Source: Microcaldota archaeon (GTDB taxonomy: Archaea; Micrarchaeota; Micrarchaeia; Norongarragalinales; Norongarragalinaceae). From it: a stretch of 44,863 nt of DNA. The notes under the pieces were generated by a model. That model ran no database searches and had not been told where the DNA came from. It was given only the letters and a program-made list of their open reading frames with translations. The translations under genes and the position numbers were made by a program. Positions 1 through 44,863 of the stretch are shown in pieces. Location of the stretch: NCBI GenBank assembly GCA_016188965.1, contig JACPGT010000009.1, forward strand, positions 1-44,863, written 5' to 3'. The number at the start of each line of letters is the position of its first letter. Position 1 is the stretch's first letter.

Positions 1-79
1 ACGGCCAAAATTGGAAGGCATTGGCGTATCACGTTAGCCTGCTGGACCCCGGCAGGCGCCAAACGAAATAGCCCAAATC

Positions 80-478
80 GTGAATCACATCGAAACGCAT
101 TACGACGAACAAGACCAACGATGGGACATCGACTCAGCTGTCTGGCACAAGATCTTCCACAAGCTTGCCAGCGGAAGCACCCGATATGAAACCCCAGAAA
201 CGCTGGACGACGCCACCGTAGCCATACAACGCGCCTTGGCATTCCGGGGTCCCTGCGTGCTGGAATTAATCCCGCCCGTTCTGCATGCGTTTCGGCAAAG
301 CACGTCGTACAGCGACAAAAGGCAAGTCAACCGGAAAATCGCGCTGAAAATCACGGCCATAGCCTCACGCCTCCAACGCCACCCCAAAGCGGACGAACCG
401 ACAAAGAAAGCGGCGCAAAAACTACGCGCCCACGTCCTTACCGAAATCAAGAAAGGATACCGCGAATTCGGCGGATGA
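80..478 (+). CDS. hypothetical protein, 132 aa
   Basis: Unrecognised soluble protein. The frame is open from base 38, but the first usable start is GTG at 80, so the start is uncertain. The N-terminal half is acidic and the C-terminal half (residues about 80-130) is rich in Lys/Arg and looks helical, which could suit nucleic-acid or protein binding (inference). I see no signal peptide, membrane segment or known catalytic motif. It lies upstream of the tRNA-Ser region on the same strand with no close operon partner. Coding potential is supported by an uninterrupted frame with normal composition, not by homology that I can name. Confidence 0.55.
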   Translation: MNHIETHYDEQDQRWDIDSAVWHKIFHKLASGSTRYETPETLDDATVAIQRALAFRGPCVLELIPPVLHAFRQSTSYSDKRQVNRKIALKITAIASRLQRHPKADEPTKKAAQKLRAHVLTEIKKGYREFGG

Positions 479-550
479 CGCTCAACCGCCAATGAAGCAC
501 CCCCCCCTCCCGACGCTTTTAACCACCAAAGGTCAAGTTTTTTCATCATT

Positions 551-620
551 GCCGAGGTGGCAGAGTGAGTTCTTGCGGCAAACCCCGAGGGACGCGTCCC
601 CCTGGAAATTGCTCTTCCTC
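551..620 (+). pseudogene. decayed tRNA-Ser 5' fragment
   Basis: Begins with GCCGAGGTGGCAGAGTG, which matches the acceptor and D-arm start of the intact tRNA-Ser 120 bases downstream with one change in the acceptor stem. The anticodon stem-loop (CTGGTCTTGAA in the intact gene) is missing and no T-arm follows. Part of what follows resembles the downstream intron (CCCCGAGGG, CCTCGCCCC). The simplest reading is a decayed tandem copy. A role as a separate tRNA half is not supported, because no anticodon arm is present. Confidence 0.6.
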
Positions 621-635
621 GCCCCCTCCCGACGC

Positions 636-641
636 TTTTAA
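636..641 (+). promoter_or_regulatory. TATA-like box of tRNA-Ser
   Basis: TTTTAA within GACGCTTTTAACCACC lies 30-35 bases upstream of tRNA position 1. This fits an archaeal TATA box with a few bases of 5' leader removed by RNase P. The same element occurs before the decayed copy. Confidence 0.5.
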
Positions 642-670
642 CCACCAACCGCCAAAAGTTTTCCATCACT

Positions 671-871
671 GCCGGGGTGGCAGAGTGGTTATTGCGCTGG
701 TCTTGAAGGTCGCCCCGGGGAAACCAAGGTTTCCCCTGGCGCGCCCTGCGCCTCGCCCCTTCCTTGCGAACGAGCGAAAAACAAAACGCAGGCGCACGAA
801 AACCCAAAAAAAAGACGACTAAGCCAACCAGTGCCCTCACGGGCTCAGGAGTTCGAATCTCCTCCCCGGCG
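671..871 (+). tRNA. trnS: tRNA-Ser(UGA) with a 118-nt intron at position 37/38
   Basis: The 7-bp acceptor stem pairs GCCGGGG (671-677) with CCCCGGC (864-870); the discriminator is G871 and CCA is not encoded. The anticodon stem CTGGT (697-701) pairs with ACCAG (827-831), and the loop CTTGAA carries anticodon TGA at 704-706. The long variable arm GCCC-TCAC-GGGC is typical of Ser. The T-arm is AGGAG-TTCGAAT-CTCCT (847-863). The intron is 708-825. A textbook bulge-helix-bulge can be drawn: CTTG (702-705) pairs with TAAG (820-823), bulge A706-A707-G708, helix GTCG (709-712) with CGAC (816-819), bulge C824-C825-A826. Cuts at 707/708 and 825/826 restore the exons. The intron is longer than most archaeal tRNA introns. 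The matching splicing endonuclease is encoded at 30918-32090. Confidence 0.93.
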
Positions 872-880
872 TTTTTTCTT
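872..880 (+). terminator. oligo-T terminator after tRNA-Ser
   Basis: A run of six T followed by CTT lies directly after the tRNA discriminator base. This suits archaeal intrinsic termination, which relies on oligo-T. Confidence 0.5.
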
Positions 881-891
881 CCAAAGGCAAA

Positions 892-1015
892 TCAGTGGTT
901 CTTGAACAGCATGGTCACTTCAATATCATTGGCGGGACACGTTCCTGAACCGCCGTGGGCGTCCTTGAAGCCGTCAAACTGGCCGTTCACCCTGACGCAG
1001 ATTGTGTGTTCGTGG
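892..1015 (-). other. out-of-frame C-terminal segment of the collagen-like gene
   Basis: Past the apparent stop of the collagen-like gene, a second minus-strand frame reads [14 protein letters not shown], then DAHGGSGTCPANDIEVTMLFKNH, before TGA at 892-894. This looks like a folded C-terminal domain and not random sequence. It joins the collagen frame exactly if one CA unit is removed from the (CA)3 run that reads TGTGTG at 1013-1019 on the plus strand; the junction then reads [13 protein letters not shown]. The continuation may therefore be the true end of the gene, displaced by a dinucleotide indel. Inference from frame and composition. Confidence 0.55.
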
Positions 1016-1943
1016 CACCCGCCGCACCGGCAGGTCCGGCAGCGCCCGTGGAGCCCGTCGCGCCAACAGAACCGGTTTCACCCGTTTGACCCGTTGCACC
1101 AGCGGCCCCGGTCGAACCCGTGGCACCCGCAGTCCCATTTGCGCCTGCCGCACCGGCATCCCCCGTTAACCCAGTAGCGCCAGCCGCTCCCGTTGAACCC
1201 GTTGCGCCAATCGAACCGTTTTGCCCCGTGGCGCCAGTTGACCCAATTGCCCCCATGGCACCCGCCGTTCCGTTCTGCCCGGCTACTCCGGTTGCACCGG
1301 TTTGTCCAGCCGCGCCTTCAGCCCCGGTCGAACCCGTGGCACCCGCCGTCCCATTTGCGCCTGCCGCGCCAGTGGAGCCGGCGGACCCCGTTTGTCCCGT
1401 GGCTCCGGTGGTGCCATTTTGACCCTCTGCTCCGGTTGAACCAGTTGCACCCATTGCTCCCGTGGTCCCAGCCTGTCCGGTCGCGCCCGCTGCACCCGTA
1501 GAGCCGGCGGATCCGGTTTGTCCGGTCGCGCCGGTGCCTCCGGACGCGCCGGCTTGTCCTGCAACGCCGGTCTGACCGGTGGCTCCGGTTTGCCCAACGG
1601 TCCCGTTTGCGCCGATATCCCCGCCAGAGCCGGTAACTCCGGCAGAGCCTACCTCGCCTTTGGGTCCTTGGATGCCGGTGGGTCCTGCATCGCCCAATGG
1701 ACCCCCCGGGCCCGATTGGGTTATCAGATAAATCGCCAGCAAGGAAAAAAGCAGCGCAGAAACTGAGAGCAGCAGCGTGCCGGTGGCGACGGAAGAGTAG
1801 CCGTCTTTCGTGGTTCGGATGTGCGTCTTGGTCTTTTTCATGATACGCGACCCGATGCGTTTCGTAGCGTTCACGGAAAACCGCGTCAAATTCTTTGCTG
1901 CAAGCACATCCTGAAAGACAATGGCGCTCATATGGGTTCGCAT
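987..1943 (-). CDS. collagen-like Gly-X-Y repeat membrane protein
   Basis: After a short basic N-terminus there is one hydrophobic helix (about residues 52-75), then an almost unbroken Gly-X-Y collagen repeat to the end (about residues 77-310). Thr and Ala dominate the Y position, with blocks such as [10 protein letters not shown] recurring many times. It is probably a type II membrane protein with an extracellular triple-helical stalk; Thr-rich stalks are often glycosylated (family knowledge). Possible starts are ATG 1943, ATG 1931 or ATG 1841. The last gives [11 protein letters not shown] just before the helix. A TATA-like CCTATAAGC at about 1984 favours 1943 or 1931. The reading frame ends at 987, but an apparently genuine C-terminal segment lies in another frame down to 892, so the gene may be frameshifted. 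Confidence 0.8.
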
Positions 1944-2054
1944 GGCCCATTGCGGCGTGCCATTGACTTGCCGTTGATGAGCTTATAGGCTCAACGCCAA
2001 TAGTAGGAGTATGGCCAAGCCGTCGATTGCAGCATCGAAAAAGCCGCTCGCCAA

Positions 2055-2165
2055 ATGTGGATGGAAAGCGGACAGGATTGGAAAAAAGGGCTGAAAGAAC
2101 GCAAGGACGAGTTCCGGCGAAAGGCGAATGAAGCCGCCTTGGTCACGGAACGCAATGCGGCCTAA
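2055..2165 (+). CDS. possible small helical protein, 36 aa or longer
   Basis: The frame reads MWMESGQDWKKGLKER and then DEFRRKANEAALVTERNAA. It stays open upstream without an ATG back to about base 2003 (EYGQAVDCSIEKAARQ). The composition is that of an amphipathic charged helix, better than the other frames. A different frame has an ATG at 2011, placed about 26 bases after the TATA-like TTATAG at 1983-1988, which suits a leaderless start. A single-base indel near 2011 would merge the two into a protein of about 51 residues. Existence and start are uncertain. Confidence 0.3.
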   Translation: MWMESGQDWKKGLKERKDEFRRKANEAALVTERNAA

Positions 2166-2245
2166 GGGCCACGCACTCGCACGCAAAGCGACTGAATTTG
2201 CCCGACGGACGAAGGGCTTGACGCGATTTATTAATCCGCCCGCCG

Positions 2246-2264
2246 ATATATTGTACGTACAATA
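2246..2264 (+). promoter_or_regulatory. TATA box overlapping a 16-bp palindrome before the ABC exporter
   Basis: TATTGTACGTACAATA at 2249-2264 is a perfect inverted repeat, overlapping the TATA-like ATATAT (2246-2251) and lying 18 bases before the start of the exporter ATPase gene. The position and symmetry are those of an operator for a dimeric repressor that would block TBP/TFB binding. No cognate regulator can be named from sequence alone. Confidence 0.65.
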
Positions 2265-2282
2265 GTCGGAAGGGAAGAGCAA

Positions 2283-3122
2283 ATGGCGAAACGAAAGCAG
2301 GAAAAAACCGGACCTGGAAAATCCGATTACGCCATCGAAGTCTCCGGTTTGTCCAAGACATTCGGCACCGGAGAAAAAGCCGTGAAAGCCGTGGACGGCG
2401 TGTCGTTCACCGTGCGAAAAGGAGAGGTTTTCGCGTTCCTGGGACCCAACGGCGCCGGAAAAAGCACCACCATCAAGATGCTCACCACGTTGCTGCAACC
2501 CACGGCCGGGCAGATGCGGGTTGGCGGTTTGGACGCGTTCCTGCAGCAGGATGAGGTGCGCAAGCGCTTCGGCATCGTTTTTCAGGACCCGTCGGTGGAC
2601 GACGAGCTGACGGCGTACGAGAACATGGAATTCCATGGAACGCTATACGGCGTGCAAAGGGCCGATCTGTCCGGACGCATCCAAGAGATGCTGGGTTTCG
2701 TGGGCCTATGGGATCGGCGGGATGATTTGTTGAAAACGTTCTCCGGCGGCATGCGTCGGCGCCTGGAAATCGCCCGAGGCTTGTTGCACCACCCGGAAAT
2801 CCTGTTCCTGGACGAGCCCACTCTGGGACTGGATCCGCAGACGCGCAACCACATCTGGCAGTACATCCAAAAGATGAACCGCGAAGAAGGCACGACCATC
2901 TTCCTCACCACCCATTACATGGAGGAAGCCGAGAAGATGGCGGACCGCATCGCCGTCATCGATTATGGCAAGATCGTGGCCGAAGGCACGCTTTTTGAGT
3001 TGAAGAAAAAGACGAAGTCTAAGTCTTTGGAAGGCGCGTTCATCGCGCTGACGGGGCACGCCATCCGCGCCGAAGGGGCCGAACCCGGACGCGTGATGCG
3101 AATGTGGCACGGGAGACGATAA
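2283..3122 (+). CDS. ABC-2 type exporter, ATP-binding subunit
   Basis: DrrA/CcmA-type ATPase of 279 residues. Walker A GPNGAGKST is at residues 54-62, the Q-loop around VFQDP (99-103), the signature FSGGM at 153-157, Walker B LFLDEPT at 174-180, and the switch His in TTHYMEEAE. The C-terminal part (about residues 230-279) is short and charged. It should power the membrane permease encoded immediately downstream, with which it forms a two-gene operon. The ATG follows an AGGGAAGAG Shine-Dalgarno-like stretch. A perfect palindrome sits on its promoter, so inducible expression is likely (inference). Members of this family export drugs, lipids or polysaccharides; the substrate here cannot be told. 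Confidence 0.92.
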   Translation: MAKRKQEKTGPGKSDYAIEVSGLSKTFGTGEKAVKAVDGVSFTVRKGEVFAFLGPNGAGKSTTIKMLTTLLQPTAGQMRVGGLDAFLQQDEVRKRFGIVFQDPSVDDELTAYENMEFHGTLYGVQRADLSGRIQEMLGFVGLWDRRDDLLKTFSGGMRRRLEIARGLLHHPEILFLDEPTLGLDPQTRNHIWQYIQKMNREEGTTIFLTTHYMEEAEKMADRIAVIDYGKIVAEGTLFELKKKTKSKSLEGAFIALTGHAIRAEGAEPGRVMRMWHGRR

Positions 3123-3124
3123 GC

Positions 3125-3868
3125 ATGAACGCCGTCTACATGCTGTGGCTGCGGCAGATCAAGAAGTACGCCCGCTCCAAATCGCGCATCGTCGGCGCGT
3201 TGGGCCAGCCGTTGTTGTTCATGGTGGCGTTGGGCTTTGGCTTCGGACCCATCTACGCGCAGGCCGGCGGCGGCGATTACATCCAGTTTTTGGCGCCTGG
3301 CATCATCGCTATGAGCATCCTGTTCACGTCGATATTCTCCGGCATCGAAGTCATCTGGGATCGGCAGTTCGGTTTTCTCAAGGAGACGCTGGTTGCGCCT
3401 GTGTCGCGCTACGAGATCATGCTCGGCAGGACGTTGGGCGGCGCCACCGCAGGCCTCCTGCAAGGCATTATCGTCTTTTTCGTGGCGCTGGCCATGGGCC
3501 TCCGCCCGGATTGGGACCTGGTACCGGCGGCCTTGCTGGTTGCGGCGCTCATCGCCGTATTCTTCACGGCGCTGGGTACCGCCATCGCCTCGAAGATGGA
3601 CGACATGCAAGGATTTCAATTGATCATGAACTTCGTCGTCATGCCCATATTCTTCCTCTCCGGCGCGTTGTTTCCACTGGAAGGCCTGCCGTCGGGCATC
3701 CGGGAAGCCACGTCCATCAACCCGTTGTCATACGGCGTGGATGGGCTACGGGCGGCGTTGACCGGAGTGGCACATTTCGGCCTTGCCACCGACTTGACGG
3801 TGCTGCTTGGGTTGACGGCCGCAAGCGTAGCGTTGGGCGCGTATTTGTTCTCGAAAATCCAGGCGTGA
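3125..3868 (+). CDS. ABC-2 type exporter, permease subunit
   Basis: About 247 residues with six predicted membrane segments in the ABC-2 (DrrB-like) arrangement. A basic N-terminus (RQIKKYARSKSR) precedes the first helix, and an ABC-2 motif region ends in LSGALFPLEGLP and INPLSYGVDGLR, both typical of the family. It starts two bases after the ATPase stop; GGGAG at 3111-3115 is a good ribosome-binding site for ATG 3125. An in-frame GTG at 3104 overlapping the ATPase gene is a less likely start. It forms the transmembrane channel of the exporter, probably as a homodimer. Confidence 0.9.
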   Translation: MNAVYMLWLRQIKKYARSKSRIVGALGQPLLFMVALGFGFGPIYAQAGGGDYIQFLAPGIIAMSILFTSIFSGIEVIWDRQFGFLKETLVAPVSRYEIMLGRTLGGATAGLLQGIIVFFVALAMGLRPDWDLVPAALLVAALIAVFFTALGTAIASKMDDMQGFQLIMNFVVMPIFFLSGALFPLEGLPSGIREATSINPLSYGVDGLRAALTGVAHFGLATDLTVLLGLTAASVALGAYLFSKIQA

Positions 3869-3916
3869 AAAAAAAAGAAAAGGAGCCGGAAAAAAGGCCG
3901 ACTTTCAAGAAGCGCA

Positions 3917-4219
3917 TCAAACCCCGTGGCGTCCGTAATGGGTCCGCGTGATGGTTCGGTCGCCGTAGATGTCGAAGAAGGCCAACAGCGCCAGCAGCAC
4001 CACTCCGGCCAATCCGAACAGCACCACGACCAAGACGGTCAGCAGGTTGATGGGCACGTGCAGGCCCAGGATGTGCAGGAGCGCCAAAACCAATACGCCC
4101 AATAGGGAGTTGATCAGGAGGCTGACGAGCAAACCGGCGGACGCGATGGTGCTTCCGCCCAGAGCCATGAGCACCAGGATTGCCAATACGGCTACGACCA
4201 AGAGTCCCGCACTTGCCAT
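3917..4219 (-). CDS. BofA-family integral membrane protein, 100 aa
   Basis: Small, very hydrophobic protein with three or four membrane segments. The C-terminal half reads LLINSLLGVLVLALLHILG and VPINLLTVLVVVLFGLAGV, which matches the signature of the pro-sigmaK processing inhibitor BofA family. In Bacillus, BofA restrains an intramembrane protease; archaeal members have no assigned role and there is no sigmaK here. ATG 4219 is preceded by GAGGTGATC, a good ribosome-binding site, so the longer upstream reading is not needed. It is convergent with the ABC exporter and divergent from the AbrB-ACT gene. A rhomboid protease gene occurs elsewhere in the window, but a link is speculative. Confidence 0.75.
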   Translation of the reverse strand: MASAGLLVVAVLAILVLMALGGSTIASAGLLVSLLINSLLGVLVLALLHILGLHVPINLLTVLVVVLFGLAGVVLLALLAFFDIYGDRTITRTHYGRHGV

Positions 4220-4330
4220 AGGATCACCTCGATTTTCCAGGGAATGATTGTGGAGAAAGAACCAATTAACGCGTGCCGTTTTCGACAATCGTGGAAGTTT
4301 TTGTTGCGCCAAGTGACCCCCTCCGGGGCG

Positions 4331-4338
4331 TTTAAGAT
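4331..4338 (+). promoter_or_regulatory. TATA-like box of the AbrB-ACT gene
   Basis: TTTAAGAT is centred about 27 bases upstream of ATG 4361, giving a leaderless mRNA. This supports ATG 4361 over the earlier in-frame start at 4244. Confidence 0.55.
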
Positions 4339-4360
4339 TACCGGCTGCGTGAACGTTTCC

Positions 4361-4747
4361 ATGTCGAAATTGGAATTGGTCAGGATCGATTCGCGCGGCC
4401 GCATCGTGTTGCCGCAGCACTTTCGCGAACTGTTGGGACTCCACGAGGATGATTCTGCCTACGTCACGCTGGACGAGCAGAACCACCGCATCTGGATCAG
4501 CCCGGCGGCGGAAAAAAACCTCGTGAACGTCGAAATCATGCTCGAAGATGAGCCGGGAAGCCTGGCGCAAGCCGCAACGGTGCTGGCGCGCTTGAAGGTC
4601 GACCTGGTCTCAACGGAATCGCACTCGACCCTGCGGGGCAAGCAAGCCGCTTGGCGCATCATCGCCAAGGATTCCCGCAGCCCAAGCCAGCTGAAGGCGG
4701 AGCTGGAAAAGCACGGCGTGAAGGTCAAGTCGGCCCGCCGCTTCTGA
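4361..4747 (+). CDS. AbrB-type DNA-binding protein fused to an ACT domain
   Basis: Residues about 3-50 (LELVRIDSRGRIVLPQHFRE) form a SpoVT/AbrB swapped-hairpin DNA-binding domain. Residues about 55-128 (VNVEIMLEDEPGSLAQAATV) form an ACT domain, the small-molecule module that commonly binds amino acids. The combination points to a transcription regulator that senses an amino acid. It sits directly upstream of the histidine operon on the same strand with about 110 bases between them, and the his genes appear to have their own TATA box. A role in his regulation is attractive but inferred; control of other amino acid genes is equally possible. The start was chosen from the TATA spacing and domain boundary. 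Confidence 0.85.
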   Translation: MSKLELVRIDSRGRIVLPQHFRELLGLHEDDSAYVTLDEQNHRIWISPAAEKNLVNVEIMLEDEPGSLAQAATVLARLKVDLVSTESHSTLRGKQAAWRIIAKDSRSPSQLKAELEKHGVKVKSARRF

Positions 4748-4766
4748 TACGCGCAAACCGCAAGCC

Positions 4767-4774
4767 ATAAATAG
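4767..4774 (+). promoter_or_regulatory. TATA-like box upstream of the his operon
   Basis: ATAAATAG lies 20 bases after the AbrB-ACT stop. Transcription would start near 4795-4800, leaving a leader of about 55-70 bases before hisG. GAGAGGAT at 4850-4857 is a candidate ribosome-binding site in that leader. Confidence 0.5.
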
Positions 4775-4855
4775 TTCGGCCCCCACAATGGGAAAAAAGT
4801 GGGAAATGGATGCGGCAGCCGCCGGTCCGAAACCAAGTGAGATGGATGAGAGAGG

Positions 4856-5446
4856 ATTTGCTTCACCAAGAGTCGCATCCAGCGTATCGCCTATCCTGGA
4901 AAGGGCCGGCTGTCCGCCGAGTCGGCGGAAATGCTGCGGCAAATCGACGTGCCGCTGGCCGCCGGCCGGCAGCTGTACTGTTCGCGGGGACGTTTTGAGT
5001 CCGTCGCGTTGCGCCCCAAGGACATTCCGCGGCTTGTGGAACAAGGCACGCTTGATTTCGGCATCACCGGCTTGGACTTGGTCCTGGAAAGCGGAGCAGA
5101 CGTGGTCGAATGCGCTCGGCTGCCGTTCGGCTTCTGCAAATTGGTTTTGGCCGCACCGTCCGGCACGAACCTGAACGAATTGTCCGGCGCGCGCATCGCC
5201 ACGTCGTTTCCGAACCTGACCCGCCGGTTCCTCAAGAACGAAGGCATCGACGCCGAAGTCATCGAGCTTTCCGGTTCAGTGGAAGCCGCCGTACGCCTCG
5301 GCGTGGCAGACGCGATCGTGGATTTGGTGCAGACGGGCACCACCTTGCGCCAGAACGGCCTGGAGCCGCAGCGCATACTGCTCTCGTCGTGCGCGGTATT
5401 AATTGGCAACCGCCAGTCGCCGGTTCCGAGTTGGTTGTATGCGTGA
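4856..5446 (+). CDS. hisG: ATP phosphoribosyltransferase, short form, start unresolved
   Basis: Catalyses the first step of histidine synthesis (ATP + PRPP). The frame contains the HisG N-terminus RIQRIAYPGKGRLSAES, then DFGITGLDLVLE, a PRPP-loop-like segment ADAIVDLVQTGTTLRQNG, and ends in LIGNRQSPVPSWLYA. Oddly, there is no ATG, GTG or TTG between the in-frame TGA at 4847-4849 and the conserved N-terminus. The first in-frame ATG (4931) would delete the glycine-rich start of the enzyme. The coordinates given begin at the first near-cognate codon, ATT 4856; AAG at 4868 is better spaced from GAGAGGAT. The protein lacks the regulatory C-terminal domain of long HisG and is some 20 residues short of typical short forms, which in well-studied bacteria work with HisZ. 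No hisZ is seen. The end overlaps hisD. Confidence 0.85.
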   Translation: MCFTKSRIQRIAYPGKGRLSAESAEMLRQIDVPLAAGRQLYCSRGRFESVALRPKDIPRLVEQGTLDFGITGLDLVLESGADVVECARLPFGFCKLVLAAPSGTNLNELSGARIATSFPNLTRRFLKNEGIDAEVIELSGSVEAAVRLGVADAIVDLVQTGTTLRQNGLEPQRILLSSCAVLIGNRQSPVPSWLYA

Positions 5447-6665
5447 AGTGAAAACAACCGAAACGAGCACAGCCAAGGGGGAAATCCGGACGGACGCAAG
5501 CTATCCGGAGGAAATCTGGAAAACGGCGGAGAAAATCATCCAGACGGTGCGGAAAGATGGCGATCAAGCACTGCTTCGCTTTTCCAAAGAATTCGACAAG
5601 CAGGATTTGGCTGCCACCGAATTGGGGATTCCGCTGACGGATTGCCAAAAAGCGTTGCTCGCCATCCCGTCGGAAGTACGTGAAGCACTGGAATTAAGCG
5701 CCGAGCGGATCCGGGAATTCAACGAAAAGATCCGGCCGAAGGATGTTTCCTGGACGGATGCTTTCGCGGAATTTTCCTGGCGGTGGACGCCCGTGGAGTC
5801 GGTGGGCATCTACGTGCCGGGCGGGACGGCGGCATACCCGTCATCGGTGCTGATGGCCGCGATTCCGGCAAAGCAGGCCGGCAGCCGCGTGACCATCTGC
5901 ACGCCCCCTAGGCCCGCGACCGTTACGCTGGCGGCGTGCGCCGTGGCCGACGTGGATGCCGTATTCCAGGTGGGCGGCGCGCAGGCCATTGCGGCCATGA
6001 CATACGGCACCGAAACAATCCAAAAAGTCGACAGGATCATCGGTCCCGGCGGTGTCTTCGTCGATGCCGCTAAGCGGTTGTGCGCTAAAGACGTGGCCAT
6101 CGATTTCCCGGCAGGGCCGACCGAACTGGTCGCCGTGGCAGGCCCGGATGCCGACGCGAGCCAAGTGGCGGCGGATTTGGTAGCGCAGGCCGAGCACGAC
6201 GTGCGGGCCAAAGTCAGGTTGTTGGCCTTGGACGAAAAGACGGCAGAGGCCGTGAAAAAGGCCGTGCAGGAAAAAGTGAAAAAGACGGCACGCGCGGCCA
6301 TCGTGGCGCAAAGCATCCGCAACGCCGTATTCCAAGTCGTCTCTCGAGAGGCCGCGGTCGAAGCGTTGAACAAAGGCGCGTTCGAGCACGTCGCGCTGTA
6401 CGGAAAGGCCGCGGGAATTTCCGGAAGAATACGCAACTGCGGGGCCGTGTACGTGGACACGCCGCCGGCGTTGGGCGATTACGCGTTGGGCTCGAACCAC
6501 GTATTGCCCACCGGAGGATTTGCCAGAAGCGCGGGCATGCTGTCGATTCTTGATTTTCTCAAAGCCGTCGTGACCATCCGGCGCACGCAAAAAGGTCTGG
6601 AAAAAGCGGCGATGGCGATTGCGAAAAGCGAAGGGCTTTTCGCGCACGCGGATTCGCTGGAGTGA
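5439..6665 (+). CDS. hisD: histidinol dehydrogenase
   Basis: NAD-dependent zinc enzyme oxidising histidinol to histidine, the last two steps of the pathway. Diagnostic segments are VPGGTAAYPSSVLM, GPTELVAVAGPDADASQVAA followed by QAEHD (zinc ligands Gln and His), YVDTPPALGDYALGSNHVLP (Asp ligand region) and the C-terminal EGLFAHADSLE (final His ligand). ATG 5439 overlaps the hisG stop by 8 bases and gives a normal-length protein of 408 residues. An earlier in-frame start at 5403 would lie inside the hisG coding end and is unlikely. Second gene of the his operon. Confidence 0.95.
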   Translation: MREVKTTETSTAKGEIRTDASYPEEIWKTAEKIIQTVRKDGDQALLRFSKEFDKQDLAATELGIPLTDCQKALLAIPSEVREALELSAERIREFNEKIRPKDVSWTDAFAEFSWRWTPVESVGIYVPGGTAAYPSSVLMAAIPAKQAGSRVTICTPPRPATVTLAACAVADVDAVFQVGGAQAIAAMTYGTETIQKVDRIIGPGGVFVDAAKRLCAKDVAIDFPAGPTELVAVAGPDADASQVAADLVAQAEHDVRAKVRLLALDEKTAEAVKKAVQEKVKKTARAAIVAQSIRNAVFQVVSREAAVEALNKGAFEHVALYGKAAGISGRIRNCGAVYVDTPPALGDYALGSNHVLPTGGFARSAGMLSILDFLKAVVTIRRTQKGLEKAAMAIAKSEGLFAHADSLE

Positions 6666-6671
6666 AGGAAG

Positions 6672-7730
6672 ATGAAACAAACAACAACGAACCTCGAGCC
6701 GTACGCATGGGAGGCGTCCAGCCGCCAGATTGCACGCGAACAAGGGTTGGATGAACGGCAAATCGTCCGTTTCGACATGAACACTTCCCCGTATTTGTCG
6801 GACGCGGTGAGGGAGCGGATTGGCACGTTGGAAACAATCCCGGCGAACGAGTACCCGAGTCCGGATTACGGCGAACTCCTGGAATCGGTGGGACAGTATT
6901 GCAGAGTGGACCCGTCGCAAGTGGTCCTGGGTGCGGGGGCCGACGAAGTGATTGACACCGTGGCCAAGAATTTCCTGCAAAACGGCGGAAAAAGCGTGAT
7001 TTCAACGCCGACGTACTCCATGTTCCGCGTGTCGTCGCAGACGTACGGCGCGAAAGTGGTGGAAGTGCCGCGCGCAGACGGTTTCGCGTTGGATACGGAT
7101 GCATTGGCCGACGCCTCGAAAGACGCGGCGCTGGCGTGGGTCTGCAACCCGAATTCGCCGACGGGCAATGCCGAACCGGTGGAAAAAATCCGTGAATTGC
7201 TGGAAAAGACGGAATGCACCGTCATCTTGGACGAGGCGTACGGCGAATTCGGGGGGCAAAGCGCGTTGCCGTTGGTTGACCGGTTTGAGAAGCTCATCGT
7301 GGTGCGCACCCTATCCAAGGCGTTCGGACTGGCCGGCGCCCGCGTGGGCTACGCCGTGACCAATCAAGAAACGGCCGAGCGCTTGAACCGCGTCCGGTTG
7401 CCCAACAGCCTTTCGTCATATTCCGCCGAACTGGCCCGAACCGCGTTGAGCCCGGCGGGGGTTGCACAAATGAAGGCCGACGTGGCCCGGATTGCGGCCG
7501 AAAGAGGACGCGTCCAAAAGGGATTGGGGAAAAAATTCAAGACGTACCCGTCTGTGGCCAACTTCCTGCTCGTCGATTTGGGCGATTCAGCCGAAGAAAC
7601 AGTCAAAGCATTGCTCGAAAAGGGTTTGGTGGTGCGGAATTTGTCGGAAAAACCGCAGACACGCGGCTGCATCCGCATCACCGTCCGAAGCCGTCAAGAA
7701 AACGACCGGTTGTTGGAGGCGCTGATATGA
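6672..7730 (+). CDS. hisC: histidinol-phosphate aminotransferase
   Basis: PLP fold-type I aminotransferase converting imidazole acetol phosphate to histidinol phosphate. Motifs: GAGADEVID at the cofactor-phosphate region, CNPNSPTGN, DEAYGEFGG, and the PLP lysine in RTLSKAFGLAGARVGYA. The length of 352 residues is usual. ATG 6672 lies six bases after the hisD stop and is preceded by GAAGGAAG, a usable ribosome-binding site. Its stop overlaps the hisB start by four bases (ATGA). Confidence 0.95.
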   Translation: MKQTTTNLEPYAWEASSRQIAREQGLDERQIVRFDMNTSPYLSDAVRERIGTLETIPANEYPSPDYGELLESVGQYCRVDPSQVVLGAGADEVIDTVAKNFLQNGGKSVISTPTYSMFRVSSQTYGAKVVEVPRADGFALDTDALADASKDAALAWVCNPNSPTGNAEPVEKIRELLEKTECTVILDEAYGEFGGQSALPLVDRFEKLIVVRTLSKAFGLAGARVGYAVTNQETAERLNRVRLPNSLSSYSAELARTALSPAGVAQMKADVARIAAERGRVQKGLGKKFKTYPSVANFLLVDLGDSAEETVKALLEKGLVVRNLSEKPQTRGCIRITVRSRQENDRLLEALI

Positions 7731-8314
7731 GAAAAGCGGACATCGCGCGCAAGACGACAGAGACGGACGTCCGCCTCACGCTGGATTTGGATGGCACCGG
7801 AAAGTATGCCAACCGCACGGGCGTCGCGTTTTTCGACCACATGCTGGACTTGTTCGTCAAACACGGCTCGTTCGACTTGGACACCGGGGTAAAAGGGGAT
7901 TTGGACGTCGAAGCGCACCACACGGTGGAAGACGTCGGCATCGCACTAGGCCAGGCGTTCCGCCAGGCATTGGGCGGCAAGCTCGGCATCCGGCGCTACG
8001 GCTCGGCCTTGATTCCCATGGACGAAGCGTTGGCGTTGTGCGCCGTCGACTTCGGCGGCCGCGCCTACTGCGTCGTGGACGTACCCCTGCAGCGCGACCA
8101 AATCGGCGGTTTTCCGACCGAGTTGTTGGTGGATTTCTTCGAAGCGTTCGCCCGCGAAGCGCAGGCCAACGTGCACGTCAAGTTGCTGTACGGACGAAAC
8201 GACCACCACAAGATCGAAGCGGCATTCAAAGCATTCGCCCGCGCGTGCAGGCTTGCCGCTGAATTGGACCCGCGTGCAAAAGACGCGTTGCCTTCGACGA
8301 AGGGATTGTTATGA
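7727..8314 (+). CDS. hisB: imidazoleglycerol-phosphate dehydratase
   Basis: 195-residue monofunctional IGP dehydratase. The two metal-binding His/Glu repeats are visible: FFDHMLDLFVKHG and then VEAHHTVEDVGI in the first half, and GRNDHHKIEAAFKAFARA in the second. It lacks the N-terminal HAD histidinol-phosphatase domain of enterobacterial HisB, so that step needs a separate enzyme, which is not found in the operon. Four-base overlaps with hisC and hisH suggest translational coupling. Confidence 0.95.
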   Translation: MRKADIARKTTETDVRLTLDLDGTGKYANRTGVAFFDHMLDLFVKHGSFDLDTGVKGDLDVEAHHTVEDVGIALGQAFRQALGGKLGIRRYGSALIPMDEALALCAVDFGGRAYCVVDVPLQRDQIGGFPTELLVDFFEAFAREAQANVHVKLLYGRNDHHKIEAAFKAFARACRLAAELDPRAKDALPSTKGLL

Positions 8315-8877
8315 AGCCGAGGATCCGCGTTTTGGATGCCGGTTACGGCAATGTGTTCAGCGTGCGCCAAGCTTTGCTCAAGGCGGGCGCGCGCATCGTG
8401 GAGGAAGGAGAGGACGGCGTCGTGCTGCCGGGGGTGGGCGCGTTTGACACCGCGGCGGGCAAACTCGCGCAAGCTAAAGAGGCTTTGGAAGACAAAAAGC
8501 CGTTCTTGGGCATCTGCTTAGGCATGCAGTTGCTCTTCCAGCGAAGCAAGGAAGGACAAGCAAACGGATTGGGCGTGTTGAAAGGAACGGTCCGAAAGAT
8601 GAAGAACAAGACGCTGCCGCACATGGGCTGGAACACGGTGGAATTCGAGGATTCGCGGCTGGCCGAAGGAATCGAAAAGCCATGGTTCTACTTCGTGCAC
8701 AGCTTTGCCTGCCCACAGAGCCGCTTCGTCAATGGATGGACGGAGTACGGCCAACGGTTCGCATCAGTGGTGGAGAAGGAAAACGTGTTCGGCGTGCAGT
8801 TCCACCCGGAAAAAAGCGGCCAAAGCGGGGCAACGCTGTTGGAGAATTTCGTGGAGGTCGTGCGGCAATGGAAGTGA
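8311..8877 (+). CDS. hisH: imidazole glycerol phosphate synthase, glutamine amidotransferase subunit
   Basis: Class I glutamine amidotransferase that supplies ammonia to HisF. The catalytic triad can be placed: nucleophile Cys69 in LGICLGMQLLF, with His165 and Glu167 in GVQFHPEKSG. The oxyanion-strand motif LPGVGAFD lies at about residues 39-46. It overlaps hisB by four bases and hisA by ten, as expected for a tightly packed operon. Confidence 0.95.
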   Translation: MKPRIRVLDAGYGNVFSVRQALLKAGARIVEEGEDGVVLPGVGAFDTAAGKLAQAKEALEDKKPFLGICLGMQLLFQRSKEGQANGLGVLKGTVRKMKNKTLPHMGWNTVEFEDSRLAEGIEKPWFYFVHSFACPQSRFVNGWTEYGQRFASVVEKENVFGVQFHPEKSGQSGATLLENFVEVVRQWK

Positions 8878-9569
8878 TTCCGGCCATCGACTTGTTCGCC
8901 GGCCGCATCGTCCGGCTGCACAAAGGCCGCCTGGAGCGCAAGACGGAATATCGGGGCCGGCCGTGGCAAACGGCTGCGTCGTTCGAGGAAAAAGGCGCCC
9001 GCTGGATCCACGTGGTGGACCTCAACGCGGCGTTTTCAGGCAAACCGGAAAACCTTGACACGTTCAGAGCCATCCGAAAAGCCACCACATGCCGGCTGCA
9101 GGTCGGTGGCGGCATCCGAAGCGGGGACTCGGCCCAAGCGTGGATAGATGCCGGAGCGGACCGCATCGTGCTATCCACATTATTATCCGAAGACTTCGCA
9201 ACCGCAGCGGCCATTGCTGAACAGTTCAAGGGCCGCGTATTGGCCTCGCTTGACTTGCGGGACGGCCGCTTCTGCATCCGCGGATGGAAGAAAACCGCAC
9301 CTATGCCCTCGCTTGACGCAGTCCGCGATGCCGGGTTTGCAGGCGTCGTGTTCACCGACGTGGCGGCCGATGGCACGCTTTGCGGACAGAACGGAGGCAT
9401 GTTGGACGGAATGCGGATACCCATGCCGTTTTTCGTCGCCGGCGGCGTCAACGGAACGGACGACGTCCGCGCGCTCAAGGCAAAAGGCGCGGCCGGCGTC
9501 ATCGTAGGCAAGAGCATCTACGAATCGGCGTTCCCACTGGTGGAAGCGTTGGAGGCGGCGCGATGCTAG
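8868..9569 (+). CDS. hisA: ProFAR isomerase
   Basis: (Beta/alpha)8 barrel of 233 residues isomerising ProFAR to PRFAR. The N-terminal catalytic Asp sits in VIPAIDLFAG and the second catalytic Asp in LASLDLRDG. Phosphate-binding glycine segments QVGGGIRSG and FVAGGVNG occupy the two half-barrels. ATG 8868 was chosen because it begins with the family's MxVIPAIDL; an upstream in-frame start would run 62 codons into hisH. Overlaps hisH by ten bases and hisF by seven. Confidence 0.95.
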   Translation: MEVIPAIDLFAGRIVRLHKGRLERKTEYRGRPWQTAASFEEKGARWIHVVDLNAAFSGKPENLDTFRAIRKATTCRLQVGGGIRSGDSAQAWIDAGADRIVLSTLLSEDFATAAAIAEQFKGRVLASLDLRDGRFCIRGWKKTAPMPSLDAVRDAGFAGVVFTDVAADGTLCGQNGGMLDGMRIPMPFFVAGGVNGTDDVRALKAKGAAGVIVGKSIYESAFPLVEALEAARC

Positions 9570-10312
9570 CCAAACGCATCATCGCCTGCCTGGACGTACG
9601 CAGCGGCCGCGTAGTCAAAGGCGTGCGCTTTGGAAACCTGAAGAATGCGGGAAGCCCGGCGGCGCGTGCCGCGGCGTACGAAGCACAGGGCGCGGATGAA
9701 ATCGTAGTGCTGGACGTGAGCGCCACGCGTCAGAAGCGGCTGGCGTTCGCGGCAACCGTGCGGCAAGTCGCGTCCGCCTTAAGCATCCCGCTGACGGTGG
9801 GCGGAGGCATCCGCTCGCTTCAAGACGCGGAAAAACTGTTCCGAAGCGGCGCGGACAAAGTCAGCCTCAATACGGCGGCCGTGCAAGACCCCGCGTTGGT
9901 GCGACAATTGGCCCGCGAATTCGGCTCGCAAAGCGTGGTGGTGGCCATTGATTCTAAACAACAAGGGCGCGGTTGGAACGTATTCACGCACGCCGGAACG
10001 TCCGACAGCGGCCTGGGGGCCGTGGCGTGGGCCAAGCAAGCCGAAGGATTCGGCACAGGGGAGTTGCTGGTCACGAGCATGGACCGAGATGGCACGCGGC
10101 AAGGCTTCGATATGGCCTTGTTGCAAGCCGTCAAGAAAGCCGTACGGGTGCCGGTCGTGGCCTCGGGCGGCGCCGGCAAACCGGATGACTTCCGGCAGGC
10201 ATTGCAAGTGGCGGATGCGGCGTTGGCCGCGGGCGTCCTGCACTCCGGAAAGCTGACCGTGGGACAAATCAAGACGTATCTGAAAAACAAGGGGTCGTTC
10301 GTGCGGGTATGA
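9563..10312 (+). CDS. hisF: imidazole glycerol phosphate synthase, cyclase subunit
   Basis: Barrel enzyme of 249 residues that joins PRFAR and ammonia from HisH to form IGP and AICAR. Visible are IIACLDVRSGRVVKGVRF (catalytic Asp), TVGGGIRS, the second catalytic Asp in TSMDRDGTRQGFD, and VVASGGAGKPDD. The ATG begins the family-typical MLAKRIIACLDV and is preceded by GGAGGCGGCG. It overlaps hisA and hisIE, so the HisF:HisH partners are made from the same message. Confidence 0.95.
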   Translation: MLAKRIIACLDVRSGRVVKGVRFGNLKNAGSPAARAAAYEAQGADEIVVLDVSATRQKRLAFAATVRQVASALSIPLTVGGGIRSLQDAEKLFRSGADKVSLNTAAVQDPALVRQLAREFGSQSVVVAIDSKQQGRGWNVFTHAGTSDSGLGAVAWAKQAEGFGTGELLVTSMDRDGTRQGFDMALLQAVKKAVRVPVVASGGAGKPDDFRQALQVADAALAAGVLHSGKLTVGQIKTYLKNKGSFVRV

Positions 10313-10896
10313 AACAAAAATCAGAAATCGGGGCAAAGTTGGTGCCGGTCGTAGTGCAGGATGCTTGCAGCAAAAACGTGCTCATGCTGGCCTACGTCAA
10401 TGCAGAAGCGTTGAAAAAGACAAAAAAGACGAAAAAAGCCTGGTTCTATAGCCGCTCCCGCGGACGGCTTTGGAAAAAAGGCGAAACCAGCGGCAACGAC
10501 ATGTTGGTGAAAAGCATCCGGTGGGACTGCGACCGTGACGCGTTGTTGTACCAAGTGGAACCTGCGGGGCCTGCGTGCCACACCGGAGGCCAGACGTGCT
10601 TCGGGCCCCGCGCATTCGGATTGGAACAATTGGCAAAAGACCTTGCCGCCAAAAAAGGCGTGCCTGATTCCTATACCGCCCGGTTGCTGGCGTCGCCGTG
10701 GCTTTTGGCGGAGAAGCTGTGCGAGGAAGGCGCGGAGTTGGCCGAAAGCCGGACGCGCAAGCAAGTGGTGTGGGAGGCGGCCGACGTCTTGTACTTCACG
10801 CTGGCCAAGCTTGCCGAATCCGGCGTGCCGCTGAAAGACGTCATCGCGGAGATGGAAAAACGCCACCGGAGAAAAGAAGCGGTGGCGTCGGAGTGA
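10309..10896 (+). CDS. hisIE: bifunctional phosphoribosyl-AMP cyclohydrolase / phosphoribosyl-ATP pyrophosphatase
   Basis: The N-terminal HisI domain (about residues 1-105) carries WDCDRDA (metal site) and CHTGGQTCFG (zinc cysteines). The C-terminal HisE domain (about 106-195) carries LLAEKLCEEGAELAES and VVWEAADVLYF, the all-alpha NTP pyrophosphatase metal motifs. Fused HisIE performs steps two and three of the pathway. It closes the operon; the next gene lies on the opposite strand. Many archaea encode hisI and hisE separately, so the fusion matches a bacterial-type operon. Confidence 0.95.
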   Translation: MKQKSEIGAKLVPVVVQDACSKNVLMLAYVNAEALKKTKKTKKAWFYSRSRGRLWKKGETSGNDMLVKSIRWDCDRDALLYQVEPAGPACHTGGQTCFGPRAFGLEQLAKDLAAKKGVPDSYTARLLASPWLLAEKLCEEGAELAESRTRKQVVWEAADVLYFTLAKLAESGVPLKDVIAEMEKRHRRKEAVASE

Positions 10897-11003
10897 TGGA
10901 GAGGAGCTACAGGTGCGTCCGGACGAAGTTCCAGCTATACCGTCCGTTGAACGCCAGCGCAGCGTCCAGCAGTCTGCCGAAATGGACGGCGGATGACGGC
11001 CCA

Positions 11004-11231
11004 TCATTCTCCTTCGACGTCATCCTCGTCCTCATCCTCCGCGTATTCATCCAAATCGACGTCCTCGTCGTCCTCGCCCGGCGACTCGAAGTCCCACGCC
11101 TGCTCCGCAAAAGCGCCTTCGGGCCAAACCAATGACGCGGCATCCGCCGGCCCCTGGACGAAAACTACTTGCCGCCAAAGCGAGTCATCGAATAACGCCA
11201 GCCGCAAATCGGCACCGCCTGGAAATCCCAT
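11004..11231 (-). CDS. hypothetical protein with a highly acidic C-terminal tail
   Basis: 75 residues. The first 45 look like a small folded domain (MGFPGGADLRLALFDDSLW), followed by a tail of almost only Asp and Glu (DEDVDLDEYAEDEDED). ATG 11231 is preceded by GAGGTG nine bases upstream, which favours it over the GTG at 11243. Acidic tails of this type often serve protein or basic-peptide binding (inference). Its end faces the end of hisIE, 107 bases away. No family recognised. Confidence 0.6.
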   Translation of the reverse strand: MGFPGGADLRLALFDDSLWRQVVFVQGPADAASLVWPEGAFAEQAWDFESPGEDDEDVDLDEYAEDEDEDDVEGE

Positions 11232-11403
11232 CCCACCAGCCACCTCGGTTCACGTTGCCCCCGGAGGCAAAAAGCCCAGATGGGTTGCGGAGTTAGAAAT
11301 TTTTATTAAAACCTGAAGCTGGACTTGCCGACCCGGTACACCGTTTCGCGGCAGACTTGACGATAAATACAAAAACAACAAGTAAGTTAAGAAAATAACG
11401 AGG

Positions 11404-11766
11404 TTAGAGTTCCGTGTACTTCTTGTTGTTCCCGAAGGCCTTCTCGACGGGGTATTTGGACTCGTTCTTGCGGAGTTTGGATTCAATAGCGTCGCTCAAA
11501 TCGACATTCATCTGGTCGGCGGCGCTGATGCAGTAGACGACGATGTCGGCCAGCTCGTCTTGGACTTCCTCGCGCTTGCGGGCGTCCTTCAGAAGGGACT
11601 CCACTTCATCCGGTGTCTTCCATTGGAATAATTCCAGCAATTCGTTGGCCTCGATCGAGATGCTAGCCGCCAGGTCTTTAGGGTTGTGGAATTGCTTCCA
11701 GCCTCGCGCGTCGCGAAAAAGCGCCACGCGGGCCTTGAGCTGCTCGACGGTGGTTCGGGAGTCCAT
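11404..11766 (-). CDS. MazG-like nucleotide pyrophosphohydrolase
   Basis: All-alpha NTP pyrophosphatase of about 120 residues resembling the MazG/dCTPase group. The metal site is read from SIEANELLELFQW (ExxE) and EVQDELADIVVYC (ExxD), and the family's C-terminal NESKYPVEKAFGNNKKY is well preserved. It probably hydrolyses a non-canonical or modified NTP to NMP and PPi as housecleaning. ATG 11766 is preferred over the TTG at 11796; a TATA-like TTATTAAT at about 11806-11813 would give a very short leader. Confidence 0.88.
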   Translation of the reverse strand: MDSRTTVEQLKARVALFRDARGWKQFHNPKDLAASISIEANELLELFQWKTPDEVESLLKDARKREEVQDELADIVVYCISAADQMNVDLSDAIESKLRKNESKYPVEKAFGNNKKYTEL

Positions 11767-11817
11767 AGGGAAAAGGTCTACAGGATTGATAGTCAAGCCC
11801 GGAATTAATAAGCCACG

Positions 11818-13311
11818 TCAGGGATGCGGATTTTTCCTCGGTTTGTTTTTCTTCCGGGACTTGACGGGCTTGCCTTCGACTTGGTTTTCACGCACACCGG
11901 AATCGGCGGCAGGCAACGGGTTGCTCTGCTCGTCGCCGGCGTGCCGGTGCGTGAAATGGTAGTGGACGGCCAAAAGCACGACGCCGAGGAAGACGGCGAA
12001 TCCCACGATGGAAAAATTGGTAGCGTCGGCGCTGGAAATGGGCGGAATCCAAGGCGGCTGGGCGGAAGCGGAGCGGGGAACGGATTGGACGGGCACGCCG
12101 GATTGGCCCTGTTCGTTGTCCGCCGGAGGCAGGACCAATTCGAAGGAGTAGGAGGATTGGAGGATTCCCGCATTCTTGGTGCCGACGCCGCTAATCGTCA
12201 GCACGACGGGGTACGTGCCGCGTGCGTCGGCCGGCACGTGCCACTGGATGTCGAACGTCGTGTTGCTGATGGGCCCGACCACGACCGGCGCATCCAGAGT
12301 GTACCAGTCCTGCGGAATACCGGAAAGCGTGAGGTTGACGTAGCGCAGAAAGCCGGTATAGAAAGACGAGATGGTGACGCGCGTCGTAGAGGGCCGGCCG
12401 GGCGTTACCGAGTCGAACTGTGCCGGGAGGCCGAAAATCGGAAAAAGTTCGTTCGACCGGGATGAAGCGCCGCCACCTCCACCGGTTGCGACTCCGGGTG
12501 TTCCTGCACTCGTGGAGCCTCCCGGACTCACGGAGCCCGGGTTACCGGTGGTTCCCGAAGGATTGTTGCTTCCGGCAGGAGCCGAGCCAGAGCCGGCAAC
12601 CGATGCGGTCTTGATTTCCGTCAGAGTGACGGGGTCGGCCACGGCACGGAATTCGACGGTGATGGCACAGGAACTGCCCGAAGATGAGGACTGCGTGACT
12701 TTCCACGAAGTGGACTGTATCGAGTCGGAAACGATGCCGAAACGTTGGGACGCCGCCTGGCCGGAGGACAGCGTGCACCCGCTTAAAGCGATTTCAGCCG
12801 TCAAATTGGCCGAACCGGCCAGGTTCAACGAAACGGAGACGTCGAACTCGCTGGAAAGGCTGGCGGTCGAAGACGAAGTGGAAACCGACGTGGTCTTGAT
12901 GGACAAGGCGTTGAGGGTCGCGTCGGCAAGCTTGGCCGCGTTGCCCGAACCGCCGTTGATCAGCAGGTCGCTGAATTTCTTTCCAGAACCTGGAGCGGAG
13001 GCCACGATGCCGGAAAAAGTGACGCTTAAAGTCGACCCTCTGGGCACGGAGTTGCCCGAAAAGGCGCCGGCGTAGGAAGTGGACGCCGTCCAACCGTTCA
13101 AGGAAGACAGCGTGACGGACGAAAGCGTCGCGTCGGTCTGGAGGTCGTCGTTGAGGATGACGGCGACGCAGTTGAACGGAACTCCGAGCTGCACGTTGGG
13201 CAGACCGCCGTTGCAGGAGAAATCCTGGACGGACAGCACGGCCGACGTCCAGGTCGAAAAAACCAACAGGGCCAGCAAGGCGAAGGGTAATGACTTGAAA
13301 AAAGTCCGCAT
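11818..13311 (-). CDS. secreted, C-terminally membrane-anchored surface protein, 497 aa
   Basis: N-terminal signal peptide (MRTFFKSLPFALLALLVFS), then a Ser/Thr/Ala-rich extracellular region with beta-rich character, and a Gly/Pro/Ser linker around residues 270-310 ending in a five-Gly run. A second beta-sandwich-like domain follows (VTPGRPSTTRVTISSFYTG ... WYTLDAPVVVGPISNTTFD), resembling NPCBM/CARDB-type repeats without certain assignment. One TM helix (FSIVGFAVFLGVVLLAVHY) and a basic cytoplasmic tail (KSRKKNKPRK) end the protein. The start ATG overlaps the stop of the upstream giant gene (TGATG), so the two are translationally coupled and probably form one surface complex in which this subunit supplies the membrane anchor (inference). 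Confidence 0.8.
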   Translation of the reverse strand: MRTFFKSLPFALLALLVFSTWTSAVLSVQDFSCNGGLPNVQLGVPFNCVAVILNDDLQTDATLSSVTLSSLNGWTASTSYAGAFSGNSVPRGSTLSVTFSGIVASAPGSGKKFSDLLINGGSGNAAKLADATLNALSIKTTSVSTSSSTASLSSEFDVSVSLNLAGSANLTAEIALSGCTLSSGQAASQRFGIVSDSIQSTSWKVTQSSSSGSSCAITVEFRAVADPVTLTEIKTASVAGSGSAPAGSNNPSGTTGNPGSVSPGGSTSAGTPGVATGGGGGASSRSNELFPIFGLPAQFDSVTPGRPSTTRVTISSFYTGFLRYVNLTLSGIPQDWYTLDAPVVVGPISNTTFDIQWHVPADARGTYPVVLTISGVGTKNAGILQSSYSFELVLPPADNEQGQSGVPVQSVPRSASAQPPWIPPISSADATNFSIVGFAVFLGVVLLAVHYHFTHRHAGDEQSNPLPAADSGVRENQVEGKPVKSRKKNKPRKNPHP

Positions 13312-16300
13312 CAGGAAGTCACCCAGAAGTACATCGACTTGATGGTCCCGGTCTGCGAGGCGTTCGTGCTGTGGACGAGGCTGACGCGGAGGTAGTTGGA
13401 GCCGGTGGGCCAGCCGCCGATAGGCGGCGTGACGTTCAGCGTGGCGCCGTACGTGGGGATGGTGAGGCTGCTCTGGCCGACCAGGCCGAAGCTGGACAGG
13501 TCGGAATACGTGCGCGAATTCTCGCGCCACTCGTTGCCGGCGTAGTGCTCAACGCGGGTGGCGTTGGCCGTAATCGCCACGCCGTTGATGTTTTGGATGC
13601 CATAGACCCGGTAGCCCACATTGCTTTGCACGCCGAAAGAATACTGGTACGATCCCGTGGCCGGATCGACGGGGTAGTGATACGCGTTGATGGCGGCGCG
13701 AGCGTACAAATAGGGCGACGACGCGGGCCGGACTATCTGGTTTTCACCGGCGAACTGAATATCCAGGTAGTTGTATCCTTCGGGCCAGGTGCCTTGCGGG
13801 GGTGCCACCACGACCGTGACCGGCCGGGCGTAGGCCGAGCCGTTGCCGTAATACGCCGTCGAGTTGACCAGGCATCCGCCGCTGGTGTTCCACGAATAGC
13901 AGTTGCCCACGATGAAGAATGCCGACTGGTACGCAGATGAGGCATAATCGTAGTACTGGATACGGGAAAGGTTGCCGGAGGATTGGCCGGTTCCGTCCGG
14001 CTGGCTCAGCGTCACGTTGAGGCTGACGTTGGACGTGACCGGCATCGTCGTGCTTCCCAATACGACGGCGGAGGCGCTGAAGGGCTGGACGCTGGACGAA
14101 AGCCAGTAGGTGTCCGTATTGTTGTCCGATTCGTCGCGGACGGTGACCTGAAGGCTTAACCACCCGCCGCTGGTGCTCCAGCGTCCGGTGTCGGCGGGAG
14201 GGCCGAAGGAATACGCGCGGGTGCTTCCGTTCCAGCTGGCATTGCCGTAGATGATGGCGTCGCGGGACTGTTGGCCATTGTTGGTATAACGCACTTCCCG
14301 AACGCTGATGAGCGTATAGTTGGACGTGGCCGTGGCAAGGCTCAGCCCGTTGGCCGTATCGGTCAGAGCCAGGGTCCCAGTCAGGTTCTGGGTGTATCCG
14401 ATGGCGGAGCCGTTCTGCACGACGCTGAATTGGAAGGGCCGTATGCCGAACCACAAGTTGGCGGTCTGCTCGTTGGATTGGTTGTCCCGCAAGCGCATCT
14501 CGCCCCAGTACCAGCCGGCAGGCCAGTTGCCTGAAATCTTCGAAACATTGATCGTGCCGGTTCCGTTGACCGTGGACGGGCTGAAGCGCAAATCGGCCGG
14601 ATATGCCAGTTCCTGCTGGCCCACGTTTTCGACCCAGCGGTACAGTTTGAGGCCGACGATGGTCGTGTTGATCAGTGACCCGGAAGAGCCCGAATAGGAA
14701 TTCTGCTGGTCCAAAGCCGTGGTGATATTGAAGCCCAAGTCGGACCGGCCGCGGCTTTGGTAGGCATAGGCGCCCGTGGTGAGGTTGACCGGCTGGGATT
14801 CGGCGTGGAAGGCCTTGATGGTGAACCATCCGTAGGACTGCTGGCGGGCAAGCGTGCCGTTGACGGATCCGTTCAGCTCCAGTAGGACGTTGTACGAACC
14901 GCTGGGCCAACGCGTGGCGGGCGACAGGGTCAGCAGGTGGGTGGCGTACGCCACGTTGCCAGCGTAGGGACTGGACTGGTTGATGGTGATGGGCGGCGCA
15001 GAGTACTCGGAAGCGGCCAGCTCAACCTGTCCGCTGACATCCCACGTGGAGATTTTCTTGACGCGCACGGTGAGGTTGCCGCCCAATGACGTTCCGCCGC
15101 TGTCGCCGTAGTCGCCAGCCTGCGTGATGCGCATGTACAGGCTGACGTTCTGATCGGGCGCGTTGGAGTACCGGTATTGGATGGCGGAGCCGGTGTTCTG
15201 GACTTGTTGGGCCCAGGCATCCCAGTTTCGGATTTCAAAATAGACGTCGCCGAAGTCTTCACGCCCGTCGGATGCCGTCAGACGGACGCGGGCCGTGTAG
15301 AAACCGGTGGGCCACGCGCCGGAAGGCGTCCGGTTGGCCGTCAACATCAAGGTACCCTGCCCGTTCGTCACGCTGGAGCCGTTCAGGCCGGTCGTGTTGT
15401 ATTCGAACGGGGTCCCGGTAGAGAACCACTCGCCGAAATTGCCGCGGAACTCGACGCGCTGCAAGGTCGCGGTGCCGGAAAGGCCCGTCGAGGACGACCA
15501 CCACCCGCTTCCCGCCTCATACGCCTGGAGGTTCATCGTGATGTTGCTGGACGGCTTGTTGATCCAGTTGCTGGGATAACCGTACACGAAGAACACGCGG
15601 GTTTCGAAATAGCCGGTGCCGACGTCCTGCATGAGTCCGTCCTGCGAACGGATGCTCAAGGAAACTTCGTGCCGGCCGGATTCCCACGCGCTCGCATTGG
15701 GCTTCAACGTGCACAAGTAGTGGCCGGAAGTGGACAAGGACTGGCACGTGCTGGCCGTGGCATTGAGCGTCTCGGCATGACCGGTTTCCAAGTTAAGCGC
15801 CTGCAGGATGCTCAACGACGCGTTGAGGACCGCCTGTTTGCGCGTGGAATCGAAGCGGCAGGCGCTGCCGCGTCCGTACGACGCCGAACCTAAAGCCGCC
15901 TCGACGGTGGACGAGTTGGCGCTGACGGTGTTTTCCGCCTGGAGCACGGTCAACTGGAGGTACAACGTGTCCGACGGCTTGAACTGCCACACGTAGTCGG
16001 ACGAGCCTTCATCCAAACTGGCCTTGGCGGAAAAACACGTGTCGTACGGGTTCGAAAAGAACCGCGTGGACGTCTTGGCGCTGCCGTTGTTCACGTACAA
16101 CTCGACGGAATACAGCCCGCCAATCTTGGGCACGTCCAGGACGAGACGGTTGGATGACGCGTTCCACGCCCACTGCAACACGTCGTCCGAAGCATTCATC
16201 AAAGACACGCTCGTTTCGGTGTAATTCATGCGCAAGCCGGATGCATACACCACCGCCGCGACCTGTGCGGAGCTGACGTTGACGTCGGCCGTGGCGTTGC

Positions 16301-17816
16301 GGGCGGAGAAGTTGACGTTCAGAAATTCGGTGGGCCCGAAGACGGCCTTGCGCATGCCGGCGCTGTCCAGGGTGGAGGCCACGGCGGCGAAGCCGTCGAC
16401 GAAGATGGACCGGCTCTGCACGCGCGTGACGCCGGCATACGTGACGGAAACGCCCAACGAATACGAACCCACGACGGAAGGCGCGCTCACGTTGAATTCG
16501 TAGCAGCCCGAGATGCCACACGAGGCGTTGAAAAGCACGGCGGTGCCGTTGGACACGGTGACGCCCAGCGGCGTCTTAATCTGGTAGGAAAACGCGGAAG
16601 CCAAGCCGGAGATGACGGCGCCCGACGTACGGTTCTGAGGCAAAGCCTCGAAACGCAGCGTCGCGTTCGGCAACGTGACGTCGCCAAATTCGAAACCCGA
16701 TCCGGACGCGGCCTTGCTGACGGAAAGGGACCAACCCTTGATCTGAATCACGGCCTGTTGGACCCGCTGCAGGCCGTCGGAACGGCTGACCGTGACGTTG
16801 AACAGGTACGTGCCATCTTGCAACCCCGACGTGCCGAACGAGGTCCGGTTCACGTAGGAATTGTCGGCATCCAGAAGAAGCACCGGCAAGAACGACAGGA
16901 TCGTGCCGTTGGAATAACCCAGCGTCGCGTTGGCCGAATACGTCCCGGAAGACGGAAGCGTGCCGTTGACCGAAACCAAAACGCGCAAGTTGCCCGTCTC
17001 GCCTTGGGCGAACACGTCACGGGAAGCCTGGCCGTCGGCATCCAACACCCCGGCATCCACGGAAAACGAAGAAAGGTAGAACGCGGCAAAGCCCAAGTAA
17101 TTGTTTGCTTCCAGGAAAAACGAGCCGAAACCGGCCCCGGGGGCCGTCAGGTAGACCGTGCAGAAGCCATCGGCATTCGTAGTGCAAGCGAAAGCCTGGA
17201 GGATGGTTTGGTTTGGATAACGCATCGTGCCGTTCACGAAGACGCCGGACACGCGGACCGTCTGCGTACCGGCCCCGCGCTGGGCCGTCAGCGTCACGTT
17301 CATCGCTTGGCCGGGGCTGTATTCGAACCGGTCCGGCTGGACCAACAACTGGTCTACCGTCTGGTTGCCGACGATGATGCCGACGGACGAGGCGTACAGC
17401 GTGCCGCTGGCGTTGTACTGCGCCCTCACCGTATACGAACCGGACTGGTTGGGCGCGTAAACGGGCACGGCCGCCGGATAATACGTGCTGTTGGAGTAGA
17501 AGGAACCGTTGGCGTCCGTCGTCAACGCATACTGGCCCAGAACCGACGTGGAATTGAAAACCGTCACGTTGATGGCCTGTCCTGAAAGGGGGGTGAAGAC
17601 CGAGGCCACGCCTGAAGACGCCGTTACGTTGTACAACACACCGTACAACTCGATGCTTTCATTGCGGTCATAGAACGTCTTCTCGACGAAGAGCTTGATG
17701 TCCGGCGAGGCGGACGTGGCGGCGATGGTGAAGGACTGCAGGGAAACGTCCAACGCGGACGCCCACGCAGAAGCCAACAATACATATAATATAACAATTG
17801 ACGCGCGTCGGTACAC
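13311..17816 (-). CDS. giant repeat-containing secreted surface protein, 1501 aa
   Basis: Signal peptide VYRRASIVILYVLLASAWASA, then about 800 residues of extracellular beta-sandwich domains resembling macroglobulin/Big-type modules. After that come seven units of about 90-120 residues. Most end in a W-P-x-G-x-Y turn followed by a hydrophobic strand: AWESGRHEVSL, AWPTGFYTARV, RWPSGSYNVLL, NWPAGWYWGEM, RWSTSGGWLSL, TWPEGYNYLDI, GWPTGSNYLRV. N-x-S/T sequons are very frequent, which suggests N-glycosylation. No C-terminal anchor is seen; the protein ends at the last repeat. GTG 17816 was chosen because TTATAAC is centred 26 bases upstream and the signal peptide begins there; the longer frame to 17987 has no signal sequence at its start. 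Likely an S-layer or adhesin-like protein. Confidence 0.85.
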   Translation of the reverse strand: MYRRASIVILYVLLASAWASALDVSLQSFTIAATSASPDIKLFVEKTFYDRNESIELYGVLYNVTASSGVASVFTPLSGQAINVTVFNSTSVLGQYALTTDANGSFYSNSTYYPAAVPVYAPNQSGSYTVRAQYNASGTLYASSVGIIVGNQTVDQLLVQPDRFEYSPGQAMNVTLTAQRGAGTQTVRVSGVFVNGTMRYPNQTILQAFACTTNADGFCTVYLTAPGAGFGSFFLEANNYLGFAAFYLSSFSVDAGVLDADGQASRDVFAQGETGNLRVLVSVNGTLPSSGTYSANATLGYSNGTILSFLPVLLLDADNSYVNRTSFGTSGLQDGTYLFNVTVSRSDGLQRVQQAVIQIKGWSLSVSKAASGSGFEFGDVTLPNATLRFEALPQNRTSGAVISGLASAFSYQIKTPLGVTVSNGTAVLFNASCGISGCYEFNVSAPSVVGSYSLGVSVTYAGVTRVQSRSIFVDGFAAVASTLDSAGMRKAVFGPTEFLNVNFSARNATADVNVSSAQVAAVVYASGLRMNYTETSVSLMNASDDVLQWAWNASSNRLVLDVPKIGGLYSVELYVNNGSAKTSTRFFSNPYDTCFSAKASLDEGSSDYVWQFKPSDTLYLQLTVLQAENTVSANSSTVEAALGSASYGRGSACRFDSTRKQAVLNASLSILQALNLETGHAETLNATASTCQSLSTSGHYLCTLKPNASAWESGRHEVSLSIRSQDGLMQDVGTGYFETRVFFVYGYPSNWINKPSSNITMNLQAYEAGSGWWSSSTGLSGTATLQRVEFRGNFGEWFSTGTPFEYNTTGLNGSSVTNGQGTLMLTANRTPSGAWPTGFYTARVRLTASDGREDFGDVYFEIRNWDAWAQQVQNTGSAIQYRYSNAPDQNVSLYMRITQAGDYGDSGGTSLGGNLTVRVKKISTWDVSGQVELAASEYSAPPITINQSSPYAGNVAYATHLLTLSPATRWPSGSYNVLLELNGSVNGTLARQQSYGWFTIKAFHAESQPVNLTTGAYAYQSRGRSDLGFNITTALDQQNSYSGSSGSLINTTIVGLKLYRWVENVGQQELAYPADLRFSPSTVNGTGTINVSKISGNWPAGWYWGEMRLRDNQSNEQTANLWFGIRPFQFSVVQNGSAIGYTQNLTGTLALTDTANGLSLATATSNYTLISVREVRYTNNGQQSRDAIIYGNASWNGSTRAYSFGPPADTGRWSTSGGWLSLQVTVRDESDNNTDTYWLSSSVQPFSASAVVLGSTTMPVTSNVSLNVTLSQPDGTGQSSGNLSRIQYYDYASSAYQSAFFIVGNCYSWNTSGGCLVNSTAYYGNGSAYARPVTVVVAPPQGTWPEGYNYLDIQFAGENQIVRPASSPYLYARAAINAYHYPVDPATGSYQYSFGVQSNVGYRVYGIQNINGVAITANATRVEHYAGNEWRENSRTYSDLSSFGLVGQSSLTIPTYGATLNVTPPIGGWPTGSNYLRVSLVHSTNASQTGTIKSMYFWVTS

Positions 17817-17837
17817 GCAAAAACCACCATAGATAAA

Positions 17838-17846
17838 GTTATAAGC
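17838..17846 (-). promoter_or_regulatory. TATA box of the giant surface-protein operon
   Basis: On the minus strand GCTTATAAC is centred about 26 bases before GTG 17816, giving a leaderless transcript for the surface-protein pair. The divergent HAD gene has its own box at 17998-18004. Confidence 0.6.
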
Positions 17847-17997
17847 ATTTGCAAAAATGGCCCAATTGTAAGAAGAGAAAAGGGTCCTTGGACGTCGGCG
17901 GAAAAGGAAAAAAATAACGAAGGAAAAGCAGGTACGTCCGGCTGGTTTTTCCCGACGAACCCAACAAAGTCGAAGAAAGAGCGACAAAACGCCGCGA

Positions 17998-18004
17998 TTT
18001 AAAA
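17998..18004 (+). promoter_or_regulatory. TATA box of the HAD gene
   Basis: TTTAAAA is centred 28 bases upstream of ATG 18029, which predicts a leaderless mRNA. Confidence 0.6.
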
Positions 18005-18028
18005 CGCGGCCGATACAATACGCCTGCG

Positions 18029-18643
18029 ATGATTTCGACGTTTATTTTCGATTGGTCCGGCACCCTATCGGACGATTTCGACATGGTGTACAGCGCCACC
18101 GCCTCGGTCATCCACCGCCTCGACGACGGCCACGCGCTGTCGGAAGAGGAATACCGGCAGCATTTCGAATTGCCCTATATGAACTTCTACCGCAATTACG
18201 GCCTGAAATGCACCAAGGCGCAGGTAGATGAGTTGTTCTTCCAAGCGGTCGAGAAAAACGGCATTTTTCCAACGCCCCTGCAAGGTTCGCGCGAACTGCT
18301 GGAAGGCCTCCGCAAGCAGGGCAAGAAAACCTACCTCTTTTCGGCGCACCCGGTGCATTTGGTGGACCGTGAAGTGGCGGCTTTCGGCTACGGCCCGTTG
18401 TTTGACGGAATCGAGGCGGGCATCGTGGACAAAGTCGCGTCGCTCAAAAGTTTCGTCAAGCAAAACGGCCTCGAGCCGAAGAAGACGGCGTACGTCGGCG
18501 ACTTGGTGCATGATGTGGAAGCGGCGAAGGCCGCGGGCATCCAATCGATTGCCGTATTTTCGCGATACCAGGAAAAAGCCAAGCTGGAAAAAGCCAAACC
18601 GGACGTCATCGCCGGCAAATTGGAAGAATTGCTCACCCTCTGA
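18029..18643 (+). CDS. HAD-superfamily hydrolase with a DWSGT nucleophile motif
   Basis: 204 residues with a subclass I cap. Motif I is FIFDWSGTLSDD (nucleophile Asp8), motif II FSAHP, motif III a Lys near DKVASLK, and motif IV YVGDLVHDVEAAKAAG. The usual second Asp of DxDGT, the general acid/base in most HAD phosphatases, is Ser10 here. Phosphonatases carry Ala there (DWAGT), so a phosphonatase-like or otherwise altered reaction is possible; the substrate is unknown. It overlaps nothing, and the Brix gene follows after seven bases. Whether it could serve as the missing histidinol phosphatase is speculation; the replaced Asp argues against that. Confidence 0.85.
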   Translation: MISTFIFDWSGTLSDDFDMVYSATASVIHRLDDGHALSEEEYRQHFELPYMNFYRNYGLKCTKAQVDELFFQAVEKNGIFPTPLQGSRELLEGLRKQGKKTYLFSAHPVHLVDREVAAFGYGPLFDGIEAGIVDKVASLKSFVKQNGLEPKKTAYVGDLVHDVEAAKAAGIQSIAVFSRYQEKAKLEKAKPDVIAGKLEELLTL

Positions 18644-18649
18644 TTGCCC

Positions 18650-19297
18650 ATGATGCTTATCACCACTTCCCGAAAACCAGGACAATTGACGCGCGCCATC
18701 GCCCGCACCTTGGCGGATGCCTTGGGCGCTGGCTACCTGAACCGCGGCAAAAGCGGCATCCAGGCCGTGTTCGAGGAAGCGGACGGCGCGGGGGCGGACA
18801 AAGTCTTATTCGTGTGGGAGCGCTTCGGCAACCCAAGCCGGCTGGTCGGATTCGACATGCAAAAAGCGCGAGCCATGGAAGCCGCCCAAGGGGCGCGGGA
18901 AACCGAAAGACAAGATGGCAAAGGCGGGCAAGACGCCGATGACCAAAAGGAAAAACGCAAGGAAACCGGCGAGAATACGCCCAGCAACAAAAAGAAAGCC
19001 GTCGTCCGTCCGGGTGTCAAAGAGGCTCCGCAAGACGTCGAAGGACAGGGCCAAAAAGACGCTGAAGCGGAAGAAACTCCGTGGATGAAGCCGGAAATCA
19101 GCATCCACGGCGCGGTGTTCCACCGTCGTTCCATCCGTCACAAGGGCGCGATCGTCAGCGCGGAAGACGAATTCGGCGGCAAAGCCGCAACACTGCTTCA
19201 AGCGCGGGAGGGGCCGAACCAAATCGTTTTAAGCCGCTTCGGACTCAAGATATTCGTCGATCACGATTCAGTGCTGGAACTGAAGTTCCGCACTTAA
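18650..19297 (+). CDS. Brix-domain ribosome biogenesis protein with charged insertion
   Basis: Archaeal Brix/Imp4-like protein, expected to act in rRNA processing or ribosome assembly. Residues about 3-70 (LITTSRKPGQLTRAIARTLA, then VLFVWERFGNPSRLVGFD) match the Brix N-terminus. The C-terminal part (KPEISIHGAVFHRRSIRHKG ... FVDHDSVLELKF) completes the domain. Between them lies an insertion of about 70 residues rich in Lys, Glu, Asp, Gln and Gly, probably disordered and unusual for the short archaeal proteins. ATG 18650 (or 18653) was chosen; the TTG directly after the HAD stop is less likely. Confidence 0.85.
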   Translation: MMLITTSRKPGQLTRAIARTLADALGAGYLNRGKSGIQAVFEEADGAGADKVLFVWERFGNPSRLVGFDMQKARAMEAAQGARETERQDGKGGQDADDQKEKRKETGENTPSNKKKAVVRPGVKEAPQDVEGQGQKDAEAEETPWMKPEISIHGAVFHRRSIRHKGAIVSAEDEFGGKAATLLQAREGPNQIVLSRFGLKIFVDHDSVLELKFRT

Positions 19298-19327
19298 ACA
19301 CTATCTTTTCGGAGGAATTGGACCATC

Positions 19328-19678
19328 ATGGCCGAAGACGTTCAGAAAATCGTAAACGAATACTCCACGCTCCAGCAACAATTACAGCTGCTGTTGGCGC
19401 AACGCCAGCAGTTCGAGATGCAGCTGAAGGAAATCGACGCCGCATCGTCGGAACTGGACAAGTCCGCAGGCGCGGTATACCGGGCCGTCGGCGGCGTCAT
19501 GGTTTTGCGCGAGAAGGAATCCGTCAAATCGGACCTGGCCAAAGAGAAGCAAGAACTGGCCGGCCGCGTCGAGTTCATCGACCGCCAGGAAAAGAAGATG
19601 ACCGAGCGGTTCACCGCCGCCCGCAAGAAGCTGGAAGAACTGGCCAAAGCCCAAAAGGAAGGCGCGCTGGGAGGTTAA
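19328..19678 (+). CDS. pfdB: prefoldin beta subunit
   Basis: 116-residue subunit of the hexameric prefoldin chaperone. Two long coiled-coil arms (about residues 1-40 and 75-110) flank the hairpin segment SAGAVYRAVGGVMVLREKES, which is diagnostic. A strong GGAGG site lies at 19312-19316, 11 bases before ATG 19328. The gene follows the Brix gene and precedes a small membrane protein at five bases' distance, probably in one transcript. The alpha subunit is not in the window. Confidence 0.92.
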   Translation: MAEDVQKIVNEYSTLQQQLQLLLAQRQQFEMQLKEIDAASSELDKSAGAVYRAVGGVMVLREKESVKSDLAKEKQELAGRVEFIDRQEKKMTERFTAARKKLEELAKAQKEGALGG

Positions 19679-19682
19679 AACC

Positions 19683-19985
19683 ATGAAAACCAACCTATCC
19701 TGGGCCCTGACCTTGTTGGGCATTGCCATGCTCGTGCTTTCGGTATACCAATTCAACCAATACCTCGTCCAACAGGCCACGGTCAAGCCGTCCTTGGAAC
19801 AACTGGAACAACTCGGTTCCGGAAACCTCGGCGGCGTCGATTTGCAGCAGACACGCGCCTTGATCGAAGCATCGTCCACCGCCATGATTCAAAGCATCGT
19901 GCTGGATCTCATCCTCGGACTTCTGTTCCTCGCCGGCGGATTCTGGCTCGCCCCGAAAGACGCCCACCACGTCCACGCGCAATAA
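19683..19985 (+). CDS. small membrane protein with two TM helices
   Basis: 100 residues: TM helix 1 (about 6-24, WALTLLGIAMLVLSVYQF), a polar Gln/Leu-rich loop of about 45 residues, and TM helix 2 (about 72-90, IVLDLILGLLFLAGGFWLA), followed by a His-rich end (APKDAHHVHAQ). No family recognised. It starts five bases after prefoldin beta and probably shares its transcript. A hairpin and T-run terminator follow. Confidence 0.7.
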   Translation: MKTNLSWALTLLGIAMLVLSVYQFNQYLVQQATVKPSLEQLEQLGSGNLGGVDLQQTRALIEASSTAMIQSIVLDLILGLLFLAGGFWLAPKDAHHVHAQ

Positions 19986-20000
19986 ACCACAACCGCCGCC

Positions 20001-20024
20001 TTTTAGCCCTTGACGGCTTTTTTT
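20001..20024 (+). terminator. oligo-T terminator
   Basis: A weak GCC...GGC stem ends in seven T at 20018-20024, directly after the small membrane protein gene. A short CTGCC-TTC-GGCAG hairpin follows at 20045-20057. Confidence 0.5.
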
Positions 20025-20070
20025 CCCACGTTGCAGCGATAGCCCTGCCTTCGGCAGCCCACCCGTTGCG

Positions 20071-20077
20071 TTTTTAA
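20071..20077 (+). promoter_or_regulatory. TATA-like box of the Cys-rich secreted protein gene
   Basis: TTTTTAA lies about 50 bases before GTG 20123. It would give a leader of about 22 bases carrying the GGAGGGG ribosome-binding site at 20110-20116. Confidence 0.5.
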
Positions 20078-20122
20078 CCCTCCTCCCGTTAGGTCTTCAG
20101 CAAATCCTTGGAGGGGTTTTCC

Positions 20123-22372
20123 GTGCGTGGTTGGATTCTGGTAAGCCTGTTGTTGTTCGCCTCGGCATTCATCGCTGCCGCATCGAATGAAGACACCCAA
20201 GTCGCCGCAGCCGTCGGCGCCGCCTTAGGCACCGACCCCACCCCCGCACCGACGGCAGGCTTCATCGAAGGTCGACTGGGCGACATCCAGAAACGCGTCG
20301 AACCCATGGCCCGCAAGCCCAGGCAAACCGGCCCCGCATACGGACCAAAAGGACCGAACTTCGGACCCGATTACGGATACGGCGATAAAGGCCAGGACTT
20401 CGGACCGGATTATGACGGAGGCCCCGGATTCGGAGGACCGCAATTCGGACCCGACGACGGATACGGCCCGAAGGACGATTTCGGACCAGGATTCGGTAAA
20501 CCGCAGGACGGCGGATTCCAGCCCGGGCCTTACGGCCCTTCAGGCCCCGGTCCACAAGGCGGTCCGGGTGGATTTCGGGACTTCCGCGGATTCGGCGGGT
20601 TCGATCTGCCGCCGGAAGCCATCGAACACATGATTTTCAACAAAATCGGCACCACCATGGAAGAAAAATACGGCAAAGAAAAACTCATGGCCCAATGCAA
20701 CAACCAGCCCGCGTTAGTCGGCCTCGTCCTTGAGGAATTCCAGAAAACCGGCATCAACCTGGAGCAGGAAATCTGTTCGGAAATCGAAGACGGCCTCTCT
20801 TTTTGCGCCGAAGCCAAAGAACAATGCGAACAGATAGGAGGCGAAGGATGGGTCGTCAATGGGCCGGACGGGCAAGAAGAGTTCAAGCCGACTTGTCCGC
20901 CGGACGAAAACCAGTGGAAGCAGATGTGCGTCGAACGCATGAAATCCGAATTCGACCGGAACCTGGCCGAACGCCTGGAGGACGCCGAACTCCAATGCAA
21001 CGAACGCTGGCAATTCGACCGGCCGCCGGACGATGCCTGCAAGGACGGCAAACCCCGCCAACCCATGGAGTGCGACAAAGCGGAGTGGATCAGCCAATGC
21101 CAAGCGAACATGCCGCCGGAAGACGATTGGGGGCCCGGACCTGAAAACAACTACGCGCCGGGGACAGGACCAAACGGACAACCCGGCCAACCATACGGCC
21201 CGCCGAACAACCAACCCGGATACCCGCCACAAGGACAACCCAATGGACAACCATACCAACCTCCGCAGAACATGCAATGCCCGCCGATGGACGAAAACGC
21301 CAAGAACCAGTGCCTGGCTTCGGGCCAAGGCTGGACGACCTACAATGGGCCTAACGGTTGCCCCTACATTGGATGCATGGCGCCGCAACAACCTCCCACA
21401 GCTCCGCCTGCGCAACCCACGCCAGTAAGCACTCCTACGCTGGAACAGCCCCCGCAGCCCACGGCAACAACCGAACCCACGCCGGCACCCACGGCGCCGC
21501 CGGCCGAGCCTACGGCCCAGCCATCGGTCCAAGCCGCAGCCGCACCTTACTCCGGCTTCGTGACGGGCCGCATGAGCGCGGCCGAGCGCTGCGAACAGGA
21601 CTGGAACCGCCAAGCGTCACGCTTTGCGCAACGCTGCCAATCGATGCAGCAACGCAACAAGGGACCCCAATTCAATTACTGCAACGAACAGGAATTCCTA
21701 GCGCAATGCAAGGCCGAATCGCAGAAGAATATGGAACGCGACAAGCAACGCATGAATCCCGACCGCATCTGTGCACAGCAGATCAAGCGCGACATAAAAC
21801 ACTTCGAGCGGTACTGCAAGGACACGGCGCGCGGAAAAGAACAATGCATCAGGGAATCCGAAAAAGGCTGCGAATTCGGCAAAAAACAGCTGGCCCGTTG
21901 CAAGGAATTGACGCAAACCGACAGCATCAAGAAGGCCATCGAACGCGCAGTGGCCCGCGAATGCCGGGCACGCAACGGACCTTCAGGCGACCGCTACGGC
22001 AGACTGAATGACTACGTGTCCGACGACTACCGCCCGGTCATCGACTACGTGTCCGACGATTTGACGCAGTCGGACGAAACGCTGAGCGAAGCCGAACGCA
22101 AGGAACGCGACCTGCTCTACCAATTGTTCCGCACCAACAAGGACAACGTGGAACAGGCGAAGAAATTCAAGGAAAGCAAGGAAAAACTGGACGCCAGCAT
22201 CAAGAACCTTGAATCCCTGCGCGAGTCCGTCAGCGAAGACAAGCGCAGCCAGTTTGATGAGGAAATCGTGAACATCAAGAAGCGGCGCGACGAAGCCGAA
22301 CAAAGCGCCCAGGCCTTGGAAAAAGGATCCGAAGGCATCCTCAGCTTCATCACGAAACTCTTCGGCGGCTAG
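20123..22372 (+). CDS. secreted Cys-rich, Pro/Gly-rich modular protein, 749 aa
   Basis: GTG start six bases after GGAGGGG. Signal peptide about residues 1-24 (RGWILVSLLLFASAFIAA). Then a Gly/Pro/Asp/Tyr-rich low-complexity region with repeated FGPDYG-like units (about 70-150) and a Cys-rich module (about 190-330). A second Pro/Gln/Asn-rich linker, a short Cys motif and a Pro/Thr/Ala linker (TPAPTAPPAEPTAQP) follow, then a second Cys-rich module (about 485-620) and a charged coiled-coil tail. The two Cys modules look related: CDKAEWISQC and CNEQEFLAQC have identical spacing. No catalytic motif or membrane anchor is seen; a disulfide-stabilised envelope protein is likely (inference). It precedes the beta-propeller gene on the same strand. 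Confidence 0.75.
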   Translation: MRGWILVSLLLFASAFIAAASNEDTQVAAAVGAALGTDPTPAPTAGFIEGRLGDIQKRVEPMARKPRQTGPAYGPKGPNFGPDYGYGDKGQDFGPDYDGGPGFGGPQFGPDDGYGPKDDFGPGFGKPQDGGFQPGPYGPSGPGPQGGPGGFRDFRGFGGFDLPPEAIEHMIFNKIGTTMEEKYGKEKLMAQCNNQPALVGLVLEEFQKTGINLEQEICSEIEDGLSFCAEAKEQCEQIGGEGWVVNGPDGQEEFKPTCPPDENQWKQMCVERMKSEFDRNLAERLEDAELQCNERWQFDRPPDDACKDGKPRQPMECDKAEWISQCQANMPPEDDWGPGPENNYAPGTGPNGQPGQPYGPPNNQPGYPPQGQPNGQPYQPPQNMQCPPMDENAKNQCLASGQGWTTYNGPNGCPYIGCMAPQQPPTAPPAQPTPVSTPTLEQPPQPTATTEPTPAPTAPPAEPTAQPSVQAAAAPYSGFVTGRMSAAERCEQDWNRQASRFAQRCQSMQQRNKGPQFNYCNEQEFLAQCKAESQKNMERDKQRMNPDRICAQQIKRDIKHFERYCKDTARGKEQCIRESEKGCEFGKKQLARCKELTQTDSIKKAIERAVARECRARNGPSGDRYGRLNDYVSDDYRPVIDYVSDDLTQSDETLSEAERKERDLLYQLFRTNKDNVEQAKKFKESKEKLDASIKNLESLRESVSEDKRSQFDEEIVNIKKRRDEAEQSAQALEKGSEGILSFITKLFGG

Positions 22373-22383
22373 CCGGACACCGG

Positions 22384-22407
22384 CTCCCCCCCTTTTTTTC
22401 TTTTTCA
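22384..22407 (+). terminator. T-rich terminator
   Basis: A C-run followed by seven T, C, then five T lies 12 bases after the stop of the Cys-rich protein gene, as expected for archaeal oligo-T termination. Confidence 0.5.
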
Positions 22408-22497
22408 AAAACTCCCAGCGGCGGGGTTTCAGGCAAAGACCTGAACAAACCAACATCCGTATATGGCGGAAAAACGACCAACCATACAGGTGATCGG

Positions 22498-24912
22498 ATG
22501 AAACACACGTTTATTGAATTAGTGGCCGCTGGCGCGATTGCCGTGGTCTTCTTCGCAGTACTATTCGCCGTCGGCGGCACGACGCAGCCCTTGCAACCCG
22601 GCCCGAACCTGACGGCCACCGGCACGCCCACCGCTGCGCCCAGCACCGTCGCGCTTTCCGGCGGACAGTTCAAGACGTTCAAGACGTGGGACGAAGCGCA
22701 AGCCTTCCTGTCCACCGCCGGTTCCAACTCGTATTACGGCCGTGACTACGCCATCGCCGAAAGCATGCCCCTGGCGGCCGCAGCACCAGGTGACGCCGTC
22801 TCCAAGTCCTCGGGTAGCACCGGATCCGGCGGAAGTTCCGACTATTCCACCACCAACGTGCAGGTCGCCGGCGTGGATGAGGATGACACCCTCAAGAACG
22901 ACGGCCAATACATCTACACCGTCACCAACGGCCAAATCACCATTATCGACGCCTACCCCGCCTCGCAGGCGCACATCGTGGCCGTCATCAACGACTCCGA
23001 CGCGACGTACCAGAGCATCTTCATCACCCAAAACCGCCTCGTCGCATTCGGCAGCCGGACCTTTTCCTGGAAGCCCTACATGGAGCCCTGGGTCAAGCAA
23101 GCCGAAACGGGCACGGTGCAACCCTCCGGCGCATCCGGATCGGCGCCGGTCGCATCCAAGATCGCCATCGGCATGCCCTGCCGGGGAGGTTGCGGTTCAT
23201 ACTACTACCCCGAACAGTCGCAATTCATGAAAGTCTTCGACATTACCGAGAGGTCCAAACCCGTCCTGCTTAAGACCATCGACTCAAAAGGCAACCTCCT
23301 CGCCGCTCGCCTGATCGGCAACCGCGTGTACGCCGTGTTCAACGAAAACGCCGCGTACGGCGTGCCCCGCCCGCTGTACGCAGTGGACGGCGAAGTGGCG
23401 CCAATCGCGCCGTCGGACGTGCAGTACATCGACTACCCGTTCGACAACTACCAGTTCACCACCGTGTTGGGCCAGGATGTGGACAACCCGCAGAGCGCCG
23501 AGACGCGCACCATCGTGCTGACCGGCGGCGCGTCGACCGTCTACGTCTCGTCGGGCAACGCCTACGTGACGTATACGCGGTACCAGACGTACTACCCGGT
23601 CTGGGAAGCATACCGCGCTGCGCTGGACGGAAAGTGGACGGCCGAATACCAGGCCAAACTGACGGCCATCGACGCCGCCGAGATGTCGTCCTGGCAGAAG
23701 GACCGCATGAAAGTATCCTTGGCACAGCAATTCCTCGCCACGCTGGAGGACACGCAGGCGCAGGAATCGTACGCCGAGATTTCCAAACGCGAGGAAGCCT
23801 TGCGCCAGAGCCAGAGTGCGCCCACGGAGGCCACGGTCGTGCACAAGTTCGCCCTCGGACCGGCCATCACGTACGTCGGAAAAGGCGAGGTGCCCGGACA
23901 TCTCTTGAACCAGTTTTCGATGGATGAGTCCGACGGCTACTTCCGCCTGGCCACCACCATCCGTCCAGTCTATGGACCGTGGACCATGGCCGTGCGCTGC
24001 ATGCCGGATTCCCGATGCATCCAGCCCACGCCGACGCCGTCGCGCAACAACGTGTACGTGTTGGACGGTTCGCTGAACACGGTCGGCAAGTTGGAGGACC
24101 TGGCGCCGGGCGAGTCCATCTATTCGGCCCGCTTCATGGGCAAACGCGCATACTTGGTGACGTTCCGCCAACTGGACCCTCTGTTCGTCATCGGACTGGA
24201 CGACCCGCGCAACCCCACGCTGTTGGGTAAATTGAAGATCCCGGGCTACTCGGACTACCTGCACCCGTACGACGAGACGCGCCTCATCGGCTTGGGCAAG
24301 GACGCCATACCGCTGAAAGACAGCGACTTGGCGTTCCCGTTGGGCCTCAAGTTGTCCATGTTCGACGTCTCGGACGTGGCCAACCCCAAGGAAATCGCAA
24401 GTTACGGCATCGGCGACGCCGGGTCCGACTCGTACGCCCTGCACGACCACAAGGCATTCTTGTTCAACCGGGAGAAAGGATTGCTCGTGATTCCGGCACG
24501 CGTGGCCGTCATCCCACCTGAAAAGAAGACGGGCGACTTGGTGCACGTGTACGGCGAAGTCAACTTCCAAGGCGCGTACGTGTTCAGCACGGCATCGTGC
24601 GAACCCCAAGTGGCAGCGCAATGCGAATTCCAGCTGCGCGGAACGGTGTCGCACGTCACGCCGGAAGAACTAGCCAAGATGGGCGACTACTATTACGGCA
24701 GCGGAACGGACGTGACGCGATCGGCCTACATCGACGGAACGCTTTACACCATGTCGGACCGGTACGTCAAGGCCAACGACTTGGGCACCTTGGCGGCACA
24801 GGCCTCGGTGGAACTGCCCAAAGCCACACAACCGGACTACCCGTATCCATACTGGGAAGGCGACGTCATCGCCATGCCGGTGGAACCGGACGGTTCGCCC
24901 GGCACGGGTTAA
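22498..24912 (+). CDS. secreted beta-propeller domain protein, 804 aa
   Basis: An N-terminal hydrophobic helix (FIELVAAGAIAVVFFAVLFAV) anchors or exports the protein. A Thr/Pro/Ser-rich spacer leads to TTNVQVAGVDEDDTLKNDG, the hallmark opening of the archaeal/bacterial secreted beta-propeller family (Beta_propel). Blade-like strands continue to the end, with the late part reading LLGKLKIPGYSDYLHPYDET and SMFDVSDVANPKEIASYGIG. An alpha-helical insertion (about residues 360-440) interrupts the propeller. The function of the family is unknown; acidic VDEDD segments could bind calcium (inference). ATG 22498 follows AGGTGAT. It neighbours another secreted protein and may share a surface role. Confidence 0.85.
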   Translation: MKHTFIELVAAGAIAVVFFAVLFAVGGTTQPLQPGPNLTATGTPTAAPSTVALSGGQFKTFKTWDEAQAFLSTAGSNSYYGRDYAIAESMPLAAAAPGDAVSKSSGSTGSGGSSDYSTTNVQVAGVDEDDTLKNDGQYIYTVTNGQITIIDAYPASQAHIVAVINDSDATYQSIFITQNRLVAFGSRTFSWKPYMEPWVKQAETGTVQPSGASGSAPVASKIAIGMPCRGGCGSYYYPEQSQFMKVFDITERSKPVLLKTIDSKGNLLAARLIGNRVYAVFNENAAYGVPRPLYAVDGEVAPIAPSDVQYIDYPFDNYQFTTVLGQDVDNPQSAETRTIVLTGGASTVYVSSGNAYVTYTRYQTYYPVWEAYRAALDGKWTAEYQAKLTAIDAAEMSSWQKDRMKVSLAQQFLATLEDTQAQESYAEISKREEALRQSQSAPTEATVVHKFALGPAITYVGKGEVPGHLLNQFSMDESDGYFRLATTIRPVYGPWTMAVRCMPDSRCIQPTPTPSRNNVYVLDGSLNTVGKLEDLAPGESIYSARFMGKRAYLVTFRQLDPLFVIGLDDPRNPTLLGKLKIPGYSDYLHPYDETRLIGLGKDAIPLKDSDLAFPLGLKLSMFDVSDVANPKEIASYGIGDAGSDSYALHDHKAFLFNREKGLLVIPARVAVIPPEKKTGDLVHVYGEVNFQGAYVFSTASCEPQVAAQCEFQLRGTVSHVTPEELAKMGDYYYGSGTDVTRSAYIDGTLYTMSDRYVKANDLGTLAAQASVELPKATQPDYPYPYWEGDVIAMPVEPDGSPGTG

Positions 24913-24958
24913 GGAAAAGGCCGAACGGCAAAAAAAAATCAAAGCGGAAACCCCGCCC

Positions 24959-24983
24959 CTTCTTTTTCTCTTTTTTTCTCTTT
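24959..24983 (+). terminator. T-rich terminator after the beta-propeller gene
   Basis: Three T-runs (up to seven T) lie in the 84-base gap between the convergent ends of the beta-propeller and NIF3 genes. Confidence 0.5.
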
Positions 24984-24996
24984 GTCAAAGACAGAA

Positions 24997-25758
24997 TCAG
25001 AAGCCCGTAGGCGCGTCGATGAAGACGAAGGGAACGCCGAACCTTTCTTCGACCCAGCGGCCCACGGCGTTTACGCCGAAGACTTCCGTGTGGTAGTGAC
25101 CGGCTTCCACGACGTTCACGCCGAATTCTTTCGCGGCATGGTAGTCCGAGTGCTTGAATTCCCCCACGACCAACGTGTCGAAGTTTTCGGCCTCGGCAAA
25201 CGCCGTGCAGAAACCACCGGAACCGCTGCAGACCGCGACGCGGCGGACCAAATCCGGGCCAAATGGCAAGGTCTTGTAGGCGGCGCCGACTTTTTTTTCC
25301 ACGGTCTTTGAAAAGGCCTTTAAGGAAACGGGTTTCGGTAGGACGCCTTTGAACGCGATTTTCGCGCCCTCGTAGGCACACGCGGGCCGCACGTAATGCA
25401 TGCCCAACGCCTGCGCGAGCAGGACATTGTTGCCCATCACGGGATGGGCGTCCAGCGGCAAGTGCATGGCGTAGATGTTCAAACCGGATTTTTTCGCAAC
25501 GACCATGCGCTGTTGAAGCAAAACGTCTTTTTTCAGAGGACCCGAGCCTTCCCACAACAAGCCGTGATGCACGATCAGCAAATCGGCGTACGCGCGAGCG
25601 GCTTTTTCAATCGTCTCCAACGCCGCGTCGCACGCCACGGCGACTTTTGAAACCGCCTTGGGGCCTTTGACCTGCAGACCGTTCTTGGACGCGTCAAGCC
25701 CTTTGTAAAAAGAGAATTCGGCGTCCAATGCCACGATCAGCGTGGAACGGTTTACCAA
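24997..25758 (-). CDS. NIF3-family dinuclear metal protein
   Basis: 253 residues of the NIF3/YbgI family, often labelled GTP cyclohydrolase 1 type 2-like, which forms hexameric rings around a dimetal site. Metal-binding segments are visible: LLIVHHGLLW, MHLPLDAHPVMGNN and the C-terminal VEAGHYHTEVFGV. The true reaction of the family is not settled. It appears to start with TTG at 25758, overlapping the upstream gene's stop by seven bases, which indicates co-transcription with the three hypothetical genes upstream on the same strand. Confidence 0.9.
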   Translation of the reverse strand: MVNRSTLIVALDAEFSFYKGLDASKNGLQVKGPKAVSKVAVACDAALETIEKAARAYADLLIVHHGLLWEGSGPLKKDVLLQQRMVVAKKSGLNIYAMHLPLDAHPVMGNNVLLAQALGMHYVRPACAYEGAKIAFKGVLPKPVSLKAFSKTVEKKVGAAYKTLPFGPDLVRRVAVCSGSGGFCTAFAEAENFDTLVVGEFKHSDYHAAKEFGVNVVEAGHYHTEVFGVNAVGRWVEERFGVPFVFIDAPTGF

Positions 25759-26126
25759 CGGCCTTGACCCCGTTCTTCTCGCTTAAAGTGCGTCCAAGCA
25801 ATCCGGATTTGTTGGCGGATGATGGATGCGGACGTGCCGCCGACGACGGGCAACGGAAAGTTCCGGGATTCGTTTAACGGATGATCGGGGGAAAGCCGGC
25901 TCATATGGGAAAAAAGCCAGTGGCGGTCTTCCTCTTCCAAACCGGACACGTGATTCACCGAGAGGTCCAGCGCCATGGAAACATCGGCCGGAGAATGGGC
26001 GTTTTCCCAAAAACCGGCGATGGTTTCCACGTGCCGAAGCGCGGCCTGTGTCCGCGGATGCGGCGGCTTTGCAGGCAGAATGGCCGGTTTTTGTTTGCGT
26101 TTCTGGGAAGCGGGTTCTTCAACCAT
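25752..26126 (-). CDS. hypothetical protein, 124 aa
   Basis: Unrecognised. A basic Lys/Pro-rich N-terminus (SQKRKQKPAILPAKPPHPR) is followed by a helical region with several Trp and His (FWENAHS, RHWLFSHMSRLSPDH) and a basic C-terminus. No membrane segment. Overlaps the NIF3 start by seven bases and follows the next gene by 14, so it belongs to a four-gene minus-strand unit. Function unknown. Confidence 0.6.
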   Translation of the reverse strand: MVEEPASQKRKQKPAILPAKPPHPRTQAALRHVETIAGFWENAHSPADVSMALDLSVNHVSGLEEEDRHWLFSHMSRLSPDHPLNESRNFPLPVVGGTSASIIRQQIRIAWTHFKREERGQGRW

Positions 26127-26140
26127 TTGACGGCACCACG

Positions 26141-26416
26141 TTAACGTTTTCCTTCCAGGATGTCCCGCAGCACTTCGGCCACGGTGCGGCTCTGCAAAGC
26201 GCCGGACGCCGGACGGAAATAGACGATTTTCGTCCGAAAAGGGTGGCCGGTAAGCTTCTTGGAAAAATCGAGCCAGAACAAACCCGTCACAAGCGGGCGC
26301 GAGCTTTCCAACGCCACCAAGACGGCGTCAAGGTGTTCGTCAAGATCAGGAGAGTTGCGTGAAGCGTAAGGCACTTTGTCCCAGATTTTTTCCAACGCGG
26401 ACAGGATGGAATCCAT
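26141..26416 (-). CDS. hypothetical protein, 91 aa
   Basis: Small mixed alpha/beta protein (MDSILSALEKIWDKVPY ... FRTKIVYFRPASGALQSRTV). No motif recognised. ATG 26416 was chosen because GGAGA lies 10-14 bases upstream, at the stop of the preceding gene; a TTG at 26419 is weaker. Part of the minus-strand unit ending in NIF3. Confidence 0.6.
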   Translation of the reverse strand: MDSILSALEKIWDKVPYASRNSPDLDEHLDAVLVALESSRPLVTGLFWLDFSKKLTGHPFRTKIVYFRPASGALQSRTVAEVLRDILEGKR

Positions 26417-26430
26417 CAAGCGCAGGTCTC

Positions 26431-27117
26431 CTATTCGTGTTCGAAGATACGGTCGGCATTAGTGCCGTCGCTCTCCGGCAATACAGGCGTGGGCACCGTC
26501 GTGTCGGTTTCTGACGAAGCCGAGGTGGAAGAAGACGGCGCATCAGAAGCCGGAACAGGCGACTCTTTGTTGGAAGCCGAAGAGCCGGAAGTTTCGTCAA
26601 AAGGGGACGTGTCGGAGTCGGCTGACGGCGGCCCGGACGAAGCCGGCGGTTCCTTTTTTTCTTCGATTATGGCGGGTTGCGGCTCCGCGGACGTGATTGG
26701 AGCGGGTTCAACCGGCGTGTGTTGGTCGAACCAGGCCTGCAGGGCCTTGTAATCCAACGCCAATGACGGCTCTTTCTTGGCGTGACGGACGAACCAGGAA
26801 ACCAGTTCGAAATCGGCTCCTTGCGTCGAAAATTCCGAGACGTACGGCTGCAAATGCGTCTTGAGCGGGTTGGAAATGAGGTCAAAGACGGACACTTCCA
26901 AGTACGCGACGTGTTGCGCCGGGATGCGCACCATGGTCCGGCGCGTCAGTTCCCGCAAGTCCGGCAAGATGGAGTACTTCCGTCCGGTCTCTTCCAGCTG
27001 CTTTTTGGACAACATCAAACGGCGGAGCAAGTCGGCGTAATACGCCGCTTCGGCACCTTTGGGAGGTACCGGTTTGACGCCCTGCCAGAGGCTGGCGACG
27101 TCTTCGGCAATGGTCAT
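26431..27117 (-). CDS. hypothetical protein with a Ser/Pro/Asp-rich disordered tail
   Basis: Residues 1 to about 130 form a folded, largely helical domain with Arg-rich and aromatic segments (RRTMVRIPAQHVAYLEVSVF), perhaps nucleic-acid binding. This resembles a GINS-like or small DNA-replication protein in general shape, but I cannot assign it. Residues about 135-228 are low-complexity Ser, Pro, Thr, Asp and Glu. ATG 27117 lies 27 bases from an AT box shared with the divergent gene at 27171, which favours it over the TTG at 27123. First gene of the unit leading to NIF3. Confidence 0.6.
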   Translation of the reverse strand: MTIAEDVASLWQGVKPVPPKGAEAAYYADLLRRLMLSKKQLEETGRKYSILPDLRELTRRTMVRIPAQHVAYLEVSVFDLISNPLKTHLQPYVSEFSTQGADFELVSWFVRHAKKEPSLALDYKALQAWFDQHTPVEPAPITSAEPQPAIIEEKKEPPASSGPPSADSDTSPFDETSGSSASNKESPVPASDAPSSSTSASSETDTTVPTPVLPESDGTNADRIFEHE

Positions 27118-27139
27118 CAGCAAAACGTGGAACGCGAAG

Positions 27140-27148
27140 AATAAAAAG
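27140..27148. promoter_or_regulatory. shared bidirectional TATA element
   Basis: AATAAAAAG is centred at 27144, exactly midway between the divergent ATGs at 27117 (minus) and 27171 (plus) and 27 bases from each. One AT-rich box therefore appears to serve two leaderless transcripts. The same layout recurs between kae1 and bud32. Confidence 0.5.
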
Positions 27149-27170
27149 CGTTCAACGGCCCAACTAACTC

Positions 27171-27509
27171 ATGGATCACGACCTGCAGCCCGCACGCGAC
27201 TTGAAAGCACCCACGCGCGCCGAATTGGAAAAACGCCTGCTGGCCATCAATGCCGAAATGGCGGCGCTGACGCCCGACGCGTTTGCGATGCCGGATAATC
27301 GCCACATCGCATCAAACACGCCGTCGGCTTTGCAAGCCCGCATCAAGAAGAACGAACTAGTCCTACCGGATACGGAAGTGCTCCGCCAACTCTTGCTGGA
27401 AAAAGCCCGCATCGCCGAAGCAATGGGCACCCTGCCGCACCGCATCCAAGGCACGGAACGGCCTCCGAACGACTTTTCGCTGAAAGCCGAAAAACCGACG
27501 CTGCGCTAG
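27171..27509 (+). CDS. hypothetical charged helical protein, 112 aa
   Basis: No family recognised. Two predicted amphipathic helices (about residues 12-35, APTRAELEKRLLAINAEMAA; and 62-90, ELVLPDTEVLRQLLLEKARI) suggest a coiled coil. No signal peptide or TM segment. The ATG is placed 27 bases from the bidirectional TATA element, so the mRNA is probably leaderless. The gene is convergent with uS2, with 81 bases between the stops. Confidence 0.6.
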   Translation: MDHDLQPARDLKAPTRAELEKRLLAINAEMAALTPDAFAMPDNRHIASNTPSALQARIKKNELVLPDTEVLRQLLLEKARIAEAMGTLPHRIQGTERPPNDFSLKAEKPTLR

Positions 27510-27590
27510 GAAAGAAAAAAATGAAAAGTGTCGCCGAGAAAAGCGGCACCAAAAATCGGAAAAAAAGAAAATTTCGGTTCAGCGTGCAGC

Positions 27591-28181
27591 TTACGCCTCG
27601 AAGTCCTGCAGCGTGGCCGTGAAAGCCTCGTAGCCGGAGATGGCGCCGGTGGCCTTCATCACTTCCCGCGCCAGCAGCCAGTACATCAAGGCGATGGATT
27701 TGCGGCCCTTGTTGTTCGTCGGGATGACGAGGTCCAAGTAGTGCGTGGCGTTGTTCGTGTCGCAGAAAGCCAGTACGGGTACGTGCACGGCGAAGGCTTC
27801 GCGGACGGATTGGCGGTCGACGGACGGGTCGGTGACAATGACCAAGCGGGGTTCGCAGAAGTCTTCACGCGCCGGGTTGGTGAAGCGACCCGGAGTGAAG
27901 CGGCCGACGAGAGCCGTTGCACCGGTCAATTCGCAGAATTTTTGGATGGGTTTTCGAGCATTGTCCTTGTTGCCCACCACGAAGACTTCCCCTAAGGGGT
28001 ATTTGGAGATGATGGAACCGGCCAAGCGGATGCGCTCGTCCAGCTTCTTGAGGTCCAGCACGTGTAGGCCGTCGTCGCGGGCCTTGTAGATGTAGCCACG
28101 CATGCTGCCGTGCTTCTGGCGCGTGCCGATGTGCGCGCCGGCTTCCAAGTATTGCTCTTGCGGAATCAAAAACTCAACCAT
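27591..28181 (-). CDS. rps2: 30S ribosomal protein uS2
   Basis: 196 residues. Typical uS2 segments are AGAHIGTRQKHGSMRGYIY near the N-terminus, LVGRFTPGRFTN in the middle and PVLAFCDTNNATHYLDLVIP followed by NNKGRKSIALMYWLLAREV towards the C-terminus. Archaeal-type length without the bacterial insertions. In many archaea rps2 sits in the rpsI/RpoN/enolase cluster; here it stands alone. The upstream region to 28536 has strong hairpins and no gene. Confidence 0.95.
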   Translation of the reverse strand: MVEFLIPQEQYLEAGAHIGTRQKHGSMRGYIYKARDDGLHVLDLKKLDERIRLAGSIISKYPLGEVFVVGNKDNARKPIQKFCELTGATALVGRFTPGRFTNPAREDFCEPRLVIVTDPSVDRQSVREAFAVHVPVLAFCDTNNATHYLDLVIPTNNKGRKSIALMYWLLAREVMKATGAISGYEAFTATLQDFEA

Positions 28182-28225
28182 AAACTAAACTTCAACTCCA
28201 TTTCGGGACGCGAACCGTTTTTCGA

Positions 28226-28296
28226 CCAGCCGGCTTAACCGGTTGGAAAAAAGAGGGTCCGCTCTTAGTCGCTTTTGGCATTGAGGTCCAAAAGCG
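28226..28296. other. two strong hairpins upstream of uS2
   Basis: CCAGCCGG (28226-28233) pairs with CCGGTTGG (28239-28246) around a CTTAA loop, with one G-T pair. CGCTTTTGG (28270-28278) pairs perfectly with CCAAAAGCG (28288-28296) around CATTGAGGT. They lie 45-115 bases upstream of the uS2 start, on the far side from its coding region. They could be part of a uS2 leader, a terminator or another RNA; the strand is not determined. Confidence 0.5.
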
Positions 28297-28318
28297 CCAC
28301 TCTTACCGTGAAAAAGGC

Positions 28319-28500
28319 AGTATAAAAAGCCGCTGACGGGCAGAGACGCGTTGGACCGGATATTAGAACGCCTCAAGCAGTAGCAGAGTTTGCCGCAGTG
28401 CCCGGCAAGGCCGGCCTATTCGCCATGAAAACCGCTGACCTTGCCATGACGTCTACGCGCGTTGCCGTACCCGCGGTTTTGCGCGTGCGGCCACTTCACG
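28319..28500 (+). ncRNA. candidate small RNA with its own TATA box
   Basis: AGTATAAAAAG at 28319-28328 is one of the best TATA boxes in the window, yet no convincing gene starts 25-30 bases later. The following 150 bases contain two hairpins: TTGCCG/CGGCAA (28390-28408, 7-base loop) and ACGCGC/GCGCGT (28455-28486, with an inner CCG/CGG pair). The next TATA box (28507) belongs to the ScpB-like gene. A 28-codon frame starting at about 28424 (MKTADLAMTSTR) is an alternative product. I cannot assign an RNA family. Confidence 0.35.
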
Positions 28501-28506
28501 ACAACG

Positions 28507-28513
28507 GTTAAAT
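28507..28513 (+). promoter_or_regulatory. TATA-like box of the ScpB-like gene
   Basis: GTTAAAT is centred 27 bases upstream of ATG 28537, which implies a leaderless mRNA and supports that start. Confidence 0.5.
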
Positions 28514-28536
28514 CTCCCTTCGGTGCCAACGGCTGT

Positions 28537-29445
28537 ATGGACGGCCAAGAGGCGTTGCCTCCCGAAGACCAGAAGCTTTTCCAGGACGACTTTCAGGAAG
28601 TGCCGCTGGATGAGCCGACGGACAAAAATGCCAAGAAATCCGCCAAGACCGCCCCATCAACCGACATCCTGGACGGCTTGGTGCAGCAGGCCGGCTTGCA
28701 GGAAATCGTTCCGGAGCCGGCACCCGAACCGTCCAACCCGTCATCCGATGCGCCGAAAGCCGAAGGCGCGTCCGCCGGCATGATCGGCACGCTTCCGTCG
28801 GGCAGCGATTCGTCCGATTCGGCCACCATCCTGGCCGCGGGAGAAGCCGAGAAAACCGAAAGCCAAACGAAGGACGAACCGCAATTGGACGAGGACGGCG
28901 ACCCGGTGGAGGAAGATGGCAACGCGCAGAGCGAAGCCAAAAAACCGGAATACCCGGATAATGCGCACATCGACGCCATGCCGCAAGTCCAACTCGAGCC
29001 GGTGCGCGTGTTGGAAGCCGCGTTGTTTTTGGCGAACAAGCCTATGTCGCATAAGCAGTTGCAGGACTTGCTGTCCGTGCCCCGCGATCGGCTCGACGCT
29101 TTGTTAGGCGAGTTGGCGCGCATCGTGCCGAAAGAAAGCTCGTTCGAGTTGTCGGTCAACGAGCATGGCGCCGCGTTGCAACTCAAGCCGCATTACCTAC
29201 ACCGCGTGGCCCGTTTGTCCAAAGAAGTCGAGTTGAGCAAGAAGTCGATGCGCATACTGGCCCTGGTGGCCAAGAAGAAGGAACTGATGCAGTCGGATTT
29301 GAAGCACTTCTTCAAAGGCGAAATCTACGCATACGTGACGGAACTGAAGATGGCGGGGTACTTGGAATCCAAGAAAGCGGGCAACACTCGCCGCCTCAAG
29401 CCCACGAGCAAGTTCTACGAAAGCTTCCAAATCAAAGAGAACTGA
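28537..29445 (+). CDS. scpB: ScpB-like segregation/condensation protein
   Basis: 302 residues. Residues 1 to about 150 are acidic, Pro/Ser-rich and probably disordered. From about residue 155 a ScpB-type tandem winged-helix domain follows (VRVLEAALFLANKPMSHKQL ... MRILALVAKKKELMQSDLK ... GYLESKKAGNTRRLKPTSKF). ScpB binds ScpA, the kleisin of the SMC condensin, and acts in chromosome segregation. The long acidic N-terminus is unusual. ATG 28537 was chosen because of the TATA box 27 bases upstream; the frame is open further upstream. No scpA or smc is seen here. Confidence 0.8.
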   Translation: MDGQEALPPEDQKLFQDDFQEVPLDEPTDKNAKKSAKTAPSTDILDGLVQQAGLQEIVPEPAPEPSNPSSDAPKAEGASAGMIGTLPSGSDSSDSATILAAGEAEKTESQTKDEPQLDEDGDPVEEDGNAQSEAKKPEYPDNAHIDAMPQVQLEPVRVLEAALFLANKPMSHKQLQDLLSVPRDRLDALLGELARIVPKESSFELSVNEHGAALQLKPHYLHRVARLSKEVELSKKSMRILALVAKKKELMQSDLKHFFKGEIYAYVTELKMAGYLESKKAGNTRRLKPTSKFYESFQIKEN

Positions 29446-29448
29446 GTT

Positions 29449-30015
29449 ATGTCGGAACGGATTCTGAAGGCATTGCAGCTTGCAAAGAAACTCGCTCACG
29501 ACTTGAAAAATCGCCCGGAGACGTTGCCGGAAGACGCCAATAACGAGTTTGTAACAGCCAATACGGGAACCCAATATCACCAAACGCGCCCTACGGAATA
29601 CATTCAAAAGATAGAGGCGGCATCCACAGAGACTGAACTAAACGCCCAGGCGTACCTATTAAATCACCCCACCGCATCTTCCGTCCACTGGACGCAAACA
29701 AAAAATAACAAGCCACGAATCCTAATCTTCTTGCACGTACCCGGAGGCCAAATTGTTGCCATGGCTCCGAAAATCCGGGACGCATTGGAACAAAAAGGAT
29801 ACCGAGTGAAAAAAGTCGAAAAAGATCCGAGCCCCAGATACGGCGGGTTGACGTTCCACATTCGACGCGGGAAAAAGTCGGCCGGAATTTTAAAGTTCAG
29901 CCGCGTTCCGACGATTGAACTGCACACGTTCGAAGCACATGCCAAAGCGCTCATCCGGGCACTGTTCAGACATATTCAGGCCGAATTACCGGAAAGAACA
30001 ACTCTACACGAGTAA
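29449..30015 (+). CDS. hypothetical protein, 188 aa
   Basis: Unrecognised. A helical N-terminus (ILKALQLAKKLAHDLKN) precedes a mixed alpha/beta domain with RILIFLHVPGGQIVAMAPKI and GGLTFHIRRGKKSAGILKFS. The second half has strands and basic residues compatible with RNA or DNA binding (inference). It begins three bases after the ScpB-like stop. By eye its base composition is somewhat more AT-rich than its neighbours, a possible sign of different origin. Confidence 0.6.
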   Translation: MSERILKALQLAKKLAHDLKNRPETLPEDANNEFVTANTGTQYHQTRPTEYIQKIEAASTETELNAQAYLLNHPTASSVHWTQTKNNKPRILIFLHVPGGQIVAMAPKIRDALEQKGYRVKKVEKDPSPRYGGLTFHIRRGKKSAGILKFSRVPTIELHTFEAHAKALIRALFRHIQAELPERTTLHE

Positions 30016-30070
30016 AGGCCGTTGCCCGTCCGTCATGGTTTTATTGCATCATGCTGAACATTGAACGGAC

Positions 30071-30661
30071 ATGTACGCATTTTTCTTGCTGGGCGCCATC
30101 GTACTGGTTTTCTTGGCGCAAATCGTCTTCCTGGGGTTCTGCAACCCCGGCGACCTTATCTGCCTCAACCCGGCTGAACTACCCCAAGAGCCGTGGACCA
30201 TCATCACCAGCATGTTCCTCCACGGCGGCATGCTGCACTTGTTCTTCAACGGATTCGCATTGTACATGTTCGGCCCGTACCTGGAACAGATCATCGGCTC
30301 CCGCCGCTTCCTGCTGGTTTATTTGCTTTCCGGCATCGCCGGCGGCTTGGCCTACGCCGCGACGTATTATCTGGGCATCATGCCGGCCAGCATCCCCGCG
30401 TTGGGTGCTTCCGGCGCCATCTTCGGCATATTAGGCGCCGTCGCCGTCCTGCGGCCGAACCTGCCGATCATCATGTGGTTCGTCCCCATGCCCATGAAGT
30501 TCGCGGTCATCGTCTGGATTGCGTTGAGCCTGGTCGAAACGTTCAACATCACGGGCGTGGCCGGAGCGGCCCATCTTGGTGGGCTAGTCGTAGGCGCCGT
30601 CATGGCGTATGCATGGCTGCGGATGGGCTCCATCCAATGGGTCGAAGAAGGCTACAGCTGA
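30071..30661 (+). CDS. rhomboid-family intramembrane serine protease
   Basis: 196 residues with six TM segments. Catalytic Ser114 lies in LGASGAIFG and His168 in GAAHLGGLVVG. The oxyanion/gate region has the HxxxxHxxxN pattern (His51, His56, Asn60 in FLHGGMLHLFFNGFALY). All residues needed for activity are present. It cleaves membrane proteins within the bilayer; the substrate is unknown. TTTTATT at 30039-30045 would start transcription close to ATG 30071. Confidence 0.92.
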   Translation: MYAFFLLGAIVLVFLAQIVFLGFCNPGDLICLNPAELPQEPWTIITSMFLHGGMLHLFFNGFALYMFGPYLEQIIGSRRFLLVYLLSGIAGGLAYAATYYLGIMPASIPALGASGAIFGILGAVAVLRPNLPIIMWFVPMPMKFAVIVWIALSLVETFNITGVAGAAHLGGLVVGAVMAYAWLRMGSIQWVEEGYS

Positions 30662-30754
30662 ACGACCGTTAGGGGCACGGAAAAGTCGTTTTTTCTTTCC
30701 CGTCTTCTGAAAAAAGAAAAAGGCAGCCATCCAGCGTACGCATGTGCTGCGTTT

Positions 30755-30783
30755 GTTTTTCGAAACGGCCCGTCCCGCGGGCC
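30755..30783. other. stacked hairpins in the rhomboid-endA gap
   Basis: GTTT-TTCG-AAAC (30755-30766) is followed immediately by GGCCCG-TCCCG-CGGGCC (30767-30783). A T-run (TTTTTTCTTT) at about 30690 is the likely rhomboid terminator. The purpose of the two adjacent hairpins is unknown; they may contribute to termination. Confidence 0.45.
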
Positions 30784-30828
30784 ATGCCTTCGTTTTCAAG
30801 TCGCCGGAACCGCCGCATCCCCCCCACC

Positions 30829-30835
30829 TTTAAAT
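30829..30835 (+). promoter_or_regulatory. TATA-like box of endA
   Basis: TTTAAAT at 30829-30835 would start transcription near 30858, leaving a leader of about 60 bases. This differs from the leaderless pattern of most genes here. Confidence 0.5.
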
Positions 30836-30879
30836 CCGCGTTCGGACCCAATGATGGCAATACGATGGGACCTTCAAAC

Positions 30880-30902
30880 GCCAAGCCCCTTCGGGGTTCG
30901 GC
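30880..30902 (+). promoter_or_regulatory. UUCG hairpin in the endA leader
   Basis: GCC-AA...CCC-TTCG-GGG-TT...GGC folds into a bulged stem capped by a TTCG tetraloop. It ends one base before the GGAGG ribosome-binding site at 30903-30907 (ATG at 30918), so it could influence translation initiation. Confidence 0.4.
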
Positions 30903-30917
30903 GGAGGAAAGAACGCC

Positions 30918-32090
30918 ATGAGCGTACGCTTCGAACTCCACGAGAAACCCCACCCGCACATCCTCGTCACTGATCTGATCAGCGTGCAGGCCGTCGACCG
31001 CAGTTTCTTCGGCACCGAAGTCAACGGCAAGAAGATCCACCTGACGCTGTCCCCGGAAGAGGCGTTGTACCTCATGGACGTGAGAAAGGCCGAATGCGAA
31101 ACCCCGGATGGAAAACCCGCGTCGTTCAACGACGTGGCCGGCGCGTTTGACGGCCCGAAATTCCTCGCCCGCTACTTTTCTTTTCGAGACTGGCGCGACC
31201 GCGGCCTCATCGTGCGGCCCATGGACGAAGCGGAAGGCCCGTATGGGCGCAGCCCGTCTGAAAAATATCCGGCCGCGGACTACAAACCCCCTACCGTAGC
31301 CGCAAAAGGCCAGTTCTTCTACGACGACCTCATGAGCGTGATTGATGACAACGAGGAAGGCAGCCGCCTGTATGAGCAGCACTGGTTTGGCCAATTCGGC
31401 ACGTACAAAGCCAAGAAGCACGGCCAGTTCCTGAAATTAGACGCGTACGAGACGCTTTTTTTGGCCCGCCACGGCAAGTACAAGCTCAACGTTTCCGCCA
31501 AGAAAATCGAGGAACTGGCGCTGGAACGCCGGCCCGACTTCCTGGAACTGTACCAAGTATATGAGGATTGGCGCCTGCGAGGATTCGTGCCCAAGACGGG
31601 ATTCAAATTCGGCACGCACTTCCGCCTCTACTTTCCCGGAGCGAAGCCCACCATGGAAAGCGGCGAATGGATGCACTCGCGCCACGTCATCCACTGCTTC
31701 CCCCGATCGGCCAAGATGCTCATCAGCGAGTGGGCACGGGCCATCCGCGTGGCGCACGGCGTCAAGAAGACGTTCATCCTGGCCATTCCCGGAGCCTCGG
31801 TCCATCCCAAGAAGAACCTCCTGGACTTTTTACTCTACCACCGCAAGGGAGGCGACATCGAAACGCCGCGTCACGACAAACCGACGTACGTCATGCTGGC
31901 GTTGTCGGAGGAAGAACAAATCGGAGGACAGGAGTTGGCCGAATCCATCGAACAGGCCAAAGCGCTGGGCTTGGACCTCATATTGGCCATCTGCGACCGC
32001 GAGACGGCCGTCACCTACTACCGCGTCAAGCGCATTGAAATTCCGAAAAGCAAATACGAGTACTACGAGATAGAGTGGGTCCAACCGTAA
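30918..32090 (+). CDS. endA: tRNA-splicing endonuclease, three-unit (epsilon2-like) form
   Basis: 390 residues. An N-terminal unit (about 1-100, ending RYFSFRDWRDRGLIVRP) resembles the alpha N-domain. The catalytic unit (about 130-290) has the triad Tyr238 (GFKFGTHFRLY), His253 (WMHSRHVIH) and Lys283 or 284 (RVAHGVKKTFILAI). A third beta-like unit follows (about 293-390, PTYVMLALSEEEQIGGQ, LILAICDRETAVTYYRVKR). Two-unit alpha2 enzymes are near 350 residues, whereas the three-unit epsilon2 enzymes described from ARMAN are near 390, so this looks epsilon2-like. It cuts bulge-helix-bulge motifs such as that in the tRNA-Ser intron at 708-825. Confidence 0.92.
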   Translation: MSVRFELHEKPHPHILVTDLISVQAVDRSFFGTEVNGKKIHLTLSPEEALYLMDVRKAECETPDGKPASFNDVAGAFDGPKFLARYFSFRDWRDRGLIVRPMDEAEGPYGRSPSEKYPAADYKPPTVAAKGQFFYDDLMSVIDDNEEGSRLYEQHWFGQFGTYKAKKHGQFLKLDAYETLFLARHGKYKLNVSAKKIEELALERRPDFLELYQVYEDWRLRGFVPKTGFKFGTHFRLYFPGAKPTMESGEWMHSRHVIHCFPRSAKMLISEWARAIRVAHGVKKTFILAIPGASVHPKKNLLDFLLYHRKGGDIETPRHDKPTYVMLALSEEEQIGGQELAESIEQAKALGLDLILAICDRETAVTYYRVKRIEIPKSKYEYYEIEWVQP

Positions 32091-32107
32091 TCCCCTGAAG
32101 TGATTGC

Positions 32108-32758
32108 ATGACTCGCTTTCCAAGCCGAACACTATACCGACACCTCAAAAGGTTATCCGGCGAGCGGGAGGCGTACGTGGCGAAGTTCTGCGCGCACATG
32201 CAGCGCCGCCCGCAGGTCTACCGCATCGGTGAGGCCATTTTGGCCTTGAACGAGTTGGTCGAGGAAAAGGTCATCCCGGCCGAGCAAATTCAGACGAAAA
32301 ATGGCCCCGTAATCCTCGCTGTCCATGAAGGATCTCCGGCGCAGGAACCGGTCAAGCACGGCCTGAACGTGTTGCTTTGGGAACAGGCCATCCGGATGGG
32401 AGAATTCAGCACGCAGGAAAGGCAGCGGATACGAAACATGTACACCGCCCACCTGCATCAATCCATGCTCTTTCCAGACGAAAAGACGACGAACTGGGAG
32501 TACATCAGGACGCGAAAACGGGAGGCCAACGGGGCCGTGCTGGACTTAGTGGAGTCAGAACGCTTCGAGCATATCCACGAAGTGGCCACTAAAGTCGCCG
32601 AAAGGGTGCGGGTGGCAATCAGGAATCGCAAAGACACGCCGCACCGGCAACTCATGGGCAGCGCGTTGAAAATATTCGACACGATGTTGACCTATTTGAA
32701 AGACAGCCATGAAAGCCGCGATAAACTCCGGGAAGCGTTTATGCGGGCACGGCGCTAA
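32108..32758 (+). CDS. hypothetical protein, 216 aa
   Basis: Unrecognised soluble, strongly helical, basic protein (RTLYRHLKRLSGEREAYVAK ... RIRNMYTAHLHQSMLFPDEK ... RVRVAIRNRKDTPHRQ). Its Arg/Lys/His richness would suit RNA binding (inference). It starts 17 bases after endA on the same strand and probably shares its transcript, so a role in RNA metabolism is a reasonable guess only. Confidence 0.6.
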   Translation: MTRFPSRTLYRHLKRLSGEREAYVAKFCAHMQRRPQVYRIGEAILALNELVEEKVIPAEQIQTKNGPVILAVHEGSPAQEPVKHGLNVLLWEQAIRMGEFSTQERQRIRNMYTAHLHQSMLFPDEKTTNWEYIRTRKREANGAVLDLVESERFEHIHEVATKVAERVRVAIRNRKDTPHRQLMGSALKIFDTMLTYLKDSHESRDKLREAFMRARR

Positions 32759-32761
32759 ACC

Positions 32762-32768
32762 TTTATAG
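32762..32768 (+). promoter_or_regulatory. TATA box of lysS
   Basis: TTTATAG is centred about 32 bases upstream of ATG 32797, giving a leader of only a few bases. Confidence 0.5.
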
Positions 32769-32796
32769 GCCCAAAGGGTCAAAGAAATTCTTCCTC

Positions 32797-34365
32797 ATGA
32801 CCACTGAAAAGTCGAATGAATCCCGCTTTTGGGCCGACCAGCTTGCGTCCGAGGCAAAGCCGCGCGACGGCAAGCACGTCGTCGGCGATGCCAAGACGCC
32901 GTCGGGCCGCATCCACGTTGGCTCCCTGCGCGGAGTGCTGATCCACGACGTCATCTACAAAGCCGTTCGCGATTCCGGTGCCAAGGCCGAGTACGTCTAC
33001 CGCTTCGACGACTTGGACCCCATGGATGGCTTTCCACCCGGCGTGCCCGAAGCTTTCCGCGAACACATGGCCAAGCCGTTGTGCGACGTGCCGTCGCCCG
33101 AGCCAGGCTTCGACAGTTTCGCCCAGTTCTTCGCCGAGGAATTCCGCTCCGTCTTCGAAAAACTGGACTGCAGGCCCACCATCGCCTGGTCAAGCTCGCT
33201 GTACCGTGCGGGAAAACTCAACACGCTCATCCGCCAGGCCTTGGAAAAGGCCGACGTCTTCAACGAGATCAACGCACGCGTGGCCAACGTCAAGAAGGAA
33301 GCCGGCTGGTTGCCCATCAACGTCGTCTGCCCGGACTGCGGAAAAATCGGCACCACGAGCGTCACCGACTTTGACGGAAAAACCGTGGCATACCAATGCA
33401 AGGACGTCAAGTACGCCAAGGGCTGCGGCAACAGTGGAAGAATCTCGCCGTTTGACGGCAACGCCAAACTCACCTGGAAGGCAGACTGGGCCGCCGCGTT
33501 CGTGCTGCACGGCGTGACCATCGAAGGCGCAGGAAAAGACCACTACGCCGCCGGCGGCTCGCGTGACGTGGCCAACGAAGTGGTCGAGAAAGTCTTCGAT
33601 TACCCGCATCCGTACAACTTCCCGTACGAGTTCTTCATCATGGGCGGACGCAAGATGAGCACGTCCAAAGGCGTGGGCGTGTCGGCGAAGGACATGGGCC
33701 AGAGCCTGCCTGCGAACCTGCTGCGCTTTTTGATGACGCGGTACAAGCCCAATACCGCTATCGACTTCAATCCCGACGGCGAGACCATCCCCCGTTTGTT
33801 TTCCGATTGGGACCGCTTTTCCGACATCTACTTCGGCAAAGCGGAGGCGCGCGATCCGGACGTGCCGCGCATCTTCGCGCTCTCGCAGATCGGCGGAAAA
33901 CCCAAGGACGTGTTCTACCCGCCGTTTTCCTTCGTAGCGCAGCTGGTCCAGATTCCCGGCGTCGACGTACCGCAGGCCATGGAAAAATACAAAGGCAGCG
34001 CTCTTTCGGCCGATGAGCGCAAAGAGCTGGAGCACCGCATGGCCTACGCAAAAATCTGGCTTGAAAAATTTGCTCCCGACGAGGCGAAAATCCGCATCGT
34101 GGAAAAGCCCGATTTTGCCGGCTTGACGCAATGCCAGAAAGACGCGCTGAACGAATTCGCCGGCGTGTTCGCAAAAGAGAAAGACCTCAACGTGCAGGCC
34201 GAAGCCGTCAAGCAAATCTGTGAGAAGAACGGCATCAAAATTAACGACTTCTTCCAAGCCGCTTACCGCGTCTTCTTGGGCCGTGACAAAGGACCCAAAC
34301 TGTTGCCGTTCCTGTCGGCACTGGACTCGGGCATGGTCGCGCGTCGGCTCACGCTGCAAAGATGA
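32797..34365 (+). CDS. lysS: lysyl-tRNA synthetase, class I
   Basis: 522-residue class I LysRS, the form found in most archaea and few bacteria. The HIGH-type signature lies in SGRIHVGSLRGVLIHD and KMSKS is read as GGRKMSTSKGVGVS. A zinc-type Cys cluster appears in VCPDCGKIGTT ... CKDVKYAKGCGNSG. The C-terminal alpha-helical bundle is complete. It charges tRNA-Lys, whose UUU isoacceptor is encoded at 40158-40231. Confidence 0.95.
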   Translation: MTTEKSNESRFWADQLASEAKPRDGKHVVGDAKTPSGRIHVGSLRGVLIHDVIYKAVRDSGAKAEYVYRFDDLDPMDGFPPGVPEAFREHMAKPLCDVPSPEPGFDSFAQFFAEEFRSVFEKLDCRPTIAWSSSLYRAGKLNTLIRQALEKADVFNEINARVANVKKEAGWLPINVVCPDCGKIGTTSVTDFDGKTVAYQCKDVKYAKGCGNSGRISPFDGNAKLTWKADWAAAFVLHGVTIEGAGKDHYAAGGSRDVANEVVEKVFDYPHPYNFPYEFFIMGGRKMSTSKGVGVSAKDMGQSLPANLLRFLMTRYKPNTAIDFNPDGETIPRLFSDWDRFSDIYFGKAEARDPDVPRIFALSQIGGKPKDVFYPPFSFVAQLVQIPGVDVPQAMEKYKGSALSADERKELEHRMAYAKIWLEKFAPDEAKIRIVEKPDFAGLTQCQKDALNEFAGVFAKEKDLNVQAEAVKQICEKNGIKINDFFQAAYRVFLGRDKGPKLLPFLSALDSGMVARRLTLQR

Positions 34366-34488
34366 GGCGTCAAGTCGGATAGCGGCCGCTTCAGTTTACG
34401 AGAAAAACCGGTCGGGAAAAAGCCAAATCTGCGGGCCTTACAAAACCTACGATAAGGAGTTACATGTTCTGGCCGCGGATTCCGCAGC

Positions 34489-35685
34489 TTACGCCGTTGC
34501 TTTCTGGACATTTTTCAGCCCGTCCAGCGCCTGCTCGAACCGTTCCATGCCAGCTTCGATCTCGCTCATGGCCGTGGCATACGAAAAGCGGATGTAGCCT
34601 TCGCCGCATGCTCCGAAAGCCGAGCCGGAAAGAACCGCGACGCCTTGCGACAGCAGGTAACGCTCCAAGTCGTTCGACTTCCAATTCATCTTGGCCAATA
34701 CGGGCTTGACGTTGGGAAAAGCATAGAACGCGCCTTGCGGCTTGACGCACGACACGCCGTCGATGGCGTTGAGGCGCGAGACCATGTATTCGCGGCGCTT
34801 CTTGAATTCGGCCACCATGGCCCGCACTTCGTCCTGCGGGCCGTCCACCGCGACGCGGCCGGCTTCCTGCACGATGGAGGAGGGGCAAGAATAGATGTTG
34901 ATGGCCAGCGTCGTCATGGCCTTGGCCAAGTCCTCAGGCATGAACGCGTAGCCCAAACGCCAGCCGGGCATGGAGTACGTCTTGGAGTGGCCATCCAGGA
35001 TGATGGTGCGCTCACGCATTCCTTCGTACGTAATGATGCTGCGGAAGGGCCGGTCGTACACCGTGGAGTTGTACACTTCGTCGGCCAATACCGTGAAATC
35101 ATGGTCCACGGCCAAGTCCCGCACGCCTTTGAGCACGTCGTCCGTCAGCACGCCGCCCGTCGGGTTCTGCGGCGTGTTCAAGAACAAAAGCTTGGTCTTG
35201 GACGTCACAGATTCTTGAAGCGTGTCCAGCTCGAAGTTGAACGCTTTTTCCTCCAAAAGCGGCAACGGCACGGATTTGGCGCCCATGACGCGCACGGCCG
35301 AATCATAGATGGGAAAACCCGGGTCCGGCACGATAGCCTCGTCTCCGGCTTCAAGCAACGTGAAGGCCGCTCCAAAGAGGATGGGCTTCGCTCCGGGCGC
35401 CACTACGGTCTGCTCCGGCGTGAAATCCACGCCGCGCAGCCGCGAGCCGTAGCGGGCGCAGGCCTCGCGCACCGCATACGTGCCGCGAGCCTCGGTATAA
35501 CCCGTCTGGTTAGCATCCAGCGCGTCGCGCGCACCGTCTTTGATGTAATCGGGAGTCGGAAAGTCCGGCTGGCCGATGTGAAACTTATAGATTTTCTTGC
35601 CGTCGCGCTCCAAAGCCGCCACGCGGGCGCCGACTTCGAATGCCGTCTCCGTTCCGATGTTCTGCATGCGCGATGCCAAGTTCAT
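34489..35685 (-). CDS. class I/II PLP-dependent aminotransferase
   Basis: 398-residue fold-type I aminotransferase of the AspC-like subgroup. Visible motifs: GQPDFPTPDYI near the N-terminus, GYTEARGTYAVREACARYG, LNTPQNPTGGVL, LADEVYNSTVYD, the PLP lysine in LDGHSKTYSMPGWRLGYAF, and RFSYATAMSEIE with the substrate-carboxylate Arg. The substrate cannot be fixed; aspartate, aromatic or alanine transamination are all possible. The ATG overlaps the transketolase stop by four bases (ATGA), so the two form an operon. Confidence 0.9.
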   Translation of the reverse strand: MNLASRMQNIGTETAFEVGARVAALERDGKKIYKFHIGQPDFPTPDYIKDGARDALDANQTGYTEARGTYAVREACARYGSRLRGVDFTPEQTVVAPGAKPILFGAAFTLLEAGDEAIVPDPGFPIYDSAVRVMGAKSVPLPLLEEKAFNFELDTLQESVTSKTKLLFLNTPQNPTGGVLTDDVLKGVRDLAVDHDFTVLADEVYNSTVYDRPFRSIITYEGMRERTIILDGHSKTYSMPGWRLGYAFMPEDLAKAMTTLAINIYSCPSSIVQEAGRVAVDGPQDEVRAMVAEFKKRREYMVSRLNAIDGVSCVKPQGAFYAFPNVKPVLAKMNWKSNDLERYLLSQGVAVLSGSAFGACGEGYIRFSYATAMSEIEAGMERFEQALDGLKNVQKATA

Positions 35686-37751
35686 GACCGTTCACCTTTC
35701 AGCGTCGCGGACACGGAATCGGCCGGTTCGCGCGGCGTCTTTTCCAGCAATTGCAACGCCTCGTTGGCGATGTGCTCGGCCGCCAGGCCGTACTTCCAGA
35801 CCAATTCCCACGGTTGCGCGGATTCGCCGAAGCGGTCCGGCACGCCCACCATGGCCATCTTGACAGGAATGGCGCTTTTCGCACAAACGCCGGCGACTAA
35901 GTTACCCAGCATGCCGACTTGGTGTTCCTCGGCCGTCACGATGCAGCCGACGTCACGTGCGGCCGAACGGATGGCCTCCTCATCCAACGGCTTAAGCGTG
36001 TGCAAGTTGATGACGCGGCAGCGGATGCCGTGGTCCTTCTCGAGGATGTATGCGGCACGCAGCGCTTCGGCAAACTCGGGTCCGGAGGAAACCAGCACGA
36101 CGTCTTCCTTGCAGGCCGGGACGAAGTCACGCGACAGACAGACGTCAAACGCATCCGAAAAACGCGGCGCCTCGCTGGTGAAACGATAGACGTTCGCAAG
36201 TCCAAGGACAAAAGGCGTCCGCGCGTCGGTGATGACCGGCGTGGCCTCGCGGGCGAAACGGATAGCCGCAGGTCCCCGAACCTGAAGCACGGCGGACTCC
36301 GTCGCGCGCTCCGCCTCACAGGCGTCGCACGGAGAGAGGACCGTCATATTGGGCAAAACGGCCAACAACGCCAGGTCTTCCAGGCTCTGGTGCGTCGCGC
36401 CGTCCGGGCCTACGGAAATGCCGCCGTGGCCCACCGCGACCTTGACGTTCAAGTTCCCATAGCAGACCGTCGTGCGCAACTGGTCCCAGTTGCGGCCAGT
36501 GACGAACACGCCGTAACTGCCGATGATCGGAATCTTGCCTTCCTTGGCAAGTCCGGCCGCCACGGTGGTCATGTTCTGCTCGGCAATGCCCATGCTCAAG
36601 AAGCGCGCCTTGCGGTCAGGATGGTCCTTGCAGAAGTCGTAAATGCAGATGGATTCGGAGATGTCGGCGCCCAACGCCACGATGCGCTCATCCGCGCCGA
36701 TGCGAGACAAAGACTTGCCGAATCCCTTGCGCGTGGGCACGAACTCCGCCTTCATCAGCGTTTCGGTGTTCCACCAATGCGGCCGAAGCGTCGGGGGCAC
36801 CAAAGTGCCGTATTCGCGCGCGACTGCATCACGCGCCGCCTTGGCCTTGGCCACCAGTTGGGGAGTCAACAACGAGGAAAGACCCAGTTCGCAAAGGGCC
36901 GCCTTGAGCTGCTCGTCATTAGGGGCTTTGCCGTGCCAACCGGCCTGGTCCTGCATGAACGACACGCCCTTGCCTTTCGACGTGCGAGCCAGGATGACAG
37001 ACGGCTTGCCCTTGGATTCCGCCGCTTTGGAAAAAGCGTCCAAAAGCTGGCCGAAATCATGCCCATCCACTTCAAAGACGTGCCAGCCGAACGCGCGGTA
37101 TTTGTCCGCCAAAGGCGCGATGGGCATCACGTCGTCTACGCGACCGTCAATCTGAAGGCCATTGCAATCCACCACGGCGCACAAGTTATCCAAACCGTAG
37201 TGCGCCGCGCTCATGGCCGCCTCCCATACGCTGCCTTCCTGCTGCTCGCCATCGCCCATGATGCAGAAGACGCGGTAATGCGCGCCGTCCAACCGGGCCG
37301 CCAAAGCGGAGCCCACCGCCACGCTGAGGCCTTGACCCAAGCTCCCGCCGGACATCTCGATGCCCGGCAACTTCAGCCAGTCCGGGTGTCCCTGGAACGG
37401 AGAACCCAACAGGCGTAAACCGGCGGCGAAGTCCTCGACGGCGAAGTAACCGGCCAGGCCCATGACGGCGTACTGAGCCGGACACTTGTGCTGGCCGGAC
37501 ACGAAGAGCCGGTCACGCGCCGGCCAATACGGGTTGCTCGGGTCGTGGCGCATCACGCCGAAGTACAACGCCGTCTCAACGTCCATGACCGAGAGACTGC
37601 CGCCCGGGTGTCCGGAGCCGGCAAAATGAGTCGCCAGCAATGCGTACGCGCGAGCACGGGCGGCCGTCGCCTGAAGCGTATGAGAATCGTGGATCAACGG
37701 CAGCGGGGTGCCAACAGAGGAAACGTCAACCAGGGAAAACACCGTTAACAA
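35682..37751 (-). CDS. tkt: transketolase, full-length
   Basis: 689 residues with all three transketolase regions in one chain: TPP-binding GDGEQQEGSVWEAAMSAAH followed by NGLQIDG (N-terminal domain), the pyrimidine-binding region SMGIAEQNMTTVAAGLA, and a C-terminal domain ending in VGVPDRFGESAQPWE. Many archaea encode transketolase as two separate subunits, so the single chain is notable. There is no ATG near the start: TTG 37751 or GTG 37742 are the candidates, with TTTAAT on the minus strand near 37785 as TATA box. It links pentose and triose pools and can supply ribose-5-phosphate or erythrose-4-phosphate, for instance for PRPP used by HisG. Confidence 0.92.
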   Translation of the reverse strand: MLTVFSLVDVSSVGTPLPLIHDSHTLQATAARARAYALLATHFAGSGHPGGSLSVMDVETALYFGVMRHDPSNPYWPARDRLFVSGQHKCPAQYAVMGLAGYFAVEDFAAGLRLLGSPFQGHPDWLKLPGIEMSGGSLGQGLSVAVGSALAARLDGAHYRVFCIMGDGEQQEGSVWEAAMSAAHYGLDNLCAVVDCNGLQIDGRVDDVMPIAPLADKYRAFGWHVFEVDGHDFGQLLDAFSKAAESKGKPSVILARTSKGKGVSFMQDQAGWHGKAPNDEQLKAALCELGLSSLLTPQLVAKAKAARDAVAREYGTLVPPTLRPHWWNTETLMKAEFVPTRKGFGKSLSRIGADERIVALGADISESICIYDFCKDHPDRKARFLSMGIAEQNMTTVAAGLAKEGKIPIIGSYGVFVTGRNWDQLRTTVCYGNLNVKVAVGHGGISVGPDGATHQSLEDLALLAVLPNMTVLSPCDACEAERATESAVLQVRGPAAIRFAREATPVITDARTPFVLGLANVYRFTSEAPRFSDAFDVCLSRDFVPACKEDVVLVSSGPEFAEALRAAYILEKDHGIRCRVINLHTLKPLDEEAIRSAARDVGCIVTAEEHQVGMLGNLVAGVCAKSAIPVKMAMVGVPDRFGESAQPWELVWKYGLAAEHIANEALQLLEKTPREPADSVSATLKGERS

Positions 37752-37948
37752 AAGATGAAAAAGGATAACGGAGCGCCTCCATTAAATGGGTTTCGAAAAA
37801 TTCAGGCGCGTAAAAAAAGAGAGGAAACCAAACTCCAAAGGCTCCGCATTACGAAGAAAAACGGCAAGGGCCGGGCATGGAAGCCAAACGCAGAAAGAAA
37901 CGCCTCGACGCAAAGCCATCGGCGCAACCCAGATGCGAAGCCCTATGC

Positions 37949-37956
37949 TTTTTAAT
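37949..37956 (+). promoter_or_regulatory. TATA-like box of the aIF2 gamma gene
   Basis: TTTTTAAT lies about 60 bases before ATG 38013. The predicted leader of about 30 bases contains AGAGG at 37996-38000 as ribosome-binding site. The rest of 37752-38012 holds only a doubtful Lys/Arg-rich reading frame. Confidence 0.45.
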
Positions 37957-38012
37957 GCAAGGTCGGCATACTGTTTTCCTCCTATTCGTGAATCAAGAGG
38001 TTTAGCGTCCAC

Positions 38013-39218
38013 ATGCAAGCTGAAATCAACGTCGGAACCGTCGGTCACGTCGACCACGGCAAAAGCACGCTGGTCTACCAGCTGACCGGCAAGAAGACCG
38101 ACTCGCACAGCGAGGAAATCAAGCGCGGCATCACCATCAAGCTGGGCTACGCCGACACGCAGGTCCACAAATGCACCAACGCCAAATGCGGCAAGTACAG
38201 CACCAAGGCCAAGTGCGCCGCTTGCAACTCGGACACCAAAGCCGAACGGCTCGTCTCATTCGTCGACGCGCCGGGACACGAAACCCTGATGGCCACGGTC
38301 ATCGCCGCATCCTCCATCATGGACGGCGCCTTGTTCGTCATCGCCGCTAACGAAAAATGCCCACAACCGCAGACGGCCGAGCACTTGATGATCCTGCAAG
38401 CGGCCAAGATTCCCCACGTCATCATCGTGCAGAACAAGGCCGACCTGGTCACGAAAGAGCGCGCCAAGGCGCACGCCAAGGAAATCCGCGAATTCCTCAA
38501 AGACACGCCCTACGCCCTGGCGCCCATCATCCCGACCGCCGCCAACACCGGCATCAACATCGACGCCTTGCTTGAGGCCATCCAGAAGACCATCCCAACG
38601 CCCAAACGCGACCCCGGCGAAGTCTTCCGCATGCACGTCGTGCGCAGCTTCGACGTCAACAAGCCCGGCACCGGGTTGGACCGCCTCGTCGGCGCCGTCT
38701 TAGGAGGAGCCGTGCGGACAGGAGCGGTCAAAGTCGGCGATCAAATCCAGATCCTGCCCGGCATCCTCAAGCAGAAGAAGAACAAGGAAACGTACGAACC
38801 GCTCACAAGCTCGGTGCTCAGCCTCAACGCCGGAACAAGCCAACTGGAACAAGCCGGGCCCGGCGGCCTCATCGCGCTATCCACCAACTTGGACCCTAGC
38901 TTGGCGAAAGCCGACGCCTTGGTCGGATGCCAAGTGGGCCGACCCGGCACGCTGCCGGAGCCATCCTACGACCTGACCGTCGAAATCACACCCATGCCCC
39001 GCCTGTTGAGCGTGTTTCCCCCCACTCTTGCGCCGAACGAGCCGCTCGTGCTGGGCGTCGGAACGGCTACCACCGTCGGCTTCGTGCAAGGACTGAAGAA
39101 GAAAACCGTCCAACTCAAGCTGAAAAAACCCGTCTGCGTCGAGAAAGGCGACTTGGTCGCCGTCATGCGCCGCTCCGACAACCGCTGGCGCGTATACGGC
39201 GTCGCCCACATCGTCTAA
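38013..39218 (+). CDS. eif2g: translation initiation factor aIF2 subunit gamma
   Basis: 401-residue GTPase that carries Met-tRNAi to the ribosome. G1 is GHVDHGKST (residues 11-19). The zinc-knuckle cysteines are in HKCTNAKCGKYSTKAKCAAC, G3 is DAPGHE, and G4 is QNKADLV. The length is typical; the C-terminal EF-Tu-like domains are complete. It leads a cluster (adk, tRNA-Lys, PIN, rpoE', spt4, eS24, eS31) whose parts are neighbours in many archaea. Confidence 0.95.
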   Translation: MQAEINVGTVGHVDHGKSTLVYQLTGKKTDSHSEEIKRGITIKLGYADTQVHKCTNAKCGKYSTKAKCAACNSDTKAERLVSFVDAPGHETLMATVIAASSIMDGALFVIAANEKCPQPQTAEHLMILQAAKIPHVIIVQNKADLVTKERAKAHAKEIREFLKDTPYALAPIIPTAANTGINIDALLEAIQKTIPTPKRDPGEVFRMHVVRSFDVNKPGTGLDRLVGAVLGGAVRTGAVKVGDQIQILPGILKQKKNKETYEPLTSSVLSLNAGTSQLEQAGPGGLIALSTNLDPSLAKADALVGCQVGRPGTLPEPSYDLTVEITPMPRLLSVFPPTLAPNEPLVLGVGTATTVGFVQGLKKKTVQLKLKKPVCVEKGDLVAVMRRSDNRWRVYGVAHIV

Positions 39219-39316
39219 CGCCAAAAAATAACCGAAAACATCGGCGAGGAAAAAAACCTCAAAGAAGAAAGTAAAATAAAACGAGTCAACGTGACGTTTT
39301 CGCTTCGGTGAAAAAA

Positions 39317-39934
39317 ATGCGTTTGGTTCTTTTAGGTCCCCCCGGTTCCGGAAAAGGCACGCAAGCCGTACGGCTTGCCAAGACACTAGACCTCCAACAC
39401 GTCGCCACCGGTGACATCCTCCGCGACGAAGTGGCCCGCCAGACCGGACTAGGCGCAAAAGCCAAAGCATTCATGGACGCCGGACAACTTGTCCCCGACC
39501 AACTCGTCTCCGACATGATCGCCGCCCGCCTGCACGAAAAATTCATCCTCGATGGCTACCCCCGCTCGCTGCCACAGGCCGAAAGCCTCACCATACTTTT
39601 GAAGCAAAAAGGCTGGAACCTGGACGCCGTTCTGAACCTCGACGTGCCGGAAGAAGAAATCGTCGCCCGCCTCGGCGGCCGCCAAGTCTGCGCCCAATGC
39701 AAATCCGTCTTTCCCGCAGCCACGACCGGTCCGTGTCCCAAGTGCGGAGGCAAACTCGGCAAACGCGCCGACGACAACCCCACCGTCATCCGCGAGAGGC
39801 TCGCCGTCTACCGCGACAAGACCAAGCCGCTGGAAGACTACTACCGAAAAGCCGGCCTCCTGAACAACGTTTCCGGCGTGGGCAAACCCGATGACATCTT
39901 CCAACGCCTCCAAGCCGCCATCACCAAGGCCTGA
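39317..39934 (+). CDS. adk: adenylate kinase with zinc-binding LID
   Basis: About 205 residues, bacterial/eukaryal-type Adk and not the short archaeal trimeric type. P-loop GPPGSGKGT near the N-terminus, then FILDGYPRSLPQAE for AMP binding. The LID contains CAQCKSVFPAATTGPCPKCG, a four-Cys zinc site. ATG 39317 gives the standard MRLVLLGPPGSGKG; an in-frame GTG at 39308 lies close to the transcription start expected from AAATAAAAC near 39275 and is a possible leaderless start. It balances adenine nucleotides. Acquisition from bacteria is possible. Confidence 0.92.
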   Translation: MRLVLLGPPGSGKGTQAVRLAKTLDLQHVATGDILRDEVARQTGLGAKAKAFMDAGQLVPDQLVSDMIAARLHEKFILDGYPRSLPQAESLTILLKQKGWNLDAVLNLDVPEEEIVARLGGRQVCAQCKSVFPAATTGPCPKCGGKLGKRADDNPTVIRERLAVYRDKTKPLEDYYRKAGLLNNVSGVGKPDDIFQRLQAAITKA

Positions 39935-39962
39935 AACCCCGGCAAGTCAGGGGACTAAAGCC

Positions 39963-40145
39963 AATAAAAAGCCGAGGCGGCAGTAAAACTGATGCTTCCC
40001 GTCTTTAGCAACCGGCTTGAACCGCACGCGCCAACCATTCAAGCCAGAAGAAAGACAGTAAAGCACACGGAGTTTGCGCACGTGGCCGGCAGGCCCGTGC
40101 GTTATGCTCAAAAAGGAAATTGCCGCCGATTGCAGGAATCGGCGG
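39963..40145 (+). ncRNA. candidate structured RNA upstream of tRNA-Lys
   Basis: AATAAAAA at 39963-39970 is a TATA box predicting a start near 39990, but no gene follows. Three hairpins do. The first is compound: GCTT (39994-39997)/AAGC (40061-40064), GTCTTT (40001-40006)/AAAGAC (40051-40056) and GGCTTGAA (40014-40021)/TTCAAGCC (40038-40045), with asymmetric internal loops. The second is CGCACG-T-GGCC/GGCC-CGTGCG (40077-40101). The third is CCGCCGATT/AATCGGCGG (40123-40145), 12 bases before tRNA-Lys. This is either an independent RNA or a long structured tRNA-Lys precursor leader. No known family recognised. Confidence 0.5.
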
Positions 40146-40157
40146 TTTCGCTCAAAA

Positions 40158-40231
40158 GGGCCCATAACTCAGCTTGGCAGAGTATCTGGCTTTTAACCAG
40201 AGAGTCGGGGGTTCAAATCCCCCTGGGCCCG
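40158..40231 (+). tRNA. trnK: tRNA-Lys(UUU)
   Basis: Acceptor GGGCCCA (40158-40164) pairs with TGGGCCC (40224-40230); the discriminator is G40231. The anticodon arm is TCTGG-CTTTTAA-CCAGA with anticodon TTT. The T-arm GGGGG-TTCAAAT-CCCCC is perfect. No intron and no encoded CCA. It would be charged by the class I LysRS at 32797, and its A37 is a t6A site, the product of the Sua5/Kae1/Bud32 pathway encoded downstream. Confidence 0.96.
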
Positions 40232-40241
40232 CTCTTAGCAA

Positions 40242-40270
40242 AGTCGCTGGACCTGCCGGCCACAGCGACT
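40242..40270 (+). other. hairpin in the tRNA-Lys trailer
   Basis: AGTCGCTG (40242-40249) pairs perfectly with CAGCGACT (40263-40270), beginning 11 bases after the tRNA. It may aid 3' processing or termination. Confidence 0.45.
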
Positions 40271-40341
40271 AATTCCGCTACCGCTTGAGACTTTCTTCTG
40301 GCATGAAAAGCCGATAAATAAGCCAAATACGAAATGATTGC

Positions 40342-40692
40342 ATGCTCGTATTGTTGGACACCAACTTCATCGTGGCGTGCATGAAAAGCCGCGTGCCTTT
40401 GCGCGAGCAGCTGGAAGCCGACGGACCCGACGTCCGATTCCAAGTATTGGAGCGCGTCATCGAGGAAATCGCTTTTTTGCCGATGAAGGAGAAGAAACTG
40501 GCGCATTTGTTCCTCGATTCGGTCAAACCGGAAACGGTTCCCGCCGTCGGCGTGACAGACGACCAACTCATTTCCTACGCAAAAAAAACCGGTGCTACGG
40601 TGGCGACGCTGGATTCCGGCCTCAAAAAAAGGTTAAAAAGGGAGGGCATCCCCAATATTTCCCTGACCCGCTCACGGGTCGTCTTCTCCTGA
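40342..40692 (+). CDS. PIN-domain protein, Fcf1/Utp24-like
   Basis: 116-residue PIN nuclease fold. The conserved acidic residues lie in LLDTNFIV (near the N-terminus), ERVIEEI, VTDDQLISYA and VATLDSGLKKRLK. Stand-alone archaeal PIN proteins at this position, between aIF2 gamma and rpoE', are commonly related to the rRNA-processing factors Fcf1/Utp24, so a role in rRNA maturation is likely. No antitoxin partner is nearby, which argues against a VapC toxin. GATAAATA at 40313-40320 gives a leaderless start at ATG 40342. Confidence 0.88.
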   Translation: MLVLLDTNFIVACMKSRVPLREQLEADGPDVRFQVLERVIEEIAFLPMKEKKLAHLFLDSVKPETVPAVGVTDDQLISYAKKTGATVATLDSGLKKRLKREGIPNISLTRSRVVFS

Positions 40693-40726
40693 AGATTCAA
40701 ACCGTTATTGGGGGATGGATTCGTCC

Positions 40727-41269
40727 ATGGCTTACAAGGTACTCACGTTCAAAGAAAGCGTCCGCATTCCGCCGAACCTGTTCAGCATGAACCTGAACAA
40801 GGCCGCGCTGGAAATCCTGCGCGAGCAGCACGAGCGCACCGTCAACAAGGATCACGGCATCATCGTCTGCCTCAACCACGCCAAGATCCAGTCCGAAGGC
40901 CGCGTCCTGCAAGGCGACGGCGCCGCCTACTTCGACGTCGAGTTCGACGCGTTGTCCTTCATCCCCGAAGTCAGCGAAATCGTGGAAGGCGAAGTCACCG
41001 AAATCGTCGAATTCGGCGCGTTCGTCCGGCTCGGCCCCATTGATGGCCTGGTACACGTCTCGCAGGTGGCGAACGACTTCTTCAGCTACGACAAGAAGAC
41101 GCAAAGCCTCGTAGGCCGCGAGTCCAAGCGCTCCATCAAGAAAGGCGACGTCGTCAAGGCCAAAATCGCCACCGTTTCTCTCAAGGACACCATTCCGAAC
41201 AGCAAGATCGCGCTGACCATGCGCCCCGAAGGCATGGGCAAACGCAAAGCCAAGGGGGCGAAAAGCTGA
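40727..41269 (+). CDS. rpoE1: DNA-directed RNA polymerase subunit E' (Rpo7)
   Basis: About 180 residues. The N-terminal RNP-like domain (YKVLTFKESVRIPPNLFSMN) is followed by an S1 domain (VEGEVTEIVEFGAFVRLGPI, then DGLVHVSQV). Rpo7 forms the stalk of archaeal RNA polymerase with Rpo4 and binds emerging RNA. ATG 40727 matches the family's start; an in-frame ATG at 40715 adds four residues. Its stop overlaps the spt4 start by one base (TGATG). Confidence 0.95.
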   Translation: MAYKVLTFKESVRIPPNLFSMNLNKAALEILREQHERTVNKDHGIIVCLNHAKIQSEGRVLQGDGAAYFDVEFDALSFIPEVSEIVEGEVTEIVEFGAFVRLGPIDGLVHVSQVANDFFSYDKKTQSLVGRESKRSIKKGDVVKAKIATVSLKDTIPNSKIALTMRPEGMGKRKAKGAKS

Positions 41270-41457
41270 TGGCCGCCGACAAAGCCTGCACCCAATGCCG
41301 CGCCATGGTCGACGGAAGCACGTGCGTCGTCTGCGGCGGAACGGACCTGACCAAGTCATGGGAAGGCCAAATCTTCATCTTCAACTTCGAGACGTCGGAC
41401 GTGGCCAAGGCAATCAACGCCAAGGCCAACGGCCGCTTCGCGCTCAAGATCAAGTAA
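41269..41457 (+). CDS. spt4: transcription elongation factor Spt4 (RpoE'')
   Basis: 62 residues. A zinc ribbon CTQCRAMVDGSTCVVCGG is followed by the short Spt4 core (SWEGQIFIFNFETSDVAKAI). It partners Spt5 in processive transcription. The start overlaps the rpoE' stop by one base, which indicates translational coupling; rpoE'-spt4-eS24-eS31 is a widely conserved archaeal gene order. Confidence 0.95.
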   Translation: MAADKACTQCRAMVDGSTCVVCGGTDLTKSWEGQIFIFNFETSDVAKAINAKANGRFALKIK

Positions 41458-41473
41458 AGGTGTATTGCCCGCT

Positions 41474-41782
41474 ATGGAACTGACCGTCAAATCCGAAAAA
41501 GACAACCCTCTATTCGACCGCAAGGAAGTCACCGTCCAGCTTGATCGCGTCGGCGTCACGCCTTCACGCAAGGACGTGCTGGAAACGCTAGCCAAAAAGT
41601 TTGGCCACAAGGAAAGCATCGTCATCGACAAGATCACGCACCACTTCGGCCGCAAGTCCGTCCAAGTCAGCGCGAAAATCTATTCAAAACTCGAAACCAT
41701 GAAACAGACCGAGCCAGGCTTCAAACTGGCCCGAACCGAGGGAAAGAAAGATGGCGGAAAAGCAGAAAAGCAAAAAACCTAA
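41474..41782 (+). CDS. rps24e: 30S ribosomal protein eS24
   Basis: About 102 residues. The family segments [13 protein letters not shown] and [20 protein letters not shown] are clear, with a Lys-rich end. ATG 41474 begins [18 protein letters not shown] as usual for the family; a TTG three codons upstream is less likely. The 3' end overlaps the eS31 gene by 32 bases in another frame. Confidence 0.95.
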
Positions 41783-41894
41783 GGCCTACGCCCCCGGCAA
41801 GCACTGCCCCAAATGCGGCCCCGGCTTCCGCATCGCCGAGCACAAGAACCGCCGCACCTGCGGCAAATGCGGGTATATGGAAACCAAAGCCTAA
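41751..41894 (+). CDS. rps27ae: 30S ribosomal protein eS31 (S27ae)
   Basis: 47-residue zinc-ribbon ribosomal protein, too short for ordinary gene thresholds and easily missed. A basic N-terminus ([13 protein letters not shown]) is followed by [20 protein letters not shown] and KCGYMETKA, giving the CxxC ... CxxC site. It starts inside the end of eS24 (32-base overlap, different frame), matching the conserved eS24-eS31 order and suggesting coupled translation. Confidence 0.93.
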
Positions 41895-42037
41895 AGCCGC
41901 ATCCGAGGTTCCGAGAAAAAACCACACCCAGCGTCCAGCAAGCGCCCGAATCCGCCAACGCCAAAAAAAACCAAAGCGCCAACAACGGAAAAACATCGAT
42001 TCCAATAATGTGAAAAACGTAAAACGATTTGCACCCA

Positions 42038-42052
42038 GTTATTATAATAATA
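42038..42052 (+). promoter_or_regulatory. strong TATA box before the sua5-like gene
   Basis: TTATTATAATAATAA lies 70-85 bases upstream of ATG 42122, so the leader is about 45-50 bases. That leader contains the hairpin CTCCAG-CCTATA-CTGGAG (42087-42104), a few bases before the AGGTG at 42108-42112. Confidence 0.55.
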
Positions 42053-42121
42053 AAGTCTCTTGCTATGTCCGGCAATCCTGAAACTCCTCCAGCCTATACT
42101 GGAGACTAGGTGAAAAACCCT

Positions 42122-42762
42122 ATGAAGAAACGCACTGTGGCCAAAGTTCTGGCCTTGACTCCCGAAGTCCTGCGCAACCGCACCATCGCCTCCAAGATCG
42201 TCATGGACGCCGCCGACACGCTGTCCGAAGGCGGCCTCGTCATCATGCCGACCGAGACGGCCTACGGCATTGCCGCCGACGCCACCAACGAAGACGCCGT
42301 GCGCCGCGTGTTCGAAGCCAAGAGTACGCCGAACTGGCGTCGTTGGCGCGTCACTTGATGCATAAATTCATGCCTGGACCGCTGTCCCTCATCGTGCCGC
42401 GAAAAGCCGACGCCAAATTGGCGCCGAGCATCTCCGGTTCAAGCCAGGGGGTTAGCTTCCGCATTCCCGGCAACGATTTTGCCCGCGCCATCGTGGCCGA
42501 ACTGGGCCGGCCCTTGACCACGACGTCGGCCAACCGTTCCGGCGAAGGTACGCTGTACGCTTCGGACGAAGTGCGCTCGCAGTTCTTGGAAAAAGTCGAC
42601 CTCATTCTGGACCAGGGCAATTTGGCGCCGGTCCAGCCGTCCACCATCGTGGACCTCATGGGCGACGAGCCGAAGATCGTGCGCGAAGGGCCCATCAGCC
42701 GCGACGAAATCCAACGTGCCATTAACGAGTTTAAGGCCAAAGTCGTCGTCGCCTCCAACTAG
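42122..42762 (+). pseudogene. sua5: Sua5/YrdC/TsaC threonylcarbamoyl-AMP synthase, disrupted by a deletion and frameshift
   Basis: The first frame (42122-42358) reads VIMPTETAYGIAADATNEDA ... VFEAK, then runs out of frame and stops. The second frame (open before 42343, ending 42762) resumes with EYAELASLARHLMHKFMPGP ... LTTTSANRSGEGTLYASDEV. Both halves are unmistakable parts of one Sua5/TsaC protein. The roughly 20-25 residues that normally follow EAK, including the conserved K-x-R-P substrate-binding motif, are missing at the junction near 42325-42330. The protein makes the threonylcarbamoyl-AMP used for t6A and is nearly universal, so a second copy elsewhere, or an assembly or clonal deletion, must be considered. 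It is convergent with kae1. Confidence 0.85.
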
Positions 42763-42773
42763 GTTTACGACAA

Positions 42774-42811
42774 AGCCGGCCCCGTCCTGCCGGTCTTTTT
42801 CTTTTATTTTC
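42774..42811 (+). terminator. terminator after sua5
   Basis: A CCGG/CCGG stem at about 42776-42795 is followed by TCTTTTTCTTTTATTTTC. It lies between the convergent ends of sua5 and kae1. Confidence 0.55.
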
Positions 42812-42837
42812 AAAGCAGAGCGCAAACCTTAGGGGAT

Positions 42838-43824
42838 TTAAACCCAAAGCACGTCCACGTCGTCCGCGCGCCAATGCGGCCTTGCCTCCGCATCTTGAGC
42901 CAAAGGCGTCTGACCTGACTTCAGGGCAAGCAAACCGTTCCAGGCGATCATGGCGCCGTTGTCCGTCAGGAACTTGTTTTCCGGCACGAGCATCCTGGCG
43001 CCGCGCTGTTCGCACATGACCTTCGCCTTGTGCTGCAGGATCCTGGAACATGCCACGCCGCCGGCCAGAAGCAATTCATCTTTTTCAAAGTGGGCCATCG
43101 CGCGCTCGGCCGCCTCGCACACCATGTCAAAAGCGATTTCCTGGAGAGAAAAGGCAAGGTCGGCATCTTCAACGCCGCCTTTTTCAAAACGGCTTTTGAA
43201 CGCCGTGTACAAACCGGAAAAGCAGACATCCATGCCTTTGACCGTATACGGCAGCTCGACAAAGCCCTGGCTCTTCAACGACAATTCGTACAGAAGCGGC
43301 CCGCCGGGAAAACCCAGACCCAGAAGCCGCGCCGATTTGTCCAACAAGTTGCCGATGCCGATGTCCAACGTCTCGCCCACCACGGCATACCGGTCCTCCT
43401 GACGGACCAGCAGTTGGGTGTTGCCGCCGGAAACATACAAATAAACCGGGTCCTTCGCCTTGCACTCCTTGCGCCCGATTTCCAGATGGGCCACGGCATG
43501 GTTCACGCCCAACAGAGGCACGCCCCATTCTGCCGCCAACAGCGCGGCGACTTGCAGGCCTTCGTAAAGCAGCGTGCCGATGCCGGGACCTTGCGACACG
43601 GCGATGGCGTCGATCTTCTTTTCCGGATGCGGACCCAAAGGCTTCAGCGCGGATTGAAGAACGGAATCGGCATGCGCCTGGTGGAACCGCAACACCTCCC
43701 TCGGCACCATGCCGGGTCCATCGGAGGTGAAACTGGCTTTTTCGTTGGACAGAAAACGGAAGCTGCCGTCGACTACGGACGCACCGAAGGTGTGGGCGGT
43801 GGATTCGATTCCCAAGACGTGCAT
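42838..43824 (-). CDS. kae1: Kae1, tRNA threonylcarbamoyladenosine synthase catalytic subunit
   Basis: 328-residue ASKHA-fold protein of the KEOPS complex, which transfers the threonylcarbamoyl group to A37 of ANN-decoding tRNAs. The N-terminal LGIESTAHTFGASVVD is typical, the metal ligands sit in VNHAVAHLEIG (HxxxH), nucleotide-binding glycines in YLYVSGGNTQLLV, and a C-terminal metal Asp in NKFLTDNGAMIAW. ATG 43824 was chosen from the family start and the AT box 27 bases upstream. In many archaea it is fused to Bud32; here the genes are separate and divergent. Confidence 0.95.
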   Translation of the reverse strand: MHVLGIESTAHTFGASVVDGSFRFLSNEKASFTSDGPGMVPREVLRFHQAHADSVLQSALKPLGPHPEKKIDAIAVSQGPGIGTLLYEGLQVAALLAAEWGVPLLGVNHAVAHLEIGRKECKAKDPVYLYVSGGNTQLLVRQEDRYAVVGETLDIGIGNLLDKSARLLGLGFPGGPLLYELSLKSQGFVELPYTVKGMDVCFSGLYTAFKSRFEKGGVEDADLAFSLQEIAFDMVCEAAERAMAHFEKDELLLAGGVACSRILQHKAKVMCEQRGARMLVPENKFLTDNGAMIAWNGLLALKSGQTPLAQDAEARPHWRADDVDVLWV

Positions 43825-43848
43825 GGAGACAAGGATGAGAAGCGCCGG

Positions 43849-43855
43849 ATAAAAA
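43849..43855. promoter_or_regulatory. shared bidirectional TATA element of kae1 and bud32
   Basis: ATAAAAA is centred at 43852, midway between the divergent ATGs at 43824 (kae1) and 43879 (bud32) and about 27 bases from each. It is the only AT-rich element in the 54-base gap, so it probably serves both leaderless transcripts. Confidence 0.55.
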
Positions 43856-43878
43856 CCAACGGCTACCCTAACTCTCTT

Positions 43879-44451
43879 ATGGACTATTACCAAGGCGCGG
43901 AGGCCACCGTCCACCTGCAAAAAAACCGCGTGGTCAAGACGCGCGTGCCGAAGGCCTACCGGTTGCCGGCGTTGGACGCGGCACTTCGAAAACAACGGAC
44001 CCGACGGGAAGCCCGCCTCCTCCGCAGACTCCACCCCATCATCCGCGTGCCAGCCGTTCTGGAAGAAAACGGCGATACGCTGATCCTGGAAAGAATCCAC
44101 GGAGGGCCCTTGAAGCGCCACGTCACGCCATCCCGCTGCCGCCACGCCGGCGTCCTTGTGGGCAAGATGCACGCCGCCCAAATCGTCCACGGCGATCTGA
44201 CCACATCCAACCTCCTGCTGGAACACCCGGAGAAAGAAGACGAAAGAATCGCGTTGGTGGACTTCGGTCTGGCGTATCCGTCGCACAAGCTGGAAGATTT
44301 CGCCACCGACGTGCACGTGTTCGAAGAACTCGTGAACGCGGAATGCTTTGACGCCTTCTGGAAGGGTTACGAAACGACCCAACCCAAGGCGAAAGACGTC
44401 AAAGCCCGCTTGGAGAAACTCAAGAACCGCGGGCGGTACCGCAACGGATGA
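43879..44451 (+). CDS. bud32: Bud32 atypical kinase/ATPase of KEOPS
   Basis: 190 residues. A short kinase N-lobe begins YYQGAEATVHL with Lys in VVKTRVPKAYR. The catalytic loop is IVHGDLTTSNLLL and the metal Asp lies in VALVDFGLAYP-like text (read as IALVDFGLAYPSHKLEDFA). This is the P53RK/Bud32 family, which activates Kae1 in KEOPS. The reading frame is open far upstream over kae1 on the other strand, but ATG 43879 fits both the family start and the shared TATA element. Kae1 and Bud32 should be made in step from the divergent promoter. Confidence 0.95.
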   Translation: MDYYQGAEATVHLQKNRVVKTRVPKAYRLPALDAALRKQRTRREARLLRRLHPIIRVPAVLEENGDTLILERIHGGPLKRHVTPSRCRHAGVLVGKMHAAQIVHGDLTTSNLLLEHPEKEDERIALVDFGLAYPSHKLEDFATDVHVFEELVNAECFDAFWKGYETTQPKAKDVKARLEKLKNRGRYRNG

Positions 44452-44516
44452 AAAAGAGGTTGCCAACGAATTCCGAGAACAAATAAAGATAAAAACGAAG
44501 CCGGAATAACATCCAC

Positions 44517-44863
44517 ATGGCTCGGGCCCAAGGAACCTTTGAATACATGCTCCTGCTGGGCGGCGCCGTATTCATTGCCACATTGGCACTTTCCCTTTTG
44601 ATCAACACCACACCCGACGTGGACCCGCAGAAGCAATGCGCTTTGGCGGCCCGCCAAAGCCTGGAATGCTTCAAACCCGGCGGCGGATTCAACGACGCCG
44701 CGTCCTTCAACTACCAAGACCGGACAACCCCCTGCACCTGCACCAGCGTAACCGGCACTACAACCGGAACACCCACGACAACCACCAACCCGACGCCCAC
44801 GCCGTCCGCAACACCCACCGCGTCCACTACCCCAACTCCAACCACATCACCAACAGCAACACC
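44517..44863 (+). CDS. class III signal peptide (pilin-like) protein, 3' end outside the window
   Basis: Begins MARAQGTFEYMLLLGGAVFI, a class III (type IV pilin-like) archaeal signal: short basic/polar leader, Gln-Gly at the expected prepilin-peptidase site, Glu at +5 or near it, then a hydrophobic helix to about residue 32. A Cys-containing segment follows (CALAARQSLECFKPGGGF ... PCTCTS), then a Thr/Pro-rich stalk (TPTTTTNPTPTPSATPTA) that runs off the window. ATAAAAA at 44489-44495 gives a leaderless start at ATG 44517. Probably a surface filament or minor pilin subunit. Confidence 0.8.
   Translation, partial: MARAQGTFEYMLLLGGAVFIATLALSLLINTTPDVDPQKQCALAARQSLECFKPGGGFNDAASFNYQDRTTPCTCTSVTGTTTGTPTTTTNPTPTPSATPTASTTPTPTTSPTAT

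Follow-up and report, generated by a model that had tools for sequence, protein, structure and literature searches.

What occupies the densely structured interval between the adenylate kinase gene (adk) and tRNA-Lys in this archaeal genome, and does it act as RNA or as DNA? The window, by which we mean the whole 44,863-nt stretch analyzed, is contig C11 of the Candidatus Micrarchaeota genome G000; gene order around the interval is eIF2-gamma, adk, the interval, tRNA-Lys(UUU), a PIN-domain protein and Rpb7. A first-pass annotation had read the interval as a single three-hairpin RNA preceded by a TATA box at 39963 and perhaps cut free of the co-transcribed tRNA by RNase P. The TATA-like sequence AATAAAAA (39963-39970) does lie there and, together with its flank AAAGCC, is identical in G002, the closest relative of G000; TATA-like sequences near tRNA-Lys also occur in some other family members, and we treat the element as a putative promoter. 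All three hairpins were likewise found where they had been placed, ahead of tRNA-Lys. The features of the locus are listed here, with scores from the two covariance models (R1 and R2) introduced below.

39957-39970, plus strand: putative BRE/TATA of the tRNA-Lys transcript (AAAGCCAATAAAAA), identical at 14 of 14 positions at the orthologous place in G002
39988-40059, plus strand: hairpin 1, compound 4+6+8 bp (ACTG/CAGT + GTCTTT/AAAGAC + GGCTTGAA/TTCAAGCC), its two inner stems in the MFE fold; outside the repeat family
40067-40113, plus strand: repeat unit 1 (hairpin 2, GCGCACG.T.GGCC / GGCC.CGTGCGT at 40076-40102), with foot ACGGAGTTT, 7-bp stem and 4-bp upper stem, loop GGCA and foot TATGCTCAAAA; R1 65.3 bits, R2 61.0 bits
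40115-40157, plus strand: repeat unit 2 (hairpin 3, GCCGCCGATT-GCAGG-AATCGGCGGT at 40122-40146), with a 10-bp stem (40122-40131/40137-40146), then TTC GCTC AAAA, ending at tRNA position +1; copies at C1:116943 and C1:254016
40158-40232, plus strand: tRNA-Lys, anticodon TTT (ARAGORN; Rfam RF00005 at 68.8 bits)
40232-40278, minus strand: repeat unit 3, inverted, abutting the 3' end of tRNA-Lys; R1 61.4 bits, R2 53.2 bits; also a training copy

Folding of the interval (223 nt) gave a z score of -2.71, with 2 of 200 shuffles equally stable, and a second, smaller shuffle sample gave -3.7; one of 101 other stretches of the window had a z at or below -2.71. The interval thus holds an excess of structure, though a moderate one, and to that extent the impression of structure beyond chance was justified. 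Stronger evidence than the fold excess is that hairpins 2 and 3 belong to a repeat family. Hairpin 1, the largest structure that had been named, has no second copy in a DNA search of G000, and G002 does not retain its stems. The reading of the three hairpins as one RNA gene is not supported. A covariance-model search of the sense strand against Rfam 15, the comparison with RNA families that the annotation had proposed, returned nothing but the tRNA.

Hairpins 2 and 3 are copies of a dispersed repeat

Hairpins 2 and 3 each represent one copy of a dispersed DNA repeat, about 45-47 nt long, that is specific to this lineage and carries no gene. Its units consist of a foot RCGGAGTTTG, a variable stem, a loop that is often CGGCAG, and a second foot TTTGCTCAAAA. 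Hairpin 3 recurs at C1:116943 as 36 identical nucleotides (TTGCCGCCGATTGCAGGAATCGGCGGTTTCGCTCAA) immediately ahead of a tRNA 5'-end copy, and in near-identical form at C1:254016 before a tRNA-like remnant. Other tRNA genes show the same arrangement with different stems (foot GGAGTTTG, stem, loop GGCAG, foot TTTGCTCAAAA, tRNA), and tRNA-Lys of the window itself is preceded by two units and followed by an inverted one, the latter with an orthologue in G002. The family is apparently undescribed; searches of the open-access literature found no description of it. Elsewhere in the window, at 28383-28429, lies a decayed-looking unit (GCAGAGTTTGCCGCAGTGCCCGGCAAGGCC) with a weak model match (E 1.6).

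Model R1 was built from 7 copies and R2 from 16. R1 matched 14 sites in G000, 3 in G001, 7 in G002 and 5 in G008, and R2 matched 13, 3, 8 and 14, respectively; G001 and G008 are the other unit-bearing relatives, and the two models together define 15 distinct units in G000. Clear R2 matches were confined to these four of the 301 genomes of the class, with one borderline match each in two further genomes of the class. Scores of training copies are inflated by construction, and the score of unit 1 is to be expected because both models were built with it; the independent evidence for the family comes from its other, untrained copies and from their abutment to landmarks. The bare motif GCTCAAAARG is not enriched in the genome (14 occurrences versus 33 for the reversed control), and it therefore counts only together with a hairpin and a landmark. 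A simple scan for a hairpin, 3 nt and GCTC separated units from background in G008 only and failed in G000, hence the need for covariance models.

Unit-type stems covary across copies. In the 16-row alignment, whose counts are not of independent events because the copies are related, 97% of cells were paired, double-change cells numbered 31 against a shuffled mean of 8.8, and the covariation score was 0.82 against 0.28 in shuffles, a signal that was lost on sliding by 1-3 columns. On the two counting measures, of pairs or of pair types, this alignment did not exceed shuffles; a 7-row, 11-pair alignment did. Covariation among copies of a repeat does not prove that they are RNA genes. Among the five inner variable pairs there were 78 Watson-Crick cells, 2 unpaired cells and no G-T cell at all, and since RNA helices normally tolerate G-U, such strict complementarity points to DNA.

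Landmarks, arrays and turnover

Where do the units sit? Fourteen of the 15 distinct G000 units abut a tRNA end (on either side), a copy or remnant of a tRNA end, another unit or a promoter box, one box among these 14 being degenerate and judged by eye. The fifteenth lies within a 23S rRNA gene match (G000:C4:31740-31784; locus L301), possibly in an intron. Abutment is exact: the GCTC of the unit's 3' foot lies 6-10 nt from the first base of the landmark, whether that is tRNA position +1, a tRNA 3' end (with the unit inverted) or a promoter box. Units occur both ways round relative to transcription, and also upstream of promoters.

The box, CACCGGCCAGC, is found 20 times in G000 versus 0 times for its reversed control, and in most of the copies we read it stands upstream of a TATA-like sequence. 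G001, G002 and G008 contain 9, 10 and 10 boxes, respectively, and again no reversed control. The box is mostly followed by (T/A)nCC, with the TATA-like sequence about 13 nt further on, and it is a probable regulon motif.

In G008, a genome from another genus of the family, tandem units recur every 44-47 nt with differing stems: a probable tRNA gene has four in front of it, a box has three, and the 16S-23S spacer holds several before tRNA-Ala. Some G008 units are nested within the loop of another unit. Presence also varies between species. In G001 no unit separates adk from tRNA-Lys, both of which are present, and G002 has units on both sides of tRNA-Lys; one G000 box (L234) carries a unit that is absent from its probable G002 orthologue (L264, identified as such by the sequence downstream). 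The unit core at another orthologous box shows 27/30 identity, with a compensatory change from C-G to T-A, next to an upstream flank that is much less alike, which hints at selection in place. Presence or absence between species together with this conserved core indicates both turnover and some constraint.

Probable mobility and the competing explanations

The array in the window thus consists of copies of a non-coding, hairpin-forming dispersed DNA repeat of one Micrarchaeota family, and on this evidence we think it probable that the repeat is mobile. Units may be copied to new landmarks, added in tandem beside an existing unit or inserted into another unit's loop, and they are best read as non-autonomous mobile palindromes. 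A stem that is variable yet well paired, between constant feet, suggests that a trans-acting enzyme may recognize the unit as a folded single DNA strand, as for integron attC sites or REP elements. Because their position is downstream of the TATA-like sequence and upstream of tRNA-Lys, the units of the array are probably passengers, transcribed passively in a pre-tRNA leader of about 165 nt that RNase P should remove.

Which enzyme might mobilize them? Neither a Y1 transposase (TnpA; PF01797) nor Cas1 (PF01867) is present in the four unit-bearing assemblies, which are 71-90% complete, and we set both aside as mobilizers; we also found no target-site duplication beside the units. A tyrosine recombinase of about 400 aa, located at G000:C1:32577 in this genome, is shared by the four unit-bearing genomes and G004, and 6 other family members lack it. 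It is XerA-like but far below family cut-offs, with 41.7 bits versus 265 for integrase_gron. Its correlation with the units is suggestive but makes a weak lead, since the genomes are few and related, and kinship and genome size are confounding factors: G004 has the recombinase and no unit that we could find, and in G008 no unit was found on the recombinase contig. A separate, 218-aa tyrosine recombinase is encoded at L003:1668-2324 (G000:C1:254183-254839), where a hairpin-3-type unit and a tRNA remnant lie about 130 nt upstream.

The units resemble several known systems and coincide with none of those compared. Like REP, BIME and REPIN palindromes, which are GTAG- and CGTC-tagged (PMC3733652), they are short palindromes repeated in intergenic DNA (13-14 model matches in G000, up to 14 in G008) with constant feet and tandem arrangement, and are probably non-autonomous. 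Unlike these, they have variable, compensated stems, exact abutment to tRNA ends or promoter boxes, and an archaeal host; their number falls far short of the many copies typical of REPs, none of 16 units bears a GTAG or CGTC tag, and the RAYT/Y1 transposase of the GTAG class is the PF01797 enzyme that the incomplete unit-bearing assemblies lack. Integron attC sites and CALINs, including those of archaeal integrons (PMC9668308), are also hairpin sites of variable sequence and kept folding that stand in arrays. Their likeness ends where the units stand contiguously, at a period of 44-47 nt with no gene cassettes between, and where the tyrosine recombinase of these genomes falls short of the integrase_gron cut-off. 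The R boxes of attC sites have the consensus R'' RYYYAAC and R' GTTRRRY; they are found at the feet of none of the 16 units, on either strand. IS200/IS605 ends share a subterminal hairpin followed by a short fixed end, GCTCAAA in the units, which we take to resemble the TCAA right-end cleavage site; unlike miniature elements of that group, the units form tandem and nested arrays of bare hairpins, in genomes where no TnpA was detected. Casposons and CRISPR adaptation offer array growth beside a fixed landmark and the tRNA end as a target, but the units differ in the missing Cas1 and in having no target duplication beside them.

More speculatively, the units could belong to a new archaeal recombination system, in which bare hairpin cassettes of about 45 nt with changeable stems would be read as folded single-stranded DNA and added serially beside tRNA ends or promoter boxes, much like a cargo-less integron or a CRISPR array; we put this forward tentatively. 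Few small mobile elements have been described in DPANN archaea, whose genomes are small, and the family raises the question of which enzyme would recognize a hairpin with a largely unconstrained stem sequence.

A rather unlikely alternative is that the units are, or have become, host boundary elements, DNA hairpins or protein-binding sites spread by copying and kept by selection at the edges of tRNA genes and promoters, which they might, for instance, insulate from read-through, from supercoiling or from the second insertion family described below. Exact abutment to functional landmarks would fit such elements, as would the conserved, compensated unit core at the orthologous promoter box amid diverged flanks and the several orthologous tRNAs that keep units in both G000 and G002. 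However, the majority of tRNAs and boxes have no unit, tRNA-Lys has none in G001 and the wider family, and in G002 an insert that duplicates the tRNA end has entered between unit and tRNA, so that the unit was no barrier to that insertion.

The view first proposed, of an unknown functional RNA that RNase P would release from the tRNA transcript, now appears very improbable, even though a conserved TATA-like sequence lies upstream, hairpins stand directly before the tRNA and unit stems covary. Because units also occur inverted 3' of this and other tRNAs, and upstream of the TATA at boxes, they share no common transcript or strand, and the lack of G-T among the inner variable pairs, the poor conservation of hairpin 1, whose stems G002 does not share, and the lack of an Rfam family speak against it as well. 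An independent ncRNA gene, which would keep a constant strand relative to its promoter or transcript, is not supported, on the same two features of orientation and position; with both orientations and sites upstream of promoters, a mobile palindrome acting at the DNA level fits better than an RNA gene. Ordinary intergenic hairpins, that is, an adk terminator plus chance structure, can practically be dismissed: hairpin 3, in the gap downstream of adk, does have a strong GC-rich stem with TTT behind it, but only three or four T follow the stem, and dispersed copies of the family abutting many unrelated loci contradict this explanation.

Besides the likely mobile repeat, a second family of inserts lies at tRNA ends. 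These are about 80-230 bp long and consist of GC-rich nested palindromes with ACGGTCGCC-like starts and GCGAATCAAAA-like ends. On one side of each stands the intact tRNA and on the other a 13-26 bp copy of its 5' or 3' end. They were found at 19 of 116 scanned tRNA ends versus 0 in a mirrored control, with examples in tRNA flanks of G000, G001 and G002 (L036, L038, L041, L045, L052, L056, L061; L006:1583-1682). The window has no such insert on the 3' side of tRNA-Lys, where G002 has one. This second family has the appearance of a mobile element that targets tRNAs and duplicates its target.
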